Counted from the stretch's first letter, positions 1 through 64,000 are shown. The stretch is 64,000 nt of DNA from Natrinema sp. HArc-T2 (GCF_041821085.1 NZ_JBGUAZ010000009.1:1-64000), one strand, 5' to 3'. Made by a program: numbers and translations. The notes: generated from the letters alone by a model not told the origin.

Positions 1-17
1 ACACCTCATTTCCTGAG
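1..17 (+). repeat. ORB-like 17-bp repeat, copy A
   Basis: ACACCTCATTTCCTGAG, identical to the copy at 152-168 and to the inverted copy at 343-359. Probable Orc1/Cdc6 binding site. Confidence 0.7.
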
Positions 18-151
18 TGTGTGAACCGTCTCGGAGTCAAGCCTCGAGGCACCCACCGTGCTTATTTATAGAGATCTGTGTAGATGCTATGGGTCAGATG
101 ACCGTGGAGCTCTCGCTAGAAATGCAGACCGCCTACAGACAGCACACAGAC

Positions 152-168
152 ACACCTCATTTCCTGAG
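152..168 (+). repeat. ORB-like 17-bp repeat, copy B
   Basis: Perfect copy of the 1-17 motif. It forms an inverted pair with 343-359 around the AT-rich segment. Confidence 0.7.
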
Positions 169-342
169 AGTTCAACCACGAATCCGAGACTAGATCCGTT
201 CAAAACTAGCTACAATACAAAAACAATCAACCTTCTAATATGAACTTGTTCCCAGTGCGGATACTGTTCTTAAGCTTATAACTTATAGTTTTCCCTCCTC
301 TAGATATGTTTTGAGAAACTCCGCCCCACTTCAACAACAACT

Positions 343-359
343 CTCAGGAAATGAGGTGT
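343..359 (-). repeat. ORB-like 17-bp repeat, copy C (inverted)
   Basis: Exact reverse complement of copies A and B, on the initiator-gene side of the AT-rich core. Confidence 0.7.
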
Positions 360-373
360 GTGACTGTCCTTGG

Positions 374-410
374 TCTCAGGAAGCTCAGGAACTCTCAGGA
401 AACTCGGGAA
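374..410 (+). repeat. Short tandem CTCAGGAA-type repeats
   Basis: Four near-identical 9-10 bp units (CTCAGGAA three times, CTCGGGAA once) end just before AACAAGGGGG. The unit is the inner half of the 17-bp ORB-like motif, so this may be an auxiliary initiator-binding cluster. Confidence 0.6.
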
Positions 411-450
411 ACAAGGGGGTTTATGATCCTTCAGTTGATTTAACTTATTC

Positions 451-1680
451 ATGGGCCTTGAACCTTTCACGGCAGAAGACCCAATCTTCCTTGACGAAGA
501 CGTGCTTAGGGACAGCCACAAACCAGAGGATCTGATAGCACGAGACCGTGAACTCGAGGAATACCAAGCAGCCCTCAAGCCCGTAATCAAAGGTGCAAGG
601 CCTCGAAACATCTTCCTCTACGGCCAAACAGGAGTCGGAAAGACAGTCGCCACGGAGATGATAATGGATCGTCTCCGCAAAGATCAAGAAAACTACGATA
701 ATCTTGATATCCACGTAGTCCACGTCGTCTGCAAAAATCTAAATAGCTCATACCAAGTTGCTGTCAAACTGGTGAACGAGTTCCGAGACACCAGCAATAA
801 AATTCCTACCACAGGCTATCCTCCAGATACAATCTACGAGTTTCTCTGGGAACACCTACAAGAAATCGACTCCACACACGTCCTCTTCGTACTAGACGAA
901 GTCGACGCAATAGGAAACGATGACGACATTCTCTACGAACTTCCTCGATGCAACGACAACGGAAACGTCCCAGTAGAAGAAACCAAAGTTGGCGTAATCG
1001 GAATCTCTAATAAATTCACGTTCAGAGACAATCTTTCCGCACGAGTCAAAGATTCACTGTGTGACGAAGAGATCCACTTCCCTCCTTACGATGCTAACCA
1101 GCTCCGCAACATTCTGTACCAGCGAGCGGAAAACGCATTTGTTGACGGTGTCTTAGAAGATGATGTAGTCCCACTAGCCGCAGCATTTGCCGGGCAAGAA
1201 TCCGGAAGCGCCCGTCAAGCACTCAAACTCTTATTCAAAGCTGGTGACATTGCGCGCAGTCGAGATCTTAAGGAGGTCAAGGAAGAACATATCCGTGAAG
1301 CAGAGCCGAAAGTCAAAGAATCGCAGGTCAGAAACGAACTTGAGTCCGTCCCGACTCAAAGCCACTTGACACTGTATGCCTTGCTAACGTTGGAGAAGCA
1401 AGACAGTTTGCCGGCTAAAAGCAGTGATATCTACGATGTTTACGAGATCGCAGCGAATAGGATTGATACTGACGTGAAAACTGATAGAACCATCCGTGAT
1501 CGGCTCAGTCAATTAAAGCTGAAAGGTTTTCTCGACGTGGAGGAGCACAACGAAGGGCCGAAAGGCGGCAGCTACTATCTCTACGAGTTCGGCGACATCC
1601 GGCCAAATATGGTGGAAGAAGTTCTACGGGACGTAGACCGGCTAGATGATTTATTCCAAACTGAAATCACTAACTACTGA
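451..1680 (+). CDS. orc1: Orc1/Cdc6 family replication initiator (copy 1)
   Basis: 409-aa AAA+ initiator expected to bind the adjacent repeats and load the MCM helicase. Walker A GQTGVGKT is at residues 58-65, Walker B LDEVD at 148-152 and a sensor-1-like GISNK near 184-188. The region from about 310 to the end has the size and character of the Cdc6/Orc1 winged-helix domain. Length is normal for the family. The ATG at 451 lies about 30 bp after the G-rich tract of the candidate origin. It differs clearly in sequence from the second initiator at 5971-7194, and each has a different flanking repeat family, so they probably serve separate origins. The family call is firm; the choice among nearby starts is less so. 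Confidence 0.95.
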   Translation: MGLEPFTAEDPIFLDEDVLRDSHKPEDLIARDRELEEYQAALKPVIKGARPRNIFLYGQTGVGKTVATEMIMDRLRKDQENYDNLDIHVVHVVCKNLNSSYQVAVKLVNEFRDTSNKIPTTGYPPDTIYEFLWEHLQEIDSTHVLFVLDEVDAIGNDDDILYELPRCNDNGNVPVEETKVGVIGISNKFTFRDNLSARVKDSLCDEEIHFPPYDANQLRNILYQRAENAFVDGVLEDDVVPLAAAFAGQESGSARQALKLLFKAGDIARSRDLKEVKEEHIREAEPKVKESQVRNELESVPTQSHLTLYALLTLEKQDSLPAKSSDIYDVYEIAANRIDTDVKTDRTIRDRLSQLKLKGFLDVEEHNEGPKGGSYYLYEFGDIRPNMVEEVLRDVDRLDDLFQTEITNY

Positions 1681-2104
1681 GTTTAAATACAGAATATAAT
1701 TAAGAAAATTCGAACTCCCGTGAAGAGTGGGAAAAGATGGGGACTGTTGTCCTGTCTCGATTTTAGATGTTCACACAGTTACAGCCCCGATTTATTTTCG
1801 ATGAATCCAGACCCTCTCAAACACTCGTGAAATCTGGGGGGGGGTAGGTAAGTGAGTTAACCAGATGACGGCTACAAACATGTTCGCCATATCGACCTCA
1901 AGATCCGCATGGGGCTTGTCCTTGTGCCGAATGAAATACTCAGCCACTGACTATTGAACAACCGACTCCAGACGGTTTGTATCCCCCGAAAGGGGTGCGG
2001 GGGCTCGAAGGGAGCCCACCGCAGTAACCCATGAGACAAAGAGAGACAGCAATCGCGTCGACAGCCACTGAAACAACTCAGCTCCTGAAGCGAGGGATCG
2101 CCAG
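1681..2104. other. Intergenic region
   Basis: No convincing large gene. It contains a G8 run near 1837-1844 and a hairpin-prone C/G segment near 1983-2002. A 25-codon ORF (2031-2108) overlaps the next gene by ATGA and could be a leader or the remnant of an upstream operon member. Confidence 0.4.
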
Positions 2105-2275
2105 ATGACTGACCGCGACCGCGACGAGTGCCGAATGCCGACGTGTTCGGAGCCTGCTCGCGATCGAGCAGGATATTCTGGTCGGTTCTGTTCGGACAGC
2201 TGTGAGGTCCGCTACGAGCATCTCCAAGCAGACGCTCGAGATGCTGCAGTGGATGAAGTCGAGAATCGGTACTGA
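2105..2275 (+). CDS. Small zinc-finger protein
   Basis: 56-aa ORF with a four-cysteine layout: a CRMPTC pair near residues 10-15 and an FCSDSC pair about 15 residues later. This treble-clef-like spacing is frequent in tiny haloarchaeal plasmid proteins and suggests a structural zinc site, perhaps for nucleic-acid or protein contact. Its stop overlaps the start of the next gene (TGATG), implying translational coupling. It is followed by an ORB-like repeat at 2501-2517, so it sits inside the first replication module. Exact role unknown. Confidence 0.6.
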   Translation: MTDRDRDECRMPTCSEPARDRAGYSGRFCSDSCEVRYEHLQADARDAAVDEVENRY

Positions 2276-2475
2276 TGCTCAAGCAGATCGATCACCGTGG
2301 CAAGCGTTTCACGATCGGTGACGAGGACAGTGTCGACGACGTCGCTGGTGAACGGTGTCGGCGAGCCGAATTGCTCGAACGGCAGGCTCAGCAAGAGATT
2401 CGTGAACTCGAGCGTGCGAAGGCAGTTGCTGGACCAGACAGTGCAGGTTCAGATAGTAGAGGACTCGACCGATGA
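2275..2475 (+). CDS. Small hypothetical protein
   Basis: 66-aa ORF overlapping the stop of the preceding zinc-finger gene. It is charged, and the middle (about residues 25-50) is a predicted helix rich in Glu, Arg and Gln. No family recognised. The overlap and acidic/basic helical composition support it as the second gene of a two-gene operon in the replication module. It could be a shadow ORF, because the minus strand is also open here. Confidence 0.4.
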   Translation: MLKQIDHRGKRFTIGDEDSVDDVAGERCRRAELLERQAQQEIRELERAKAVAGPDSAGSDSRGLDR

Positions 2476-2500
2476 CACGGAACGTAGGGGGACGAAAGAC

Positions 2501-2517
2501 ACACCGTATTTCCTGAG
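2501..2517 (+). repeat. Diverged ORB-like repeat beyond orc1
   Basis: ACACCGTATTTCCTGAG matches the 17-bp origin repeat at 15 of 17 positions and is followed by AAAACAAGG, echoing the AAACAAGG beside the origin copies. It suggests initiator binding on the far side of orc1 as well. Confidence 0.55.
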
Positions 2518-2908
2518 AAAACAAGGATGAAACTCCCCCTTCATAGATAGTTGATGCCCCACGCACACAGAGTTCACTCTGCACACGGTGTGTCTCAAGT
2601 ACCGAAAAGCGGTACGTCCGGTGGATCGAAGACAAAGATCAGCACCGGACAGACTGAGGGGTGGGAGTGATCGGACAATGTCGCGCGCAGCGGATCACGC
2701 GACAGGTGATATATCCGATGTCCTCATTATCAATCTCTTCCCGATTCCCAGTCAAAGGCGCACGCTGAGAGTAACACATACTCCCCCACCCCAGTGTGTC
2801 CAGTGTCTTTGATTAGAGGGAAGGAAAGGAATCCGCGTGAATCTCGCACCCCACTTCAGACACGTGAACTCGTCCGTCTATCAAGAGAACACACTGAGAG
2901 TTCCGTTC
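2518..2908. other. Intergenic region between replication module and bax1
   Basis: No gene recognised. Contains CCCCCT and CCCCCACCCC tracts and a short inverted repeat around 2596-2612 (GTACCGAAAAGCGGTAC). It includes the 3' side of the leftward XPB-Bax1 operon, so a terminator is expected but none is clear. Confidence 0.4.
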
Positions 2909-4240
2909 TCAAATCGAATACTCTTCTGCCAGTTCAACCAGGTCGTAGACGTGAATCCCAGTTTTGAACCAGAGCATCCGCTCGCTCGTTTCACCGAAGT
3001 CATCATTCGAGCAGTCTAACTGTTCGGAGACTGCGACAAGGAGATTCTCAGCATCTGCCTGGCGTATTTTCTTCAGTTTCGACTCGAGATACTCGGGTGT
3101 CCAGAATCCGATAATTTCGAGAATCGCTCGCCGGCCATCCGGATGCTCGATCGCGAAATCGGGGATCATCACCTCGTCACCAAGGTCAAACACATCGTTT
3201 TCGCGTAGTAACTCCCAGTCCGTGGTCGCTCGCTCCCATTTCTGGGCGAGTGTCTGCTCGAGATCGCTATCGAACTGCCTGCCAGTACTGTAGTGTGAAT
3301 CGAGTCCGTCAGTGTCGTCCAGTCTGAGTTGCCGTGTCTCACCCGCTGTCTCATCGATTAGTACTGTAGCAGTCATCTCCCAGCGGTCACAGAGGGGCAA
3401 TGCTGGCAGAAAATTCGCCAACCGGATGCCATACTTTTGTGATTGAGAGAACAACGACGCTGGACCGTCAAGTATGGCCTCGTAGCCACCGGCATGGTCG
3501 GTTCGTTCGACACGCTTGCCATCAGAATCGATCGGATAGATCCGATGCATCAGTCCGAAGAGTTTGACGTAGCTGAATACCGTCCCGAAATGGTCCCAGA
3601 CACGGATTCGCATCTCAGTTGCGTCGTAGAGGACTGCCTGGGCGAGCGCAAGATTGTAGCGAGTGACCAGCCAGTCGACCGTCAGATCAGTGTGTTCGTA
3701 CTCGCCGTCACTACTGCCAGTCAGTGTCGTCGTTGTGGTCGATTGCTCGCCAGCACCGGCATACTGGTCAGCGGTCCGCGTGCCGATCTGGACAAGTCGT
3801 TTGTTCTCCTCGAGATCAGCATACATCCCGCGGTAGCACGCTTCGAGTGAGATATCCAACTCATCAGCAACTGCACTATACACCTCTATCTTCTGTGTGT
3901 CGTCACCGAGCGTAGGCTGGCGAACAACCGGATACCGCTCGTTAGCTTTCTCGAACAAGTGCTGGCGGATCTCACGAGGCTCAACCGGAGACGTGACTTC
4001 GAACTCACACTCGTCGAGAAGCAGTTTCGCCAGTCCCTGGACGATCTTGTAGTCGGTATCCGCCACAGTGAGTTCGTCGATTGCGTCTTCGAGATCGCCT
4101 TTTGGCTCACCAAGATGGGCATCAAACAGTGCAATGAGTTGGCGTGCCGTCTCTCGATAGTTCTCATCTGTTGGATCGATAAACAGCGGCTTGATTTCAT
4201 CGCCGGTGGTACGAGAGCGAGCCAGATCAGCCGTCAGCAT
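2909..4240 (-). CDS. bax1: Bax1-like nuclease (DUF790), XPB partner, copy 1
   Basis: 443-aa DUF790 protein. Archaeal Bax1 is a nuclease that binds XPB helicase and is linked to repair-type bubble processing. The C-terminal half carries a PD-(D/E)xK-like pattern: MIPDFAIEHPDGRRAILE followed by IGFWTPEYLESKLKKIR. The N-terminus begins MLTADLARSR, typical of the family. The gene overlaps the upstream XPB gene by 14 nt (4227-4240), so the two are co-translated. A paralogous pair with the same 14-nt overlap lies at 48572-51335. Biochemical activity is inferred from the family. Confidence 0.9.
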   Translation of the reverse strand: MLTADLARSRTTGDEIKPLFIDPTDENYRETARQLIALFDAHLGEPKGDLEDAIDELTVADTDYKIVQGLAKLLLDECEFEVTSPVEPREIRQHLFEKANERYPVVRQPTLGDDTQKIEVYSAVADELDISLEACYRGMYADLEENKRLVQIGTRTADQYAGAGEQSTTTTTLTGSSDGEYEHTDLTVDWLVTRYNLALAQAVLYDATEMRIRVWDHFGTVFSYVKLFGLMHRIYPIDSDGKRVERTDHAGGYEAILDGPASLFSQSQKYGIRLANFLPALPLCDRWEMTATVLIDETAGETRQLRLDDTDGLDSHYSTGRQFDSDLEQTLAQKWERATTDWELLRENDVFDLGDEVMIPDFAIEHPDGRRAILEIIGFWTPEYLESKLKKIRQADAENLLVAVSEQLDCSNDDFGETSERMLWFKTGIHVYDLVELAEEYSI

Positions 4241-5645
4241 TCGTCGTCACCCCTTGTCGGCGCTGTTGGGACACGTACGTTTCCATCGTGTCTGCCGTGA
4301 TGATCTCATAGAGTCGGGCCGGTTGGCGGTCATCTGTCGGCCGGAGGATGCGTCCAAGCCGCTGGGCATACTGCCGTTTCGAAGCGCTTCCCGACAAGAT
4401 GATCCCCACGTTCGCAGCGGGAACGTCAATTCCCTCGTCGAGCACCTGTGACGTGGCTAACATCGAGTACTCGCCAGTCCGAAACCGCTCGAGAATCTCG
4501 GTGCGCTCGTCCGTCTTCGTTTGATGGGTAATGCAGGGGACGATAAATTCCTGAGAGATTTCGTAGGCAAAGTCATTGTTCGCAGTGAAGATGATCGCGC
4601 GGTCGTCGTAGTGGCGTTTGAGCAGGTTGTCGAGCGTCTCGAGTTTTTTCTCTGCCGTTCGGGCGATGCGTTCGGCGCGCTGCTTGGCGATGAGTGCCCG
4701 GCGTCCCTTTGGATCATAAGACGTCCGTTTGAGGAACTCCTGATAACCCTCCTCTTTCCAGAGGTCGAACTCGTGGCTGTCGACGTAATCGCGATAGATC
4801 TGGTACTCTTCGTCGTATGTCTCCCGTTCCTCGGCCGTGAGCTCGACAGACATGTGGATGGTTTCGTACTCGCTGAGGTACTCGCCAGCGAGTTCGTCGA
4901 CAGCCTCTTCATAGACAACCGGACCGATGAGATCCTTGAGGAGTTCATGCTTTCCGTCAGGCCGTTCGTAGGTAGCGGTCAGTCCCAGCCGATACGGTGC
5001 GATCGTCATTTCGGGAATCTGCCGGTAGGTCGGCGCTGGCAGGTGATGTTCCTCGTCGACGACGAGTAAGCCGAACTGGTCGCCGTATTCGTTGATGTAG
5101 CGGTAGGCACTATCGTAGGTAGTGACGGTGATTGCGGTGACCTCGTGGCTGCCGCCGCCGAGAACGCCGATCGGTTCTGTGACCTGATCGCCAAAGGCGT
5201 TGGTGAGTGTGGCGTGCCACTGATTCATCAGGTCAATCGTTGGTGTCACGACAAGCGCACTTACGCCGGCGTCAGCAATTGCTTGCAGCCCAAGAAACGT
5301 CTTCCCGCTGCCAGTCGGAAGAACGACACTCCCCTGGCGGCCGTGGTCAATCCAGGCGTTGAGGGCAGCCTGCTGGTAGTCACGTGGCTCGATGTGGAGT
5401 GCTGGCGTAAGACCGAGTTCCGGGTAGCTTCGAGCAGCATCGTAGAGAGACATAGAACGTGGTAACGCATCTTGGAGTGTTGTCTGTCCATCGCTGTCGG
5501 ACCAGCCTCCAGCCCATTCGAGAAGTTCCCGATACCGATAGGCCTGCACGCGGTACTCATCAATGCGGTCATCCCACTTCGCAAAGGGGACGTCAGCAGG
5601 CGCATCATGGAGCACGAGTGTCCCGTCGTCGAATTCGATCCGCAT
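4227..5645 (-). CDS. rad25: XPB/Rad25-family DNA helicase, copy 1
   Basis: 472-aa superfamily-2 helicase. Walker A PTGSGKT is at 110-116, motif II DEEH at 197-200, motif III as GLTATYERP and motif VI as QRLGRILRP, with the XPB-type thumb-like insertion between the helicase halves. The start MRIEFDDGTL at 5645 was chosen over an upstream in-frame extension (5708) because the second copy also begins MRLTFDDGTL. It unwinds or remodels DNA with its partner Bax1, encoded directly downstream. Length is normal for archaeal XPB. Confidence 0.93.
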   Translation of the reverse strand: MRIEFDDGTLVLHDAPADVPFAKWDDRIDEYRVQAYRYRELLEWAGGWSDSDGQTTLQDALPRSMSLYDAARSYPELGLTPALHIEPRDYQQAALNAWIDHGRQGSVVLPTGSGKTFLGLQAIADAGVSALVVTPTIDLMNQWHATLTNAFGDQVTEPIGVLGGGSHEVTAITVTTYDSAYRYINEYGDQFGLLVVDEEHHLPAPTYRQIPEMTIAPYRLGLTATYERPDGKHELLKDLIGPVVYEEAVDELAGEYLSEYETIHMSVELTAEERETYDEEYQIYRDYVDSHEFDLWKEEGYQEFLKRTSYDPKGRRALIAKQRAERIARTAEKKLETLDNLLKRHYDDRAIIFTANNDFAYEISQEFIVPCITHQTKTDERTEILERFRTGEYSMLATSQVLDEGIDVPAANVGIILSGSASKRQYAQRLGRILRPTDDRQPARLYEIITADTMETYVSQQRRQGVTTNADG

Positions 5646-5970
5646 TCGGTGCGTAGTTCCAAGGGGCCAGTCAGATTGAGTCTGTGGTTTCCAACAAGTC
5701 CTTTTCAAATTCAGTATACCATGACAATAGTTCTATCTCTACATTCAGAGATGTATAAACATCCTATAGAGGAGTGCATGTTATTACATCTAGGAAATGC
5801 AATACAGGATAATAGCCAGAAGCGGCGCCGATAGATATACCGACATGCGAATGTTGTCGGAGATTCTGGAAATAGAGGATACAGTACTCCATCTGGACTC
5901 AAGGATAAGATAGGTTTCTAACTAAAGAACCCATTACGTCCAGTTGACCCCTGAATGTCCGGAAAAGCTG
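5646..5970. other. AT-rich intergenic region between XPB and orc copy 2
   Basis: No gene seen. It carries a 32-bp repeat (5731-5762) that recurs at 7774-7805, and a TGTCCGGAA box (5956-5964) of the second origin family. It should hold the promoter of the leftward XPB-Bax1 operon and the 3' end of the second initiator gene. Confidence 0.5.
5731..5762 (+). repeat. 32-bp direct repeat flanking orc copy 2 (left)
   Basis: Matches 7774-7805 at about 24 of 32 positions, including the first nine bases TTCTATCTC and the ACATTC core. Contains the imperfect palindrome TACAT...ATGTA. The two copies bracket the second initiator gene and its origin, so they may be partition, iteron or operator sites. Confidence 0.5.
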
Positions 5971-7194
5971 TTATGGTCTATCAATCAGGCTAAGAACATC
6001 ATTAAACCGATTTTCCTCAGTCAAGACATTGATCGTAGTATCCAAATCCGTGTTCAACTCCCAGTAGTACTTTGGACCGCCACGCGATCCACCACTGCGC
6101 TTCGCCCCTGAGACGACACCAATCATATCTAGATCATGGAGATGACTGCGAACCCGACGCATTGCGATCGAGTTCGTGTCGACATGAGATGTGATATCTG
6201 TGTACCGCGAGTACACCTCTGGTGTTGGCGCTGGCGTTTCATTCCCTGTTGCCAACGAAGTGAGTGCTAGCAATGCCAACTGATCCTGTATTGTTAAATC
6301 ACGAATGCTCTGCGCGATGTTCATCTGCTCAACATGGTCCTCGGCCTTGCGGACATGCTCCTCACCGACCTGCGGTTCGTCGTTAAGAGCGGCGAACTCA
6401 CCGGCCTTGTACAGATACCGAATCGCCTGCCGTGCCGATCCTAGATCTTGGGCAGCAAGCGCCGCTGCTAGTGCGATAGCTTCCTGCGTGACAGCACTAT
6501 CGACGAACGCTTTCTCTGACCGACGGTTGAGAATGCTCCGCAGCTGATCAGCATCATACGGTGGAAAGTGGATTTCGACCTCGCATAGCGAATCCTTAGC
6601 TCGAGGGTCGAGTTCCTCGTAGAACGTCATATCGTTGCTGATTCCGATCACGGAAACGTCCATATCCTCAATATGACTGTTATCACGCGCGCGTGGCAGC
6701 TCATAGAGAATCATATCTTTGTTTCCGATGTTGTCAACTTCATCAAGGACAATAACGACAATTCCACCAATCTCTTGAAGAGCATCGTACAGCCGGGCGA
6801 ATACTTTCCTCTTCGGATGACCGTTCGGGTTGTCACCAGTTAATTGTTCTACAAGATCACACGCAACCTGATACGAAGAGTGATGCCCTTTACACGTTTG
6901 AAAAATAGTAGTCAAGTTGATTCCGCTCCGCTCATCGACTTTCTCTTGCAGTTTCTCAAGGAGAAAACGTGCAGCTGCTGTTTTCCCCTGCCCGGGCTTA
7001 CCGTACAGAAACGCGTTGTGAGGGGGTGCATCGTTGAGAACTGGGGAAAGAACCTCCAACCCAAGTCGTTTGAGTTGCTCTTCTCGTTCTGGAAGATCAT
7101 TCGGTGTGTAACTCTCTTTCAGGATACGTTCGCTTTCGAAGATCTCTGATCGGTCCTGAAAGTACTCGGTCATGATAGGAGACAACGCACTCAT
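5971..7194 (-). CDS. orc2: Orc1/Cdc6 family replication initiator (copy 2)
   Basis: 407-aa AAA+ initiator starting MSALSPIMTEYF. Walker A GKPGQGKT is at 65-72, a Walker B LDEVDNIG follows, and the C-terminus is a winged-helix-type region. The reading frame stays open to 7338, but the extra N-terminus is hydrophobic and overlaps origin boxes, so MSALSP (7194), or M8 (7173), is preferred. Just upstream lie TGTCCAGAA boxes and an AT-rich core forming origin 2. The gene is divergent from parA. It is distinct from copy 1 in sequence and box family, pointing to an independently acquired replication module. Confidence 0.94.
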   Translation of the reverse strand: MSALSPIMTEYFQDRSEIFESERILKESYTPNDLPEREEQLKRLGLEVLSPVLNDAPPHNAFLYGKPGQGKTAAARFLLEKLQEKVDERSGINLTTIFQTCKGHHSSYQVACDLVEQLTGDNPNGHPKRKVFARLYDALQEIGGIVVIVLDEVDNIGNKDMILYELPRARDNSHIEDMDVSVIGISNDMTFYEELDPRAKDSLCEVEIHFPPYDADQLRSILNRRSEKAFVDSAVTQEAIALAAALAAQDLGSARQAIRYLYKAGEFAALNDEPQVGEEHVRKAEDHVEQMNIAQSIRDLTIQDQLALLALTSLATGNETPAPTPEVYSRYTDITSHVDTNSIAMRRVRSHLHDLDMIGVVSGAKRSGGSRGGPKYYWELNTDLDTTINVLTEENRFNDVLSLIDRP

Positions 7195-7210
7195 TACACA
7201 AATAACCGTA

Positions 7211-7592
7211 GTGTCCAGAACCCCCCATAATGTCCAGAAATACGGGTGGATGAGACCCACCCCCACCCGGGGGCGTCCGGAATTAGCGGGAAAAAGAGGC
7301 CCGCAATGAAACCAAGTTATCAGAGTCTGGAACCACAAGATATCACGATTACTACCTCAATGAAAGAGACTAGGAGAAAACAGTCGAAAGCGCGGTCGGA
7401 TATTCATCCTTCCTTGCTTTCTACTACCTGCTTTGCGGTTCCGTACAGTAGTACACCTCTTATAGATTTCGAACTAGGATATATTCCACTAGAGAAAGAT
7501 ACAGTCTTACTAGAATGACGTTTTAATAGTTTCTCTGCGATCGTGAGGAAGATCGCTTTTTCTTCCGTCTTTTCTGGACGCCCCCGGGGGTG
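7211..7592. other. Candidate replication origin 2
   Basis: TGTCCAGAA occurs at 7212-7220 and 7231-7239. A GGGGGCGTCCGGAA box ends at 7282, and its inverted counterpart (TTCTGGACGCCCCCGGGGG) begins at 7572. About 290 bp between the inverted boxes is AT-rich (7330-7545). A further TGTCCGGAA lies past the gene at 5956-5964. The layout matches haloarchaeal origins, with inverted ORBs plus G-strings around a duplex-unwinding element upstream of an orc gene. The box sequence differs from origin 1. Confidence 0.75.
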
Positions 7593-7669
7593 CCCCTTCC
7601 GTCTTCTCTCACTTGATCTTCTGAATCTCTTTGAGGTCTATCTCTCCTGACGAGCTCCACTCCTAAGAT

Positions 7670-7728
7670 GAACTACCCGCCCTACTCGCTCACGGCTGAT
7701 TCTGTTCGCTCCTTGAGGACGGGAGCTT
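7670..7728 (-). ncRNA. Solo IS605/TnpB-type end (omega/reRNA-like scaffold) without tnpB
   Basis: Read on the minus strand this segment runs AAGCTCCCGTCCTCAAGGAG, a variable loop, then GAGCGAGTAGGGCGGGTAG. The same scaffold sits at both ends of the TnpB element at 10098-11555. In TnpB systems the right-end transcript is the guide (omega) RNA. Here no tnpB is adjacent, so this is a stranded end or a solo guide-like locus. Transcription is not demonstrated. Confidence 0.55.
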
Positions 7729-7773
7729 AGCGCCCTCTCTTTCAGCCAATTCGCCGACCGTCTATGCTAGTCC

Positions 7774-7805
7774 TTCTATCTCCACATTCGAGAATGTAAC
7801 TACAT
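7774..7805 (+). repeat. 32-bp direct repeat flanking orc copy 2 (right)
   Basis: Partner of 5731-5762. Contains the perfect palindrome ACATTCGAGAATGT. It lies about 150 bp before parA, so it is also a candidate centromere or parA operator. Confidence 0.5.
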
Positions 7806-7952
7806 GTGCCACACTTCATCCTGTAGATCATTTCTATATTGTATAGAATTCACTCACGGGTCTGAATTCCGATAACGTGGCGAAGTTCACTCAGGTCTCT
7901 ACATGATCTCTTTCCATCACACTTTATACTGTGGCTACGTGAACTATCCTCT

Positions 7953-8831
7953 ATGGCTAGCGATCCCGAGCTCACGAAAAAACCTCGAGCTGTTGCAGTT
8001 AACGTCCTCAAAGGTGGTTTTGGGAAATCAACTACCGCGATCAATCTTGCACGAGAACTTGCAGAGAGAAATGGCCGTGTTCTCCTTGTTGACCTCGACG
8101 ATAACGGCCACACCACATTCAATCTTGGCTACCGTGACCAGTACGAATCTGACAACCACGTTCAAGAAGTCCTACTTGACGGCGCTGATCCGTTAGATCA
8201 TGTTGTTCCAGTTACCGATGACCTTGATCTTCTGCCGTCTCATGAAGCTCTCGAGGAGGTGGAGACGAATCTGAAATCGGCAATGGCCTCAAGTCAACGA
8301 CTTAACCGTAACGTCGTTGATCCTCTACTTGGGGATACATACTCTTACATCGTTGTCGATACGCCGGCCAATCGAGGAAAGCTCAACGACAATGCCTTGT
8401 TTGCAACAAAGAATCTCATTGTCCCGCTCCGTCCAGAGAGTGGATGGGAATCTGGGATCACACAGACGAACAAACGCCTGATCCAAGAAGCGCGCCAGTA
8501 CTTCGACCTCAAATTGCTTGCACTTGTTCCAACTGATCTTAGCGAACGCCTCGATCAGGACACTCGAGACCGAAACCTGCTGTACGCGATTAACAGCCGT
8601 GATGAGCTTGCATCGTGCGTCCCAAACTTCGCACATCTCTCTGCGGCTGATTGGGAAGCGATCGACGCTGGCAACTACAATGGTGATCTCCCAGGTATCC
8701 GTCACCGTGCTAGTATCGATAAAGCACATCGTGCTCGCAAACCGCTACGCGATTATGATCCAGAGTGTGACCAGCTCAAGTGTTATGAGGAACTTGCCCA
8801 AATCGTCGAGAATGGCGGGGTGATGCGGTAA
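7953..8831 (+). CDS. parA: ParA/Soj-type partition ATPase
   Basis: 292-aa Walker-type ATPase. The deviant Walker A KGGFGKST is at residues 20-27, LVDLDDNGHTTFNLGY follows, and VVDTPANRG is the A' motif. ParA proteins partition plasmids by forming nucleoid-bound gradients with a centromere-binding partner. The next gene overlaps by one base (8831), so it probably encodes that partner. A TTTATA promoter-like element lies about 30 bp upstream, and the palindromic repeat at 7774-7805 is a candidate centromere or operator. Start ATG at 7953 follows MASDPELTKKPRAVAV, a normal N-terminus. Confidence 0.93.
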   Translation: MASDPELTKKPRAVAVNVLKGGFGKSTTAINLARELAERNGRVLLVDLDDNGHTTFNLGYRDQYESDNHVQEVLLDGADPLDHVVPVTDDLDLLPSHEALEEVETNLKSAMASSQRLNRNVVDPLLGDTYSYIVVDTPANRGKLNDNALFATKNLIVPLRPESGWESGITQTNKRLIQEARQYFDLKLLALVPTDLSERLDQDTRDRNLLYAINSRDELASCVPNFAHLSAADWEAIDAGNYNGDLPGIRHRASIDKAHRARKPLRDYDPECDQLKCYEELAQIVENGGVMR

Positions 8832-9271
8832 TGCCGTTCGACGATCTTGCTGACGAGTCGGAGGAATCTGATCCTGGTGACGAGGCGCTAGATGAACTTG
8901 CTGGTACCCTTGCAGACGACTCCACAGCAGGTGAGGAATCATCAGGAAACGACACTACGTCTAAGGATCGTGATAGCGTCTCAGCATACGATTCTCAAAC
9001 AGAGCCAGCATTCCCGACTGCGAAAACACAGACACAGCATTCAATCTACTGCCTTCCTGAGACGTGGGACACGATTGATGGTGCATCTGGCCTTCTCTTC
9101 GAAGCCGAGATTATGCTCCGTCGCGATGGCTATGAAGCTGTGCAGAAACGTGAACTGCACAATGCATTGCTCAAATCTGCAGCACAACAGTTGACTCCCG
9201 AGGATATTGCTGAGGTCTTTGTTGCGACTCGAGAAGACCGAGAATCTGGACCACTTCTCACAGACGAATGA
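8831..9271 (+). CDS. ParA-associated acidic protein (ParB-like partner?)
   Basis: 146-aa protein overlapping the parA stop by one nucleotide, so co-translated. Residues 1-60 are very acidic and low in complexity. Residues about 65-140 are more ordered and include CLPETWDTIDG and a helical stretch rich in Leu/Ala. No ParB nuclease/HTH signature is recognisable. By position it is the best candidate for the DNA- or ParA-binding partner of the partition system. The specific role is inference from synteny. Confidence 0.75.
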   Translation: MPFDDLADESEESDPGDEALDELAGTLADDSTAGEESSGNDTTSKDRDSVSAYDSQTEPAFPTAKTQTQHSIYCLPETWDTIDGASGLLFEAEIMLRRDGYEAVQKRELHNALLKSAAQQLTPEDIAEVFVATREDRESGPLLTDE

Positions 9272-9401
9272 TAACTATCTCGAGGCCGCAGGTTGGCTCA
9301 GCCCACGGCCGATGCGTACACTTCGGAGTAGCTTAGTGGTATCATTCAACAGCCATGACTGTCTATTGGTCTCCCTCTGCCAGTTCGGCGCCCTCATCGT
9401 C

Positions 9402-9566
9402 CTAATCGGGTTGCCGACTCACACGACCGGCAGGCATATTCGGCCAGTCCTCGCGCTGGTATTCGCCCTCGTGCTCGCTGTTAACGTGCGCCGCGAGGCC
9501 GGCGGCGCTATCGGATTTAAACGGACAGTCGTCGGGAGAGGGACACTCGTAGGTACGGTCAGACAT
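9402..9566 (-). CDS. Small C2H2-like zinc-finger protein
   Basis: 54-aa protein with a C2H2-like pattern: Cys near residues 8 and 14, then His as AAHVNSEHE. It overlaps the end of the upstream gene (9559-9566), making it the last of three tiny overlapping genes. Start MSDRTYECP at 9566 is preferred to the longer in-frame extension because it abuts the previous stop. Possible DNA-binding or structural zinc protein. Confidence 0.65.
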   Translation of the reverse strand: MSDRTYECPSPDDCPFKSDSAAGLAAHVNSEHEGEYQREDWPNMPAGRVSRQPD

Positions 9567-9834
9567 CGTAATCACCGTCGAACACGACGTCGGCGGGCTT
9601 GAAATGCAACTCTGCTTTGTTGCTCGCTGCATCGCCGTCGAAGGCCACTATGCCATACCGGGTTGCGGTCTCAAACACGGATCGGAGGTCGACCGACTGG
9701 TTCGATTCCTTTTCGACGACTGTCACCGAGACCTCGCGATCGTGGCTCGTGGCCGCGGCACCGTTGAGTGTGTCGACTTCGGCTGCAAAACTATCCATAC
9801 GTTCGGCAGGCGAGCGAGGGTCGGTATTAGTCAT
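9559..9834 (-). CDS. Haloarchaeal hypothetical protein
   Basis: 91-aa acidic protein starting MTNTDPRSPAERM, overlapped by 8 nt with the upstream zinc-ribbon gene and by 8 nt with the downstream finger gene. The second half (VTVVEKESNQSVDL to HFKPADVVFDGDYDV) looks like a small alpha/beta fold. No family assigned with confidence. The tight overlaps argue that it is a true gene. Confidence 0.65.
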   Translation of the reverse strand: MTNTDPRSPAERMDSFAAEVDTLNGAAATSHDREVSVTVVEKESNQSVDLRSVFETATRYGIVAFDGDAASNKAELHFKPADVVFDGDYDV

Positions 9835-9994
9835 CGCCGACCACTTGCACAGCCGACGAGAGACATTCAGGACACTCACCGTTTGGTTCTTGTAACTCGG
9901 TGCTGGGATCGGTCCATCCACAGCGGGCACACTCGTAAGTTACTGACGCTGTGTCAGGCCATGTGGTGGTTCGGGGAACTCTATTTGGTTTCAT
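9827..9994 (-). CDS. Rubrerythrin-like zinc-ribbon small protein
   Basis: 55-aa protein, not covered by longer reading frames, with two CxxC knuckles (YECARCGW and GECPECLS), the rubredoxin/rubrerythrin-like zinc-ribbon pattern common in haloarchaea. First gene of the leftward three-gene operon 9994-9402; its stop lies inside the start of the next gene. Role unknown; metal binding is inferred from the four cysteines. Confidence 0.7.
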   Translation of the reverse strand: MKPNRVPRTTTWPDTASVTYECARCGWTDPSTELQEPNGECPECLSSAVQVVGDD

Positions 9995-10097
9995 TGTATT
10001 GGTTGTCGGGCTTATAGTTTACATCACCTTCGCCAACAGAGGTAGCGGTAGATTCGCCTTTTTGTTTTGTGTATGCTTTAGCGTGGCGGTGAGGGTG

Positions 10098-10150
10098 CCA
10101 AGCCCCCGCCCTCAAGGAGCGACCGGAGGGAGTGAGTAGGGTGGGGATAC
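10098..10150 (+). ncRNA. TnpB scaffold-like end motif, upstream copy
   Basis: Same consensus as the right end of this element (11501-11555) and the solo site at 7670-7728. In this position a normal IS605 left end would be expected instead, hence possible nested insertion. Confidence 0.45.
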
Positions 10151-10226
10151 GGCACCCGCACGAGTATCAAACACGGGACAACCAGAATCTTTACCGTCGA
10201 ATCTGTCGTACACAGAGACACATCGG

Positions 10227-11483
10227 ATGATATACAGCCCTCGCTTCCGATTGCTCCCAACCACGGAGCAACGCGAAGCGATGGACTGGACGCGGGACAT
10301 CGTACGACAAACCTACAATCATGCGCTCCGCGAGTTCGACAAAATCTCCAACGACGCGGGCACGCTCCGCCAGCGTGTCTGGAGCATCCGCGACACGCTT
10401 CCCACGATGAAAGACTGGTGGCCCGACCTGAAACAGGTCTACTCCACCGTCCTACAGAAGGCCGTCGAGCGCATCCGAGACAACATCGAGAACCTCGGGA
10501 AGCTCAAAGCCAAGGGCTACAACGTAGGATCGTTGAACTGGAAAAAGCCCCGAGAGTACAGGAGTTTCACGTACCGCCAATCAGGCTTCGAACTCGACAA
10601 GAAGAGTGGCCCGAACGGACGCGGACTCCTCATCCTCACGAAACTCAAGGGCAAAACCCGCGAAATTCCGATTCGCCTCCATCGAGACCTCCCTGACCAC
10701 GAGCAAATCAAAGAGGTGACTCTCAAGAAAGAGCCGACTGGCGCGTGGTACGTCTCGTTCTGCATCGAGACTGACTCATCCGAGAAAACCGCCGTCGAAG
10801 ACATCCAACCCGATGACACCGTGGGTCTTGACCTCGGTGTGCTAAACTTTATCCACGATTCGGATGGGCGCTCGATCGGGCGGCTCGACCTGTCCGCTGA
10901 CCGCGAGCGCCTCGAACGCGAGCAACGTTCGCTCTCTCGGAAAGAGTACGAATCAAACAACTGGGAGAAGCAACGCCGCCGTGTCGCGGAAGTCCACGCC
11001 CGGATGTCGAACAAGAAGCGGGACTTCAAGCACAAGCTCGCGCATTTCTACACCACTGAGTACGACGCCGTCTTCGTCGAAGACCTCTCGGTAAAGGAGA
11101 TGCTCGAATCACCGGAGAATGCACGGAACAAGGCCGAGGTCGGGTGGCGCAACTTCATTACCATCCTCGAACACCACGGCAAGAAGAACGGCTGTCACGT
11201 CGAGAAAGTCGAGGCGCGCGGAACAACCACAGAGTGTGCCTCGTGCGGCGTTTCGACGTGGAAACCCATCTGGAGACGCGAGCATTCGTGCCCAGCGTGC
11301 GGGTTCGAACTGGACAGGGATTGGAACGCGTCGTTGAACGTGCTATCGCGTGGTCTTGACACACTAGGAGTGGTTCACTCCAAATCTACGCCCGTGGAGA
11401 CTGCGACCGCTGTGGACTCGGTTTCCGTATCTGCAAGTCGCGTTTGTCGAGGGAACCTCGACAGGCTGTCAGACTCAGTCTGA
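10227..11483 (+). CDS. tnpB: TnpB RNA-guided nuclease (IS605 OrfB)
   Basis: 418-aa TnpB of normal length. RuvC residues are present: D202 in GLDLGVLNF, E285 in FVEDLSVKEM, and the DRDWNAS motif at 363-369. The target-nucleic-acid-binding zinc ribbon is intact (TECASCG and HSCPACGF, about 335-360). The N-terminal helix-turn-helix region starts FRLLPTTEQREAMDWTRD. TnpB uses an RNA from the element's right end to direct DNA cleavage that favours element retention. All key residues are intact, so activity is plausible. Codon use matches the G+C-rich neighbours. No TnpA is nearby, so mobility would need one in trans. Confidence 0.95.
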   Translation: MIYSPRFRLLPTTEQREAMDWTRDIVRQTYNHALREFDKISNDAGTLRQRVWSIRDTLPTMKDWWPDLKQVYSTVLQKAVERIRDNIENLGKLKAKGYNVGSLNWKKPREYRSFTYRQSGFELDKKSGPNGRGLLILTKLKGKTREIPIRLHRDLPDHEQIKEVTLKKEPTGAWYVSFCIETDSSEKTAVEDIQPDDTVGLDLGVLNFIHDSDGRSIGRLDLSADRERLEREQRSLSRKEYESNNWEKQRRRVAEVHARMSNKKRDFKHKLAHFYTTEYDAVFVEDLSVKEMLESPENARNKAEVGWRNFITILEHHGKKNGCHVEKVEARGTTTECASCGVSTWKPIWRREHSCPACGFELDRDWNASLNVLSRGLDTLGVVHSKSTPVETATAVDSVSVSASRVCRGNLDRLSDSV

Positions 11484-11500
11484 CAACGTCGTCGAAACGG

Positions 11501-11555
11501 GAAGCCCCGCCCTCAAGGAGCCGCCGAAGGCGGCGAGTAGGGCGGGGTAGTTCAC
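11501..11555 (+). ncRNA. TnpB right end / candidate omega-RNA scaffold
   Basis: Starts 18 nt after the tnpB stop. GCCCCGCCCTC pairs with GAGTAGGGCGGGG, with an inner CCGCCGAAGGCGG hairpin, giving a two-tier stem. This is where TnpB guide RNAs end, and the bases after about 11550 would be the guide. Structure is visible; expression is inferred. Confidence 0.6.
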
Positions 11556-11777
11556 ACGCGGTTTAGATCGCCCTATTCGGTGTTTGTCCAAGCACCGAAA
11601 TCGGAGAGAGAAGGACTCACGGACTGATTCTGTTCGCCCATGATGGCCACGAACCGACGTGTTCAGCAGCGTCTAAACAAGCCCCAGAGAGTGCATTCGG
11701 CAGCTGGTGGGAATACGTTGCGCATCCTGAGACGAACGAACCATCATTTTATCCACATTCTAACCGTAGTTGGTACT

Positions 11778-12197
11778 ATGATCTCACGAATTCTCGTTCC
11801 GATAGACGGCTCGGAAATGGCCCAACATGCGCTTGAGTACGCCCTTGAGAACCATCCCGACGCGGAGATTACCGTCCTACATGTCGTGGGCGAACCGTCA
11901 CTGTGGGGAGGAGCAGCCACGTCGCTTGCTCTTGAAGAGGATGTTGAAGAGGCCGCAGAGGAGCGCGCAGAGGACATATTCGATGACGCCAAGAAACTTG
12001 CCGCCGAGTACGATGTCGAGATCACCACCGAGGTTCAACTGGGCCATCCGGCTCGGGCGATTGTGAACAGCGCCGACGATTTCGATGCGGTCGTCATCGG
12101 GAGCCACGGCGGCTCGTTAGTCGATCGACTGGTCGTCGGGAACGTCGCCCAGAAAGTGTTCCGCAACTCGCCCGTCCCCGTGATCGTCGCTCGGTGA
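11778..12197 (+). CDS. Universal stress protein (UspA family)
   Basis: 139-aa single Usp domain starting MISRILVPIDGS, preceded by an in-frame extension to 11640 that looks non-coding. The nucleotide-binding loop reads GSHGGSLVDRLVVGNVA, close to the G-2x-G-9x-G(S/T) motif of ATP-binding Usp proteins. It lies convergent to a PiT phosphate transporter (12238-13497), a pairing that recurs in this replicon, where several Usp genes sit beside transporters. Such cytosolic Usp proteins often modulate partner transporters or stress survival; the partner here is unknown. Confidence 0.9.
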   Translation: MISRILVPIDGSEMAQHALEYALENHPDAEITVLHVVGEPSLWGGAATSLALEEDVEEAAEERAEDIFDDAKKLAAEYDVEITTEVQLGHPARAIVNSADDFDAVVIGSHGGSLVDRLVVGNVAQKVFRNSPVPVIVAR

Positions 12198-12237
12198 GTC
12201 GCTGCGACTGAGACCGATGGACGGACGTGGTGTTCTC

Positions 12238-13497
12238 TTAGGCGAGGAGTGAAAACAAGCCATAGGATCCCACGACCGCCATCGTCGGCGTGATGACCCA
12301 GAGCGCCACGATACGCGCCGTGGCTGCGGGGTCAAACAGACTTTCGGCGGACAGTTCCTCCGGGTCTTTCTCGCCAATGCTAGACACACGATCCCCGGAT
12401 GCGTGCTGCCTGTCCGGGTGAGGAGACTCGCCTTCAGCGAGTTCGCCCACAGTCGGGCCTGCAGCGACCCCCTTGTCGTCCTCAACTGGCGGGAGTTTGA
12501 GTGCACCAGTCGTAAACGTTGGAGCGGATTCATTGGCAGGGGACTGTGTGACTATTTCTGCGAGCGTCCGCGCTCGGCTTGCACGGCCCCACCCGAGCCC
12601 AATGATGCAACTGGTCGTACTCACGGCGAGGCTGGCTGGAATTCCGAGCCACGAGAGGACGGTGATGATCGTCGCACCCACGGTCGAAACGATGAGCGCT
12701 GCCAGAATCGGCATGTCAGTAACATCGTTGCCAACGGTCGCCAGCGTCCGCCGGGCAATCGTGAAGCCGCCCACGCTGATGGCTCCGACCGCGAGGAGAA
12801 TCGCCGGGCTGGGGTCGAGGGACCCGTTGCCGACGAGCGGGGCGACCGCGTTCGCCGCGTTCGAGGCTCCGGCGCTGAACCCCATGTAGCAGGCAATTGC
12901 TACCACAAGCGCCGACCCGATCAGATCCCGAGGCGAGACGGTATCGTTGACCGATAGCTGTGGGAGCCTCCCCTGGGTATCGATTGCGATCAACGGGTTC
13001 GTGAGGCGACCAAATTCGAATTTGGCGTCGAGGTGCGGGTACAGATATCTGCCGATAAACGCACCTGTGAAAACGGCGATCAGCGGGGCGACGATCCATG
13101 CCGACAGGATGGTAAACATCAGGGCAGTGTTGAGCGTCCCCGTTGCCAATCCGAGTCCGACGATTGCTGCGACGGCTGTCATCGAGGTTGACGCCGGGAC
13201 ACCGTAGAGGTTCGAGATCAGGAGTGCGAGCCCGGTGAAAAAGAGGACGCCAACGCTCGCTTCGGGTGTAAAGGCTGCTGCATCGACGATTTCGGCACTC
13301 ATCGTCGTGATGACCTTCCGCCCAATCGTCCACGCTCCGAGGAACGCGAACACGGTAAACAGTGCTCCAGCGGTGACTTTTCTGACGGCCCGGCTGCCGA
13401 CGGCCGGACCGAAGGCAACACCGGTTGATGACCCGCCGATATTGTACCCGACGAATACTGCTACCAGAAACCCCAAGAGAATCAGTAATTCTGCCAC
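12238..13497 (-). CDS. PiT-family inorganic phosphate permease (1)
   Basis: 419-aa membrane protein of the PiT family, which imports phosphate driven by Na+ or H+. The first half (VGYNIGGSSTGVAFGPAVGSRAV) and the middle (GFSAGASNAANAVAPLVGNG) are the two duplicated PiT signature regions, separated by multiple hydrophobic helices. Before the last helix is a long acidic, non-membrane insert (about residues 300-390). Start GTG at 13497 (MAELLILL) was chosen because it directly begins the first helix. A second, shorter PiT lies at 42562-43527. Confidence 0.9.
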   Translation of the reverse strand: MAELLILLGFLVAVFVGYNIGGSSTGVAFGPAVGSRAVRKVTAGALFTVFAFLGAWTIGRKVITTMSAEIVDAAAFTPEASVGVLFFTGLALLISNLYGVPASTSMTAVAAIVGLGLATGTLNTALMFTILSAWIVAPLIAVFTGAFIGRYLYPHLDAKFEFGRLTNPLIAIDTQGRLPQLSVNDTVSPRDLIGSALVVAIACYMGFSAGASNAANAVAPLVGNGSLDPSPAILLAVGAISVGGFTIARRTLATVGNDVTDMPILAALIVSTVGATIITVLSWLGIPASLAVSTTSCIIGLGWGRASRARTLAEIVTQSPANESAPTFTTGALKLPPVEDDKGVAAGPTVGELAEGESPHPDRQHASGDRVSSIGEKDPEELSAESLFDPAATARIVALWVITPTMAVVGSYGLFSLLA

Positions 13498-13731
13498 GTG
13501 TCTGCGATTCGGTTCGCACACGAAAAATAGTGCCGTTTCACTGCTGAACCGTCGGCTACAACCGAGAGACGCAGTAATACGGAGATCCAGTACTTCACAG
13601 CTGAAGTCCCACTAGTCTCTACTGATTCGTCTCCACACGGGTTGTCCAAAGATCAGTGACTGATATGCGCTGTGTATGTAGCAATGTCGTTTCGATCTAC
13701 TCAGTGTAGATTCAAGCGTGAACGGCCTATC

Positions 13732-13752
13732 TTACCGTAACTCTTACCGTAA
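13732..13752. promoter_or_regulatory. Paired TTACCGTAA operator-like sites
   Basis: TTACCGTAA occurs at 13732-13740 and 13744-13752, about 20 bp before the start of the broken gene at 13773. Its reverse complement TTACGGTAA lies just after that gene at 13991-13999. Helically phased direct sites upstream of a small RHH/antitoxin-like gene suggest autoregulation. Confidence 0.5.
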
Positions 13753-13772
13753 AGAGACTCGATTAGTTGTTC

Positions 13773-13987
13773 ATGCCTCCAGAAGGTTACACAACAATCA
13801 CAATTAGTGATAACTTGGCTGCGAAGCTGACTCGAATCATGGCCCGTCATGATTGCTCCAGCTAGCTGAAGCAATCAAGTATGCTGTCGATACAACACTT
13901 ATACAGGAAGATGAAATCACTATACGGGAGCTTGTTCAGCTTCTCGCTGAACGGGTAGATGAGGTGGACGAAAACGTTTTACAGTAA
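13773..13987 (+). pseudogene. Frameshifted small antitoxin-like protein
   Basis: The first frame reads MPPEGYTTITISDNLAAK ... RHDCSS and stops at a TAG near 13862. A shift of one base continues as AEAIKYAVDTTLIQEDEI, then ...RELVQLLAERVDEVDEN, to the TAA at 13985-13987. Together they give a coherent ~70-aa small acidic protein of the type that begins with a beta strand (TTITISD) and continues with helices, like ribbon-helix-helix antitoxins. One indel therefore inactivates it, unless it is recoded. It is flanked by TTACCGTAA boxes. No toxin partner follows. Confidence 0.65.
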
Positions 13988-14157
13988 TATTTACGGTAAC
14001 CTACATATCGAGAGTTGAAGCTACACTCAGTGTCTGTCAGTCCCGGTGTGACCGATACAGAGCATAGAGCATGGATTCAGCAGAGAGGTAACTACAGACG
14101 GAGTTTATTTCAGCACAGGCGGTCCAATTTGCGAGATGAGTGTGTTGGACCGTTGTG

Positions 14158-14490
14158 CTATCGGCCTATGAGTTCCAGTATCCGTCTGCGAACGTCCTCG
14201 GCTGAGTCATATATTTGGTCATCAGTTGCAGAGAGTACGTCCTCTAGGGATTTCTTGCCGCCCTGCGTTTCAAGTTCATAATCGCCATAGGCCTCAACCA
14301 ACTCAGTTGTCGTGGCTGGGTAGTCGTGCGATTTGAGCGCTTCATCAAGATCACCAAGCCCCTCACCAGGGGAGACGCGCACCGGCTCTTCTTCATCGGC
14401 GCGGGTACGTGCGTCCTCTTGCATCCGCTCTCGCTGGCGACGTTTTTCGTCATCTGCTTGTTCATCTCGGCTCTGTTTATCATCTGCCAT
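14158..14490 (-). CDS. DUF5789-like haloarchaeal protein
   Basis: 110-aa hydrophilic protein. Residues 1-40 are a charged helix (DEKRRQRERMQEDARTRA). The conserved half has SHDYPATTTELVEAYGDYE and LEDVLSATDDQIYDSAEDVR, the pattern of the haloarchaeal DUF5789 family. Function unknown. It stands alone between the frameshifted antitoxin-like gene and a MITE-like element. Confidence 0.75.
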   Translation of the reverse strand: MADDKQSRDEQADDEKRRQRERMQEDARTRADEEEPVRVSPGEGLGDLDEALKSHDYPATTTELVEAYGDYELETQGGKKSLEDVLSATDDQIYDSAEDVRRRILELIGR

Positions 14491-14575
14491 ATACTACGGT
14501 AGGGGATTCAGGCGGATAACAGTAGGGCTGCCTATCGGAGATGCGGGTCGAACTTCCCATCCCGACTGACCCAGA

Positions 14576-14697
14576 TTTTGATACTGTCGGACAGAAGTCA
14601 ATACGAAGTCGGTCGCGGATTCGCGGCCGTCTCCACCGGTGACGGCCGCAGCAGAGCGACCGATCTTCACGTAGTTCTGTCCGGCAGTATGAAGCCA
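14576..14697. mobile_element. MITE-like element with ~40-bp terminal inverted repeats
   Basis: The left end (TTGATACTGTCGGACAGAA) matches the reverse complement of the right end (TTCATACTGCCGGACAGAA), and similarity continues inward to a shared GATC/AGTCGGTCGC block. The whole unit is about 120 bp and has no ORF, so it would need a transposase in trans. It interrupts coding-like sequence at 14698-14850. No target duplication was confirmed. Confidence 0.6.
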
Positions 14698-14850
14698 CTC
14701 CCCAGGACGTTCAGGATCAGGAAAACGACCTCGTCGCCGACGAACGCGATCCCGGTGGCTCTGGCGCTGTTGCTGGTCTTCGGTTCCCACCGCTGGGTGT
14801 AGACCTCTTGGATCGAGAGGTCTCCTGAGTCGCCAATGGCTCGGGGGCAC
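14698..14850 (-). pseudogene. Gene fragment truncated at the MITE-like element
   Basis: In one minus-strand frame this reads as plausible protein (EVYTQRWEPKTSNS, then ATGIAFVGDEVVFLI, then LNVLGSGF) that runs directly into the MITE-like element. Fragment of an unrecognised protein; low confidence. Confidence 0.3.
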
Positions 14851-14984
14851 GACTCATGTAGTTCGCGCGCGGTATTCGGTGGATTTAGCTACGGGTAGGA
14901 TTTCATCCCGGACCACCTTCTGGAACTTCTTGACTCCCACCAACGCCCGCCGATCCACCGCCCGCGTTCCTCCGTTACCTCGCT

Positions 14985-15455
14985 CTACTCTTCGCGATCG
15001 CCGAAGGGTTCCTCATTCCGGTCGGAGGCGTCGCGGGTCCGCTGGAGGTAGTTCTGGATCGTCTCGTGGACGGCCCGGCCGAGGTCATGTAACTCGCGAT
15101 TGATGGCCGAGACCGAACTCGAATCGAGCGATTCGGTCACGTCGCGCTCGCGCCAGTCCTCAGGCACTGTCGGGGCGTCGAAGCGGAGGTGGTCGTCCGT
15201 TGGATCACGATAGAAGTCGAAGGCCTGGAACAGGTCGAGGTCGTCGACGACTCGGACCTCCTCCTCGTCGAGATCCGTGTACTCCGCCCACTCCTCGAAC
15301 CCCTCATTCCACGCGCCTTCCTGGAGGAGGTTCTCGAGATCCTCGCGGTAGAAGTCCTCGGATCCGAGGGTTTCCGATTCTTCCCAGTCGAAACCGCTCG
15401 GTCGGCCCCGGTTCGAAAGATCGGGTGGCCCCGGGATGGATACGTCGAGTGTCAT
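14985..15455 (-). CDS. Haloarchaeal hypothetical protein, strongly acidic
   Basis: 156-aa soluble protein with strong acidic bias typical of haloarchaeal cytosolic proteins (for example FEEWAEYTDLDEEEVRVVDD). It has a C-terminal helical segment (INRELHDLGRAVHETIQNY) that could mediate oligomerisation. No family recognised and no close partner gene. Start ATG at 15455 has a TTTATT promoter-like element about 30 bp upstream, so a leaderless or short-leader mRNA is likely. Confidence 0.65.
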   Translation of the reverse strand: MTLDVSIPGPPDLSNRGRPSGFDWEESETLGSEDFYREDLENLLQEGAWNEGFEEWAEYTDLDEEEVRVVDDLDLFQAFDFYRDPTDDHLRFDAPTVPEDWRERDVTESLDSSSVSAINRELHDLGRAVHETIQNYLQRTRDASDRNEEPFGDREE

Positions 15456-15723
15456 ATCGATAGTAGAGCGGGCACGACAATAAAGCCCCGAGGCAGTTCA
15501 CGAGACGGGAGTCCGGGTGAAGTGGTAATCGATAGATCGCTCCTCCCCGACACGCTCTGCGGACACATCCTCCCGAGCACCGCTCCCAGTCCCGGGACGA
15601 ACAGTCAAGGTGACTTGCCTAGCTTGCCAACGGACTCTCATGCAAGATTCGCGCTTTCTCTGTAGCAGACGCTGAACGAAACCCCAGGCTATTGTCAGAA
15701 CAGGCGTGGTCGACTTAGAGGGT

Positions 15724-17749
15724 GAGGGCGAAGTAGAAAGGGGTCCGGTCAGACGGCTTATGGGCTACGCGTAGGCAGTGGAAAACTTACTGAAATTATA
15801 TTGGAAAGCTATACAGCACTTCAGCGCGAATAGTCGCAGTATTGGGGTAAGACGTGTTTAAAGAGAATAATGAGTATCAGCAGGAAGCACTGTTTTCGCC
15901 TGTAAAAGACCTACAATCCGGACTAAAGACGAAGTTACAGAATCACTGGTCTACTCATTTCTACGAACATGTCTTCACCCAGATTGATGAGAAGAAGTTC
16001 GGCCGGCTATACCATGACGGGTATAGCCGGCCGAACAAACCGGTCAACGAGTTGGTTTCCCTGGAAATCATCAAGCACCTGCTTGGGCTGTCTGATGAGC
16101 AGCTCGAACACGCCTATCTGTTCGATTTTCGCGTCAGGAACGCGCTAGGGAAGGAAACGCTCGGTGACAACATCTGTGCAAAAACGTTCACCAATTTCCG
16201 CCGACGCTTACTGGAACACGAAGAAGAGACTGGTCAAGACCTGTTGCACGAGGTTTTCCAGGATCACCGAAGCTACCTCCAAGACGAATTTGAGATCGAT
16301 GCCAGTACCCAGCGAATGGATTCGACGTTTATCGAGGCTAACATCAAGCAACTCTCTCGAATCGATCTCATCGCCAAAGTCGTTCACAACTTCCTGGACG
16401 ATCTCCCCAACGAGATCGTCCAGGAACTCCCTGCCGGACTAGACGAATTCGCCGATACGGAGAACCTGGAGCTATCCTATGAACTGGAGCCAGGTGAGGT
16501 CGACTCGACCATGGAAACACTCATCGAGCATGCTGCCTGGTTGATCGACAGGTTCGAAGATGAGCAAAACTACGCTGAACTGGAGAGTTTTGCTCATCTT
16601 CAGCAAATCCTCGACGAACAGTGCTACCGCATTCCTGAACTTGAAGACGATGACCGTGATCACGATGAAGACGACGATGACGACCATCCCGGTGACGGCG
16701 AGTCACCGGGATGGGAACCACTCAGGACATTCACATCCAGCGAGGGAGAAACAGGCCACGAGCAGGCCAGTGATGAGCCAGTCCAGCCCGATGAGGACGA
16801 CCATGAGCAAGATCGCGTCGGGCTGAAAGAGCCCGACGAGATCAGTAGCGGGTCGATGCAAAATCCCCACGACGTGGACGCGACTCACCGCCGGAAGGGC
16901 GGTGAGTCTTTCTGCGGCTACAAAGCGAACGTCGCCGAGACCTGTGACGGAGAGAACCCGTTTCGACTGATCACGACGATTCGCGTTGACACGAACAACA
17001 CAGACGATGGTGATCTGTTAGCCGAAGACGTACCAGAATTGTCGGAGGAGACCGGGTTAACCGATCTCCTCGTTGACGGTGGCTACACGCACAAAGAAGT
17101 AGAGGCGTGCTGCGGTGATCATGGGATCACGCAGCACTTCACGGGACTAACCGGGCAGCGGCCTCCTGCAGAGAAGTTGTCGCTAGCGGATGCAGAGTGG
17201 GACGACCACCGAATGGTTGCGTGTCCTGCCGGACACGAACCATTCGAGCAGCGGTACATGCCCGAGAGTGGTCGCATCTCAGGGCGAATGGGGAAAGAGT
17301 TCTGTGAAGACTGTCCACACAGGGAGAATTGCTTCGTCCGGGAGAAACAGCAGTTCTACAGTTACGGCTTCTACGAGCGGAAATTAGCACTTGCTCACCG
17401 ACGCAAGCGGTTGGATAATCCAGCAGAGAAGGAGTTTCTGAACTTACGCGCTGGGGCTGAGTCGTTGGTCAATGAGGTGTATTACCAGGATGGGGAGAAA
17501 GCACGGTTCACGGGGACGATTAAGATGAAGAACGCGTCGATAGCGAAAGCTATCGGGACGAATCTCAAGCGAGCCTCACGATTCTTGGAATCGGAGGCGA
17601 AGCGGGAGCACTCAGCGGGATAGCCGGAGGAGAAGGGAATTTTCTCGGCTCGGAAGTTGGATTCATCGAGTTGGTGAGCGATCCAGCAAATCAATCGTCG
17701 TGATCACTCGGGGTGTTCCCGGCGGAACACCCCTTTCTCCTGTGCCCTC
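15724..17749 (+). mobile_element. IS1182-like insertion sequence with 7-bp target duplication
   Basis: Terminal inverted repeats at 15724-15744 (GAGGGCGAAGTAGAAAGGGGT) and 17729-17749 match at 18 of 21 positions. The direct repeat AGAGGGT flanks both ends (15717-15723 and 17750-17756). The element is 2026 bp and contains one transposase. A perfect hairpin (GGGTGTTCCCGGCGGAACACCC) lies just inside the right end, possibly its terminator. The intact flanking duplication implies a fairly recent insertion. Confidence 0.85.
15854..17623 (+). CDS. IS1182-like DDE transposase
   Basis: 589-aa transposase beginning at a GTG. The DUF772-like N-terminal region (LVSLEIIKHLLGLSDEQL) is followed by the first catalytic Asp (D156 in MDSTFIEANI), a second Asp (D408 in LLVDGGYTHKEV) and a C-terminal basic helix (TGTIKMKNASIAKAIG). 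An Asp/Glu/His-rich linker (about 265-330), including a run of Asp, separates the two halves and may be a halophile-specific insert. Cys pairs near 475-490 (CEDCPHRENC) suggest a zinc knuckle. The ORF is intact, so the IS may be active. Confidence 0.88.
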   Translation: MFKENNEYQQEALFSPVKDLQSGLKTKLQNHWSTHFYEHVFTQIDEKKFGRLYHDGYSRPNKPVNELVSLEIIKHLLGLSDEQLEHAYLFDFRVRNALGKETLGDNICAKTFTNFRRRLLEHEEETGQDLLHEVFQDHRSYLQDEFEIDASTQRMDSTFIEANIKQLSRIDLIAKVVHNFLDDLPNEIVQELPAGLDEFADTENLELSYELEPGEVDSTMETLIEHAAWLIDRFEDEQNYAELESFAHLQQILDEQCYRIPELEDDDRDHDEDDDDDHPGDGESPGWEPLRTFTSSEGETGHEQASDEPVQPDEDDHEQDRVGLKEPDEISSGSMQNPHDVDATHRRKGGESFCGYKANVAETCDGENPFRLITTIRVDTNNTDDGDLLAEDVPELSEETGLTDLLVDGGYTHKEVEACCGDHGITQHFTGLTGQRPPAEKLSLADAEWDDHRMVACPAGHEPFEQRYMPESGRISGRMGKEFCEDCPHRENCFVREKQQFYSYGFYERKLALAHRRKRLDNPAEKEFLNLRAGAESLVNEVYYQDGEKARFTGTIKMKNASIAKAIGTNLKRASRFLESEAKREHSAG

Positions 17750-17846
17750 AGAGGGTGAATTCAGCAGATCGGTAACGATAGGCTACAGCGTTGACAGTAT
17801 GATTCGTGGCTAATAATAATAACTCGTGACCCTGTTACTCCATTAT

Positions 17847-18014
17847 ATGGTCAAATGTGCTCGGTGTGACCGTGATGTGGATGACGTTCAAAATATCACG
17901 CCAGATTTTATCACGAAAGAACTAATCGACTCAATCGATCACGGCGAAGAAGACCTCGCCGAGGGTGGTATGGAAGTTTGCGCCGAGTGTATGGATGAAT
18001 TGAAGGGGAACTGA
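17847..18014 (+). CDS. Small CxxC zinc-ribbon-like protein
   Basis: 55-aa protein beginning MVKCARCDRDVDDV with a second Cys pair (VCAECMDE) about 40 residues later, giving a four-Cys zinc site. Start ATG at 17847 was chosen over upstream TTG/GTG because the Cys motif is N-terminal in such proteins. Lies about 100 bp after the IS1182-like element. Function unknown. Confidence 0.65.
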   Translation: MVKCARCDRDVDDVQNITPDFITKELIDSIDHGEEDLAEGGMEVCAECMDELKGN

Positions 18015-18242
18015 AAACGAAGCGGGTATGATTACTGATGATCTCAGCTTTACACGGTAGCCTCGGAGAAGTCCGTTACCGGCATCGTCCGTCTTTGCTA
18101 CCGCCTACGTCACGCTCCTACTTCAACGGGCAAAGCTGAGTGATGATTTTCAGCATGATCTTGGTTACAAGACCGTGCCCTGTATGCAGCATAGAGTTCG
18201 AAACATGTCATCGTGTGTGAGTTTAAACAGAATCACTTTCCA
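18015..18242. other. Intergenic region downstream of small zinc protein
   Basis: No gene. GTAGCCTCGGAGAAGTCCG and related sequence near 18058-18130 resembles decayed IS605/TnpB end or transposon sequence, but the match is weak. Confidence 0.25.
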
Positions 18243-19085
18243 CTAATCCCCGCCCCGGACAACGTGACCGTATTTCAACAGGGCAACGAACACAACCCCG
18301 CCGACTGCGTTTCCCATCGTGGCTAACACGAGGAACGATACGTAGTCCATCACTGATACTATGGGCGACAGAAAGACGCCGAATAGCACCTCAACGTTAC
18401 CCGCAATTGAATGAGGGAGGTGGAGGATACCGATTACACCTGTGACGATCCAGATGATAATGAGACGGCTCGTCGTCTCTTGAGCAGCAGTAACGAGCCA
18501 CGCTAGCAGTCCCATCAGCCACCCCGCAAGCACGCCAGCGGCGAATAGCCATGTGAAATCGTGGGTAACGAGTGAGAGAGCGATAGTCTCGAAGGCCTCC
18601 GGCGAGGCGACACCTAGATCGGGCAGCAGCGTAACGATGAGTGCCACGAACGCCGCACCACCGACGATATTACTGACGTAGACCAAGCCCCAGAGACGGC
18701 CGAGTTCCGCGAGTGACGCTCGTCCGTCGAGGACCGGCATCACGGCCACGGTCGTATGTTCGGTGAACAGTTCTAACCGTCCCAAGATGACAAACATGAA
18801 TCCGACAGAGTAGACACTCGCAAGTAGCAACTCCGTCCCGAGATCACCATACCCACCCGGTGAGAGGGTGAGTATCACCGCCATCAATAATGGTCCGAAC
18901 CCAATATCGAGACCGGCCGAGAATCCAGACAGTACCAATCCGTTCGTCTCGCGGTTGATTTCGTGGAACCCGCTTTCGATCAACGAATCGAGGACCTCTG
19001 TAACTCGCGTTGGATCACCCGTGTCCTTGTTTTCCGGTTCTGATTCCTTCACATACTTCCTCTGTGTCCGTCGCTGCAAAAGCAT
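18243..19085 (-). CDS. Formate/nitrite transporter (FNT) family channel
   Basis: 280-aa membrane protein. An N-terminal cytosolic helix (KESEPENKDTG...) precedes about six membrane helices. The loop sequences AGLDIGFGPLLM, LFTEHTTVAVMPVL and LPHSIAGNVEVLFGVF are characteristic of the FNT/YfdC branch, pentameric channels for monovalent anions such as formate or nitrite. Start MLLQRRTQRK at 19085 is preferred to the upstream M at 19100. It stands alone; the substrate cannot be deduced. Confidence 0.88.
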   Translation of the reverse strand: MLLQRRTQRKYVKESEPENKDTGDPTRVTEVLDSLIESGFHEINRETNGLVLSGFSAGLDIGFGPLLMAVILTLSPGGYGDLGTELLLASVYSVGFMFVILGRLELFTEHTTVAVMPVLDGRASLAELGRLWGLVYVSNIVGGAAFVALIVTLLPDLGVASPEAFETIALSLVTHDFTWLFAAGVLAGWLMGLLAWLVTAAQETTSRLIIIWIVTGVIGILHLPHSIAGNVEVLFGVFLSPIVSVMDYVSFLVLATMGNAVGGVVFVALLKYGHVVRGGD

Positions 19086-19160
19086 AGTGACAGCAAACAA
19101 ACGCGCTCGCGTGATTCTAGTGGTTTAGTAGAATTTGAGATCCCGAGATTGTGGTCGAGT

Positions 19161-19266
19161 GATCGGGATTTGGTTTGAATACTCGTTTTGGAAGCATCCG
19201 CTTGAGCCGCCGGATTTGAACAGCGTACTGGCGTAGCCACGATTCAGAAGTGACGCAGACCACTCC
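19161..19266 (-). pseudogene. Transposase remnant, copy 1 of a ~106-bp dispersed repeat
   Basis: About 85 per cent identical by eye to 31095-31200. Copy 2 translates on the minus strand to the C-terminal end of an IS5-like DDE transposase, so this is a degenerate fragment of the same family. Open reading is lost here. Confidence 0.5.
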
Positions 19267-19479
19267 GCCACAATCTCGGAGGATTGGTTTGATGTGTGCC
19301 CTAATTACTACGGGCCATTCATCGGAATATACCTTAAGTAGGTATGAATATCTTGATATTTCCAACAAGTAGTCCTTCTGGCCTGAAGGCGGTCAGTATA
19401 GGGCGCATAACTCGTGCGATAACTACTCAAGAGTTCAGTATTGAGTCCTGATAAATCACTAGATGGCACCGACTTTGTG

Positions 19480-19790
19480 TGGGAGGTCACATCGCTTGGG
19501 GTGTCACGTTGGACCGGATGCGGTCCGTCTCGGAATCGAGCAGCGGCTCGATACGGCGCTCGAACTCGGCCTCGTCGACCTTGCCGGCGACGGACGCCTC
19601 ACGATCAGCCTCAGCGGTGTGATCACCCAGGTTATCTGGCGAGAGGCCGACGATCGGTTTTTTACTGATCTCGACACTTCGTCGACGAGATCTTCGACCA
19701 CCTCGTCACGTGGGCCGTCATCTAGGGCCTCCTTGACGTGACCGACCCAACCGCATTGATTCAACCGAGATGAAACCGATACCTGCCGAT
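19480..19790 (-). pseudogene. Frameshifted minus-strand gene remnant
   Basis: One minus frame encodes HVKEALDDGPRDEVVEDLVD (about 19743-19684). A +1/-1 shift then continues ISKKPIVGLSPDNLGDH, a stretch to EAEFERRIEPLLDSETDR, and NVTPQAM before a stop near 19481. The protein is acidic and coherent across the break, so this is a real gene damaged by one indel. Family not recognised. The plus-strand ORF over the same region lacks this character. Confidence 0.45.
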
Positions 19791-19976
19791 CCAGCTGCGT
19801 CAAAATACTACGATCAAACCGCTGAAGAGTGCTACTATGGCGACGGTTGCACGATCGTCTCGACTGGCTCAAAGAGGTCCATTACATTGGGGTTCAAGAG
19901 AGCCAAATAAAGAACCGTTCGAGGTGATGCCACAGTTGGCGCGGTCGAATCAACCGTTGTTGGGTGTTCGACCGAA

Positions 19977-22703
19977 TCAGGACGCGTTCTTACACTTCTG
20001 TTTATACTCCTCGTACTCGCGTTTTGCGCGCTCGTAGGCGTGTTTCTTCTTTTTGAGCTGCTTTTTGTTCACCTTGCCCTTCTCGTATTTCTTTTTGTAC
20101 TCCTCGTACTCACGCTTTGCACGCTTATATTTGCGTTTTAGCTTCTTCTTGTTCTTCCCGTCGCCCCCATTCTCGGGTGCCTTCGTAAACTCCAGAATGT
20201 CACCGTAGACAACCGTGGCACCGACCTGAGCGACCGCTCGGAACTCGTAGGTCGTGCCAGTCTCGAGGTTCGTCGCCGTCGCACTGAACGGTCCGGGTTC
20301 GGTGAGGACTGTTTCGTCGGTAAACGTCCACACCTCAGTCCCCTTGACGCGATACAGGAAGTAGACGGTGACCTCCTCTGCACCCTCGAGTTCGAGCAGT
20401 TCGCCGTTGAGCGTGGCCGTCGACCCGTTGACCTCCGTCGCCGGCTTCGTCTCGACGTCCAACTCGTCCGGGCCGAGCTTGGTGAACGAGAGCGTGGTTC
20501 CGAGGAACCGTTCATCGTCCGCTACCATGACCGCCCGGAATTCGTACGTGCTACCGAGTTCGAGGCCTTCGATCCCGGCGCTGAAGTCACCGGGCTCGTT
20601 GAGCGTCTGGGACTCGGTGGTGATCCACTCGTCTGCGCCGAGTTCACGCCACTCGAAGAAGACATCTGCGGTGTCGAAGTCCCCGAGATCGATTAACTCT
20701 CCGTTGAGCGTGGCCGTCGAGCCGTTGATTTCCGTCGCCGGCTCTGTCTCGACGTTGGGGACGCCGGCCTCAGCTTTGGTGAACGAGACGATGGTTCCTT
20801 CGTCGCGCGTGCCATTCGCCACGACGACTGCCCGGAATTCGTACGTGTTCCCGGGCTCGAGGCTGGCGATCTCGTCGCTGAAGTCGCCGGGCGCGTCGAG
20901 CGTCTGCGGCGCGGTGGTGTTCCACTCGTCCTCGCCGAGTTCATGCCACTCGAAGAAGACATCGACCGTGTCGAAGTCACCGATGTCGATCAACTCTCCG
21001 TTGAGCGTGGCCGTCGAGCCGTTGACCTCCGTCGCCACCTGAGTTTCAACGATGGGTGCGCCGGGTTCGTCTTTGGTGAACGAGAGAATGGCCCCTTCCT
21101 CACGCGTGCCATTAGCCACGACGACCGCCCGGAATTCGTACGTGCCGCCGGGTTCGAGGCCCGCGATTTCAGCGCTAAAGTCGCCGGGCGCGTCGAGCGT
21201 CTGCGGCGCGGTGGCAGTCCACACATCCGTGCCGAGTTCACGCCACTCGAAGAAGACGTCGACGGTGTCGAAGTCGCCGAGATCGAGCAGTTCGCCGTTA
21301 AGCGTGGCCGTCGAGCCGTTGACCTCCGTCGCTGGCTCTGTGATGACCTCTGGTACACCTGGCACCGTCTTGATGATGCGAAGCGTGGCCCCTTCGACCC
21401 GCTCGCCGTTTGCCAGCCCGATCGCCCGGAATTCGTATGTGTTTCCGGGTTCGAGGCCCGCGATTTCGTCGTCGAAGTCGCCGGGCGCGTCGAGCGTCTG
21501 CGGCGCGGTGGTGTTCCACTCGTCCTCGCCGAGTTCGCGCCACTCGAAGAAGACGTCGATGGTGTCGAAGTCTCCGAGGTCGGTCAACTCACCGTTGAGC
21601 GTGGCCGTCGAGCCGTTGACCTCCGTCGCCGGCGTCGTTACGACGTCAGGGATGGCCGAATCGCAACTAATGTCGAGCGTCGTGATGTCGAGACCGATTG
21701 CGATATTGTCGGTCTCGAGCGAGTACGTTCCGTCCGCGAGATTCCCCCACGTCGCCGAACCGCCGGCCGGAACCTCCATGGTCTCCTCGTACGCATCGGG
21801 ACCGGTGACGGTTACCATCACCGAGACGTCGTTGGGGTTCGATACTGTGATCTCCCCCTCCTCATCTTCACACGCCGAGTCCACTTGCAGGTCTACGAGA
21901 TCGCAGTCACACCCGGTAACCGTCGCCATCTGAAGATTGACGGCGGTTTGGGCGTACAAACAGCCGTCCACCGTTGCGTCGGTGAGTACGTTGATCGCCG
22001 TCTGGGCCAGTACGATCCCCGAAAAGTTTGCGTCCGTTCCGATCTCGACGCCGGGACCGCCGGCGACCACCCAGACGATGTTTTCGGCCTGCGCGCCCCC
22101 TTCCAGATTGACGGTCACCCCACTCGCCACGCTGAGACCTCCCGCGACCTGGAAGATCCAAGTGTCGTCCGGACCACCGTTGAGGGTGATATCTCCGTCA
22201 ATTGAGAGGCCGGTATCCCAATTGTACACTCCTGGAGTCAGTGTTTCTCCGTCAAGATTGCCGCCGCCTAAATTTGTAAAGTCCGGTGGGACGCGGCCGT
22301 ACGCATCGGTAAACGCGGTTTCCATATCGCTCACGGCCGTGGTCAATCTGGACGGGGTCGGCTCCGCATAATCTGCAGCGTACACCCGTCCGCCTACCTG
22401 CGTCGACGTCGCGAAGACGCCCGTCGCATCCAACGTCAGATCGAATCCGGTTATCGCGGTCGACGCGATCGGACTCACGCCAATGTCTCCCGCCACGTCA
22501 GAATTGGGAACGCTCGATATTCCGGATTTTGCCAGGATCGAAAAATCACAGGCCGTCCCGAGATCGACCGGTGCCGGACCGTCTTGTTGGATTTGGACCG
22601 GGGGATCTTCACCTTCTTGCGCGGCGCCTATACAGCCGGCAAAACCGGCTGCGAGTAACCCACTCGATGCGATGACAGTTCTTCTTGTCGGATTGTACTC
22701 CAT
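19977..22703 (-). CDS. Tat/lipoprotein surface protein: ice-binding-like domain, five Fn3-like repeats, basic coiled-coil tail
   Basis: 908-aa secreted protein. N-terminus RRTVIASSGLLAAGFAGC combines a twin-arginine signal with a lipobox, so it is probably exported folded and lipid-anchored. Residues about 45-270 match the DUF3494 ice-binding-like fold: ACDFSILAKSGISSVPNSDV, NLGGGNLDGETLTPGVYNW and DTWIFQVAGGLSV. About 275-350 is a beta domain with VSNPNDVSVMVTVTG. Five ~98-residue repeats span about 352-846, each with ATEVNGSTATLNGEL and TYEFRA, like fibronectin-III domains. The last ~60 residues are a Lys-rich helix with two KRAKREYEEYK-type units, unusual for a halophile. The architecture points to an adhesin or matrix protein; DUF3494 in a hot-brine organism is unlikely to bind ice. 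Confidence 0.85.
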   Translation of the reverse strand: MEYNPTRRTVIASSGLLAAGFAGCIGAAQEGEDPPVQIQQDGPAPVDLGTACDFSILAKSGISSVPNSDVAGDIGVSPIASTAITGFDLTLDATGVFATSTQVGGRVYAADYAEPTPSRLTTAVSDMETAFTDAYGRVPPDFTNLGGGNLDGETLTPGVYNWDTGLSIDGDITLNGGPDDTWIFQVAGGLSVASGVTVNLEGGAQAENIVWVVAGGPGVEIGTDANFSGIVLAQTAINVLTDATVDGCLYAQTAVNLQMATVTGCDCDLVDLQVDSACEDEEGEITVSNPNDVSVMVTVTGPDAYEETMEVPAGGSATWGNLADGTYSLETDNIAIGLDITTLDISCDSAIPDVVTTPATEVNGSTATLNGELTDLGDFDTIDVFFEWRELGEDEWNTTAPQTLDAPGDFDDEIAGLEPGNTYEFRAIGLANGERVEGATLRIIKTVPGVPEVITEPATEVNGSTATLNGELLDLGDFDTVDVFFEWRELGTDVWTATAPQTLDAPGDFSAEIAGLEPGGTYEFRAVVVANGTREEGAILSFTKDEPGAPIVETQVATEVNGSTATLNGELIDIGDFDTVDVFFEWHELGEDEWNTTAPQTLDAPGDFSDEIASLEPGNTYEFRAVVVANGTRDEGTIVSFTKAEAGVPNVETEPATEINGSTATLNGELIDLGDFDTADVFFEWRELGADEWITTESQTLNEPGDFSAGIEGLELGSTYEFRAVMVADDERFLGTTLSFTKLGPDELDVETKPATEVNGSTATLNGELLELEGAEEVTVYFLYRVKGTEVWTFTDETVLTEPGPFSATATNLETGTTYEFRAVAQVGATVVYGDILEFTKAPENGGDGKNKKKLKRKYKRAKREYEEYKKKYEKGKVNKKQLKKKKHAYERAKREYEEYKQKCKNAS

Positions 22704-23116
22704 ATCTGATGCTCATCGGTGTAGGATATTGTTTTCGAGGAGTTAATTTTGTATATGTATCACATATCCTCTCCAGATATTCTTCAAATTGGATTAGTGA
22801 GTCCATTCCGACGCGCTCGACAACCGGTCCAGTAGGTGGGAAGTGACAATACAGAATTACGTGGGTATTTTTCCCAGTACCGCAGACACATCGCTAGGCG
22901 AGAGTGCCGTTGCAGACGGCACAACAGTGACAGTTGGCACACATTACTTGGGACATAGATTATGAATTACTTTTAGCAAGTCCATCATGGACGTGCTATG
23001 TCCTTCACCTAAACTGAGCGATCACCACCGACGTAAATCGAGCCGGTCCGTGAGAGCTCATCTTGGGACGAGAATTTATCCAATCAGGTCTAGTTGAAGA
23101 GACCGTGTTCTCATTG
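22704..23116. other. Intergenic region, promoter side of the surface protein
   Basis: No gene seen. AT-rich segment 22740-22790 (TTTTGTATATGTATCACATA) is the likely promoter region for the leftward surface-protein gene. Confidence 0.4.
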
Positions 23117-23330
23117 ATCACGCCAAGCATCTAGCGGCTGCACTGCAACGAGCAGGGCTCCGATTTCAGCCCGCTTATTATGGAAATCGGAATGCTGTCG
23201 AACATGTCTTCAGAGAATTAAAACGATATGGCACTTCGTTTAGGATATTTTCAGCCACGTTGAACCAACAACCAACGAATCGTGGCTGTAAGCCTTCGCC
23301 GTCTGGTGGAACTCGCTTAACTAAACACGA
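23117..23330 (+). pseudogene. IS6-family transposase C-terminal remnant
   Basis: Translates as LQRAGLRFQPAYYGNRNAVE, then HVFRELKRYGTSF. The GNRNAVE..F.E.KR region is the C-terminal catalytic Glu motif of IS6/IS240-type transposases. N-terminal domain and ends are missing, so it cannot transpose. Confidence 0.7.
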
Positions 23331-23782
23331 TGCAGCGGGACAGCCGAGGATAGATACCAGACACGCTGGACCCGCTTTCGAATCGTGCCCGGTGAGTGTG
23401 TCGAGATCGTCGCCTCGGCATTGATACCACCCGACTGAGCGACCAATTCCTCACTCGGCTCGCCGCTCGGGAGTGGCGACAACGTTCAGCAGCACCAGAA
23501 CCCGCGTAATTTCTCATGCTCGCTTGATAGACACGCCCGCTAAGGTCCGAAGTCGACGCTTGATCAGTGAAAAGAATCACAAGTCGACGGAGATTCGACC
23601 AAAACTAGCCCATCCTCCGAAACTGTGTGTGGTCGCCGCGCGAGAAAATCTATACAGCTATATTTGATTTATGGAATGTGATTTTGCACGCTCGAGTACC
23701 CGAGACGGCCGAAATCGGCCGCGAGGGCCGTTTTCACATTCACTTGGTCAAATCCCAGTTTGAACAAAAGGTGGCTGTCAGA
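23331..23782. other. Intergenic region between IS6 remnant and integrase
   Basis: No gene recognised. Short ORFs on both strands lack protein-like composition. Near 23706-23730 is a GGCCGAAATCGGCC hairpin (23707-23720). Confidence 0.4.
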
Positions 23783-24904
23783 TCACTCGTTCTCGAAGAT
23801 TTCGGACGCCTCTTCAGCCAATTCTTCGGTCTCGATATGGGCGTACATCTGCGAGGTGGTCCGCGGATCGGCGTGGCGCAATACGCGTTGTGCTGCAGCC
23901 GCGCCATGCTCGCGATAGATGGCTTCACCGACACCACGTCGTGCGCCGTGTGGTTTCAGGTACTCACCGTCGATCTCGAGGTCAGCCGAATCACACAGCC
24001 GTTTCAGAACTGACCGGCCGCCGTTAGTCGACAACGACGGCGGAACGACCCCGTGTTTCCGGTGTAACTCGAGGGGTTTGCCCGCGGATGGGTCAACGTC
24101 ATCGGGGAGATTCCCGTATAGCGATGGTGCATGGCTCGTGACGAACACGGGCCACTCGGGTGCCGGCGGCTCGAGCGCTTGTTCCAGCCGCTCGAGTGGC
24201 CGATGCACTTGTCGTGGGAGTTGGACCTCCTCGTCTTCGTGCTGGCTTTTCCCAAGCACTTGGAATTGGTTGTTTTCGAGGTCGATGTCGCCCCACCGTA
24301 AGCCGTTACGCCGGTCGTCACGTGGGTCTGAAAGGATTTCTCCGCCACGAGCCCCCGAATAGGCCAGCAGATAGACGAGCGCACGATCGCGCAGTTCCTC
24401 AAGTGCGGCCGAGCCGTTTTCGTCGACGGCTTCGTGGGCTCGTCGATCGGCATATCGGAGCAACGCCTTCCGATCTTCAGCCGACCAGAACTGTTGATCG
24501 CCGCTCTTTTTCGCTGGTCGCGGTGGCAGCTCGTCGAGTGCGATCCCTTTTTGCGCAGGATTGTCCTCGAGCCAGTCCCATTTCACGCAATAGGAGGGAA
24601 ACGCCGAGACGTAGTCGTAGTACGTCCACGCGGTCGCCGCGGTCTTTGCCTCGTCGTTCGAGAGTGCTTTCGCATACGTCGCCATGTCTCGTTTCGAGAC
24701 GCGTTCGACCGTCTCGGTGCCACAGGCTTCGAGGCGCTGTCGCCAGTCGGTCAAGACGCGCTCGAGGGCGTCGCGATAGTTGCCGGCCTTGTTGCCCGAC
24801 TCGAGGAAGGCGTCGATGGCGTCCTCGAGGGCATGTTCGCCGGACGAAGCCGCTGAATCGCTGTGATCCATTTGTTCGGTTTCCCATACAGTGTCGGGGT
24901 GCAT
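23783..24904 (-). CDS. Tyrosine recombinase (phage/plasmid integrase)
   Basis: 373-aa site-specific recombinase. An N-terminal SAM-like core-binding region (about 25-140) is followed by the catalytic domain with Arg in SGARGGEIL, HxxR as HGARR, His in RHADPRTTS and nucleophile Tyr in QMYAHI. Start at 24904 was chosen because a 14-bp-arm palindrome lies immediately upstream (24908-24941) and an upstream extension reads into it. Starts at 24919 and 24871 are possible. It is related to the recombinase at 28258-29472, with the same GARGxEL...DxRNGLRW layout. Probably integrates or resolves the accessory block. Confidence 0.9.
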   Translation of the reverse strand: MHPDTVWETEQMDHSDSAASSGEHALEDAIDAFLESGNKAGNYRDALERVLTDWRQRLEACGTETVERVSKRDMATYAKALSNDEAKTAATAWTYYDYVSAFPSYCVKWDWLEDNPAQKGIALDELPPRPAKKSGDQQFWSAEDRKALLRYADRRAHEAVDENGSAALEELRDRALVYLLAYSGARGGEILSDPRDDRRNGLRWGDIDLENNQFQVLGKSQHEDEEVQLPRQVHRPLERLEQALEPPAPEWPVFVTSHAPSLYGNLPDDVDPSAGKPLELHRKHGVVPPSLSTNGGRSVLKRLCDSADLEIDGEYLKPHGARRGVGEAIYREHGAAAAQRVLRHADPRTTSQMYAHIETEELAEEASEIFENE

Positions 24905-24907
24905 AAA

Positions 24908-24941
24908 TTCACTGTGCATTACTACTCTAATGCACAGTGAA
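24908..24941. repeat. Perfect palindrome with 6-bp spacer beside integrase: candidate recombination core or operator
   Basis: TTCACTGTGCATTA, a 6-bp spacer (CTACTC), then the exact inverse TAATGCACAGTGAA. Inverted ~13-bp arms around a 6-8 bp spacer is the geometry of tyrosine-recombinase crossover sites, and the site ends 3 bp from the chosen integrase start. It could instead be an operator for the integrase gene. Confidence 0.7.
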
Positions 24942-25123
24942 CCTCGAACACACCAATTCGTCCGATTTCGGGCTTCTCGAGTGCTCTCTAGCACAAACCA
25001 ATACTTGGTAAATCTTATAACGCTATAGAAATTCTGTTCGGTAGCGTTGCGAATGCCCCGATATCTGTGCACGAGATCACCCTCATGTGGACCTCTGTCT
25101 CGTCTTCAAATGGAAATCGGCCA

Positions 25124-25165
25124 CTCACAACTGCCACTCTGCTGAATGAGTGGCAGTTGTGTGAG
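25124..25165. terminator. Strong hairpin inside the IS4-like left end
   Basis: CTCACAACTGCCACTC, 8-base loop, GAGTGGCAGTTGTGTGAG, with a 2-base bulge. Just downstream of the leftward transposase stop (25233), so it may act as a transcription block or terminator protecting the element. Confidence 0.5.
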
Positions 25166-25232
25166 AGATTTTGAAGGAATCAGGCCAGTCGGACAGCAAT
25201 GCCTCTCACAAAGGGCAAACACGGAGTGGGTT

Positions 25233-26987
25233 TCACAGCAATTCGATCAACCTCCGATTGAGAAAGCCACGAAACCGCGGGGCCGTAACCCGCGGTTTCG
25301 TGCGGAACTCGACGATATCGAGTGATGTCTGAACGAGGAAATCGACTAGCAGCCACATATCGTACAGCAGGACAGCGAAGCCAAAGTGGAACAACCGCAC
25401 TGAGAAGTTCTTCGAAGTCGTCCAGGGTGCGAACTCTTTGACGCTACTGTAGGCGTTTTCGATTCCTCCTCGCCGGGTATACCGTTTGATCTTCTTGCGA
25501 GTCTGGCGGCGATCCAGACCAATCTCGTCGTTCACGGCGAGATTGGTCAGAAACACCTGGCGTCCATCATAATCCTCATCCGGTGGCAGTCCGACCAGCG
25601 TCGTCTCTGCCCTGCTGTTGGTTACTCCATTTCTCACCGGACCGTGCATTGCGTGCTTTTCTTTCACCGTGACTTTGTTGCCCATTCGCGCGATGAACCG
25701 CTTGACGCGGTCATCGCGCTTCGCCGGAATCACGTAGAAAAGGTTCCGCTCCTCGAGCGCCGCTACAACGTCTGTCGCGTGAAACCACCGGTCTGCATAG
25801 ACTCGCCGCACGCTGAGACGGGCCCGGTTTTCGACAATGTCCACGAGCCGGCGGACGATCCCGCCGGCTCGGTGAGACTTGTCTTCGCCAGGATACGCTT
25901 CAGGATCGTGATTATCGGCGTTCCCTACTGGGACCATCGCGACCGCGAACTGAACGTTGTCACCGACAACGTTCGCGGTCGCGAACTTGTGACACCAGTC
26001 GTACTCTTTCTCCTCGGGCGCTCCTTGCACTCGAACCAGTTCCTCACGCTCACCCGAGTAGGCGACGTAGGTCATATCGATCGCGAGCATGATCGGACGC
26101 TCGAACTCAACGGATGGCTTGGCCCGCGTCAAGACGCGGGTCAAGCCGCGGTTGACCATATCGGCGATATCTGACGGTTCAAGGCTTTTAATCGCCGTTA
26201 ACAAGGTTTCTCCAGTCGGTCCATCTTCGAAGAACGGATCGGCGATATCAGGTTCAGGATTAACGTGATCGCCGTAGGTCTCGGCACCGCCGTTGGCGGC
26301 GGTGCCTGTAACCCCGAGTAATGTCTCTAAGCGCAGTAATTCCTCGTCGTGGTAGATAGATCCGCTTGGACGGTCGAAGTCGAACGCTGGGAACACAACA
26401 GTGGTGAGTTCCTCGAGGACTTCGCGAGTTTTTCCTCGAATGAGTCGGTTGACCGTACGCTTCGAGGAGCCCGCGGGCTCCTCGGAAGCGTCCTCTGTGT
26501 ACGGCGCACCGACCGGACTGCCTCGTCTAGCGGCAAGTGTCCGAATCTGGCGTACGGACACCTCGATTGTCGTCTGTAATCCTTGAAAACGGGTTTGTCG
26601 TGCACGCGTGATCGTGCTTCGATCAGGGACATCAGTTGGATCGAATCCAAGCGCAGTAGCAACTGACGAATCGTTGGTCAGCGTCCGATGCACGGCAGCA
26701 TCGGACGCGTCCTCGAGTTCACGAAGGAGAACCGTCCGAAGCATCGGCTCGAACGGCTTAGAGTCGTGCCACTCCGGATATGTGTCGTCTCGTGTGTAGG
26801 AACTGAGATCGAGGTGGGAGACGAGGTCGACCGCAGAGGCAGTCGCGTCGACGACCTCTGCGGCCTGCTTGGTCAACGGGTGCCAACCGCCTGAGAGGGA
26901 ATCGTTATTTTGGAGGCGCTCATCAACGGATCGTGGGTCGCGGCTGTCTTCAGCAGCCGCGACCCGATCTGACCGATTTGTTACCAC
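25233..26987 (-). CDS. IS4-like DDE transposase
   Basis: 584-aa transposase with a DDE triad: Asp in MLAIDMTYVAYSG, Asp in VYADRWFHATDVV, and Glu in RRGGIENAYSSVKEF with the basic YREK-like neighbourhood KKIKRYTRRGG. C-terminal FHFGFAVLLYDMWLLVDFL is typical of halophile transposases of this group. The ORF fills the element between the inverted repeats and is intact. Family assignment to IS4-like is by motif style and the 8-bp duplication; a named subgroup is not claimed. Confidence 0.87.
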   Translation of the reverse strand: MVTNRSDRVAAAEDSRDPRSVDERLQNNDSLSGGWHPLTKQAAEVVDATASAVDLVSHLDLSSYTRDDTYPEWHDSKPFEPMLRTVLLRELEDASDAAVHRTLTNDSSVATALGFDPTDVPDRSTITRARQTRFQGLQTTIEVSVRQIRTLAARRGSPVGAPYTEDASEEPAGSSKRTVNRLIRGKTREVLEELTTVVFPAFDFDRPSGSIYHDEELLRLETLLGVTGTAANGGAETYGDHVNPEPDIADPFFEDGPTGETLLTAIKSLEPSDIADMVNRGLTRVLTRAKPSVEFERPIMLAIDMTYVAYSGEREELVRVQGAPEEKEYDWCHKFATANVVGDNVQFAVAMVPVGNADNHDPEAYPGEDKSHRAGGIVRRLVDIVENRARLSVRRVYADRWFHATDVVAALEERNLFYVIPAKRDDRVKRFIARMGNKVTVKEKHAMHGPVRNGVTNSRAETTLVGLPPDEDYDGRQVFLTNLAVNDEIGLDRRQTRKKIKRYTRRGGIENAYSSVKEFAPWTTSKNFSVRLFHFGFAVLLYDMWLLVDFLVQTSLDIVEFRTKPRVTAPRFRGFLNRRLIELL

Positions 26988-27080
26988 TCGGGGGACTGTT
27001 CGTCCCCCATCGGTCAGTGTATCGATGTATCCCGTGCACAGATTCTGTCGTTCGCAACGCTACTGTTCGGCGGCTGATGA

Positions 27081-27102
27081 GACTATAGGGTCGTTAGCGG
27101 GG
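27081..27102 (+). repeat. 22-bp direct repeat, left of the recombinase block
   Basis: GACTATAGGGTCGTTAGCGG (then GG) matches 30556-30577 with two differences, and the 5' neighbours GATG(A/T) also match. The pair brackets 27.1-30.56 kb, which holds two small genes and two recombinases, so it may be att-like. Confidence 0.5.
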
Positions 27103-27261
27103 CTAAAATGCATGATTTCAGGCGAAGTGGGGGTGTTTTGTGCGACTCAAACGACTGTTTATAATCTGGCTCTTAGTTCATTACTCTTCCACGATTGAGC
27201 AGCTTACTGTAGAATAGTATCCTGCCAAAGAACTATATTACTCCGCCACGTCAGTACTGAT

Positions 27262-27852
27262 ATGAGCGATCGAACCTTACCGGACGAGTTCGAGGATATC
27301 AACGAAGCGGTCAGTGAGGAGTGGGTGTCTGAGACGACTCCCTACGAGCGTGTTCGCCACGTTATCGCGCATACGTACGAGTCTGTTTCTGTCGACGCTA
27401 TCGCTGACGACGCACGGACATCGCCGAAGACAGCACGTAAGCACTTGAATGCGCTCGCGAACGAGGGGTTCGTCGTCACTGCGACTGGTGAACATGGTGG
27501 AACGACGTATGGTCGCTCGCCAGAATCACTCGTCGTTGAACAGGCTGCTGACATTCTTGAGCAGGTCTCAACTGACGAACTCACCACGCGTATCGCCGAA
27601 ATGCGTGACCAGCTTAGCAGCTACCAGTCCGAGTACAGTGTCGACTCGCCCGAAGAGTTAGCCGTTGAGCAGACAAATCAAGCTCTCTCTGAATCTGCCT
27701 CTGCGCAACGAGACATCGACGCCGAGACAATCCAAGAATGGCAGACGCTCCGCCGTAACCTCGCATTCGCGAACGCCGCCCTCTCAATCGCGAATGCTCA
27801 GCGCTTCGTTGATGGAGACCGTCACTTGACTGATGGCAGCGTTCCTGCGTAA
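27262..27852 (+). CDS. Winged-helix DNA-binding protein (DUF7342-like)
   Basis: 196-aa protein with an N-terminal winged-helix/HTH: VRHVIAHTYESVSVDAIAD followed by TSPKTARKHLNALANEGFVV, a helix-turn-wing pattern. The C-terminal half is a long helical region (ISTDELTTRIAEMRDQLSSY to SIANAQRFV) that may dimerise. This style is common beside haloarchaeal mobile genes. It is followed after 2 nt by another gene, so operonic. About 190 bp of its 3' half is duplicated at 52413-52602. Confidence 0.75.
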   Translation: MSDRTLPDEFEDINEAVSEEWVSETTPYERVRHVIAHTYESVSVDAIADDARTSPKTARKHLNALANEGFVVTATGEHGGTTYGRSPESLVVEQAADILEQVSTDELTTRIAEMRDQLSSYQSEYSVDSPEELAVEQTNQALSESASAQRDIDAETIQEWQTLRRNLAFANAALSIANAQRFVDGDRHLTDGSVPA

Positions 27853-27854
27853 CG

Positions 27855-28337
27855 ATGGGTGAGACACCTGCGACAATAGAGGATCATTCGCTCCGTGGGC
27901 CGATCGATCGGCCAGCTCTCATCACGATTCGAGATCTCGTCGACGAGGCAGAGCCGCTCGCGACACCACAGCTTGATGATTTTCTCAACCCGTCTGTCCT
28001 CGAAGTCTCTCTCGATGATGGTCTTTGTGGTGCCACGAATGCTCGAATCGACGTTCAGTGGACAACACAGGCCGACTATAAGTTCCACTACACTGACTCA
28101 AAGGATGTGAACTTCCGTTGGGGGAAGCATCCTCACGATGGCGACTACATTTCGGTCTCTGATCTCGAACACTATCATCCACCGCCAGATGCTAGCTCTA
28201 ATCCTGACGATGTTGAAGACTCCTGCATTAAACAGTCTCCTGAAGAATTAGTCACTCGTGCTGTCCTCAAACTCTGGCGTGTTGCCTATCGCACTGACTC
28301 GTACGCTCCCCTCAATTCGGGGAGCAATCCACCGTAA
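27855..28337 (+). CDS. Hypothetical protein downstream of winged-helix gene
   Basis: 160-aa acidic protein, no family recognised. Beta-rich middle (NARIDVQWTTQADYKFHYTD, then RWGKHPHDGDYISVSD) and a C-terminal helix (SPEELVTRAVLKLWR). Starts 2 nt after the winged-helix gene stop, suggesting a regulator/effector pair of toxin-antitoxin type, though no catalytic signature is visible. Its C-terminal end overlaps the open frame of the next recombinase. Confidence 0.65.
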   Translation: MGETPATIEDHSLRGPIDRPALITIRDLVDEAEPLATPQLDDFLNPSVLEVSLDDGLCGATNARIDVQWTTQADYKFHYTDSKDVNFRWGKHPHDGDYISVSDLEHYHPPPDASSNPDDVEDSCIKQSPEELVTRAVLKLWRVAYRTDSYAPLNSGSNPP

Positions 28338-29472
28338 GGTCTCTGGACGAGGGGCTTCCTCTGAGGGCACAACCGTACTCGAGGCCATCGAGAGCTACCT
28401 GCGCTATAAGATCAACGCCGACGGTTCGAAGACGACCATGCGCTCACCACTGCGTGAGTTCGCCGACCACTGTCGAGACGAGCGTGACCTCGAGTTCGTC
28501 GACGAGCTCACACCCCACGATGTCCGCAGTTACAGCGAGCACCTCTACGACCGCGTCGTAATCGACGAGGACCTGGCGGCTTCAACTGCTCACAACTACT
28601 TCGCCTACGTCCGAGCTTTTCTCTCCTGGTCGGTGCGAGAACAACACCTCGAGTCGAACCCGGCGAATACGAACACCGCGATGGACCCGCTGCCAGAGGA
28701 CGACGGGAAACGCAAGCGCCAGTATTGGTCTCAAGAAGACCGCGAGACGTTACTCGAGTATTCCACCAAGCGCGTGGACATGGCTCTCGAGGGAACCATC
28801 CGGATCGACGCCGAGACAGCCTTCCGTGACCGGGCGATCGTCGTTATGCTCGACGGGACAGGGGCGCGTGGTGCTGAGTTGTTCGCTGATCCGAAAGACG
28901 ACAAGCGTAACGGCCTCCGGTGGAAGGACGTCGATTTCGACGAGCGGCTGATCGAAGTCTATGGCAAGTCCCGTGAGTACGAACAGGCCCCGTTTCCTGC
29001 GAGTGTCCACGACGTCCTCAAGCGATGGTATCGGGTGCAAGAGCCGACGACCGAAGCGTGGCCCGTCTTTCCGACCGGCCACTATGGGTCGAAAAAGCGT
29101 ACACTCGAGGATGCACTCGGCGAGAAGGCAGTCTCTCGGGCGCTCGGGGATAGGGGTGACGCCGGGAAGACCGAGGTGCTTGACCGTCTACACTGCGAGC
29201 ACGAGGTTCCGCCGCCGTCGATCTCGAAAGAGGGCGTTCGCCGACTGCTGAAACGGCTCACCGACGAAGCCGACATCGATCCAGACGGCGAGTACGACTA
29301 TCTGACGCTGCATGGCGCTCGCCGGGCACTCGGACGCGACCTCTATACCAGCGGGATGTCCGAAAAGGCTCAGGAAGCGTTACGACACAACTCGATTGAG
29401 ACCACCCACGAGGCCTACGCCGACGTCAAAATGAAGGACGTCTCCGATTCGATTGACGACGTTCGCGGCTGA
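28258..29472 (+). CDS. Tyrosine recombinase (integrase), start uncertain
   Basis: Up to 404 aa. Core-binding domain from VLEAIESYLRYK (about residue 42); catalytic motifs Arg in GTGARGAELF, HxxR as HGARR, His in RHNSIETTHE and Tyr in AYADV. The open frame begins at GTG 28258 inside the previous gene, and no in-frame ATG exists until after the core domain starts, so either a GTG/TTG start overlapping the upstream gene is used or the N-terminus was altered by recombination. Homologous to the recombinase at 23783-24904. A second recombinase frame overlaps its 3' end. Confidence 0.8.
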   Translation: MLSSNSGVLPIALTRTLPSIRGAIHRKVSGRGASSEGTTVLEAIESYLRYKINADGSKTTMRSPLREFADHCRDERDLEFVDELTPHDVRSYSEHLYDRVVIDEDLAASTAHNYFAYVRAFLSWSVREQHLESNPANTNTAMDPLPEDDGKRKRQYWSQEDRETLLEYSTKRVDMALEGTIRIDAETAFRDRAIVVMLDGTGARGAELFADPKDDKRNGLRWKDVDFDERLIEVYGKSREYEQAPFPASVHDVLKRWYRVQEPTTEAWPVFPTGHYGSKKRTLEDALGEKAVSRALGDRGDAGKTEVLDRLHCEHEVPPPSISKEGVRRLLKRLTDEADIDPDGEYDYLTLHGARRALGRDLYTSGMSEKAQEALRHNSIETTHEAYADVKMKDVSDSIDDVRG

Positions 29473-30421
29473 GAACGAACTCGAGTCGTACATCCGCACA
29501 CTGTCGCGCCGCCGCAACCTTGCGGATAGCACCGTCGAGATGAAACGCTCGTGACTGGCGACCTACGCGCGCCTGTATCGAGATGTGCATGGCAGCGCCG
29601 ATCTTGCCGATCGACTCGACGACCTCGCACACCGGGCTGACGAAATCGAACGTTTGCTGACCGTCTTTGATGAGCTAGATCAGGACTTAGACAGCGAGGC
29701 GTCGAAACTCCGGTATCTCGGCGACGTTTCACAGTTCTACGAACACCTCCAGCGCCGTGGAAAAGCCGCGTATAATCCCGCCGAGACCATCGACATGGAG
29801 TATGGGTGGGAACGCTCGGAACCCGACAATCCGGCACTCTCGAGCGATCAGGTCCGTCGGCTGTACGATGCCGTCGAGAGTCCCGACGAGGAATTGTTGG
29901 TGCTCGCACTGTGTGGGTGGGGACTACGCCGCAACGAGGTTGCCTCGTTGCACGTCTCCCAGCTCGCACTCGAGGGTGACGACCCACACATCTATTTCGA
30001 GGAGCGCAAGAACGGTCCCGGCACGGTCGCGTTGCTATATGGCCGCGAAACGCTGACCGATCGGATCGACGCCCTCGGCGCTGCCGATCGGGAGTGGACA
30101 GGCTATCTCTTCCCCTCGAGCCGGGCCGAAAGCGGCCATATCGTCGGCGAGACGATACAAGCGCGTTTCCAACGGATCGCCGAGCGGGCCGGAGTTCGGG
30201 TACGTGGCGAGACGCCAACCTCGAAAATGGGTCGGCGTTTTTGGTATACGGCGTATGCGAACGCCCAAAAGCAGTTGCTTGAAAATCTCGACGCGATCGC
30301 AGCCGATCAGGGCAGTTCCGATACGAGTGTCGTACTGAAAAACTACCTCTCGGAGGCCGAACGGAGACAGTATCGGCGTGAATACATGCGCGAGCGGCTC
30401 GCAGAGGCATTCGGCGAATAA
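29453..30421 (+). pseudogene. Tyrosine recombinase split by in-frame TGA
   Basis: The frame can start at TTG 29453 (TTFAAENELESYIRTLSRRR) and has a stop TGA at 29552-29554. It then continues in the same frame as LATYARLYRDVHGSADLAD through the catalytic domain to 30421. A GTG at 29585 would give a 278-aa protein lacking most of the core-binding domain. Catalytic Arg is in GWGLRRNEVASL; the HxxR box reads KMGRRFWY, so the His is replaced and recombination may be impaired. It overlaps the preceding integrase, forming a tandem recombinase array. Confidence 0.7.
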
Positions 30422-30516
30422 TGGGTGCCAGACAAACCTACTCGTGTTCGTGCTTGATGTGTGGCTATCGCCGTGATTTCCTCGATAAATTGAAGGCCAA
30501 GCGAGTACGGAATTGA
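30421..30516 (+). CDS. Tiny CxCxxC protein
   Basis: 31-aa ORF overlapping the recombinase stop (TAATG) with Cys residues as YSCSCLMCGYRR, a possible minimal metal site. Translational coupling supports it; homology is unknown. Confidence 0.4.
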   Translation: MGARQTYSCSCLMCGYRRDFLDKLKAKRVRN

Positions 30517-30555
30517 GAAGATCGGTCTCAAGTTCTGCGCGTGACCGAATGATGT

Positions 30556-30577
30556 GACTATGGGGCCGTTAGCGGGG
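30556..30577 (+). repeat. 22-bp direct repeat, right of the recombinase block
   Basis: GACTATGGGGCCGTTAGCGG (then GG); partner of 27081-27102. Two base differences. Confidence 0.5.
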
Positions 30578-30661
30578 TGATCGGCAGAGGATCGTAATCG
30601 TAGAGCAGCGTTCAATACAGGGAATCCACTTATCAGTGCAGGCAGTATATTGCTATTCTGT

Positions 30662-30949
30662 ATGCCCGAAGAAGTTCTGTTCAAATCAGAGAGCAACCAG
30701 ACCCGAGAAGAAATCGCATCGTATCTTCACAGTGTCGCTGAGAAGCTTGAACAAGGTGCTGCAGTCACACTAAAATCGGGTTCTGAGTCCGTGACAATGG
30801 AACCACCAGCCCGCCCGACGTTTGAGGTCAAAGCCGAACGTGAAGGCCCGACGGACGGTCCCGGTGAATTGAGTATTGAACTCGAACTTGAATGGAGCGA
30901 GAACGACAGTGGGGGAGACGGCGAGAGCAGCCAGTTAGAAATTGAGTGA
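30662..30949 (+). CDS. Amphi-Trp domain protein
   Basis: 95-aa protein of the amphi-Trp group. The conserved N-terminal region MPEEVLFKSESNQTREEIAS and YLHSVAEKLEQG, plus beta strands ending in LSIELELEW, match the domain. The last ~12 residues are an acidic Gly/Ser tail. ATG at 30662 was chosen over the slightly upstream in-frame start because MPEE is the family N-terminus. Function of the family is not known. Confidence 0.8.
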   Translation: MPEEVLFKSESNQTREEIASYLHSVAEKLEQGAAVTLKSGSESVTMEPPARPTFEVKAEREGPTDGPGELSIELELEWSENDSGGDGESSQLEIE

Positions 30950-30959
30950 TAAGTAAGCA

Positions 30960-31200
30960 ACTGTAGGGCTCTATTGAATCGCCATACGGCGTTGGAATCA
31001 CGGGGGTCACGTACTGTTTGATGTTGTAGACGAGACACATCAGGACGATCTCACGGAACTCACGATACCACTCACGCGCTCGGACGGCAGGAGTGATCGG
31101 GGTTTGGTTTGAATACTCGTTTCGGAAGCGTTCGCTCAAGTCGCCGGATTTGAATAGCGTACCGGTGTAGCCAAGATTCAGAAGTGACGCAGACCACTCG
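30960..31200 (-). pseudogene. IS5-like DDE transposase C-terminal remnant
   Basis: The minus strand reads RFRNEYSNQTPITPAVRARE, then WYREFREIVLMCLVYNIKQ, the C-terminal signature of halophilic IS5-like transposases, with a deletion at the catalytic-Glu region. 31095-31200 is repeated at 19161-19266. No ends detected. Confidence 0.65.
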
Positions 31201-31507
31201 AGCCGTACGAGCGCTTGACCGAGGAATTCGTCGTTTCAGTCATTGATCGCTGGTTGTAGAGTTCGTCGTTGATGCGAGCGTTGTGAGCATGGTCGTACGG
31301 AGCAAACCTAATTACTTCCCAACCCTATATGACAGATAGAATTACAGTCGATAAATATATATTTGATAATAGTATGTGGCGTGATACGGAATAGCGTGGA
31401 GGTAGAACGATCGCTATGTCGGTCTTACCCGTGGTAGTCACCGGCTCCGCCTTCCGTGCTAACTTGCTCGCCGTCCCTCACTGATAACGGCAGACAAGAA
31501 ACGAACA
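31201..31507. other. Intergenic region before PAP2 gene
   Basis: AT-rich at 31320-31385 (ATAAATATATATTTGATAAT), probably the promoter region of the rightward PAP2 gene. No gene. Confidence 0.45.
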
Positions 31508-32365
31508 ATGGCACTTGGATTCATGGTCTTCCTCACGGTACTCGTTGTGTGCATCGGACTCGTCGGGACCTGTGCGATCTGTCTCGATCGAACTGTCTTG
31601 GGCCAGACAGCGACCGACTACGATCGTCGGCTCATCGAAATCTCACCGTACGTTGGTGTCACGGCACTGTTTTTCCTCGGCAAGCGGGCGACCCACGGCC
31701 ACAGTTTGCGCCTTTCGCGTGCGCTCGACTGGGACCTCACTGCTGAAATCTACGCCATTGAAGGCGAGTTCGTCGCGGTGTTGCAAGACCTCGTCCCCAC
31801 GGCGACACTCGAGTTCTTCTCGGCGATGTACATGTTCGGGTTCCCGTTCCTGCTGGTGACCGCATTGATCCTGTATTTCCTGTTGCCGTCCCAGCGATAC
31901 ATGAAGGAGTTGCTCATCGCATATCTGCTGAACTACGTCATTGGGACGCTTTTTTACACATTATTCATCGTCTATGGGCCGCGCAACCACCTCTCATCCG
32001 TCGACGGACTGATGTACTCGTTTTATCCTCAAACGCAGGAAGTCACGGCGGCGGTGTCGGCGAACACGAACGTCTTCCCCTCCCTCCACACATCGCTTGC
32101 GGTCGTCGTCATGATGTTCGCTTGGCGATCGCGACGCGAGTATCCGCGGTGGGTTCCGATTGCGTCGTTCGTGACGATCTGTGTCGTCTTCTCAACAATG
32201 TACCTCGGCATCCACTGGCTAATCGACATTATTGCAGGCATCCTTCTCGCCGTGGGGAGCATCTCTGGAGCCAAACAAATAGTTACTCGCGTGGAGGGGA
32301 CGGCCGGATCTGGTCACACTACCGATAAAAGTGAGAATGCCATGATGTCCGACGGGAGTGATTGA
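31508..32365 (+). CDS. PAP2-type membrane phosphatase/transferase
   Basis: 285-aa protein with about six membrane helices. PSLHTSL (after VFPSLHT, about residue 193) and YLGIHWLIDIIAG (about 237) are the central PAP2 phosphate-binding motifs with catalytic His. The preceding loop (RNHLSSVDG) may carry the first conserved basic residues. The subfamily resembles Aur1/inositolphosphotransferase-like PAP2 enzymes, which act on lipid phosphates. Hydrophilic Ser/Asp-rich C-terminal tail. Exact substrate unknown; archaeal phospholipid or polyprenyl-phosphate turnover is plausible. Confidence 0.85.
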   Translation: MALGFMVFLTVLVVCIGLVGTCAICLDRTVLGQTATDYDRRLIEISPYVGVTALFFLGKRATHGHSLRLSRALDWDLTAEIYAIEGEFVAVLQDLVPTATLEFFSAMYMFGFPFLLVTALILYFLLPSQRYMKELLIAYLLNYVIGTLFYTLFIVYGPRNHLSSVDGLMYSFYPQTQEVTAAVSANTNVFPSLHTSLAVVVMMFAWRSRREYPRWVPIASFVTICVVFSTMYLGIHWLIDIIAGILLAVGSISGAKQIVTRVEGTAGSGHTTDKSENAMMSDGSD

Positions 32366-32849
32366 TCGATATCACTTTGATTGACTTTATTAATGATGCG
32401 GTTCTATCAAAGAACGTCAGCTATCTGACTCGCCAACCCGTTGTTTCGCGCAACCGAAGGCAAGTTGGTTTCTCAGGCATTGATATCCATGCTGATATCT
32501 AACAAAGTAATACTGTATTGGTCACGGAACAAAAGACAATGGTACCCCGAGCGGTGTCCCGAAACGGGACGGTGAGAGTATCGTGACTGCACAATCGCTC
32601 TCCTCACTCAAGCGCGTCCAATCTAAATGAGATCTGCTTGTCCGTTTTTCGCCAATCGGTTACGCCAGCAAGTAACATCTGACAAAGGGCTCCCGAGCTG
32701 ACGAGCTCCAACTTGAGCAACTAGATGTAGCTCACGAGCGGGACTGGGGTATAGAGCAAGGCGTTGAAATCGGAAGGTCTCTCCCGGCATACGGTCGATC
32801 GGTCGCCCTCTGGGGCTGACGGCGATAGTCTTGGTCAGCCAACAACGGG
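32366..32849. other. Intergenic region (convergent genes)
   Basis: No gene. Both neighbours end here, so terminators are expected; the weak hairpin CCCGAGCGG...CCGAAACGGGACGG (32547-32572) is one candidate. Confidence 0.35.
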
Positions 32850-33869
32850 TCATCGCACCGCCCGGACGCCGAACGCCGACACCGACAGCCCGCCAATCAG
32901 GACAGGCATCCAGTAGATTGCGCCCCGGAAAATGAGGACGGCCGCGGTGATTGTCGGCGCTGCAACGCCAGTCGTGGGAACCAGCAGCGTGACGAATGCG
33001 GCTTCGATACTGCCGAGTCCGCCCGGCAACGGAGCAGCGCCCGCGAGGTTTGCGAGCGGGATCACGAAGAGCGAGACATACGCCGAGACATCGTGGCCGA
33101 TCGCCGCGAACGCGACCGTGAGCGCAGCCGTCTGAAAGAGCCACCCACATAGCGACAGGCCGATGATTGCGGTCAGTCGCCACTGGTCCGTCGCCACGCG
33201 TTCGATGTTCTCGAAGAATCGGCCTAGTCGGTCGGCGATGTCTTCCTCGAGCGTCTCGGAGTCGAAGCGATCGAGCCCGAGCCGGCCGAGTCGGGGCGCG
33301 ACGATCGCGGGGAGTCGATCGACGATCGTCCGGTGGTACCGCCACACGAGCGCCATTACGAGGACGATGCCCGCGATCAGGACGACCGCCGAGCCGACGG
33401 CCGTCTCGAGACGTTCGCCGATCGCTGCAGTGGTTGCGTAGTAGCCGACACCCACGAGAATCAGCGCAATCGATGGAACGACGTTGATAATGTCAACAGT
33501 CGCGATCCCGACGAGGCTGGTCTCGTAGCGGGCATCGGATGTCTTCGAGATGAGCAAGGCGGCGATCGGCTCGCCGCCAGCCTGCCCGAACGGGGTAACG
33601 TTGTTCGCGAAGACGGCCCCAGCATAGACGAGAAACGACTTGCCGACTGGGAGATCAATGCCGAGCGCGGCCAGCACGGTCCGCAACATCAGGCTCCAGG
33701 CGGCCAGCCAGCCGAGCGCGAGTGCGAATGTCACGACGACCAGGGAAGATGTTGCCGACAGCAACGAGTCGAGAACGTCACGGGCGCCGACGAGAAAGAA
33801 CAGGATCGCAAAGGCTGCGATCGCGCCGGCGATGCCGATTAGGAATGCCCGCCGATTTCGCTCGTCCAT
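32850..33869 (-). CDS. UPF0104/flippase-like integral membrane protein
   Basis: 339-aa protein with roughly eight membrane helices, matching the lysylphosphatidylglycerol-synthase TM region family. Conserved loops are visible: FANNVTPFGQAGGEPIAALL and PLANLAGAAPLPGGLGSIEA. Some archaeal relatives are glycolipid or dolichol-phosphate-type flippases; the function here is unknown. Next to a PAP2 enzyme, it could take part in lipid or cell-surface precursor handling. Start ATG at 33869. Confidence 0.85.
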   Translation of the reverse strand: MDERNRRAFLIGIAGAIAAFAILFFLVGARDVLDSLLSATSSLVVVTFALALGWLAAWSLMLRTVLAALGIDLPVGKSFLVYAGAVFANNVTPFGQAGGEPIAALLISKTSDARYETSLVGIATVDIINVVPSIALILVGVGYYATTAAIGERLETAVGSAVVLIAGIVLVMALVWRYHRTIVDRLPAIVAPRLGRLGLDRFDSETLEEDIADRLGRFFENIERVATDQWRLTAIIGLSLCGWLFQTAALTVAFAAIGHDVSAYVSLFVIPLANLAGAAPLPGGLGSIEAAFVTLLVPTTGVAAPTITAAVLIFRGAIYWMPVLIGGLSVSAFGVRAVR

Positions 33870-34018
33870 GGCGGGTATGGACCATCAGCAAACTTGAAAC
33901 GTCTGATTAGCCTCGACAGTACAAACGTCTACGTGTGTACGCATCACGGGGGGCTAGTGTCATTGCTGCATCATGTTCCCATGGTGCTAAACTTTAGCTG
34001 GCTTGCAACGCGATCCAC

Positions 34019-35677
34019 TCATTGGTCTCTCTTATTCGATCCCTCTGTCCCGATCAGTTGCTGGCCCCGGTCAATCCAACTTTCTGCCAGTTCCTCGGTG
34101 GTCTCAGCGGCTGTCGCGACGTGTGTACTGTCGGCGATAGCAAGTTCGGAGACTGACTCGATTCCTGCGGATCGAAGCCGTTCAGCATACACCGGTCCGA
34201 TTCCTCCAACATCATCAAGCTCGTACGAGTATGGGGCAGCGACAGCCACCTCGTCAACGGCCTCTTCGACTTCAGTACGAATCGCCTCGCTGACGTTCTC
34301 AACAACCACCGTCTCGATGCCCTCGCCGGTTTCGACTTCGACAGCGATCCCCTGTGGTCCAGTATTCAAACCGATTTCATGACCGAGTGCGTCTTCAAGA
34401 AATGTCTCGATAGCTGTCGCATCACGAGTTACCATTCCACGTTCGAGCTCACCGTCGTCGTCTGCGAGGACCACTTCCAATTCGTCGACGTCACCAACCG
34501 TGACATTGGTTTCAACGTCGATACCGAGTGTTTCCTCGATACCGTCGCTAATAACGTCTGCGAGTGTTGGCCGCTCGGATTGCTCGAGGAACCACTCGGC
34601 GACTTCGGGCCAGAGATCTCGATGAGCCCCATTGGACATCGCGAGACCGACATGGCCGCTGGGATATTCGATGGTCGAAACGTCAGCAGTCCCGACGACA
34701 TCGTTAAACGGTTTGCTCGCTGCCGGCGGAACGAGAACGTCATATTCACCGACAATTTGTAGAAGGGGCATATCGATGTTCGTGACGTCGACGTGTTCGC
34801 CGTCGATGGTCAGTTCGTTCTCGTAGAGGAGATTGTCCTGATAGATCTCTTCGAGGAACTCAGCATAGACTGTACCAGCGACGTCGACGCTATCGGAGAG
34901 CCACTGCTCCATTCGCGCGAAGTTTCGGACGAAATCCTCGTTTTCGAGTCGATTGGACAACTGCACGTACTTCGTGATGTTGTTGGCTACCGGATCCATC
35001 ACATCGAAGCCAGCAGCGAGAAACTCTCCGGGGACGTTCCCGAACGTATTGGTCACTGTCCGCGGATCATAATAGTCCTCGTCGCCCCACAGCTCAAGAA
35101 CGCCGCCGGTGTCGTCAAAGTACAGGCCAGTTGCCATCAGCGCGAGTGCATTCACTTTCTCCGGATGGAGCGCGGCGTAGATGGCCGACATCGTGCCGCC
35201 CATGCAGTAGCCAAGGACATTGATGGCGTCCTGACCCGATCGCTCGCGTATATCGTCGATGCAATTGTCGATGTAACGGTTGACGTAGTCTTGGAGTCCG
35301 AGCCGTTGATCGAGGTGTGACGGCTCGTGCCAATCGATGAGGTACACGTCGTGACCGGCTTCCAGCAGTCGGCGGACGATCGATCGGTCTGTTTGGAGAT
35401 CGAGGATATACGGTCGGTTGATGAGGGCGTAAACGATGAGAATCGGAATCTGATGCTGGTTCTCGGTAAGCGACTCGTAGCGGAGTAATTCGAGCTTGTT
35501 CTCCGTGTAGACGACTTCATTCGGAGTCTGACCGACATCGGCGGACGCGGCGTCCTGGAGCCGGTCTTGGGCGACAGTCGCTTTGCGAACGACATCTGTG
35601 GTCGTTTCGAATACCGTCTGCTGGGCCGAGAGAAGGATCTCGAATGGAGGCCATTGCTGGTTGTCGTCCGAGGTCAT
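34019..35677 (-). CDS. phaC: Class III polyhydroxyalkanoate synthase PhaC with HhH extension
   Basis: 552-aa alpha/beta-hydrolase-type polymerase that makes PHA from hydroxyacyl-CoA. Lipase-like box GYCMGG has catalytic C158; D313 (VGEYDVLV) and H342 (SGHVGLAMS) complete the triad. After residue 370 is an acidic domain, then a helix-hairpin-helix-like segment (489-512, VGGIGPVYAERLRSAG), giving a longer C-terminus than the catalytic core needs. Class III enzymes normally require PhaE, and none is next to it, so a distant phaE or an alternative partner is expected. It sits with Usp genes in a stress cluster. Confidence 0.93.
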   Translation of the reverse strand: MTSDDNQQWPPFEILLSAQQTVFETTTDVVRKATVAQDRLQDAASADVGQTPNEVVYTENKLELLRYESLTENQHQIPILIVYALINRPYILDLQTDRSIVRRLLEAGHDVYLIDWHEPSHLDQRLGLQDYVNRYIDNCIDDIRERSGQDAINVLGYCMGGTMSAIYAALHPEKVNALALMATGLYFDDTGGVLELWGDEDYYDPRTVTNTFGNVPGEFLAAGFDVMDPVANNITKYVQLSNRLENEDFVRNFARMEQWLSDSVDVAGTVYAEFLEEIYQDNLLYENELTIDGEHVDVTNIDMPLLQIVGEYDVLVPPAASKPFNDVVGTADVSTIEYPSGHVGLAMSNGAHRDLWPEVAEWFLEQSERPTLADVISDGIEETLGIDVETNVTVGDVDELEVVLADDDGELERGMVTRDATAIETFLEDALGHEIGLNTGPQGIAVEVETGEGIETVVVENVSEAIRTEVEEAVDEVAVAAPYSYELDDVGGIGPVYAERLRSAGIESVSELAIADSTHVATAAETTEELAESWIDRGQQLIGTEGSNKRDQ

Positions 35678-35728
35678 AGTCGTCCTCTCGTGAACGTTGT
35701 TTCTGAGGCGTACTGTCCCGCCATCGTG

Positions 35729-36172
35729 TTATCCAGACTCCTCCGTGATTTTCCCACCAGTCCCTTCGACGATGCGAACCTCCCGATCACTCTCCTCGAG
35801 GAGTTTCCGACGAACCCCCGAGAAGTGCTCTGTGTGGTCGCCATGTTCCCCGACGACGATGATTTCTGCGTCTACCTCGTCGGCGTACTCGAGGATGACA
35901 TCGTGTGGACTCCCGTGTCGAGTGTCTCCCACGACGCGAACGTCTTCTGTTGCTGCCATCTCCGCGACCTCTTCGATGCATATTGCGGCGTGATCAGCAG
36001 CGTAGATAGTCGCCAGTTCCGCCGAACTGAGGGCAGTATCGTCGAAGCGACGCTGGTCGACGGCACAGATGACATGCAGCGGTACCCCGCGATCTGCTGC
36101 GAGTTCGATTGCCTGTTTGGCCGCCTGTCTGGCGTATTCGCTGCCATCAGTGGCCAACAGAATTGATCCCAT
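35729..36172 (-). CDS. Universal stress protein (UspA family)
   Basis: 147-aa single Usp domain beginning MGSILLATDGSEYARQAA. The nucleotide-binding loop is altered (GEHGDHTEHFSGVRRK), lacking the normal GS/T end, so ATP binding is doubtful. Lies upstream of phaC on the same strand, 51 bp away, suggesting co-transcription and a role in PHA/stress physiology. Confidence 0.85.
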   Translation of the reverse strand: MGSILLATDGSEYARQAAKQAIELAADRGVPLHVICAVDQRRFDDTALSSAELATIYAADHAAICIEEVAEMAATEDVRVVGDTRHGSPHDVILEYADEVDAEIIVVGEHGDHTEHFSGVRRKLLEESDREVRIVEGTGGKITEESG

Positions 36173-36461
36173 GCGTGGTGACTCAACAGGAAGCGAGTTA
36201 GTTCTTGTAGGGAACCCCCTACTCGCTCGGCCCTTGGGAGTGGTGTTAACGCCTGACGCTCTTGTGGCGGAGATTGTTGATACAGTTTCCTGCCGTCGGC
36301 TCGAGTCAAGACTTGGCCGCCAGAGTCACTGAGATGCAAGTTCGCGATCTATTGCACTCGCCGCAGAATCGCAGGACGGCTCCGCATCAACAATGTGCTA
36401 CACAAGAGCGACGCCTGAAATTAGCTCAAGACGAATGTTCCAAGATGGATGTATCGGCGGA

Positions 36462-39245
36462 TTATCGCTGCTTGTCGTCCTGTTTTTGATGGTCCTCAAC
36501 TCGCACCTGCTCGCTTGTCGTTGACGAGCGGAAAAGTCGGTCATAGACGGTAGACGTGAGAATGTTGAGAAGAAGGAACGCAATGAAGGCAACGCCGATC
36601 CACCCCCACTCGTGAACAGCAAGCGGAACAACTTGGAAGAAGTCGTGTACTGGGGTGTACAGAACTATCAGGTGGAGGAGAAACGAGAACCCGATAGCGG
36701 CCAACAACCACAGATTAGATCCGAGGGTCAGACCGTACCGAGAGCGAATGACGTAGATCCGGATCAGTTCCCCGACGACGATGAACGTAAACAGGAGCGT
36801 CTGTGCACGGACGAGCGAGCCGGTGGCCTCGAGGCCATAAAAGAAAAGCCCGAGACCGATAATCGCCAGTAACATGGCGATCGTGACGATCGACACGAGC
36901 ACACGCGTATTGATCACGCCTTCGTCCGACGGTCTCGGAGGCCGCTCCATGAGTCCGGCAGCGTGTGGATCCGCCCCAAGGGCGAGCGCGGGCAGCGTAT
37001 CCGCGACGAGGTTGATCCAGAGGATCAAGACGGGAGTCAGAATCAGTGCCTGGGAAGTTCCTGTAAATCGCTCGGGAAACAGCAGACTGCCAAGCAGGAC
37101 ACCAAGAAACACCACCAGGACCTCACCGGTATTGGTCGAAACGAGGTAGTTGACGAACTTTCGAACGTTCTCGAATATCCCTCGCCCCTCTTCGATTGCG
37201 TCTCGTATTGTCGCGAAGTTGTCGTCACGGAGGATCATATCCGACGCCTGCCGTGCGACGTCGGTCCCACGATTCCCCATGGCGATCCCGACATCGGCTT
37301 GTGTGAGTGCGGGCGCATCGTTGACGCCGTCGCCGGTCATCGCGACGTTGTGGTCATTCGCCTGTAACGCGGACAGTATCCTGACCTTGTGGTCCGGTGT
37401 AACTCGTGCAAAAATGTCGACCTCTTCGACGGTGTCGCGCAACGCGTCGTCCGACTGGTCGTCGATGTCGCTGCCGGTAAGCGCGCCTTCCGGGTCGAAC
37501 CCGATCTGCTCGCCGATCGCCTTGGCAGTCGTTATATTGTCACCGGTCGCCAGGACTGGCCGAACGCCCGCGGACTGACAGTCGGCGATCGCCTGTTCGA
37601 CTTCTGCACGGGGCGGATCGAGCATTCCTTGGAGACCGAGAAATACCATCCCGTCCTCGATCTGGTCCGCATCCGCGTCTGGATCGTCGACCGTCTTCGA
37701 TGCGAAGCCGAGGACACGAAGTGCATCCTCTGCAAACGACTGGGTTCGCTTGAGGACGTCTTGTCGTTTCGCGTCGGTAAGCTCACACACTTTGCCATCC
37801 TCGAGGATGCGGTCACACCGCTCGAGCACGACTTCCGGCGCACCCTTCATGTAGGCGGTTGGCTCGTCGCCATTGACGAGTACCGTCATCCGTTTGCGTT
37901 CTGAGGAAAACTGAATCTCGCGTATCCGCTCGCCGGGCCGATCGACACCGGCGTCGTCCGCCATTCGCTGGACCGCGATCTCGGTCGGCTCGCCTCTGTA
38001 CTCGTTTTCGTCTGTTCGTTCCACATTGTTACACGCGGCACCACATCGGAGAAGCCACTCGAGTGCCTGGTCAATGTCCTGGCTGTGCCGAGTGTCCGTT
38101 CGCTGACTCCCTCCGTTCCCGTCGGCCGATACCGGACTGAGATCGGACGACTCGACGACGGTTCCAGCGGCGTAGAGGCGTGTCACCGTCATCCGTTCTT
38201 CGGTGAGTGTTCCGGTTTTGTCGGTGACGATGACGTCGGTCGATCCGAGGCTCTCGACGACTGGGAGTCGTCTGACGAGGGCGTTTCGATCGACCATCTT
38301 TCGGGCTCCAAGCGCGAGCGTAAACGTCACTACCGCAGGCAATCCCTCCGGGACTCCCGCAACGGCCAGGGTAATACTGACGAGAAGGACTGAGACGATA
38401 CCCGTCGCGGTAAAGAGAAACTGGACGACAGTGACGAGGACGATGAGGACAGCGACGAGAGCGCCGATTTGCGTTCCGAGCTGTTTGACTTCCGCCTCGA
38501 ACGGGGTTTGTCGGTCGTCGGACTCGCCGAGCTGGGTTGCGATCCCGCCGACCTCCGTTTCCATACCGATCTCGACAACGACGGCTCTCCCGCGCCCTTT
38601 CACGACGGTCGTATTCATGTAGACCATGTTACGCCGGTCGGCTAGTGGCGTATCGTCATCGACGGCTTCCGGATTCTTCTCGACCGGCGTACTCTCCCCC
38701 GTGAGCGCGGATTCGTTCGTCCGTAGCCCGTCTGCTTCGAGGAGCCGTGCATCCGCTGGAACCGCGTCGCCCTGTTCGAGGTAGATTACGTCACCAGGGA
38801 CGAGCCGTTTCGAATCGATGGACTGCTTCGTTCCATCACGAATTCCGATCGCATTCGGGCTCGCGAGTTCACGAAGTGCCTCGATCGATCTCGTGGCCTG
38901 GTAATCCTGGACGAATCCGAATAGCCCGTTCACACACAGGATTAACGCGATGAACGCGGCTTCGGCGTAGTTCGGTTCACTCTCCGGGAAGAGCCCGACG
39001 CCGAGTGAAAGCAGTGCCGCCACGACGAGCAGGTACATGAGCGGATTTCGAAACTGAGAGAGCAGGAGTTCGACGCGCGACGTGCGCTCCGCCTCGCGGA
39101 TGTCATTCTCCCCGTATTCCTCGAGCCGTCGGCCCGCCTCGGCGGACGACAGCCCACCGTCGTCAGTCTCGAGCGTCTCGAGAGTGTCTCTTGTGGACTT
39201 GCCATGCCACGGCTCTGTGCGGTCGTTTCGAGGATTTCCCGTCAT
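36462..39245 (-). CDS. P-type cation-transporting ATPase (type II)
   Basis: 927-aa P-type ATPase. Phosphorylation motif DKTGTLT has D342; actuator TGES (SALTGESTPVEKN), ATP-binding KGAPEVVLERCD and hinge TGDGVNDAPAL are present, with about ten membrane helices. The sequence style (HGKSTRDTLETLETD...AGLSS and the ten-helix type II plan) fits Ca2+ or Na+/K+-type pumps; ion specificity is not determined. Start MTGNPRND at 39245 overlaps the stop of the upstream small gene as ATGA. Probably expels Ca2+ or Na+. Confidence 0.92.
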   Translation of the reverse strand: MTGNPRNDRTEPWHGKSTRDTLETLETDDGGLSSAEAGRRLEEYGENDIREAERTSRVELLLSQFRNPLMYLLVVAALLSLGVGLFPESEPNYAEAAFIALILCVNGLFGFVQDYQATRSIEALRELASPNAIGIRDGTKQSIDSKRLVPGDVIYLEQGDAVPADARLLEADGLRTNESALTGESTPVEKNPEAVDDDTPLADRRNMVYMNTTVVKGRGRAVVVEIGMETEVGGIATQLGESDDRQTPFEAEVKQLGTQIGALVAVLIVLVTVVQFLFTATGIVSVLLVSITLAVAGVPEGLPAVVTFTLALGARKMVDRNALVRRLPVVESLGSTDVIVTDKTGTLTEERMTVTRLYAAGTVVESSDLSPVSADGNGGSQRTDTRHSQDIDQALEWLLRCGAACNNVERTDENEYRGEPTEIAVQRMADDAGVDRPGERIREIQFSSERKRMTVLVNGDEPTAYMKGAPEVVLERCDRILEDGKVCELTDAKRQDVLKRTQSFAEDALRVLGFASKTVDDPDADADQIEDGMVFLGLQGMLDPPRAEVEQAIADCQSAGVRPVLATGDNITTAKAIGEQIGFDPEGALTGSDIDDQSDDALRDTVEEVDIFARVTPDHKVRILSALQANDHNVAMTGDGVNDAPALTQADVGIAMGNRGTDVARQASDMILRDDNFATIRDAIEEGRGIFENVRKFVNYLVSTNTGEVLVVFLGVLLGSLLFPERFTGTSQALILTPVLILWINLVADTLPALALGADPHAAGLMERPPRPSDEGVINTRVLVSIVTIAMLLAIIGLGLFFYGLEATGSLVRAQTLLFTFIVVGELIRIYVIRSRYGLTLGSNLWLLAAIGFSFLLHLIVLYTPVHDFFQVVPLAVHEWGWIGVAFIAFLLLNILTSTVYDRLFRSSTTSEQVRVEDHQKQDDKQR

Positions 39246-39526
39246 ACTGTCCACCTCGCTGCTGCTGGGCGCTCGATTACGTGTCCCTCCCACGCCTCGA
39301 ACTGCTGGGCTACTTCCTGATGTTCGACGGGGTCCGACGGTGGCCCGATGAATACCGGAACGCTATCGGTCCACAGCCGGCCCGATATCCCGTGGTCTGT
39401 CCTCGGCTGTCGTCGCTTCACTCTATCGGCCAACGCGGCTTCGATACTCTGTTTTGGATCTCTGTGTGACCAGTCAGCGTTCTCCTCGCGTTCGAACGTG
39501 AACGAGTCGACGAAATCACGCGTCAC
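39242..39526 (-). CDS. Small hypothetical protein coupled to the P-type ATPase
   Basis: 94-aa ORF starting at GTG 39526; its TGA overlaps the ATPase ATG (ATGA), strong evidence of translational coupling. Mixed charge, no membrane helix and no recognised domain (includes DGHGISGRL-like and EVAQQFEAWEGHVIE segments). Possibly a regulatory subunit of the pump. Starts 3 nt after the stop of the 46-aa gene upstream. Confidence 0.6.
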   Translation of the reverse strand: MTRDFVDSFTFEREENADWSHRDPKQSIEAALADRVKRRQPRTDHGISGRLWTDSVPVFIGPPSDPVEHQEVAQQFEAWEGHVIERPAAARWTV

Positions 39527-39529
39527 CCG

Positions 39530-39670
39530 TCATCCCCCAATTTCGAGCGTGACTGGGCTGTCGTCTTCGAGTGGCCAGTCAATTGATGGAGGGACGTGGC
39601 AACCGCTGCTCGCGTTCTCGGTTCTTCGGGTTTGAATTCTCTCATAGTCGACCAGACAGTGGACATCCAT
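39530..39670 (-). CDS. Tiny hypothetical protein, first gene of the ATPase operon
   Basis: 46-aa ORF (MDVHCLVDYERIQTRRTENA to the PLEDDSPVTLEIGG end). Begins 26 bp after the stop of the upstream Usp gene and ends 3 nt before the next start. The tight operon spacing and acidic C-terminus support it; no homology is claimed. Confidence 0.5.
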   Translation of the reverse strand: MDVHCLVDYERIQTRRTENASSGCHVPPSIDWPLEDDSPVTLEIGG

Positions 39671-39696
39671 ATGAACAAAGGTACCAGTTCGGTGCG

Positions 39697-40581
39697 TCAC
39701 TCACCATTCTCGACAGGCTCTCGAACCGTTAGAACAGGAACCGGTGATGTCCGAATGAGCGATTCCGTGACGCTTCCGAGCATGTATCGATCGAAGCCAG
39801 TTCGACCGTGTGTCCCGACAACGACGAGATCGACGTTGTGGTCGTTAATATACGAGAGAATCGCTTTGGGAATCGAGGGGGCGTGTTCGACTGTCTTCGA
39901 AACTGGCTCGACGCCAGCGTTCGCTGCGAATTCCGCTGCCTCGTCGAGCAACTCGGTCGCGCTTTCCTCTAATATCGATTGCTGGATGTCGCTCCGGACG
40001 TCGACACCGAGACTTGTGAGGGCGATGACGGAGAGGAGGTGAAGCGTTGTCTCCTCGGCGTTCACGACGTCTACGCCCATTGCGAGTGCTTGATTCGCAC
40101 AGTCACTTCCATCAGTTGGGACGAGGACATCTTCATATGGGTACTGGCGTTCGTCGGCTGCATCTGGTTGCATCGTGAGGACTGGGACGTCCGATCGTCG
40201 GACTACCCGCTCGGTGGTACTCCCAAGGAGCAAGCGCTCGAGGCCTTGCCGACCGTGAGTGGGCATAGCGACGAGATCAATGTCGTTCGCTTCAGCGTAG
40301 TCGATGATGATTCTGTATGGGTCTCCTTGTCGAACATCTGTAACAGTGCTCACGCCCCGTTGCTTGGCACGGTCGGCTGTCTCTCGAACGAGTTGCTCGC
40401 CTTCCTGTTCGAGGGCATCCACGACTTCCCCTCGAATTCGTGTCACACTATCTCGTGTTGTATCCGCCACGTTGAGGATATGGACTGTCGAATCGTGTGC
40501 GGTCGCGATATCGAGGACGTGCTCAAATACGTCTGTCGCCCCATCGCTCTCGTCAACTGGGAAGAGAAGGGTATCGAACAT
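39697..40581 (-). CDS. Tandem universal stress protein (two Usp domains)
   Basis: 294-aa protein with two Usp domains. The nucleotide-binding motifs are intact in both: THGRQGLERLLLGSTTE and GTHGRTGFDRYMLGSVTE. Start MFDTLLFPVDES at 40581 is preferred over the 9-residue extension. It lies directly upstream of the tiny genes and the P-type ATPase and may form one operon with them, as spacings are 26, 3 and overlap. Double-Usp proteins act in stress survival or as ATP sensors. Confidence 0.92.
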   Translation of the reverse strand: MFDTLLFPVDESDGATDVFEHVLDIATAHDSTVHILNVADTTRDSVTRIRGEVVDALEQEGEQLVRETADRAKQRGVSTVTDVRQGDPYRIIIDYAEANDIDLVAMPTHGRQGLERLLLGSTTERVVRRSDVPVLTMQPDAADERQYPYEDVLVPTDGSDCANQALAMGVDVVNAEETTLHLLSVIALTSLGVDVRSDIQQSILEESATELLDEAAEFAANAGVEPVSKTVEHAPSIPKAILSYINDHNVDLVVVGTHGRTGFDRYMLGSVTESLIRTSPVPVLTVREPVENGE

Positions 40582-40699
40582 ATGTAGATCCTTGGGTTGA
40601 GTACACAAAACAAGAGGGGATGGTTATAGAGGGATGAGGTAAGTCCTACGGAGGTTGTTCCTGTAGATCTCCACAGAATACAGTCGACAGCCTTTGTGG

Positions 40700-41770
40700 C
40701 TACGCTTTTTCGCGATTGAGATAATCATCAATAGGGTCCTCAATGTCTCCCATGATTGCTTCTAAGAGGTCTGTCACTGTTACCATTCCAATGACTTCCC
40801 CATCTTCTATTACCAACGCGAGTTCTTGATGTTCGGCCTGAAACTGATCGATAGCATCGCTTATATCGACATCTGGCGACAGAGTCATCGGCGGAGCAGC
40901 GATCTCTTCGAGATTGAGGTCTCCTGTAGCCATTTCATCGCGATATCCGCCTAACACTGGGAAGTAGATGATACCACGGAAATCTGTAAGATCGTCACCG
41001 ATCAATGGATACCGTGTGTGTGGTTGCTTTTCGATTCGGTTGAAATTCTCCTCGAAATCAACCGCCGTTGAGAGGGCAACAATATCATCAGTGGGGACCA
41101 TCACCTCACGAACGGGCTGTTCTCCGATGTTGAGTGCATTCATAACCTCTTCCCGCCGCTCTGGCGCGAGATTGCCTTCATCGAGGACAGAACCGAGTCG
41201 ATTGCGGAGATCCGCTCGTGACTCGATGACTTCCTGTTCAGTTTCACGCCATGCACCAGTCATCTCGATGCCGAACAGTTTCAGCGTTCCCTTTGCGATC
41301 CAGTCTCCGAACCAGATCGCCGGGGCAAGCACCTTCGCGAACCAGTAGAGTGGTCGTGCCCCGTACTGACAAACTTGCTTTGAACGTTCGACACCGAGAT
41401 AGGTCGGTGTCTGTTCGCCATGTGTGAGATGAATCAAGTTAATAAGCAAAAAGCCAAGTAATGAGCCTGCCCCGATCGACGCGAGCGCCGTATTCTGGAA
41501 TACCGGCTCGAATAGTGCTGCCAGCCCAGGTTCAGCAACAATACCTAACGCGATGCTCGTTCCGGAGATCCAAATCTGGCATGTCGTTAGATAGAACTCG
41601 AGATCATTGGTCATCTCCCATGCAAGTTGAAGCGATGGCGTGTCGAATTCAGACTCGGGATACTGTCGAGCACGGGTCAGACCGAACTCAATTGCGACGA
41701 AAAACGCGTTCAATCCGATGAGAAGGAGTCCTGCCAGTATTCGTAAACTGATCTCAAGTGGTTCCATCAA
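40700..41770 (-). CDS. CNNM/DUF21-CBS membrane protein
   Basis: 356-aa protein. Four N-terminal membrane segments form a DUF21/CNNM domain (LLLIGLNAFFVAIEFGLTRA near 15-35), followed by a linker (ERREEVMNALNIGEQPVREV) and a pair of CBS domains with MVPTDDIVALS and VIGMVTVTDLLEAIMGDIED. Such proteins are linked to Mg2+ or other divalent-cation transport or regulation. A C-terminal CorC/HlyC domain is absent. Position next to Usp and ATPase genes fits ion stress, but substrate is unknown. Start may be M1 or M2. Confidence 0.88.
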   Translation of the reverse strand: MMEPLEISLRILAGLLLIGLNAFFVAIEFGLTRARQYPESEFDTPSLQLAWEMTNDLEFYLTTCQIWISGTSIALGIVAEPGLAALFEPVFQNTALASIGAGSLLGFLLINLIHLTHGEQTPTYLGVERSKQVCQYGARPLYWFAKVLAPAIWFGDWIAKGTLKLFGIEMTGAWRETEQEVIESRADLRNRLGSVLDEGNLAPERREEVMNALNIGEQPVREVMVPTDDIVALSTAVDFEENFNRIEKQPHTRYPLIGDDLTDFRGIIYFPVLGGYRDEMATGDLNLEEIAAPPMTLSPDVDISDAIDQFQAEHQELALVIEDGEVIGMVTVTDLLEAIMGDIEDPIDDYLNREKA

Positions 41771-42107
41771 TGACTCGTAGTGTTAGACACCACAAATTAG
41801 TATGGGAATGTCACTGCGACATTTCATAGAATGTAGTGAATTAGGTTCGGTGCCTACTGTTCACGCCGGGGAGGATGCCCATAGCCGTACCATCCGACAG
41901 TAAGTAGCGTTACTTTGATCTGCGGGTTTTGAGCCACGGCTCTCCGGGTAAATGACTGCCACCAATCTCCTACGGAAGAGCGAAAATCAAAGAGCAATTG
42001 CGAAATCGGTGGTAAAGGTTACGAAACCACTTCATAGCGCTTCTCCCATTTTGAAGCTTGTAGTCTTTCTGCTTCTAAACGAACTCGCGACTGTTATATT
42101 AGCACAC
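41771..42107. other. Intergenic region
   Basis: No gene recognised beyond the 3' side of the transposase remnant at 42108. A plus-strand ORF here lacks protein-like composition. Confidence 0.35.
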
Positions 42108-42362
42108 CTACCTAACCGTTGTTTCAGCGACGATGATGTCGAACGCGTAGGATTTCAACAGAGCCTCTTTGTAGTAGCAATGGAGGAAGCTACGCATAAT
42201 CTCTGGTGGCTCATGATCTCGTGTTCGCCCCGTCTTCTCCGGAGCGAACACGTCGAACTCTTCGAGAAACCTGAAGGAGAGGTGCTCAAACAACGCTAGC
42301 GCCTCTGTCTCTACCGAAGAATGCTCTTGCAGGGTCGCTGGCTCATCCACCACAGCGTTCAT
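42108..42362 (-). pseudogene. IS5-like transposase N-terminal remnant
   Basis: 84-aa minus-strand fragment with GRTRDHEPPEIMRSFLHCYY, the N-terminal signature of haloarchaeal IS5-like transposases, then diverging and stopping without the catalytic domain. Possibly related to the C-terminal remnants at 19161 and 30960. Confidence 0.55.
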
Positions 42363-42561
42363 CCTGCTCTTTGGTGTGCCACTCGTTCTATGACACCCTC
42401 AGTCTCCGATATAACCTCCAGCGGCGACACTGGTTCAAGCACCGACTCGTTTCCGGAATATGGCGCTGAAAGCCTCCATCTTGAGAGAACTCGAGATAAC
42501 CGATGAAGCGAACAGTTGAAACTGTCCCTGTTCAGTAAGCGGTGACGATTCGTCACCAGCC

Positions 42562-43527
42562 CTATTGCACGTACTTACTCGTGAGGTAAAGCAGGTACGC
42601 CGTTCCCGTCGATCCGAGGAGGGTCAGGATCCAACTTGCAAGTGTTCCGGCATATTTGCGTGTATCTACGCTGCTTCCCGCACCAGCGAATCCGCAGCCG
42701 GCGATGCTGTTGATGATGATGTGGTTGTAGGAGATCGGAACACCGAGCGTATTCGCGATGATTTGGACCATCGGAATCGCGGTCAAGAGGACCGCGAGGG
42801 ACGTTCGTTGTCCGAGGCTGGCGTACTGTCGACCGACGGCCTGGAGCATAACGGGACTTTTCGTCCACGCGCCGACCATGATACCGAGTCCGCCGAACGC
42901 GATCAACGGAAGCATCCCGAACCCGAGTTCACGAACCGTGCCAACGAGTGGTCCGACTGCCAGTCCGACTTGGCTGCCGCCACCGATGAACGAAAACACG
43001 ATTCCCGCGAACAGGACCGCCTTGTCGACCGCACGATCCATTTGGGCCGACTCCGGAACGTATCGCCGTATGAGGACGACTATTCCGTACGCCAGGACCA
43101 CGGCGACGACCCCGGACACGACCCACGATGCGATCGTGAGATACCAGTAGCCGAGGGTTGGACTGTAGCCTGCCGCCAAACCGACTCCAGCGACCGCGCC
43201 GAACGTCGAGAACGCGACGGGGATCGAGTGTTCGAAGTAGATTCCCAGTCCGACGTACAGTCCGATAACGAGCAGTGCGATCGTCCCCATCTCGAAGGTG
43301 ATGGTTCCGGAGACGATTTCCGTCCCCACGCCGCGTGTCACCGCCGCACCTTGGATGACGGCACCGACGAATCCGACGATTCCGACGAGGAACGCTCCCC
43401 GGAGTACCCCGACCGAGTTCGCCCCGATCGCAGGTGCCATTGAGACGGAGACACTACTCGCGCCGGTCACTGCTGCAACGGCGAATGACACGAGAAACGC
43501 ACCGGCCAGGAGAACCAGTGATGGCAT
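42562..43527 (-). CDS. PiT-family phosphate permease (2)
   Basis: 321-aa membrane protein with about eight to ten helices. PiT-like repeats are visible as VTGASSVSVSMAPAIGANSV and YNHIIINSIAGCGFAGAGSS. Start MPSLVLLAGAF at 43527 precedes the first helix; a longer in-frame start (43680) adds a hydrophilic stretch and is less likely. The C-terminal half keeps a normal permease core without the acidic insert of the first PiT. Likely Na+/H+-coupled phosphate uptake. Confidence 0.85.
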   Translation of the reverse strand: MPSLVLLAGAFLVSFAVAAVTGASSVSVSMAPAIGANSVGVLRGAFLVGIVGFVGAVIQGAAVTRGVGTEIVSGTITFEMGTIALLVIGLYVGLGIYFEHSIPVAFSTFGAVAGVGLAAGYSPTLGYWYLTIASWVVSGVVAVVLAYGIVVLIRRYVPESAQMDRAVDKAVLFAGIVFSFIGGGSQVGLAVGPLVGTVRELGFGMLPLIAFGGLGIMVGAWTKSPVMLQAVGRQYASLGQRTSLAVLLTAIPMVQIIANTLGVPISYNHIIINSIAGCGFAGAGSSVDTRKYAGTLASWILTLLGSTGTAYLLYLTSKYVQ

Positions 43528-44330
43528 GTCGTCACTTGCGAAACCGTAGACGTTGGTGTAAAGCGTATCGAAATCGCAGTGTACGACTTCCAAAGGATTA
43601 TCCGGCGTGAGACGTGACCGTTGCATGGCCCAGTCGAAGTTGGAGCGGCCGCCATGAATAGCCGACGAACAATCCATCACGGGCTGTCGGTATACGTTAT
43701 GGATCCATCATGGGACCCAACAACACCGGGGGATCCCCCGCTGATCGAATCGTGGAGAAAACCGTCCGCACTCCGCAGGTCGAAACGGTTCGGGCGTCCG
43801 TTCGACGATTCTTGACGACCGATTGATCGTCGATCGACCAGTACAGCACTGTTTGGTCGAGCGTGCCCGGGAAGTAGCTGAGACGACCCGACGACGGCGG
43901 CTACTTGCCGGTGCCTAGTACAGTTTCTCAGTCGCCGTCAGCGGTATACACGCCTCCACGACGTTCACTTCCGATTCTCACGCTATTCCACTTTTGTTGC
44001 TCTGTTGCAGCGCATTGGTCTTTAGTTAAGCCTCAATCCTCGGTTGTGTAGCGGTAGCGAGCCTCTCTTGGAGTCTCGATCGTTGTTGATGTCTTTTTGA
44101 GCGTCGTCGATCAGTCGATCCAGTAACTGTGGCTCTCTCACTCGAAAACAACAGGGTTTCTTCAGGTCGCCTACCGATCTTACGACTTCTCGTTCGGTTC
44201 CACTTCTTGATGTCAGAGCGAGTTGACTGACGCCTACAGAGACGATTGAGATGGAGGGTTAGTTGAATGAGTCTGAGTATGGGTCAAAATCATTATTGGA
44301 GTGCCATACGAGTAGTCAGAATGTCTATTC
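43528..44330. other. Intergenic region between PiT (2) and TFB
   Basis: No gene seen. A GGGATCCCC-type palindrome lies near 43731-43739 and several short dyads. Probably holds promoters of the divergent PiT and TFB genes. Confidence 0.35.
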
Positions 44331-45296
44331 ATGGTGCGGCCAACGCAGCAGCGCGAACGCGACCAGATGTCGGTAACGGAAGCCGACGAAAATGAGAGTG
44401 AAGAGCAGACATGTCCTGAATGCGATTCAGGCGCTCTCGTTGCTAGCAACGATAGTAACGAAATCATTTGTGAGGAGTGCGGCCTCGTTATCGAAGAGCA
44501 AAATATCGACCACGGGCCAGAATGGCGCGCGTTCAATCATGCCGAACGGCAGAACAAAAGCCGGGTTGGTGCACCCACAACCCAGACGATGCACGACAAA
44601 GGGTTGACCACCCAGATTGACTGGAAAAATAAGGACGCACACGGAAGGTCAATCTCCTCAAAAAAGCGTAATCAGTTACATCGACTGCGTAAGTGGCAAG
44701 AACGGATTCGAACCAAGGATGCAGGTGAACGAAACCTCCAGTTTGCGCTTTCGGAAATTGATCGCATGGCGTCGGCACTCGGTGTCCCCCGTTCTGTCCG
44801 GGAGGTCTCATCAGTGATCTACCGACAAGCGCTCAGCAATGACTTGATTCGTGGACGGTCTATCGAGGGCGTCGCCACGAGCTGTCTCTACGCTGGCTGT
44901 CGCCAAGAGGGGATTCCGCGGAGTCTTGAAGAGGTGACTGAAGTCTCTCGCGTTGGGAAGAAAGAAATCGGGCGCACATATCGCTATATCGCCAAGGAAC
45001 TCTCCCTCGAGATGAAACCAGCCGACCCCAAAGAGTACGTCCCGCGGTTTTGTTCTGACCTCGAGGTGAGTGAAGAAGTGAAGATGAAGGCGATCGAAAT
45101 TATCGATGAGTCTGCTGAACAGGGTCTGCTTTCAGGGAAGTCGCCAACGGGATTTGCGGCAGCAGCCATTTATGCGGCATCGCTTCTCTGTAACGAGAAA
45201 AAGACCCAAAAGGAAGTTGCTGAGGTTGCGCAGGTGACTGAGGTGACCATCCGAAATCGGTATCAAGAACAGATCGAAGCGATGGGTCTCAACTGA
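44331..45296 (+). CDS. tfb: Transcription initiation factor TFB
   Basis: 321-aa TFB, the archaeal TFIIB. N-terminal zinc ribbon C28-x2-C31 and C47-x2-C50 (TCPECDSG...ICEECG), B-reader-like region with [11 protein letters not shown], then two cyclin-like repeats (about 120-215 and 225-320; [17 protein letters not shown] and [16 protein letters not shown]). Haloarchaea carry several TFBs, and plasmid-borne paralogs can redirect promoter choice under stress. Full length, so probably functional. Confidence 0.95.
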
Positions 45297-45356
45297 CACT
45301 GAGGCTGAGGACGAAATACACCACTGCTACGAAACGACTGACTGCTGCCAGACCGG

Positions 45357-45911
45357 CTACTCGTTGGCCGCGAGCTCGTCAAGAACACGGTCACCGAACG
45401 CAACCACGAGTAATGCGCCGACCAGATCGAAGACAATGTCCAAGAACGTGTCTTTCCGGCCGTACGTGACGAGTATCGGCTCGAGATCCAGGCGTTTCGC
45501 CGTTGCGTGAATAGCATACTCGATGGTTTCCCAGACAAGCCCTAAACTAATGACGGCGGCAACGACTCGTGGGCCAGGATCGCGCCCCTTCCTGCGACTG
45601 ACCACATAGACGATTCCGGCCAGAATCGACGAGGAATGTGCGTGTGTAAGGTGATCCCACCACCAGACGTCGTCATAGGGACCGAGCATGCCGACAGCAT
45701 GAGTAACCATTGCAGTGTTCACATAGGCTCGCTGCCACGGCTTGAGTTTAACACCATACGCACGCGTGACGACCGTGGGAAGGTATGTGCCGATCGCCGC
45801 AACGACAGCATTGACAACGGCGCCTAGATTCCGGCGTCGGAGTCCGACGAGGAATACCGTGAGCAGCGTATATCTAGCCTCACGACCCACTCCCTGTTCA
45901 GCTGTCGACAT
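45357..45911 (-). CDS. DUF2238-like membrane protein
   Basis: 184-aa protein with about four to five membrane helices. WWWDHLTHAHSSSILAGIVY and GLVWETIEYAIHA are the conserved histidine/Glu-containing segments of the YjdF/DUF2238 group, and the C-terminus has a DTFLDIVFDLVGALLV helix. Function of the family is not established. Convergent to tfb with a 60-bp gap. Confidence 0.75.
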   Translation of the reverse strand: MSTAEQGVGREARYTLLTVFLVGLRRRNLGAVVNAVVAAIGTYLPTVVTRAYGVKLKPWQRAYVNTAMVTHAVGMLGPYDDVWWWDHLTHAHSSSILAGIVYVVSRRKGRDPGPRVVAAVISLGLVWETIEYAIHATAKRLDLEPILVTYGRKDTFLDIVFDLVGALLVVAFGDRVLDELAANE

Positions 45912-46410
45912 CTTCTGTATACAATAGACTGACTACTCGGGCCATATAGCAGTATCGCCCCGGAGACGGACCCAGACGCCTCGGACAGTCTCAGTTAGTA
46001 CTCGTCCATCGTTCTCAGTGACAGTCATAGACTCTCGATGCATGCTGACGACGATCTAGAACTGATTTCATCACGGTTGATACGTGGGCCTGCTTGCGAT
46101 TACCGTAGCTCGATACTGAGGAAGAGCCGCTAGTGAGGACTCCTAGTTTTAAGTGATATCCATGACTATCAGTGAGGCAAGAAGATCGGAGAATATACCC
46201 ACCGCTCATCGGTTTGGGTCGCGGGGGCGTCAATTCGCCCCCTCGAGTTGGCTACTCAATCCTGCGACCCGGATCGACATAAAAGTTCGCCTCTCGAGGA
46301 GCCATTGCTCTGTCCAGCATGATATCTCGTTTCCTTCGAGAGTCGTCTCTCCCCCCAGCAGCATCGTGACTTGACCGACAACCAGCAGTACACGACCACA
46401 ACGACCCTCC
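45912..46410. other. Intergenic region
   Basis: No gene. Contains the G/C hairpin GGGGGCGTCAATTCGCCCCC (46223-46242). Short ORFs on both strands overlap the next gene only as shadows. Confidence 0.4.
46223..46242. terminator. GC-rich hairpin
   Basis: Seven-bp perfect stem GGGGGCG/CGCCCCC with a six-base loop. No T-run follows on the plus strand, so terminator function is uncertain; it may be a leftover IS end. Confidence 0.35.
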
Positions 46411-47310
46411 ATGACAATTGGAAAAGATCCGGACGCAGTTGACGCAGAAACGCCCACTGATCACGACGTTGCCGCCGCTCTTGGCTTCGACAGCGTCGAT
46501 ACGCACACCAGCACTGATCCAACGGCCGACGACGGTGATGATGAACTCCCGAGTCGCGCAGAGATGTGGACCATCATCCAAGAGCAGTCACAGACGATCG
46601 ACCGCCTCGAGGAGCGTGTCGACGAACTCCAGCAGGAACAAAACCGCGCCGATCGCAACCGAAAGGAGATCGCCAGTCAACTCCATGAAATCACCGAGTC
46701 GGTTGCCGAAACCGACGAGACGGCTGACCAAGCAAAAGAAATTGCGAAGACTGCGAACGCAAACGCTGAGCAGGCCAAGTCGATCGCCGAAACCGGTGAG
46801 ACCGCGTTCGACCGCGAGGATCCAGAGGAACTGCCCGGCGGCATCGAACCCTCGAGCAGTCCATTGGATTTCCTTGCGAACTGCCGCCAGCACCGCGTCA
46901 AAAAACACCTCGTCGACAAGGGGATGACGCGGAAGAACCGATTCCGGGCACTCCTTGTAATGAAGCGCTGGGACGAGTTCGCAACCAAGCGCACGAACGG
47001 GAGCGGAATTTTCTGGACACGAGACGATGTCCAGGATGCGCTCACTGCAATCCTCGGAAAGCGTCCCCACGCACAGACACTCAAACGCGTGTGGGACGAG
47101 ATGGTTGCGCTCGGAAGTTCGGACATCGATGTCACCGAGCGTCGTGTTTCTGCGAAACAGACTCCAACGGAGATCATCGCGATGGACATCGAGACTGCTG
47201 AGGGACTGCTCGAGGCCCGCTATCACCATCTCGAATTGCTCGACTCGGATGGACAGGTCACTGGTGGCGTCACACCCGTTGTGACTCAGAACGACAGGGC
47301 AGAGGTGTGA
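46411..47310 (+). CDS. Haloarchaeal plasmid hypothetical, coiled coil plus winged-helix-like C-terminus
   Basis: 299-aa protein. Residues 1-45 are acidic; about 50-140 form a heptad-rich coiled coil (EEQSQTIDRLEERVDELQQE with later AKTANANAEQAKSI). The C-terminal half (about 160-250) is basic and helical (HRVKKHLVDKGMTRKNRF and DDVQDALTAILGKRPHAQTL, then KRVWDEMVAL), resembling a winged helix. Related proteins are usual on haloarchaeal plasmids. Possible DNA-bridging or partition-linked role; inferred. Confidence 0.65.
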   Translation: MTIGKDPDAVDAETPTDHDVAAALGFDSVDTHTSTDPTADDGDDELPSRAEMWTIIQEQSQTIDRLEERVDELQQEQNRADRNRKEIASQLHEITESVAETDETADQAKEIAKTANANAEQAKSIAETGETAFDREDPEELPGGIEPSSSPLDFLANCRQHRVKKHLVDKGMTRKNRFRALLVMKRWDEFATKRTNGSGIFWTRDDVQDALTAILGKRPHAQTLKRVWDEMVALGSSDIDVTERRVSAKQTPTEIIAMDIETAEGLLEARYHHLELLDSDGQVTGGVTPVVTQNDRAEV

Positions 47311-48134
47311 GAAAGCGGTTGACTTCATCCCGAGAGGGAGCATCTATCTAACGAGCACAACGAACGGATCTGGTCGTCGTCGGACCACGACGACGTCGCC
47401 GCTACCAATAGCCGCAGGTGTAAGAGACGATCGTCCCTTTCAGAGACAGTATTTGTTCCTCTAACGCTGGTTATGGAGGTTCGGCTTTGGACCTACTCAC
47501 AACGGGTGTGATCATGACCGGTCAGTTGTGATCCGCACGATCGCACTTTCACAGGAGAAGATCATTGTGAGATAGGCATGATGAGCCCCTGATCAACAGA
47601 ATCCCATGTATCACTGGGTAATATTGTGGAAAGTGAGGGGAATTGATATGAATTCAATCAAAACGGTGACTTGGGCGTGGGGAGAGGCTGTGAGGAACCC
47701 GTCCTCACGCTCTGTCAGAGGCACATCTCAGGCACATGGACCGTGTCGAATACTCGTCTCCACACGAGTCGTCTGGGACAAACAGTACAACTTGGAGGAG
47801 TGGGAGTGGCGTTCGGTGACTCCGTCGATACCCTGTCTCGAGAAGTGGTTTCTAGTCTGAGCGTGTTACTCAACGAGTTCTGCCTGATCTTTGACGGAGA
47901 GTTCTTGGTCACATCGTAAAGCCGTCTCGAGTGTGCCGCTGAGAGTCGCAGCGGCATCTTGCTACAGACAGTGATACTGCGTTAGAATGGCGTGCACTAA
48001 GTGCACGTAGTTTAGTTACCGTTAGAGAACGGCACTATCGGACCGCCTACTCACTCACGGCTCGAAACTCTATATCGTTTTGAAATAGCACCAATTTATA
48101 TCTTGACAACCCACCTATTAGGTGTATAATTCCA
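47311..48134. other. Long intergenic region with dyads and a degenerate TnpB-end motif
   Basis: No convincing gene. ORFs in 47606-47957 lack protein-like composition. GTGTGATCATGACCGGTCAG near 47506 has dyad symmetry, and CGTGCAC TAA GTGCACG (47991-48007) is a 7-bp inverted repeat. GACCGCCTACTCACTCACGG (48041-48060) looks like a worn reverse copy of the TnpB scaffold end. AT-rich 48075-48120 is probably the promoter of the next gene. Confidence 0.4.
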
Positions 48135-48371
48135 ATGACGGATTCAATCTCTTCGGACATTAATTTGTCCGATAACGGCGAGAGTATGGCCGATCTTGTT
48201 GAAATAATTCAGCAGCATGAGAAGAAATTGAGTGACCTTGAAGAAAACTATGTTCCCACAGTCGTTGTAAGAAAGGTATTACTCGAATATGGAATTGACC
48301 CTAACACTGTTGATGAAATCGTTGGAACAATCGAAGAAGTTGACGAGCAGTGGGGTGGTGACAATGTGTGA
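48135..48371 (+). CDS. Small acidic hypothetical protein
   Basis: 78-aa protein, lower in G+C than its neighbours, helical (LVEIIQQHEKKLSDLEENY) with an Asp/Glu-rich C-terminus. Start ATG at 48135, about 10 bp after an AT-rich promoter-like segment. Its stop overlaps the start of a 30-codon Cys-rich ORF. No family recognised. Lower G+C could mean separate acquisition. Confidence 0.6.
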   Translation: MTDSISSDINLSDNGESMADLVEIIQQHEKKLSDLEENYVPTVVVRKVLLEYGIDPNTVDEIVGTIEEVDEQWGGDNV

Positions 48372-48456
48372 CTGTGGCTATCAATGCTGTCAGCGTGTTC
48401 AGGAACTTGGTCGCGTCGCAAAGCCGTCTCGAACCCGCTCGTTTGTTTCAGTGTAG
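48364..48456 (+). CDS. Tiny Cys-rich ORF
   Basis: 30 aa, MCDCGYQCCQRVQELGRVAK and about ten more. Overlaps the stop of the 78-aa gene (ATGTGTGA). The CxCxxxCC pattern could bind metal or could be a broken larger gene. Weak. Confidence 0.3.
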   Translation: MCDCGYQCCQRVQELGRVAKPSRTRSFVSV

Positions 48457-48571
48457 AACGCTCCTCGAGTCATCTTGGCGAACGCCTTCACAGCACGACC
48501 GGCGGCCGAATATAGTCGAGCGATAGCCAGCAAACCCAAGTACGGCGTCGGTCGTAGACGTTTGTAGTTGC

Positions 48572-49984
48572 ATGCGCCTGACGTTCGATGATGGAACGCT
48601 GCTACTTGAGGACGCACCCGATAGTGTTCCCTACGCCGAGTGGGACGATCGCGTCGACGAGTATCGAGCGCAGGCCTATCGCTATCACGACCTCCATCAG
48701 TGGGCAGTTCCCTCCAGTCGCGACCAGCAGACCCTCGCGCAGGCCACGATGGCTAGCGAACCTCTTGAAGACGATGCTAGAGCCTACAGTGACCTTGCCC
48801 TCTCACCTGCCGTCGCGATCGAACCTCGAGGCTACCAGCAAGCCGCCCTCGAGGCCTGGATCGATCACGACCGTCGGGGGAGTGTCGTCCTCCCGACCGG
48901 CAGTGGGAAAACTTTCCTCGCGATCCAGTCGATTGCCGACGCCGGCGTCAGTACGCTCGTGGTCGTTCCCACGATCGATCTGCTCAACCAGTGGCATGCG
49001 ACGCTCACTAACGCGTTCGGAGACCAGCTTCCTGACGATGTCGGCGTTCTTGGTGGCGGCAGCCACACAATCACCGATCTGACGGTGACGACATACGATT
49101 CGGCCTATCGGTACATCAACGAGTACGGCGACCGGTTCGGTCTGTTGGTCGTCGACGAGGTCCATAACTTACCTGCCCCCACCTACCAACAGATCCCTGA
49201 GATGACGATCGCACCCTATCGGCTCGGATTGACTGCCACCTACGAACGAGCTGACGACCAACACGAGGTCCTCGACGAGTTACTTGGTCCCGTCGTCTAC
49301 AAGGAAGATGTCGACGAACTCACCGGCGAGTACCTCAGCGATTACGAGACGATTCACCTCGAGGTTGAGCTTACCACCGACGAGCGCGATCAGTACGAAG
49401 AGGAATACCAGCTGTATCGCGACTACGTCGACTCCCATGACTTCGACATTTGGAAGGAACGGGGCTACCAGGAGTTCCTCAAGCGCAGTTCCTACGATCC
49501 ACAGGGACGACGAGCTCTAGTCGCCAAACAGCGGGCCGAAGAGATCGCTCGAACTGCTGAGAAAAAACTCGAAACCCTGGATAACCTCCTGAAACGCCAC
49601 CACGACGACCGGACGATCATCTTCACAGCGAATAATGACTTCGCCTACGAGATTTCCCAGGAGTTCATCATCCCGTGTATTACTCACCAAACGGCTACCG
49701 AGGAACGCACAGACCTTCTCGACCGATTCCGGACCGGGGAGTACTCGATGCTCGTGACCTCACAGGTCCTCGACGAGGGTATCGACGTACCGGCGGCGAA
49801 CGTCGGGATCATCCTCTCGGGAAGTGCCTCGAAACGTCAGTACGCCCAGCGGCTTGGGCGGATCCTTCGCCCGACTGACGACCGCCAGCCAGCACGCCTC
49901 TACGAGATCATCGCGGCCAATACCAAGGAAACGTATGTCTCTCAACACCGTCGCCAAGGGGTAGGAACCGATGCTGACAGCTGA
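48572..49984 (+). CDS. rad25: XPB/Rad25-family DNA helicase, copy 2
   Basis: 470-aa paralog of 4227-5645, closely similar in the helicase core but more diverged in residues 45-75. Walker A is PTGSGKT; motif II is DEVH where copy 1 has DEEH. GLTATYERADD and QRLGRILRP follow. Start MRLTFDDGTLLLEDAP at 48572. It overlaps the next gene by 14 nt, exactly as in copy 1. Both copies look intact. Together the two pairs suggest the operon travels with haloarchaeal plasmids. Confidence 0.93.
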   Translation: MRLTFDDGTLLLEDAPDSVPYAEWDDRVDEYRAQAYRYHDLHQWAVPSSRDQQTLAQATMASEPLEDDARAYSDLALSPAVAIEPRGYQQAALEAWIDHDRRGSVVLPTGSGKTFLAIQSIADAGVSTLVVVPTIDLLNQWHATLTNAFGDQLPDDVGVLGGGSHTITDLTVTTYDSAYRYINEYGDRFGLLVVDEVHNLPAPTYQQIPEMTIAPYRLGLTATYERADDQHEVLDELLGPVVYKEDVDELTGEYLSDYETIHLEVELTTDERDQYEEEYQLYRDYVDSHDFDIWKERGYQEFLKRSSYDPQGRRALVAKQRAEEIARTAEKKLETLDNLLKRHHDDRTIIFTANNDFAYEISQEFIIPCITHQTATEERTDLLDRFRTGEYSMLVTSQVLDEGIDVPAANVGIILSGSASKRQYAQRLGRILRPTDDRQPARLYEIIAANTKETYVSQHRRQGVGTDADS

Positions 49985-51335
49985 TCTCGCTCGCTCGCGC
50001 ACGCGAAACGGATCTGTTGAGCCACTGTTTATTGATCCTGCCAAGCCCCAGTATCGGGAGACGGCCCAGGAACTCATCGACATCTTCGAAGGTCATCTGG
50101 GCGAACCCAAGGGTGACCTCGAGGAGACGATCGACCAGCTGACGATCGCCGATACGGATTACAAGATCGTACAGGGGCTGGCGAAACTCCTCACAGACGA
50201 GTGTGAGTTCGAGACAGTGGCTGCGACTGATCCCCAGGAGATCCGTCAGGCACTGTTCGCGAAGGCCAACGAGTCGTATCCGATCGTCCGCCAGCCCACC
50301 CTGGGAGACGATACGCAACGCCTCGAGGTCTACAGTGCTGTCGCCGACCAGCTCGGAATTAGTCTCGAAGAGTGTTACCGAGGGATGTACGCCGACCTCG
50401 AGGACAATATGCTGCTGGTTCGATTCGGCGATCTGTGCGTTGACGAATACACCGATGAGGGCCGTTCGTCAACGACCCGCCTGACCGGGGATAGCGAGGA
50501 GACATACGCTGAGGACACGATCAGCGTTGACTGGCTTCTCACGCGGTACAATCTCGCGCTGGCTCAGGCGGTCCTGTACGACGCAACGCAGATGCGGATC
50601 CGTGTGTGGGACCACTTCAACACGGTGTTCAGCTACGTCAAGTTGTTCGGGTTGATGCACCGAATCTATCCAATTGACGAAACCGGCGAGCGGGTCGACT
50701 CGACGGATGTCGCTGCAGGCTACGAAGCAATTCTGGATGGGCCTGCGTCGTTGTTCTCGAAATCCCGGAAGTACGGTATTCGGATGGCGAATTTCCTGCC
50801 AGCACTGCCGCTGTGTGACCGCTGGGAGATGACGGCGGAAGTCCTTGATGGGGACGGAGGATCGACAAACAGTGGATCACTGACGTTCGAACTCGACCAG
50901 ACCGATGGATTGTCCTCTCACTACAGCGCCCAGGACGAGTTCGACAGCGATCTTGAGCGAACACTGGCCCAGAAGTGGGAACGGGCGACCACCGACTGGG
51001 AGTTACGTCGCGAGGACGACGTGCTGGATTTGGGTGCCGAGGTGATGATCCCCGACTTCGCAGTTGAGCATCCAGACGGCCGACGGGCAATCCTCGAGAT
51101 CGTGGGCTTCTGGACGCCCGAGTACCTCGAGGAGAAGCTCGCGAAGATCGAGGCCGCCGAACTTGACCATCTCCTGATCGCGGTTTCTGATCGACTCGAC
51201 TGTTCGGCGACCGATGTCGAGAAGGTGAGCGATCAGGTGTTGAGGTTCAAGTCCGGAATTCATGTCTACGATGTTGTTGATCTTGCCGAGGAGTATGCCC
51301 TCGAGACAGATGGACAAAAGTTCCATTCAGAGTAA
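49971..51335 (+). CDS. bax1: Bax1-like nuclease (DUF790), copy 2
   Basis: 454-aa paralog of the 2909-4240 gene, starting MLTADLARSRTRNG. The nuclease-like region MIPDFAVEHPDGRRAILE and VGFWTPEYLEEKLAKIE is conserved. Slightly longer C-terminus. Encoded with XPB copy 2 as an overlapping operon and followed by a winged-helix/PemK unit on the other strand. Role with XPB as for copy 1; the duplicate may differ in target or regulation. Confidence 0.9.
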   Translation: MLTADLARSRTRNGSVEPLFIDPAKPQYRETAQELIDIFEGHLGEPKGDLEETIDQLTIADTDYKIVQGLAKLLTDECEFETVAATDPQEIRQALFAKANESYPIVRQPTLGDDTQRLEVYSAVADQLGISLEECYRGMYADLEDNMLLVRFGDLCVDEYTDEGRSSTTRLTGDSEETYAEDTISVDWLLTRYNLALAQAVLYDATQMRIRVWDHFNTVFSYVKLFGLMHRIYPIDETGERVDSTDVAAGYEAILDGPASLFSKSRKYGIRMANFLPALPLCDRWEMTAEVLDGDGGSTNSGSLTFELDQTDGLSSHYSAQDEFDSDLERTLAQKWERATTDWELRREDDVLDLGAEVMIPDFAVEHPDGRRAILEIVGFWTPEYLEEKLAKIEAAELDHLLIAVSDRLDCSATDVEKVSDQVLRFKSGIHVYDVVDLAEEYALETDGQKFHSE

Positions 51336-51579
51336 CGGTACGCGAGAAAGCTGGTATACTTTCACACATTAACACGGAGTGAAGGTCACGCATCGGCGCA
51401 TTTGAACTCGGCGGGCAGCGTGACGATCACCGCTGTCTGTGGTTCGGTTTCGACTTTCTGGATCGTGTGGCGACGGGACTCCGTGTTCGCCGAGTGATTT
51501 CGCTTGGTTTGGCAATCAAGAAACCAAAGTCCCTACTCTAGACGTGTTTGAGACACAGCCAAAATATTTGAGAATGCCG

Positions 51580-51933
51580 CTACTGAAGCTCTTCAACGAG
51601 TGCAGCAACCGTCTCATCGACGAGATCTCCGGCAAGACGTCCCTGCCAGAAGTCGATATCCTCGTGGTCAATGGATTGAACGCCCCACGGGACGATCCGA
51701 CTCTCATCCGGTGTCCTGCCACGAAGCCAGCTCTCCTCAGGAATGGCAATGAGGCCATCCATCCAGGACCTTGACGTTAGGGTTACTGCGATATATTGCT
51801 CGCCGTAGAATGGACGTCCCTCGTGGTTCTAGAGAATGAGCCAAGGCCGAGCGTCCTCGTCACGTTTGAATGGGTCATCGCCGTAGACGACATCGCCCCG
51901 TTCGAAAACAGGGGCTGCTTCTTCGTCGGTCAC
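51580..51933 (-). pseudogene. PemK/MazF-like toxin with in-frame TAG
   Basis: Starts GTG 51933, overlapping the stop of the upstream winged-helix gene (GTGA). Codons 1-34 read VTDEEAAPVFERGDVVYGDD then PFKRDEDARPWLIL; codon 35 is TAG (51829-51831), and the frame continues NHEGRPFYGEQYIAVTLTSR to VEELQ. The protein has the MazF/PemK beta-barrel features (FERGDVVYG start, PWLIL, ITLTS-like strands, ESRIVPWGVQ). One nonsense base probably disables the toxin. Confidence 0.78.
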
Positions 51934-52301
51934 TGTTCGTCCTCGACGCTCGGGTGTGGTTTCTGAGGTGCGTGCTCGCGCCACGCCTCCTTGTCCTCGG
52001 TACCGAGTTGGTCGTTGAACAGTTCGGTCGCCCGCTCGTAGCCGCTGTATCCTTCGAGGCGCTCGGCGTCGTCGGTCACCGCCCAGTACGTTGCCTTGTG
52101 CTCGACCAGGTCGCGGTTCTTCAATCGCGAGAGAGCGGTGCTAACCGCACCCTCGTCGACGCCAATTTGAGGGGCGATCTCGCGTGCCTTGAACGCGCGC
52201 TCCTCGTTGGCGGCGAGAAACCCGAGGACCTGATCTGGGACCGAAAGATCCGCGAGCTCGTCCTCGCTCGTGTTCTCGAAGGTATCTCGGTCGATGGACA
52301 T
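51930..52301 (-). CDS. Winged-helix (MarR-like) protein paired with PemK
   Basis: 123-aa protein with a winged helix: VPDQVLGFLAANEERAFKAR, then EIAPQIGVDEGAVSTALSRL and KNRDLVEHKATYWAV. The acidic N-terminus and the downstream PemK gene overlap (GTGA) fit an antitoxin or transcription regulator of a toxin-antitoxin operon, a pairing known in haloarchaea. The toxin is broken but this gene is intact. Start ATG at 52301. Confidence 0.78.
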   Translation of the reverse strand: MSIDRDTFENTSEDELADLSVPDQVLGFLAANEERAFKAREIAPQIGVDEGAVSTALSRLKNRDLVEHKATYWAVTDDAERLEGYSGYERATELFNDQLGTEDKEAWREHAPQKPHPSVEDEQ

Positions 52302-52412
52302 CGTTGAATGGGGATACGTTATGCACTGTAAAGAGTGTTAGGAGTGAAAGCTACGAAAACACTGAAATGCTATCCACTATTCTTACACAGTTGAGCGCGT
52401 TCGCGGACGAGT

Positions 52413-52655
52413 TTGGCCATCGAGCAGACAAACCAAGCACTCTCTGAATCTGACTCTGTGCAACGAGACATCGACGCCGAGACGATCCAAGAATGGCAGA
52501 CGCTCCGCCGCAACCTTGCATTCGCGAACGCTGCTCTCTCGATCGCGAATGCCCAGCGCTTCGTTGATGGTGACCGTCACTTGACTGATGACAACGTTCC
52601 CACGCAACATCTGGATGGGGAACGTTCCTCCGAATACTCGAGTACAAGTGCTTGA
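52413..52655 (+). pseudogene. Duplicated fragment of the 27262-27852 winged-helix gene
   Basis: The first ~190 bp (52413-52602) match 27658-27845 at roughly 88 per cent, encoding EQTNQALSESDSVQRDIDAE through AQRFVDGDRHLTDD. The DNA-binding half is absent, so this is a truncated copy. It sits directly before the SWIM protein gene. Confidence 0.8.
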
Positions 52656-52694
52656 AAGACTCTATGGGGGTTCGTCTCGTTCTCGCAAGCAACC

Positions 52695-54125
52695 GTGCCA
52701 ACGTTTGGCCGAACACAATCTGGGAAATGGCACATCGTCGGGCCTGATGGATGTCGATACGGACGAGCATTTGCTGATGAGACAGAGAATTCGCCAGATA
52801 AGTCCATCACAGCAACAGATATTGTCGCATACGAACCGCCCGAATCACCAGACAGTACTCAATCTCGCTCGATGTCACTCTCCTCGAGAGAGGGTTCCCT
52901 TCTACAGGGTCAGACCACTGAGCAGCGCCTGGTCTTTCCGACTGACATTCGTGAGAAGAGCCCTGACGTGTGTGAGTCATGCCGCCTGCAACTAGAACAT
53001 CAGCAGAAGCGGCGGTCACAAGTCATCACTCAACTCAAGCGAGTGACGCCGATTCGTGACATCGATTGGGAGGTGGTTGAAGAAGAGACTAGACGTCCCT
53101 GTGACTGGTGCCGCGCCCACGAACTCACGGCATGGCACAGTAGTGACCTCAACTGTACGGTCTGTCCAGCCTGTGGTCGGATCTTCGAGACACCACTCGG
53201 TGAGCCAACTGCTGAAAATGCGCCAGAAGAAGATCTCCTGCCGGAAACGCCAACAGAGCCGATTGAACCGATTGTATTGGGAGCAACACTCCCAGACTAC
53301 GATCCTATCGAACTGGTCGGGAGCAATCGTCCACTGATCAAACACCGCGAAAAGAACAAATATGCTGAGCTGGTGCTTGAACTCGAGCGGACCGGCCATG
53401 CGTTCTCAGCCGATGGGATCGCTGCACTCGAGGAGATTCGTTCGAACTATGCAGACCAAGTTGCTGACGACACCGCCCACCAGACTGATGTCACGTTAGA
53501 GATTGGTATGACGCCGCGTACGGTAACGATCAAAGGGATATTTCCCGAGGATAGTTCATCGGTGATCGGAACGTGTTGGGATATCGTGAGCGATCCGACC
53601 AAGTGGTACCCAATCGGATGGCCGGAGCAAGGATGGATCCACCGCCGGTCAGCTGATCCCTCTATTCCTGGTGACGAGCCCGTTGTAGACGCATTTCCTC
53701 GTCTCCAAACACAGACACCATCTCAATCAGTCGATCTCGAGACGCTTCGAGAAGTAACCGAGCCAGCCCGCTATGAGCGAGGAAGCCGCTACTACGAACG
53801 TGGATCTGTGACTGATCTTGAGTACGTAGACGATACTCTCCAAGCAACAGTCCAGGGGAGCCGTCCATACGATGTCCAAGTTATACTCTCACAAGGAAGC
53901 TATGTCAGCGGCCAATGTAGCTGTCCTGATGATGCAGTGCCGTGTAAACATATCGTAGCAGCCGTGTTGGCTAGCGGTGACGTCGAAGCCGTCGGTGGTG
54001 ATCAATCGCTAGATACTCTCCTTGCAGCGGCGTCCGCTGAAGAACTTCGGAGTGTGCTTACTGAGGTCGCGGACGAAGACATAAGGCTCCGCAAGCGCCT
54101 CTATGAGGAATTTGGCGAAGACTGA
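52695..54125 (+). CDS. SWIM zinc-finger protein
   Basis: 476-aa protein with several Cys pairs. CESCRLQLEH (about residue 90), CDWCRAHEL (about 137) and CTVCPACGRIF (about 154) could form one or two zinc sites. The C-terminus has a SWIM motif CSCPDDAVPCKHIVAAVLA (about 430), a CxCx(n)CxH zinc fold that binds DNA or protein. Related domains accompany recombination/repair proteins and transposases. Start GTG at 52695; the open N-terminus beyond it is not needed. Function unknown, perhaps nucleic-acid handling together with XPB-Bax1. Confidence 0.8.
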   Translation: MPTFGRTQSGKWHIVGPDGCRYGRAFADETENSPDKSITATDIVAYEPPESPDSTQSRSMSLSSREGSLLQGQTTEQRLVFPTDIREKSPDVCESCRLQLEHQQKRRSQVITQLKRVTPIRDIDWEVVEEETRRPCDWCRAHELTAWHSSDLNCTVCPACGRIFETPLGEPTAENAPEEDLLPETPTEPIEPIVLGATLPDYDPIELVGSNRPLIKHREKNKYAELVLELERTGHAFSADGIAALEEIRSNYADQVADDTAHQTDVTLEIGMTPRTVTIKGIFPEDSSSVIGTCWDIVSDPTKWYPIGWPEQGWIHRRSADPSIPGDEPVVDAFPRLQTQTPSQSVDLETLREVTEPARYERGSRYYERGSVTDLEYVDDTLQATVQGSRPYDVQVILSQGSYVSGQCSCPDDAVPCKHIVAAVLASGDVEAVGGDQSLDTLLAAASAEELRSVLTEVADEDIRLRKRLYEEFGED

Positions 54126-54133
54126 GGAGAATA

Positions 54134-54526
54134 TCACGCTGGCGCAACATCGGAAGAGTGCTGGCCGATAGGAAGGTCGATATCGATCTCATCGTACCAC
54201 ACAACCGGACGCTTTGCGCGACCGTTTTGCTCGAGTTCGACGAGTCCGTAGTCGGCAAGCTCGGTCACGTTCTCAGTGACTTCTGGCGGATGACGGCCGA
54301 CAATTCGCGCGAGTTCACGAATACTGTCTGGCTCATGATCAGCGATCGCCTCGAGGAGTTCGAGATTCGTCGGCCGAAAGATTCGACCGAACGTCTCGAG
54401 GTCCTCCACGGAGAGCGTCGACGGCTTGGGGTCGACACTCTCGCCAGCATCGAGAGCGGCAAGCGTGTCTTCGAGATCGCTACGGTCGGACGACGAGTTG
54501 ATACGGACGTGAAGTGTTTGGGTCAT
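54134..54526 (-). CDS. Winged-helix DNA-binding protein (HVO_A0114-type)
   Basis: 130-aa protein with a winged helix (LELLEAIADHEPDSIRELAR, then HPPEVTENVTELADYGLVEL and ENGRAKRPVVWYDEI). The N-terminal strand region is like the haloarchaeal HVO_A0114 group, which often sits beside small toxin-like partners. The gene is preceded by a 45-aa ORF on the same strand. Regulator of a small operon; the target is unknown. Confidence 0.75.
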   Translation of the reverse strand: MTQTLHVRINSSSDRSDLEDTLAALDAGESVDPKPSTLSVEDLETFGRIFRPTNLELLEAIADHEPDSIRELARIVGRHPPEVTENVTELADYGLVELEQNGRAKRPVVWYDEIDIDLPIGQHSSDVAPA

Positions 54527-54544
54527 GGGTGTGGGATCGGTGTA

Positions 54545-54682
54545 TTACCAGTCGGTTCGTTTGGCGAACGGAAGTGCCGAACGCCAAGCACGATACAGCG
54601 TCTGCAGTCCCGGATAATCGGCCTCGTAGGAAGATTGCGATTCCACTTGTGATTCAAGAAAATTGTTCAAATCTATTCTCAT
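54545..54682 (-). CDS. Tiny hypothetical protein upstream of the winged-helix gene
   Basis: 45-aa ORF (MRIDLNNFLESQVESQSSYE, then ADYPGLQTLYRAWRSALPFA). It ends 18 nt before the next gene start, so likely co-transcribed. It could be a truncated toxin-like partner, because a longer partner is common at this position. Unrecognised; moderate. Confidence 0.45.
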   Translation of the reverse strand: MRIDLNNFLESQVESQSSYEADYPGLQTLYRAWRSALPFAKRTDW

Positions 54683-54755
54683 ATAGGACACTCTGTGTGC
54701 TGGTTTCTACAAGATCGCCGGGAACTTTATCGGTATTGTTTGCAAACGTAGAACC

Positions 54756-54977
54756 ATGTCGATCCGGGAGGTTGTGGGACCGGACTCACTTGATCAAATG
54801 GTCTATGTTATTATGGTTTGGACTATTATCGTGTTCGCTTCTGCTTACATTCTTGACGGGCCAATTGTACGGTTAGAATCCCTCATTGGAACTGGAATTC
54901 TCCTTATTTGGGTCATCTGGGGTGTCAATTATCGTCTCCAGCAGATACAACAGGAACGGTACAAGCAGAATAAATAG
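54756..54977 (+). CDS. Small two-helix membrane protein (1)
   Basis: 73-aa protein with two hydrophobic helices (VYVIMVWTIIVFASAYIL; TGILLIWVIWGVNY) and a basic C-terminal tail (YRLQQIQQERYKQNK). Start ATG at 54756. Not recognised. It is followed by another two-helix protein before the antiporter; possibly part of the cation island. Confidence 0.6.
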   Translation: MSIREVVGPDSLDQMVYVIMVWTIIVFASAYILDGPIVRLESLIGTGILLIWVIWGVNYRLQQIQQERYKQNK

Positions 54978-55073
54978 ATATTGAAGACGACAAGTAAATA
55001 GTGATAGTTCACCAAATATATCCAGCGAGGACATGATATAAATGCTCTTCCGATATTAGAATGTAACCTCTGT

Positions 55074-55283
55074 ATGTCTAAACAAACTAGTCAACCTTCA
55101 GAACCAGCTTATTGGTGGATTGGTTATGTCATGCTTTTTGGCTTCCTATCTGCTGTTATTTCTATAACTCTCCAATCAGGTGTTTTTCCACATCCAGTTC
55201 CAAATTCGATCCTGAATATAATCGGATACAGTGGTATCTTTCTGATCCTGGTCGCGTTTTTCATCCAAATATTGCTTGAGTGA
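55074..55283 (+). CDS. Small two-helix membrane protein (2)
   Basis: 69-aa protein with two hydrophobic helices (YWWIGYVMLFGFLSAVISIT; IIGYSGIFLILVAFFIQILL) and a Pro-rich loop. AT-rich codon use compared with neighbours. No family recognised. Confidence 0.55.
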   Translation: MSKQTSQPSEPAYWWIGYVMLFGFLSAVISITLQSGVFPHPVPNSILNIIGYSGIFLILVAFFIQILLE

Positions 55284-55501
55284 TTAATATTTTTCTCACC
55301 TCCTGTTATTCTCAACCTCTCAATATCTAACAGGAAAACCTCGCACCCAATATTGTACTTTTGACGTTAAAATCTGACTTCAATAGTATCTGTGTACCTT
55401 CTGGTGACTAAGCTTTTAGAAGATAACACTACTTCGGGTTGCAGTTGGTTTCATGGTGGTTTTATAGTAGGGGTTTAGTTAAACAGATAGGTGTATTCTC
55501 T

Positions 55502-57373
55502 ATGAGTGCTGGGACTGAATTAGTTGCTCTCGTCGTAATCATCTTAGGGTTGGGTGTTGCTTCACAGGTATTAGCTGACCGCTTGGAGATTCCCAGTGTA
55601 CTCTTTCTCATTCTCGCAGGAGTTGCTGTTGGGCCTGAAGGGGCTGATCTTGTTGGATTAGAATCGTTCGGTGGTCCCGGTCCTCTCTCAGCGATTGTTG
55701 GACTGTCTGTCGCAATTATCGTCTTTGAGGGTGCGTTCCACCTAAAGCTTACAAAACTCCGGCAGACACCGCGTGAAGCGATTCGGTTGATTACAGTGGG
55801 TGCACTCATTGCTCTTGTTGGGACAGCTGCCGTTGTCAGATTCGCGCTCAATGTCTCGTGGGAGTTGTCGTTTCTTGTTGGCTCACTCCTCATCGCGACT
55901 GGTCCGACAGTCATCACACCAATTTTGGATGTTGTCCCGGTCCGAGATCGCGTCGCAGCAGCGCTCGAAACGGAAGGGATAGTTAACGATGTGACCGCAG
56001 CAATTTTAGCTGTCGCTGTCTTCGAAATGGTTGTTTCTGAGGAGACCGGGATACAGGTGTTAGTCGAAGAATTTGTTTCCCGACTTGGGATTGGTCTCCT
56101 CATCGGTGTCCTGGCAGCGGGGTTCCTCTGGTATCTCCTCAACCACGTTGATCTGTCTCCGTCGAATGCAGTCCGGAATTCACGACTAATCGTTCTCGTT
56201 GGAGCGCTTGCCACCTATGGAATCGCAAACACGATTATCACAGAGGCAGGTATTGCGGCGGTTGCAACAGCAGGGCTACTCCTTGGAAATGCTGGAGTCC
56301 CCTATGAGGACGAGATTGAGGCGTTCAAGGGCGATATCACGCTGATCGTTCTCTCATTTGTCTTCATCTCACTTACGACGCTCCTCTCTCTCGAGGATCT
56401 CTTTTCGCTTGGAGTCGGTGGTGTTGTCGTCGTCCTCGCTGTAATAGCAGTCATTCGCCCTGTTTCAGTGCTCCTCTGTACGCACGGAGAACAGTTCTCG
56501 TTCCGTGAGCAACTGTTCATGAGTGTCGTTGGTCCACGGGGAATCATCCCGGCAAGTGTAGCGACGCTCTTTGCACTTGAACTCCGATCATCGAACCCCG
56601 AAGCGGCGACTGTTCTCGTTGGAACTGTGTTTCTGGTGATTCTGACAACGGTTATTTTCGAAGGAGGGTTTGCCAGGCATATCGCACAAGCACTCAAGGT
56701 ACTACCAATGCGCGTAATCATTGTTGGCGGTGGTCGTGTCGGTCGCGGCCTCGCCGAACGGCTGGAGGATCGTGGTGAAAATGTTATTCTTATCGATGAT
56801 GATCAGGATAAAGTCGAGACGGCACGGAACGCTGGGTTCACTGTCTACCATGGCGATGGGACAGATATATCGGTTCTGCAATCTGCGGGCGCGGCGAATG
56901 CGAAAATTGTCGCTGCGGCAACGGGTGACGATGACACAAATTTACTCATCGCTCAACTGGCAAACTCGAAGTTTGACAGCGAGACAGTCATTGCTCGGGT
57001 GAATACACCGGGTAACGCCGATGCATTTGAGGAGTTGGGTGTGCGAGCAATTGCAGCTGACGAATCGATCGCCCAGTCCATGGATAATGCAATTGAACGG
57101 CCTGCTCTCTCGGAGTGGATGACTGAACTCGGTCGATCCGGCGACGTTCAAGAAATTGAAGTAACATCCGAAAAACTGGTCGGCAAATCGATTCGCGAGC
57201 TCGATCAAGAGCTCCCAGATGGCGTCTTAGTCGCACTCGTCAGTCGCGATGGTGAGTCGGAAGTACCTGATGCAGACTTGGTTCTTCAACACGGAGACCA
57301 TCTCACGTTCGTCGGTCGGCGAAACGCGGTTCATGAGGCACTCGAGCAGTGCCACCCACACCTTCGTACCTAA
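55502..57373 (+). CDS. CPA-type cation/proton antiporter fused to RCK (TrkA-N/TrkA-C)
   Basis: 623-aa protein. The first ~395 residues are a membrane antiporter domain of about 11-12 helices with GVASQVLADRLEIPSVLFL and GPTVITPILDVVP/EGIVNDVTA, the CPA1/NhaP-type core. A TrkA-N (RCK) domain starts MRVIIVGGGRVGRGLAERLE with a GxGxxG nucleotide site, followed by a TrkA-C-like domain (EVTSEKLVGKSIRELDQEL). Start at 55502 was chosen because an earlier start adds a non-conserved piece. Likely exchanges Na+ or K+ for H+ under NAD(H) or nucleotide control. Confidence 0.9.
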   Translation: MSAGTELVALVVIILGLGVASQVLADRLEIPSVLFLILAGVAVGPEGADLVGLESFGGPGPLSAIVGLSVAIIVFEGAFHLKLTKLRQTPREAIRLITVGALIALVGTAAVVRFALNVSWELSFLVGSLLIATGPTVITPILDVVPVRDRVAAALETEGIVNDVTAAILAVAVFEMVVSEETGIQVLVEEFVSRLGIGLLIGVLAAGFLWYLLNHVDLSPSNAVRNSRLIVLVGALATYGIANTIITEAGIAAVATAGLLLGNAGVPYEDEIEAFKGDITLIVLSFVFISLTTLLSLEDLFSLGVGGVVVVLAVIAVIRPVSVLLCTHGEQFSFREQLFMSVVGPRGIIPASVATLFALELRSSNPEAATVLVGTVFLVILTTVIFEGGFARHIAQALKVLPMRVIIVGGGRVGRGLAERLEDRGENVILIDDDQDKVETARNAGFTVYHGDGTDISVLQSAGAANAKIVAAATGDDDTNLLIAQLANSKFDSETVIARVNTPGNADAFEELGVRAIAADESIAQSMDNAIERPALSEWMTELGRSGDVQEIEVTSEKLVGKSIRELDQELPDGVLVALVSRDGESEVPDADLVLQHGDHLTFVGRRNAVHEALEQCHPHLRT

Positions 57374-57466
57374 GAATCGCGTTGGATTTTTCCACACGGT
57401 CGAAAAACCACACTGGGTTCTAGCGAGTCTCCAGAAGAAGATCTCAAAGTGCAGTGTTTAATCGTC

Positions 57467-57670
57467 TTATTGACGTGTTCCACGATAAATAATATATAAT
57501 ATGAAAAATAGTATGTAGATGATTGCGCCTCCAGACGTGAGGACCGACCGTCCCACGACAGCAATAAAGAGAATGAGCAGTGGGCCGACAAGCAGCAGTA
57601 CATCGAAGACCCGATCCTCAGCGCCTGCCTCAAGGAGGTCTCCGACGACCGGGAAGTCACGAAGATTCAT
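57467..57670 (-). CDS. Small membrane protein coupled to TrkH
   Basis: 67-aa protein with a MNLRDFPVVGDLLEAG start at 57670, two hydrophobic helices and a basic C-terminus. It overlaps the TrkH stop (ATGA), so it is the last gene of the trkH transcript. Possibly an accessory subunit of the transporter. Family unknown. Confidence 0.7.
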   Translation of the reverse strand: MNLRDFPVVGDLLEAGAEDRVFDVLLLVGPLLILFIAVVGRSVLTSGGAIIYILFFILYIIYRGTRQ

Positions 57671-59217
57671 TGGTAAATCCCTCCACGACGGAAGAGTGCT
57701 CGGAGTGTTACCAACACGGGGATAATCTCGAGGCGACCGATCCACATATTGAACAGGAACATGAGTTTCCCAAGCGTCGGAAGCGACTCCGGCCCGGTGA
57801 TGCCCGCGGAGAGGCCGACGTTGCCCTGAGCGCTCGCAACCTCGAAGATGACGTTCTCGAGGGTGTACTCTCCCTGTGGAAGTATCAGGAGAAGCACAAA
57901 CATCCCAATGCCAAGGAAGACAAACCAGAGAAAGCCGATAATGGCTGCTTCCTCGAACTCCTGACGGACTTCCCGTTCGTCGAGCCGGCGACCGTTGATT
58001 TTCAACCGGCGAACTGCTGTCTTAGGATAAAAGACATCCGTGATACGGAATCGGATTCCCTTTAATAGCGTGAGAGCCCGGATGAGCTTAATTCCGCCGA
58101 CTGTCGACCCAGCTGCACCGCCGACAATCATCCCGAAAACCACCGTGAGCTGGGCCTGTGCTGGCCACCGGCCAAGCGCGACGTTCGTCGAGTCGACTGC
58201 AGTCTGGAAGCCGGCGCAGGTCGCCGCCGAGACGAACTGGAAGGAGCTGTAACGAAACGCCGTAAACAGGGTGTCATACGTTTCGGTGACGTAGACGAGC
58301 GCGGTAAGAGCGAGCGTGCCAGCGCTCATGTAGATGAATACCCATCGAGTCTGGAGATCCGTATAGAGGTTTCGGAGGTCGCCTTGCAGGATGAGATAGT
58401 GCACCGGAAACGCGATACTACCGAGCAGCATGATCGGCAGGAGCGCGAAGTCGATAGCGGCGCTGTCATAGGTGGCGATCGAATTGTCGGTAATCGAGAA
58501 TCCACCAGTTGATAAGCCAGTCATCGCGTGGTTGATTGCGCCCCAGAGAGGCATCCCGACAACCCAGAGTAACAGGATCGAGACGAATGTAAAGAGGAGG
58601 AAGATCCACCAGATCGTCTGCACTGTGGAGACGATACTCGGATGAATCCGTTCGGATCGCGCTTCGCTCTCATAGAGCGTCAGTGACCCACTGCCAGGGC
58701 GGGCGAGGATCGCCGTCGTCAGGACGATCACGCCGACGCCACCGACCCACTCGATGAACGATCGCCACCACTGCAGCGTCCGTGGTAAGACCTCCTCGTT
58801 GTCGGTCATCGTCAGGCCAGTCCCGGTAAAGCCGCTCATACTCTCGAAGACGGCGTTGAGTGGATTAGTAAACGCCGCGAGTGTCTCCGTCTGTGCCGGC
58901 GTCTCGAGGACTGGGAGCCCAAGCTCAACGGTCCACGCAATGAGGAGGAACGGGACCGATCCGAAAAGCGCGACACAGAACCAGCCCGTCGCGGCGATGA
59001 TCATCCCGTGTAGCTTACCAGGCTGGGTCGCTTCCTCAAACGTCGACGCCAGGGCATAGCCGATACCAAGCGGGAGCAACCCGGAGACGACAAGAGCCGG
59101 AATCACATAGTATTCTCCCCAGACAAGCGGGACAAGCAGGGAAACGAACAGTAATCCGGCCAGCGCTTGGAACATGCGCCCTAAGTCTCGGCTGATCGTT
59201 TCCATCGCTTCGTTCAT
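57667..59217 (-). CDS. trkH: TrkH-type potassium uptake channel (1)
   Basis: 516-aa membrane protein with the four-fold K+-channel-like repeat. P-loop selectivity segments read SGFTGTGLTM, LSTGGFS, TCAGFQTAV and AQGNVGLSAG. Needs a TrkA/RCK partner, and a trkA gene (59345-60031) lies upstream. Start ATG at 59217. K+ uptake for salt-in osmoadaptation is the expected role. Confidence 0.92.
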   Translation of the reverse strand: MNEAMETISRDLGRMFQALAGLLFVSLLVPLVWGEYYVIPALVVSGLLPLGIGYALASTFEEATQPGKLHGMIIAATGWFCVALFGSVPFLLIAWTVELGLPVLETPAQTETLAAFTNPLNAVFESMSGFTGTGLTMTDNEEVLPRTLQWWRSFIEWVGGVGVIVLTTAILARPGSGSLTLYESEARSERIHPSIVSTVQTIWWIFLLFTFVSILLLWVVGMPLWGAINHAMTGLSTGGFSITDNSIATYDSAAIDFALLPIMLLGSIAFPVHYLILQGDLRNLYTDLQTRWVFIYMSAGTLALTALVYVTETYDTLFTAFRYSSFQFVSAATCAGFQTAVDSTNVALGRWPAQAQLTVVFGMIVGGAAGSTVGGIKLIRALTLLKGIRFRITDVFYPKTAVRRLKINGRRLDEREVRQEFEEAAIIGFLWFVFLGIGMFVLLLILPQGEYTLENVIFEVASAQGNVGLSAGITGPESLPTLGKLMFLFNMWIGRLEIIPVLVTLRALFRRGGIYQ

Positions 59218-59344
59218 ACACGCTTCACCTCCAGTTTCGTATTCCCACTTGCAGCGGTGTACTGATCAGCTGTTTGAGCTCTGATTCGCTGCCGCAGCTG
59301 GAGTAGTACATACATATAAAAACTCTCACCTCTAGTTTCGGTCA

Positions 59345-60031
59345 TCATTTGGTTCTGTCTTCGGTATGACCGAATACATTGGTCAGTTCGGGAGCAGCGC
59401 CAAACGCCGAATAGACGGTCAGTAGATCACCGGCTTTGATCTCCATCCCGCCTTTTGGGGTAAGTGGTGAGTCCTGTCCTTCGCGCTCGATCGCAACGAT
59501 TAGAACGTCGTCAGGGAGAACCTCCTCTTCCGCTGCCTCGACAATCGTTTTGCCATCGATTGGAGAATCTTCGGTAACAGTGATCTCGAAGACTTCTGCC
59601 TCTTCGCCGATTCGCATATAGTCGACGATCGCCGGTCGAGCGACCGCGCGGTAGAGATATTCGGCGATGAGCTCCTGTGGGTTCTCCATCGTATTGACGC
59701 CAATCTGGCGAAACACGTTCATGTGCTCGGGATCGTGCACAACTGAGACGACTGCTGGTACCTCGTGTTCCTGCGCGAGCAGACAGACCATGATATTGGT
59801 TGCGTCTCGGTCGGTCGTGCTGATTAGAGCGTCTGCTTCTTCGATACCGGCATCCATGAGTACCCCATGGGCCGTCGCATCGTCATTGAGAACCAGACAA
59901 TCGTACTCACCGGCAACCCGATCAGCTCGTTCTTCGTCGTTCTCGATGACGACGACTTCGTTGCCCGACCGAGTCGTGATGTTGATCAGTGGCGTTCCAA
60001 TATCTCCTGCTCCAACGATGAGAATATACAT
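59345..60031 (-). CDS. trkA: TrkA K+ regulatory protein (RCK)
   Basis: 228-aa cytosolic RCK protein. TrkA-N starts MYILIVGAGDIGTPL with the GxGxxG nucleotide site; a TrkA-C domain follows (FEITVTEDSPIDGKTIVEAA to DLLTVYSAF). It gates a TrkH channel by sensing NAD(H)/ATP. Lies 127 bp upstream of trkH on the same strand, so likely one transcription unit. The next element upstream is a broken Usp gene. Confidence 0.92.
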   Translation of the reverse strand: MYILIVGAGDIGTPLINITTRSGNEVVVIENDEERADRVAGEYDCLVLNDDATAHGVLMDAGIEEADALISTTDRDATNIMVCLLAQEHEVPAVVSVVHDPEHMNVFRQIGVNTMENPQELIAEYLYRAVARPAIVDYMRIGEEAEVFEITVTEDSPIDGKTIVEAAEEEVLPDDVLIVAIEREGQDSPLTPKGGMEIKAGDLLTVYSAFGAAPELTNVFGHTEDRTK

Positions 60032-60037
60032 GTATAC

Positions 60038-60292
60038 TTATAACTCGAGTCGCTGCATGATCACTTCCCGAATCGACATGGGAGACTCCTCTGGCCTACG
60101 TGCCATCATGACTGTTCCGTCTGTTTGTTCGCCAATGCTCTCCACAAGGGAGCCATTGTCTTTTCTACGGCATGGATACCTGTGACGCGGTGGAACTGAT
60201 AGCGTTCGAAGATAGCTGCTATGTCCCGTGCGTTCGCCTCGTCGGAAACTGGAACAACGTGGTACAGAGATACACTCTACAAGAATTTGCAT
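60038..60292 (-). pseudogene. Frameshifted universal stress protein remnant
   Basis: One minus frame reads VVPVSDEANARDIAAIFERY, then QFHRVTGIHAVEKT (about 60260-60160), matching Usp N-terminal layout. The other frame reads SLVESIGEQTDGTVMMARRP (about 60155-60095) and ends at MQRLEL. No frame spans both, so one or more frameshifts broke a Usp gene located just before trkA. An intact relative is at 61682-62131. Confidence 0.55.
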
Positions 60293-60299
60293 TAGCAGA

Positions 60300-60650
60300 T
60301 CACTCTCTCAAATCTCCGATAAATGACCAGTTGAGGGTTTCTTCGCCATCTGGATGTCTCTCCCGAGTTACATGGTAGAGTGAAACAAGAGACGAATCGC
60401 CGTCGGAATCGTCCGTGTCAGGAGACCGCATTCGGACTAACGTGTATACTCCCTCATCCTCTATCGAGAGGACATCCCCTTTTGCTTCTTCGCGGATCTG
60501 TTGCTCTAGCGGCGGATGAGCCTCTTCAAGAAGCTGCTCGGCATATTCATGTACTGCGTGAAGTTCTGGTGGCTCAAGGGTATCCAGTTGCTCAACAAGG
60601 GCATCCGGGAGCTGCTCTGTGGGTGATCGTCCGTCGTCTGAATTGCTCAT
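60300..60650 (-). CDS. Haloarchaeal hypothetical protein
   Basis: 116-aa acidic protein starting MSNSDDGRSPTEQLPDALVE. A helix with LDTLEPPELHAVHEYAEQLL and a beta-containing C-terminus (GVYTLVRMRS, SLVSLYHVTRERHPD). Unrecognised family, frequent in haloarchaea by style. It precedes the Usp remnant and trkA on the same strand. Confidence 0.6.
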   Translation of the reverse strand: MSNSDDGRSPTEQLPDALVEQLDTLEPPELHAVHEYAEQLLEEAHPPLEQQIREEAKGDVLSIEDEGVYTLVRMRSPDTDDSDGDSSLVSLYHVTRERHPDGEETLNWSFIGDLRE

Positions 60651-60881
60651 ACATGGACCCCTATTCTGGAAAGCAAAATAACTTCCGCTGGATTTACGGA
60701 TTCGTTCTCTTAATCGCGGCAATCTTTCTTATCGTTTAACGCCCTCGAGGTGACGTGTTCCCAGTGAAATCCCTACTTATCCATCAGACAGCATCGCATC
60801 TTTGGTGTGGTCGATGCTGTTTCCAATCGAGAACAAAAGTCAAGTTAAATGCCGAAAGGGAGCCAATTGTCTCGTATAAGT

Positions 60882-61622
60882 ATGTCCAAAGGTATCGATG
60901 AGATCGATGAGGAGATACTGTATTATCTTACGCGGGAGGGTCGTCACACGTCTGCACCAGATATCGCTGAGAAAGTAGATGTCTCTGCTCCGACTGTCCG
61001 TAATCGGATTCGCCGTCTCGAAGAAGATGGGATCATTAAGGGCTACCATGCTCATGTGGACTACGAGCGAGCCGATGGCCGATTAGCAAATCTGTTCACC
61101 TGTACCACGCCAGCGACTGATCGGCAGGAACAGGCCCAGCGGGTGCTTGATATTCCTGGTGTTATCAACGTCAGAGAGATCATGACTGGCAAAGGAGATC
61201 TCCAAATCAAGGTCGTCGGGATGGATACCGATGACCTCACACGCATCGCACAGGATATTACAGCTCTCGGTATCGAAATTGATGATGAGGGCCTTATTCA
61301 CAGAGAATATGTCCGCCCATACGCTCAGTTCGGTCCTCGGGAAAAGGAACCAATTTCGCCAGTAACCGGTGTTGCAGGTCTTGCTGGAGATGCAGATGTA
61401 ATCGAAGTCATCGTGAAGGAAGGTGCACCAATCACTGGCAAAACGCTCCAACAAGCCAACGAAGAGGGCCTCATTCCCGCAAGCGTACTGGTGGTGAGAA
61501 TTGATCGGGATGATCAGGCCATCACTCCAACAGGAGAGACCATAATCAGAGAGGATGACTTCGTGACGATTCACTCGCGATCGGGAATCACTGATGATAC
61601 CTTAGAGGTGTTCACTGGCTAA
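60882..61622 (+). CDS. Lrp/AsnC-type regulator fused to an RCK_C (TrkA-C) domain
   Basis: 246-aa protein. N-terminal winged helix: IDEEILYYLTREGRHTSAPD and VSAPTVRNRIRRLEEDGIIK; an AsnC-type ligand-binding region follows (FTCTTPATDRQEQAQRVLD, VREIMTGKGDLQIKVVG). The C-terminal domain is TrkA-C-like (VIEVIVKEGAPITGKTLQQA to DDFVTIHSRSG). A DNA-binding protein with the ligand-sensing domain of K+ channels sits between trkA and the second trkH, so it probably regulates K+ uptake genes. Start at 60882 begins the Lrp N-terminus. Confidence 0.88.
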   Translation: MSKGIDEIDEEILYYLTREGRHTSAPDIAEKVDVSAPTVRNRIRRLEEDGIIKGYHAHVDYERADGRLANLFTCTTPATDRQEQAQRVLDIPGVINVREIMTGKGDLQIKVVGMDTDDLTRIAQDITALGIEIDDEGLIHREYVRPYAQFGPREKEPISPVTGVAGLAGDADVIEVIVKEGAPITGKTLQQANEEGLIPASVLVVRIDRDDQAITPTGETIIREDDFVTIHSRSGITDDTLEVFTG

Positions 61623-61681
61623 TTTGGCAGTGTAATTGAGGTACCCAACTGTTATGCTGTGTGTTATCTTCCTTCTCTTGT

Positions 61682-62131
61682 ATGGGAAGTATACCTGACT
61701 CCTCTCATGGTAGCCTTCTTGCACATGTTCTTGTTCCGGTCGCAAACGAGAACGATGCCGAGAAGACAGCGATGGCGCTTGAACCGTACGATCCAGACAA
61801 GGTGACAGTGCTCCATGTTGTCGAAAAGGGAAAAGGCGTTCCAGATAAGACACCCGTTGAGCAATCCGAAAACATCGCTGCAGAATCGTACGCCGCTGTC
61901 CGCAGCGTATTCCCTGATGCTGATGAACACACTGCTTATGCTCGAGATGTCATTGACGCCATTTTTGAGGCTGCTGCTGAGATAGATGCGAGCGCTATTG
62001 CGTATCGTTCCCGTGGTGGAAACCGAATCATGCAGTTTCTGTCGGGAGATCGCTCGCTCAAACTCGTTACCCAAGCTAATCGGCCCGTCATCGCATTGCC
62101 GCAGGCAGATGGAGACATGTCAGCCGAGTGA
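61682..62131 (+). CDS. Universal stress protein-like protein
   Basis: 149-aa Usp-type protein ([20 protein letters not shown]). The nucleotide-loop reads [20 protein letters not shown], not the classic G-2x-G-9x-GS/T, so ATP binding is uncertain. It is between the Lrp-RCK regulator and the second TrkH, as is typical of Usp genes near K+ transporters. Start MGSIPDSS at 61682. Confidence 0.82.
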
Positions 62132-62219
62132 TCTCACACTCCCGGCGTCTCAACGACAGCCAAACAGCCGATTACGGAGTGAATCGACGGTGGGTCGTTC
62201 AGCCCAATAACACAGGAAT

Positions 62220-63758
62220 TCACCGCTTCCAGAAGCTACCAGTGAACAGCACGAGCACGGGGATGATCTCGAGGCGACCGATCCACATGAGAAAGACCAT
62301 GACGAGCTTCGAGCTGTCTGGGAACAGAAAGTAGCTTCCATAGGGTCCAACTGAGCCGAATCCGGGGCCGATGTTGCCGATCGTCGCGAGGCTGGCACTG
62401 AAGGCCTCGAGCGGCGTCAGCGTGTAGCCAATACGACTGGCATCAAGCGCGAGAAACAGCGTCGCAATGGCGAAAATAAAGAGATACATGAACGTAAATC
62501 CGAGGACGCCGCGGATAGCATCTTCGTCGACAACGTTTCCACCCAGGCGAATCGGCCGGACGACCTCGGGATGGGAGGCCGTAAACAGCTCTCGTCGGAG
62601 GACCTTGAGGACAATTAGCCACCGGACGACCTTGACACCACCACCGGTCGAGCCAGCCGAACCGCCGACGAGCATGGCAAAGAGGAGGACGATCTTCCCC
62701 GTCGAGGACCACTCGACGAAGTCGCTGGTCGCGTAGCCGGTCGAGGTCAGCAACGACGCGATCTGGAAGGCGCTCTGTCGCAACGAGTTCTCGAGGACAC
62801 CCTCAGTGACGCCGCCAAGGCCCGCAAGCGCCGGTGCGGTGCCAGAGTAGAGCATCCCGGCGAGGAGGACGGTGAGACCAGCGATCGCGGCGATGTAGGC
62901 GCGAAACTCGGAGTTGCGAACGAAGCGGTGGCCCTCGCCGCTAAAGACGTGCCAGAACAGGGCGAAGTTCGTCCCAGCGATGATCATGAAGGGGATTGCC
63001 GTCCACTGGACAATCGCAGAAAAGGCCGCGACGCTGTCGGCCTCTGGGGAGAACCCGCCCGTCGGGAGTGTTGTAAACCCGTGGGCGATGGCGTTGTACA
63101 GCCCCATGTTGGGGGCCATCCCCGCGAGATGAAAGCCATAGAGCAATGCAATGTAGACCGCGGTAAAGGCGAAGTAGACGAGCCAGAGGATCCGCGCCGT
63201 TTCGGCGATCCGCGGCGTCAGTTTTTGTAACTCCGGGCCGGGCGCTTCCGACTCGATGAGCTGGGCACCGCTGACAGCGACTTCCGGGAGGATCGCGACC
63301 ATCAACACGATGATCCCCATCCCGCCGAGCCACTGGGTGAGCTGTCGCCACATCATCACGGCGTGGGAGTGCCGTTCCAGCGAGATTTCCCCGAGGACGG
63401 TCGCCCCAGTCGTCGTGAAGCCGGACATTGACTCGAACAGCGCGTTGACGGGATCGGCAAGCGTCGACTCGGTCCCCCAGCCCGCGAGTACGTACGGGAC
63501 CGCGCCCACGGCGGCGACGGCGAGCCATGAAATCGCGACAAACAACATCGCTTCCCGGATCTGCAGGTTCGGCTCGACCTCGAGCTGCTCGAGGCCGTAA
63601 CCGACGGTGATCGTCAGTGCAATTGTTGCGATGAACGGGAACAGGGGATCGCCGTAGATGAGCGCCACGACGATTGGGATCACTAACGGAACGGAGAGAT
63701 ACTTGAGAACGGTCCCAACGAGCGCGAAGCTGGCGCGCCAGTCAGTTCGCAGCCGCAT
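62220..63758 (-). CDS. trkH: TrkH-type potassium uptake channel (2)
   Basis: 512-aa paralog of the 57667 gene. P-loops read SGFTTTGATV, TLPTGGFS, LTSTGYAT and TIGNIGPGFG. Start MRLRTDWRASF at 63758 was chosen over an in-frame extension to 63845. It lies convergent to the Usp-like gene and would need RCK control; the trkA at 59345 and the Lrp-RCK gene are candidates. Confidence 0.92.
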   Translation of the reverse strand: MRLRTDWRASFALVGTVLKYLSVPLVIPIVVALIYGDPLFPFIATIALTITVGYGLEQLEVEPNLQIREAMLFVAISWLAVAAVGAVPYVLAGWGTESTLADPVNALFESMSGFTTTGATVLGEISLERHSHAVMMWRQLTQWLGGMGIIVLMVAILPEVAVSGAQLIESEAPGPELQKLTPRIAETARILWLVYFAFTAVYIALLYGFHLAGMAPNMGLYNAIAHGFTTLPTGGFSPEADSVAAFSAIVQWTAIPFMIIAGTNFALFWHVFSGEGHRFVRNSEFRAYIAAIAGLTVLLAGMLYSGTAPALAGLGGVTEGVLENSLRQSAFQIASLLTSTGYATSDFVEWSSTGKIVLLFAMLVGGSAGSTGGGVKVVRWLIVLKVLRRELFTASHPEVVRPIRLGGNVVDEDAIRGVLGFTFMYLFIFAIATLFLALDASRIGYTLTPLEAFSASLATIGNIGPGFGSVGPYGSYFLFPDSSKLVMVFLMWIGRLEIIPVLVLFTGSFWKR

Positions 63759-63927
63759 CGAACACCCCACTCGAATAGTCACATATAGACATAGTTGTAA
63801 TGGCCTTTCGCTAAGGCCATAATGAATCCATCGTGACTGCCACAAGGTAAGCGAGGGAGTGCTTGGGGCTTGACCTCAAGTATGGTTGAGTGAAGGTTCT
63901 TTATGCGGCTCGTGTGTATTATGAACT

Positions 63928-64000
63928 ATGCACATTCGATTACCAAGCGTTCGCCATCCGCACTCGTTTTACGATGTCTTCGGTGTTTCCGCTATTGCGG
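63928..64000 (+). CDS. Partial gene at window edge
   Basis: Possible N-terminus MHIRLPSVRHPHSFYDVFGV starting at ATG 63928; cut off by the end of the window. Too short to assign. Confidence 0.3.
   Translation, partial: MHIRLPSVRHPHSFYDVFGVSAIA

Follow-up and report, generated by a model that had tools for sequence, protein, structure and literature searches.

A Trh2-type Lrp-RCK_C fusion regulator within a haloarchaeal trk island: conserved potassium neighbourhood, probable TrkA origin of the sensor domain and a candidate operator

BusR of Streptococcus and Lactococcus consists of a GntR winged helix-turn-helix (wHTH), a coiled coil and an RCK_C domain; it senses c-di-AMP and targets osmotic transporter genes. 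The same RCK_C fold is found in the gating-ring subunits TrkA and KtrA, and in CpaA, where it is part of a Na+/H+ antiporter-like protein. The RCK_C domains of bacterial KtrA, CpaA and BusR bind c-di-AMP, and RCK_C domains dimerise. In haloarchaea, Trh2 (VNG1285G) of Halobacterium salinarum NRC-1 is a fusion of a helix-turn-helix (HTH), a RAM domain and TrkA_C (PMC4236453), for which Plaisier et al. (2014) proposed K+/NAD+ sensing, and two TrkA_C Lrps of the same fusion type were described in Haloferax mediterranei (PMC8229911). Thus, the architecture is already known in haloarchaea, and BusR is the bacterial precedent for how such a protein works. Haloarchaea keep molar K+ in the cell, and the literature searched does not name any regulator that controls transcription of their Trk systems. 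In the accessible parts of the two papers on Trh2 and H. mediterranei (PMC4236453, PMC8229911), we found no trk neighbourhood, RCK_C origin or trk-promoter operator. The linkage to trk genes, the derivation of the sensor, probably from TrkA, and the candidate operator reported here are additions, not found in the literature searched.

The window, that is, the whole stretch of 64 kb that was analysed, is haloarchaeal. Across the protein, its Lrp-RCK_C regulator shows 99% identity to one from Natrinema hispanicum DSM 18328, which carries a second copy of the regulator as well. The original prediction placed TrkH, TrkA, Lrp-RCK_C, Usp-like and second TrkH genes together, next to a CPA-RCK antiporter. 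All of them were recovered by gene calls and Pfam, and the fusion itself is real, as Pfam HTH and TrkA_C matches lie in one ORF. However, the island is larger than was stated. Two items had been missed, a small gene that we call p140 and a decayed usp between p140 and trkA1, and the island continues with two further trk genes beyond the window. The features are as follows.

55502..57373 (ORF opens 55439), + strand: CPA-family cation/H+ antiporter with C-terminal RCK_N and RCK_C (Pfam Na_H_Exchanger, TrkA_N, TrkA_C)
57667..59217, - strand: TrkH1, K+ uptake protein (Pfam PF02386, E 1e-80)
59345..60031, - strand: TrkA1, single RCK_N + RCK_C subunit (Pfam TrkA_N, E 6e-28; TrkA_C, E 2e-12)
60109..60276, - strand: usp remnant with an interrupted frame (tblastn of Usp homologues, E 6e-10)
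60300..60650 (ORF opens 60722), - strand: p140, small acidic protein (no Pfam match)
60882..61622 (ORF opens 60849), + strand: Lrp-RCK_C fusion regulator (ORF call, Pfam, AF2 model)
60894..61040, + strand: AsnC-type helix-turn-helix of the regulator, ORF residues 16-64 (Pfam HTH_24, E 4e-14; HTH_AsnC, E 8e-10)
61083..61298 (approximate limits), + strand: divergent RAM (ligand-binding) fold of the regulator (Pfam, AF2 model, Foldseek)
61389..61619, + strand: RCK_C (TrkA_C) domain of the regulator (Pfam TrkA_C 184-241, E 5.5e-9, 36.2 bits, cut-off 27)
61661..62131 (start probably near 61715), + strand: Usp-like protein 3' of the regulator (Pfam PF00582, E 5e-7)
62220..63758 (probable start; ORF opens 63845), - strand: TrkH2 (Pfam PF02386, E 4e-68)
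64278-65018, outside the window: TrkA2
65137-66687, outside the window: TrkH3

A second copy of the island, rearranged and near-identical, lies on another contig of the same genome (C7, 12.5-25.7 kb). Its regulator is 96% identical, and it also has a more distant Lrp-RCK_C gene adjoining an APC-Usp permease. In total, four full-length Lrp-RCK_C genes are encoded in this genome. On the divergent side of the regulator, p140 comes first; its homologues in other genera have a C-terminal zinc ribbon, and it is close to a fusion gene in 30 of 79 named loci. In many orthologous islands, the gene order is p140-usp-(APC)-trkA-trkH, divergent from the regulator. Judged from these comparisons, this is the ancestral order and usp has decayed in our window, because the orthologues keep usp at the position where the tblastn match was found.

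The regulator most likely starts at 60882 (MSKGIDE...) rather than at the ORF opening (60849), because the similarity to orthologues starts there and a TATA-like element lies at ~60842. From its domain matches and predicted structure, it is a Trh2-type Lrp/AsnC protein with an HTH, a RAM-like middle part and a C-terminal RCK_C. The RAM match (AsnC_trans_reg) scored 18.4 bits, below the Pfam cut-off of 25, but the middle part in the AF2 model (mean pLDDT 80) has the beta-alpha-beta-beta-alpha-beta order of the RAM fold, which was predicted with good confidence. The RCK_C domain was modelled with a pLDDT of 94.6, and the linker at residues 153-170 with low confidence. In Foldseek searches with the full-length model, Lrp proteins matched first, and BusR was matched over 259 columns (E 1.8e-5). 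With the RCK_C domain, we obtained a TMq of 0.81 to TM1088B and also matches to the RCK_C domains of CpaA, BusR and KhtT with c-di-AMP. The regulator resembles BusR in having an N-terminal DNA-binding domain and a C-terminal RCK_C, and its candidate targets, K+ uptake genes, may be likened to those of BusR. It differs in having an AsnC-type HTH instead of the GntR wHTH (no GntR match exceeded the Pfam cut-off), and the RAM fold and the linker in place of the coiled-coil ruler. As BusR belongs to a different domain of life, the similarity in architecture is probably convergent. The RCK_C of haloarchaeal single-RCK TrkA is close in sequence to that of the fusion, and the fusion has an HTH where TrkA and KtrA have the RCK_N Rossmann domain; no TrkA_N match was found in the fusion by Pfam.

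Nearly all of the 117 genomes examined from the order had matches to the Lrp part, and full-length fusions were found in many families. Orthologues are present in Haloferax, for example in H. prahovense and H. sulfurifontis. Because the same domain combination recurs across so many haloarchaeal genomes, it is not a chance product. Outside the order, there was only one full-length fusion among 247 genomes of the phylum, which agrees with Plaisier et al., who described the fusion as confined to haloarchaea (PMC4236453). As a control for the neighbourhoods of 62 fusion loci, we used 20 loci that encode the most similar Lrps with no RCK_C; most of the genomes concerned also carry a fusion. A trkA or trkH gene was present within 5 kb of 38 fusion genes but of none of the 20 plain Lrps (Fisher test, P = 5e-7, an optimistic value because the loci are related by descent). 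Similarly, a Usp gene was nearby in 26/62 fusion loci and 0/20 plain Lrp loci. In a second, named set, 49 of 79 loci had trk genes. The trk neighbourhood was kept over many genera despite rearranged gene orders. On this gene-content evidence, a K+ neighbourhood is a conserved feature, and among these Lrps it is particular to those with RCK_C. The remaining 24 of the 62 fusions had no trk gene inside 5 kb, and many of them adjoin APC-Usp permeases resembling amino-acid transporters; therefore, regulation of K+ genes is not the only role of the fusion family. We also considered the APC neighbourhood as a pointer to the role of the fusion. It was discarded, because APC-Usp permeases adjoin 34/62 fusions and APC permeases also adjoin 13/20 plain Lrps. 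The idea that the APC-Usp permease is a KimA-like K+ transporter was unsupported as well, as its PDB matches are amino-acid transporters. In half of the control loci, the Lrp and the permease have a stand-alone RCK_N protein next to them; the link of this clade of Lrps to RCK domains thus exists even without the fusion.

To trace the origin of the sensor domain, we built a maximum likelihood tree from 125 RCK_C domains. The 64 domains that come from fusions all fell into one clade (support 98/86), which also holds a single long-branch TrkA and nests inside the domains of haloarchaeal single-RCK TrkA proteins, a group that includes TrkA1 of the window. Both RCK_C domains of two-RCK TrkA proteins and the RCK_C of the antiporter fell outside the group of TrkA and fusion domains. 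Thus, donation of the domain by the neighbouring CPA-RCK antiporter was rejected. As the alignment is short (80 columns), the inner nodes of the tree are weak. Since the fusion domains are essentially one clade within single-RCK TrkA, the sensor was probably captured once, from a TrkA lineage that still adjoins the regulator gene.

For the divergent promoter region, we trained a palindromic 17-bp matrix (~ATTTTCG-N3-CGAAAAT) on fusion promoters; the divergent intergenic region of the window was outside the training set. Two candidate sites were found in this region.

60663..60679, no strand assigned: candidate operator ATTCTGGAAAGCAAAAT, 17.5 bits, top match of the 64 kb window
60818..60834, no strand assigned: weaker second candidate site TGTTTCCAATCGAGAAC, 10.2 bits

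The next-best match in the whole window scored 13.8 bits, and the copy of the operator on C7 scores 17.7 bits. The candidate operator lies 13-29 bp upstream of p140, with the right arm running into the TATA-like element of that gene. This overlap suggests repression. The second site precedes the regulator start by 48-64 bp and recurs unchanged in the copy on C7 and in one of the two that N. hispanicum has.

Promoters of island genes were compared with 533 upstream regions of other genes at the same loci. The exact dyad ATTT-N9-AAAT occurred in 6/59 fusion promoters and 0/533 other regions, with a maximum of 2 in Markov-resampled sets. At 10 bits or more, the matrix matched 29/59 fusion promoters compared with 11/533 others; however, the motif is partly overfitted, because 30 rounds of retraining on resampled fusion promoters still yielded a mean of 19 sites and as many as 25. 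In a split-half comparison, 41% of held-out fusion promoters exceeded the 98th percentile of the background. Among promoters outside the training set, matches of at least 10 bits were found in 7/30 usp promoters (P = 1e-5) and in 4/5 p140 promoters, most of which share DNA with a fusion promoter. The trkA promoters gave 5/42 (P = 0.004), but the P value was 0.17 at 8 bits and 0.31 in a rank test, and the trkH promoters gave no matrix signal at 10 bits (1/23). Among the promoters of plain Lrps, 3/20 had a site. The position of the site is conserved: in 11 of 17 orthologues from other species and genera, a site begins between -216 and -224 relative to the start of the regulator (resampled mean, 0.2).

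We also considered whether the motif is a mere TATA box, which was only partly rejected. Conservation of the right arm is to be expected in any case because the TATA-like element lies there, and this accounts for some of the conservation of the site. However, only 2% of the 533 ordinary upstream regions matched, although these should have TATA boxes of their own, and the left arm (~ATTnCGG), between the TATA-like element and the start, is conserved too. Genome-wide, a simplified palindrome pattern had 45 sites, compared with 11 for the reversed control, so the pattern is not unique to the islands. The two islands hold six of the 45 sites, against ~0.3 expected from their length, and training promoters account for two of these six.

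Our preferred reading, to which we give a probability of about 60%, is that the regulator is a local, divergently transcribed switch of the trk operon and that its RCK_C domain is predicted to read a ligand shared with TrkA. We infer both the DNA binding and the ligand from sequence features. The regulator would dimerise or oligomerise via its RAM and RCK_C domains, bind the palindrome-like element that lies in the promoter region shared by the divergent genes and mainly repress the p140-trkA-trkH operon through the overlap with the TATA box. A ligand at the cleft of the RCK_C dimer would alter the affinity for DNA. The same ligand would also act on TrkA of the island, so that one signal would control both channel gating and gene expression. 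A common ligand is probable because the RCK_C of the regulator is the sister of that of TrkA. A parallel would be the action of c-di-AMP in bacteria through the RCK_C domains of KtrA, CpaA and BusR. As the regulator has the sensor domain of the channel, adjoining channel genes and a candidate operator, the idea of K+ control is directly testable.

The original prediction suggested direct ion or nucleotide sensing coupled to promoter control. The proposed coupling gained partial support from the specific K+ neighbourhood, the candidate operator in the divergent promoter and the match of the model to BusR. The proposed ligands fared differently. NAD(H) is unlikely, because the fusion lacks the RCK_N Rossmann domain that binds adenine nucleotides in TrkA and KtrA, and the analysis gave no support for the idea that an isolated RCK_C responds to K+ itself. 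By analogy, c-di-AMP is the leading candidate. A diadenylate cyclase is encoded in the same genome. In Haloferax, according to the portions of the published work available, c-di-AMP is essential and tied to osmotic phenotypes. Haloferax volcanii cannot do without the corresponding enzyme, and a lowered c-di-AMP level leads to a cell-volume phenotype at low salt; no receptor is named there. A profile of the fusion RCK_C found CpaA (5f29 and 4ys2, both c-di-AMP complexes) at E 5e-4, and this sequence search found neither KtrA nor BusR. We also looked for the residues that form the c-di-AMP pocket in KtrA (I163, D167, R169, N175, I176 and P191) and in BusR (I153, N157, A164-I166 and P181), but the fusion did not align reliably with these proteins at residue level and gave no clear match. 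It is a tentative suggestion, possible but rather doubtful, that the regulator evolved independently in archaea as a counterpart of BusR: an Lrp would have captured the RCK_C sensor of a Trk gating subunit, and c-di-AMP would control the channel via TrkA and trk transcription via the sister domain. If so, it would be a c-di-AMP-responsive archaeal transcription factor, and we know of no earlier one.

The APC permeases allow another interpretation of the locus. The ancestral Lrp might have driven APC-Usp with an amino-acid effector bound by RAM, with RCK_C as a secondary input and the trk genes as mere neighbours in an osmo-adaptation island. The APC neighbours of both fusions and plain Lrps (34/62 and 13/20), the frequent stand-alone RCK_N protein and APC permease beside plain Lrps, the amino-acid transporters among the PDB matches and the RAM fold retained in the AF2 model are all consistent with it. 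However, only the fusions show the association with trkA and trkH, no APC gene lies among trkH1, trkA1, the regulator and trkH2 in the window, and the RAM score is under the Pfam cut-off. We consider this interpretation unlikely. Still less likely is that RCK_C serves purely for dimerisation or protein interaction, the regulator docking on TrkA and reporting the state of the channel complex, with no small ligand of its own. Such docking would fit the dimerisation of RCK_C domains, the closeness of the fusion RCK_C to the TrkA domains of the same islands and the contact residues that could not be established in the fusion. Nevertheless, 24 of 62 fusions have no trkA or trkH nearby, and BusR is a precedent for RCK_C as a ligand sensor on a DNA-binding protein.

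It seems very improbable that the regulator has an autoregulatory or global role only, with the palindrome serving its own gene and the trk genes co-located through hitch-hiking on megaplasmids. Fusions are indeed frequent on plasmids (53 records; an annotated example is pHH400 of Haloarcula hispanica, where the fusion occurs with trkA and trkH), and the motif is strongest upstream of the regulator's own gene. However, the neighbourhood is kept in many genera with rearranged gene orders and is absent around the sister Lrps, and the top site of the window is located where the divergent region meets p140.

The same genome carries the K+ island a second time, in rearranged form, on contig C7 at 12.5-25.7 kb (L022, L023). 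The Lrp-RCK_C regulator of this second island is 96% identical to the one in the window, and the island also contains a TrkA, two TrkH, a second TrkA and a CPA-RCK protein, together with a second Lrp-RCK_C (44% identical) that adjoins an APC-Usp permease. In both islands, p140 and trkA1 are separated by the decayed remains of a usp gene (60109-60276 in the window). Homologues of p140 (window 60300-60650) were present in other genera (L145, L146, L147 and L160), usually close to the fusion or to related Lrps. Those homologues end C-terminally in a zinc ribbon (CxxC...CxxC), which the Natrinema p140 lacks.

Across all contigs of the genome, the palindrome ATTNYBNNNNNVRNAAT occurred 45 times, compared with 11 for the reversed control pattern. 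Such sites are thus enriched outside the islands as well, and other Lrp targets may be among them. The window holds two further strong motif matches:

54645-54661, 13.8 bits
55256-55272, 13.5 bits

Both fall in the stretch that separates the CPA-RCK gene from the HVO_A0114-type regulator (54134-54526). At 52695-54125 the window also encodes a protein of 476 aa that carries a SWIM-like zinc motif (CxC...CxH) close to its C-terminus.

One full-length Lrp-RCK_C was found outside the order (genome G134, contig C2, 7899-8624; E = 2.5e-74 against the family profile). The fusion may predate the haloarchaea, or it may have been transferred out of them. Genes for a stand-alone RCK_N (TrkA_N) protein and for an APC-Usp permease often come after the closest Lrps without RCK_C (L119-L138), which makes a recurring three-gene unit, as at L119:9709-12998.
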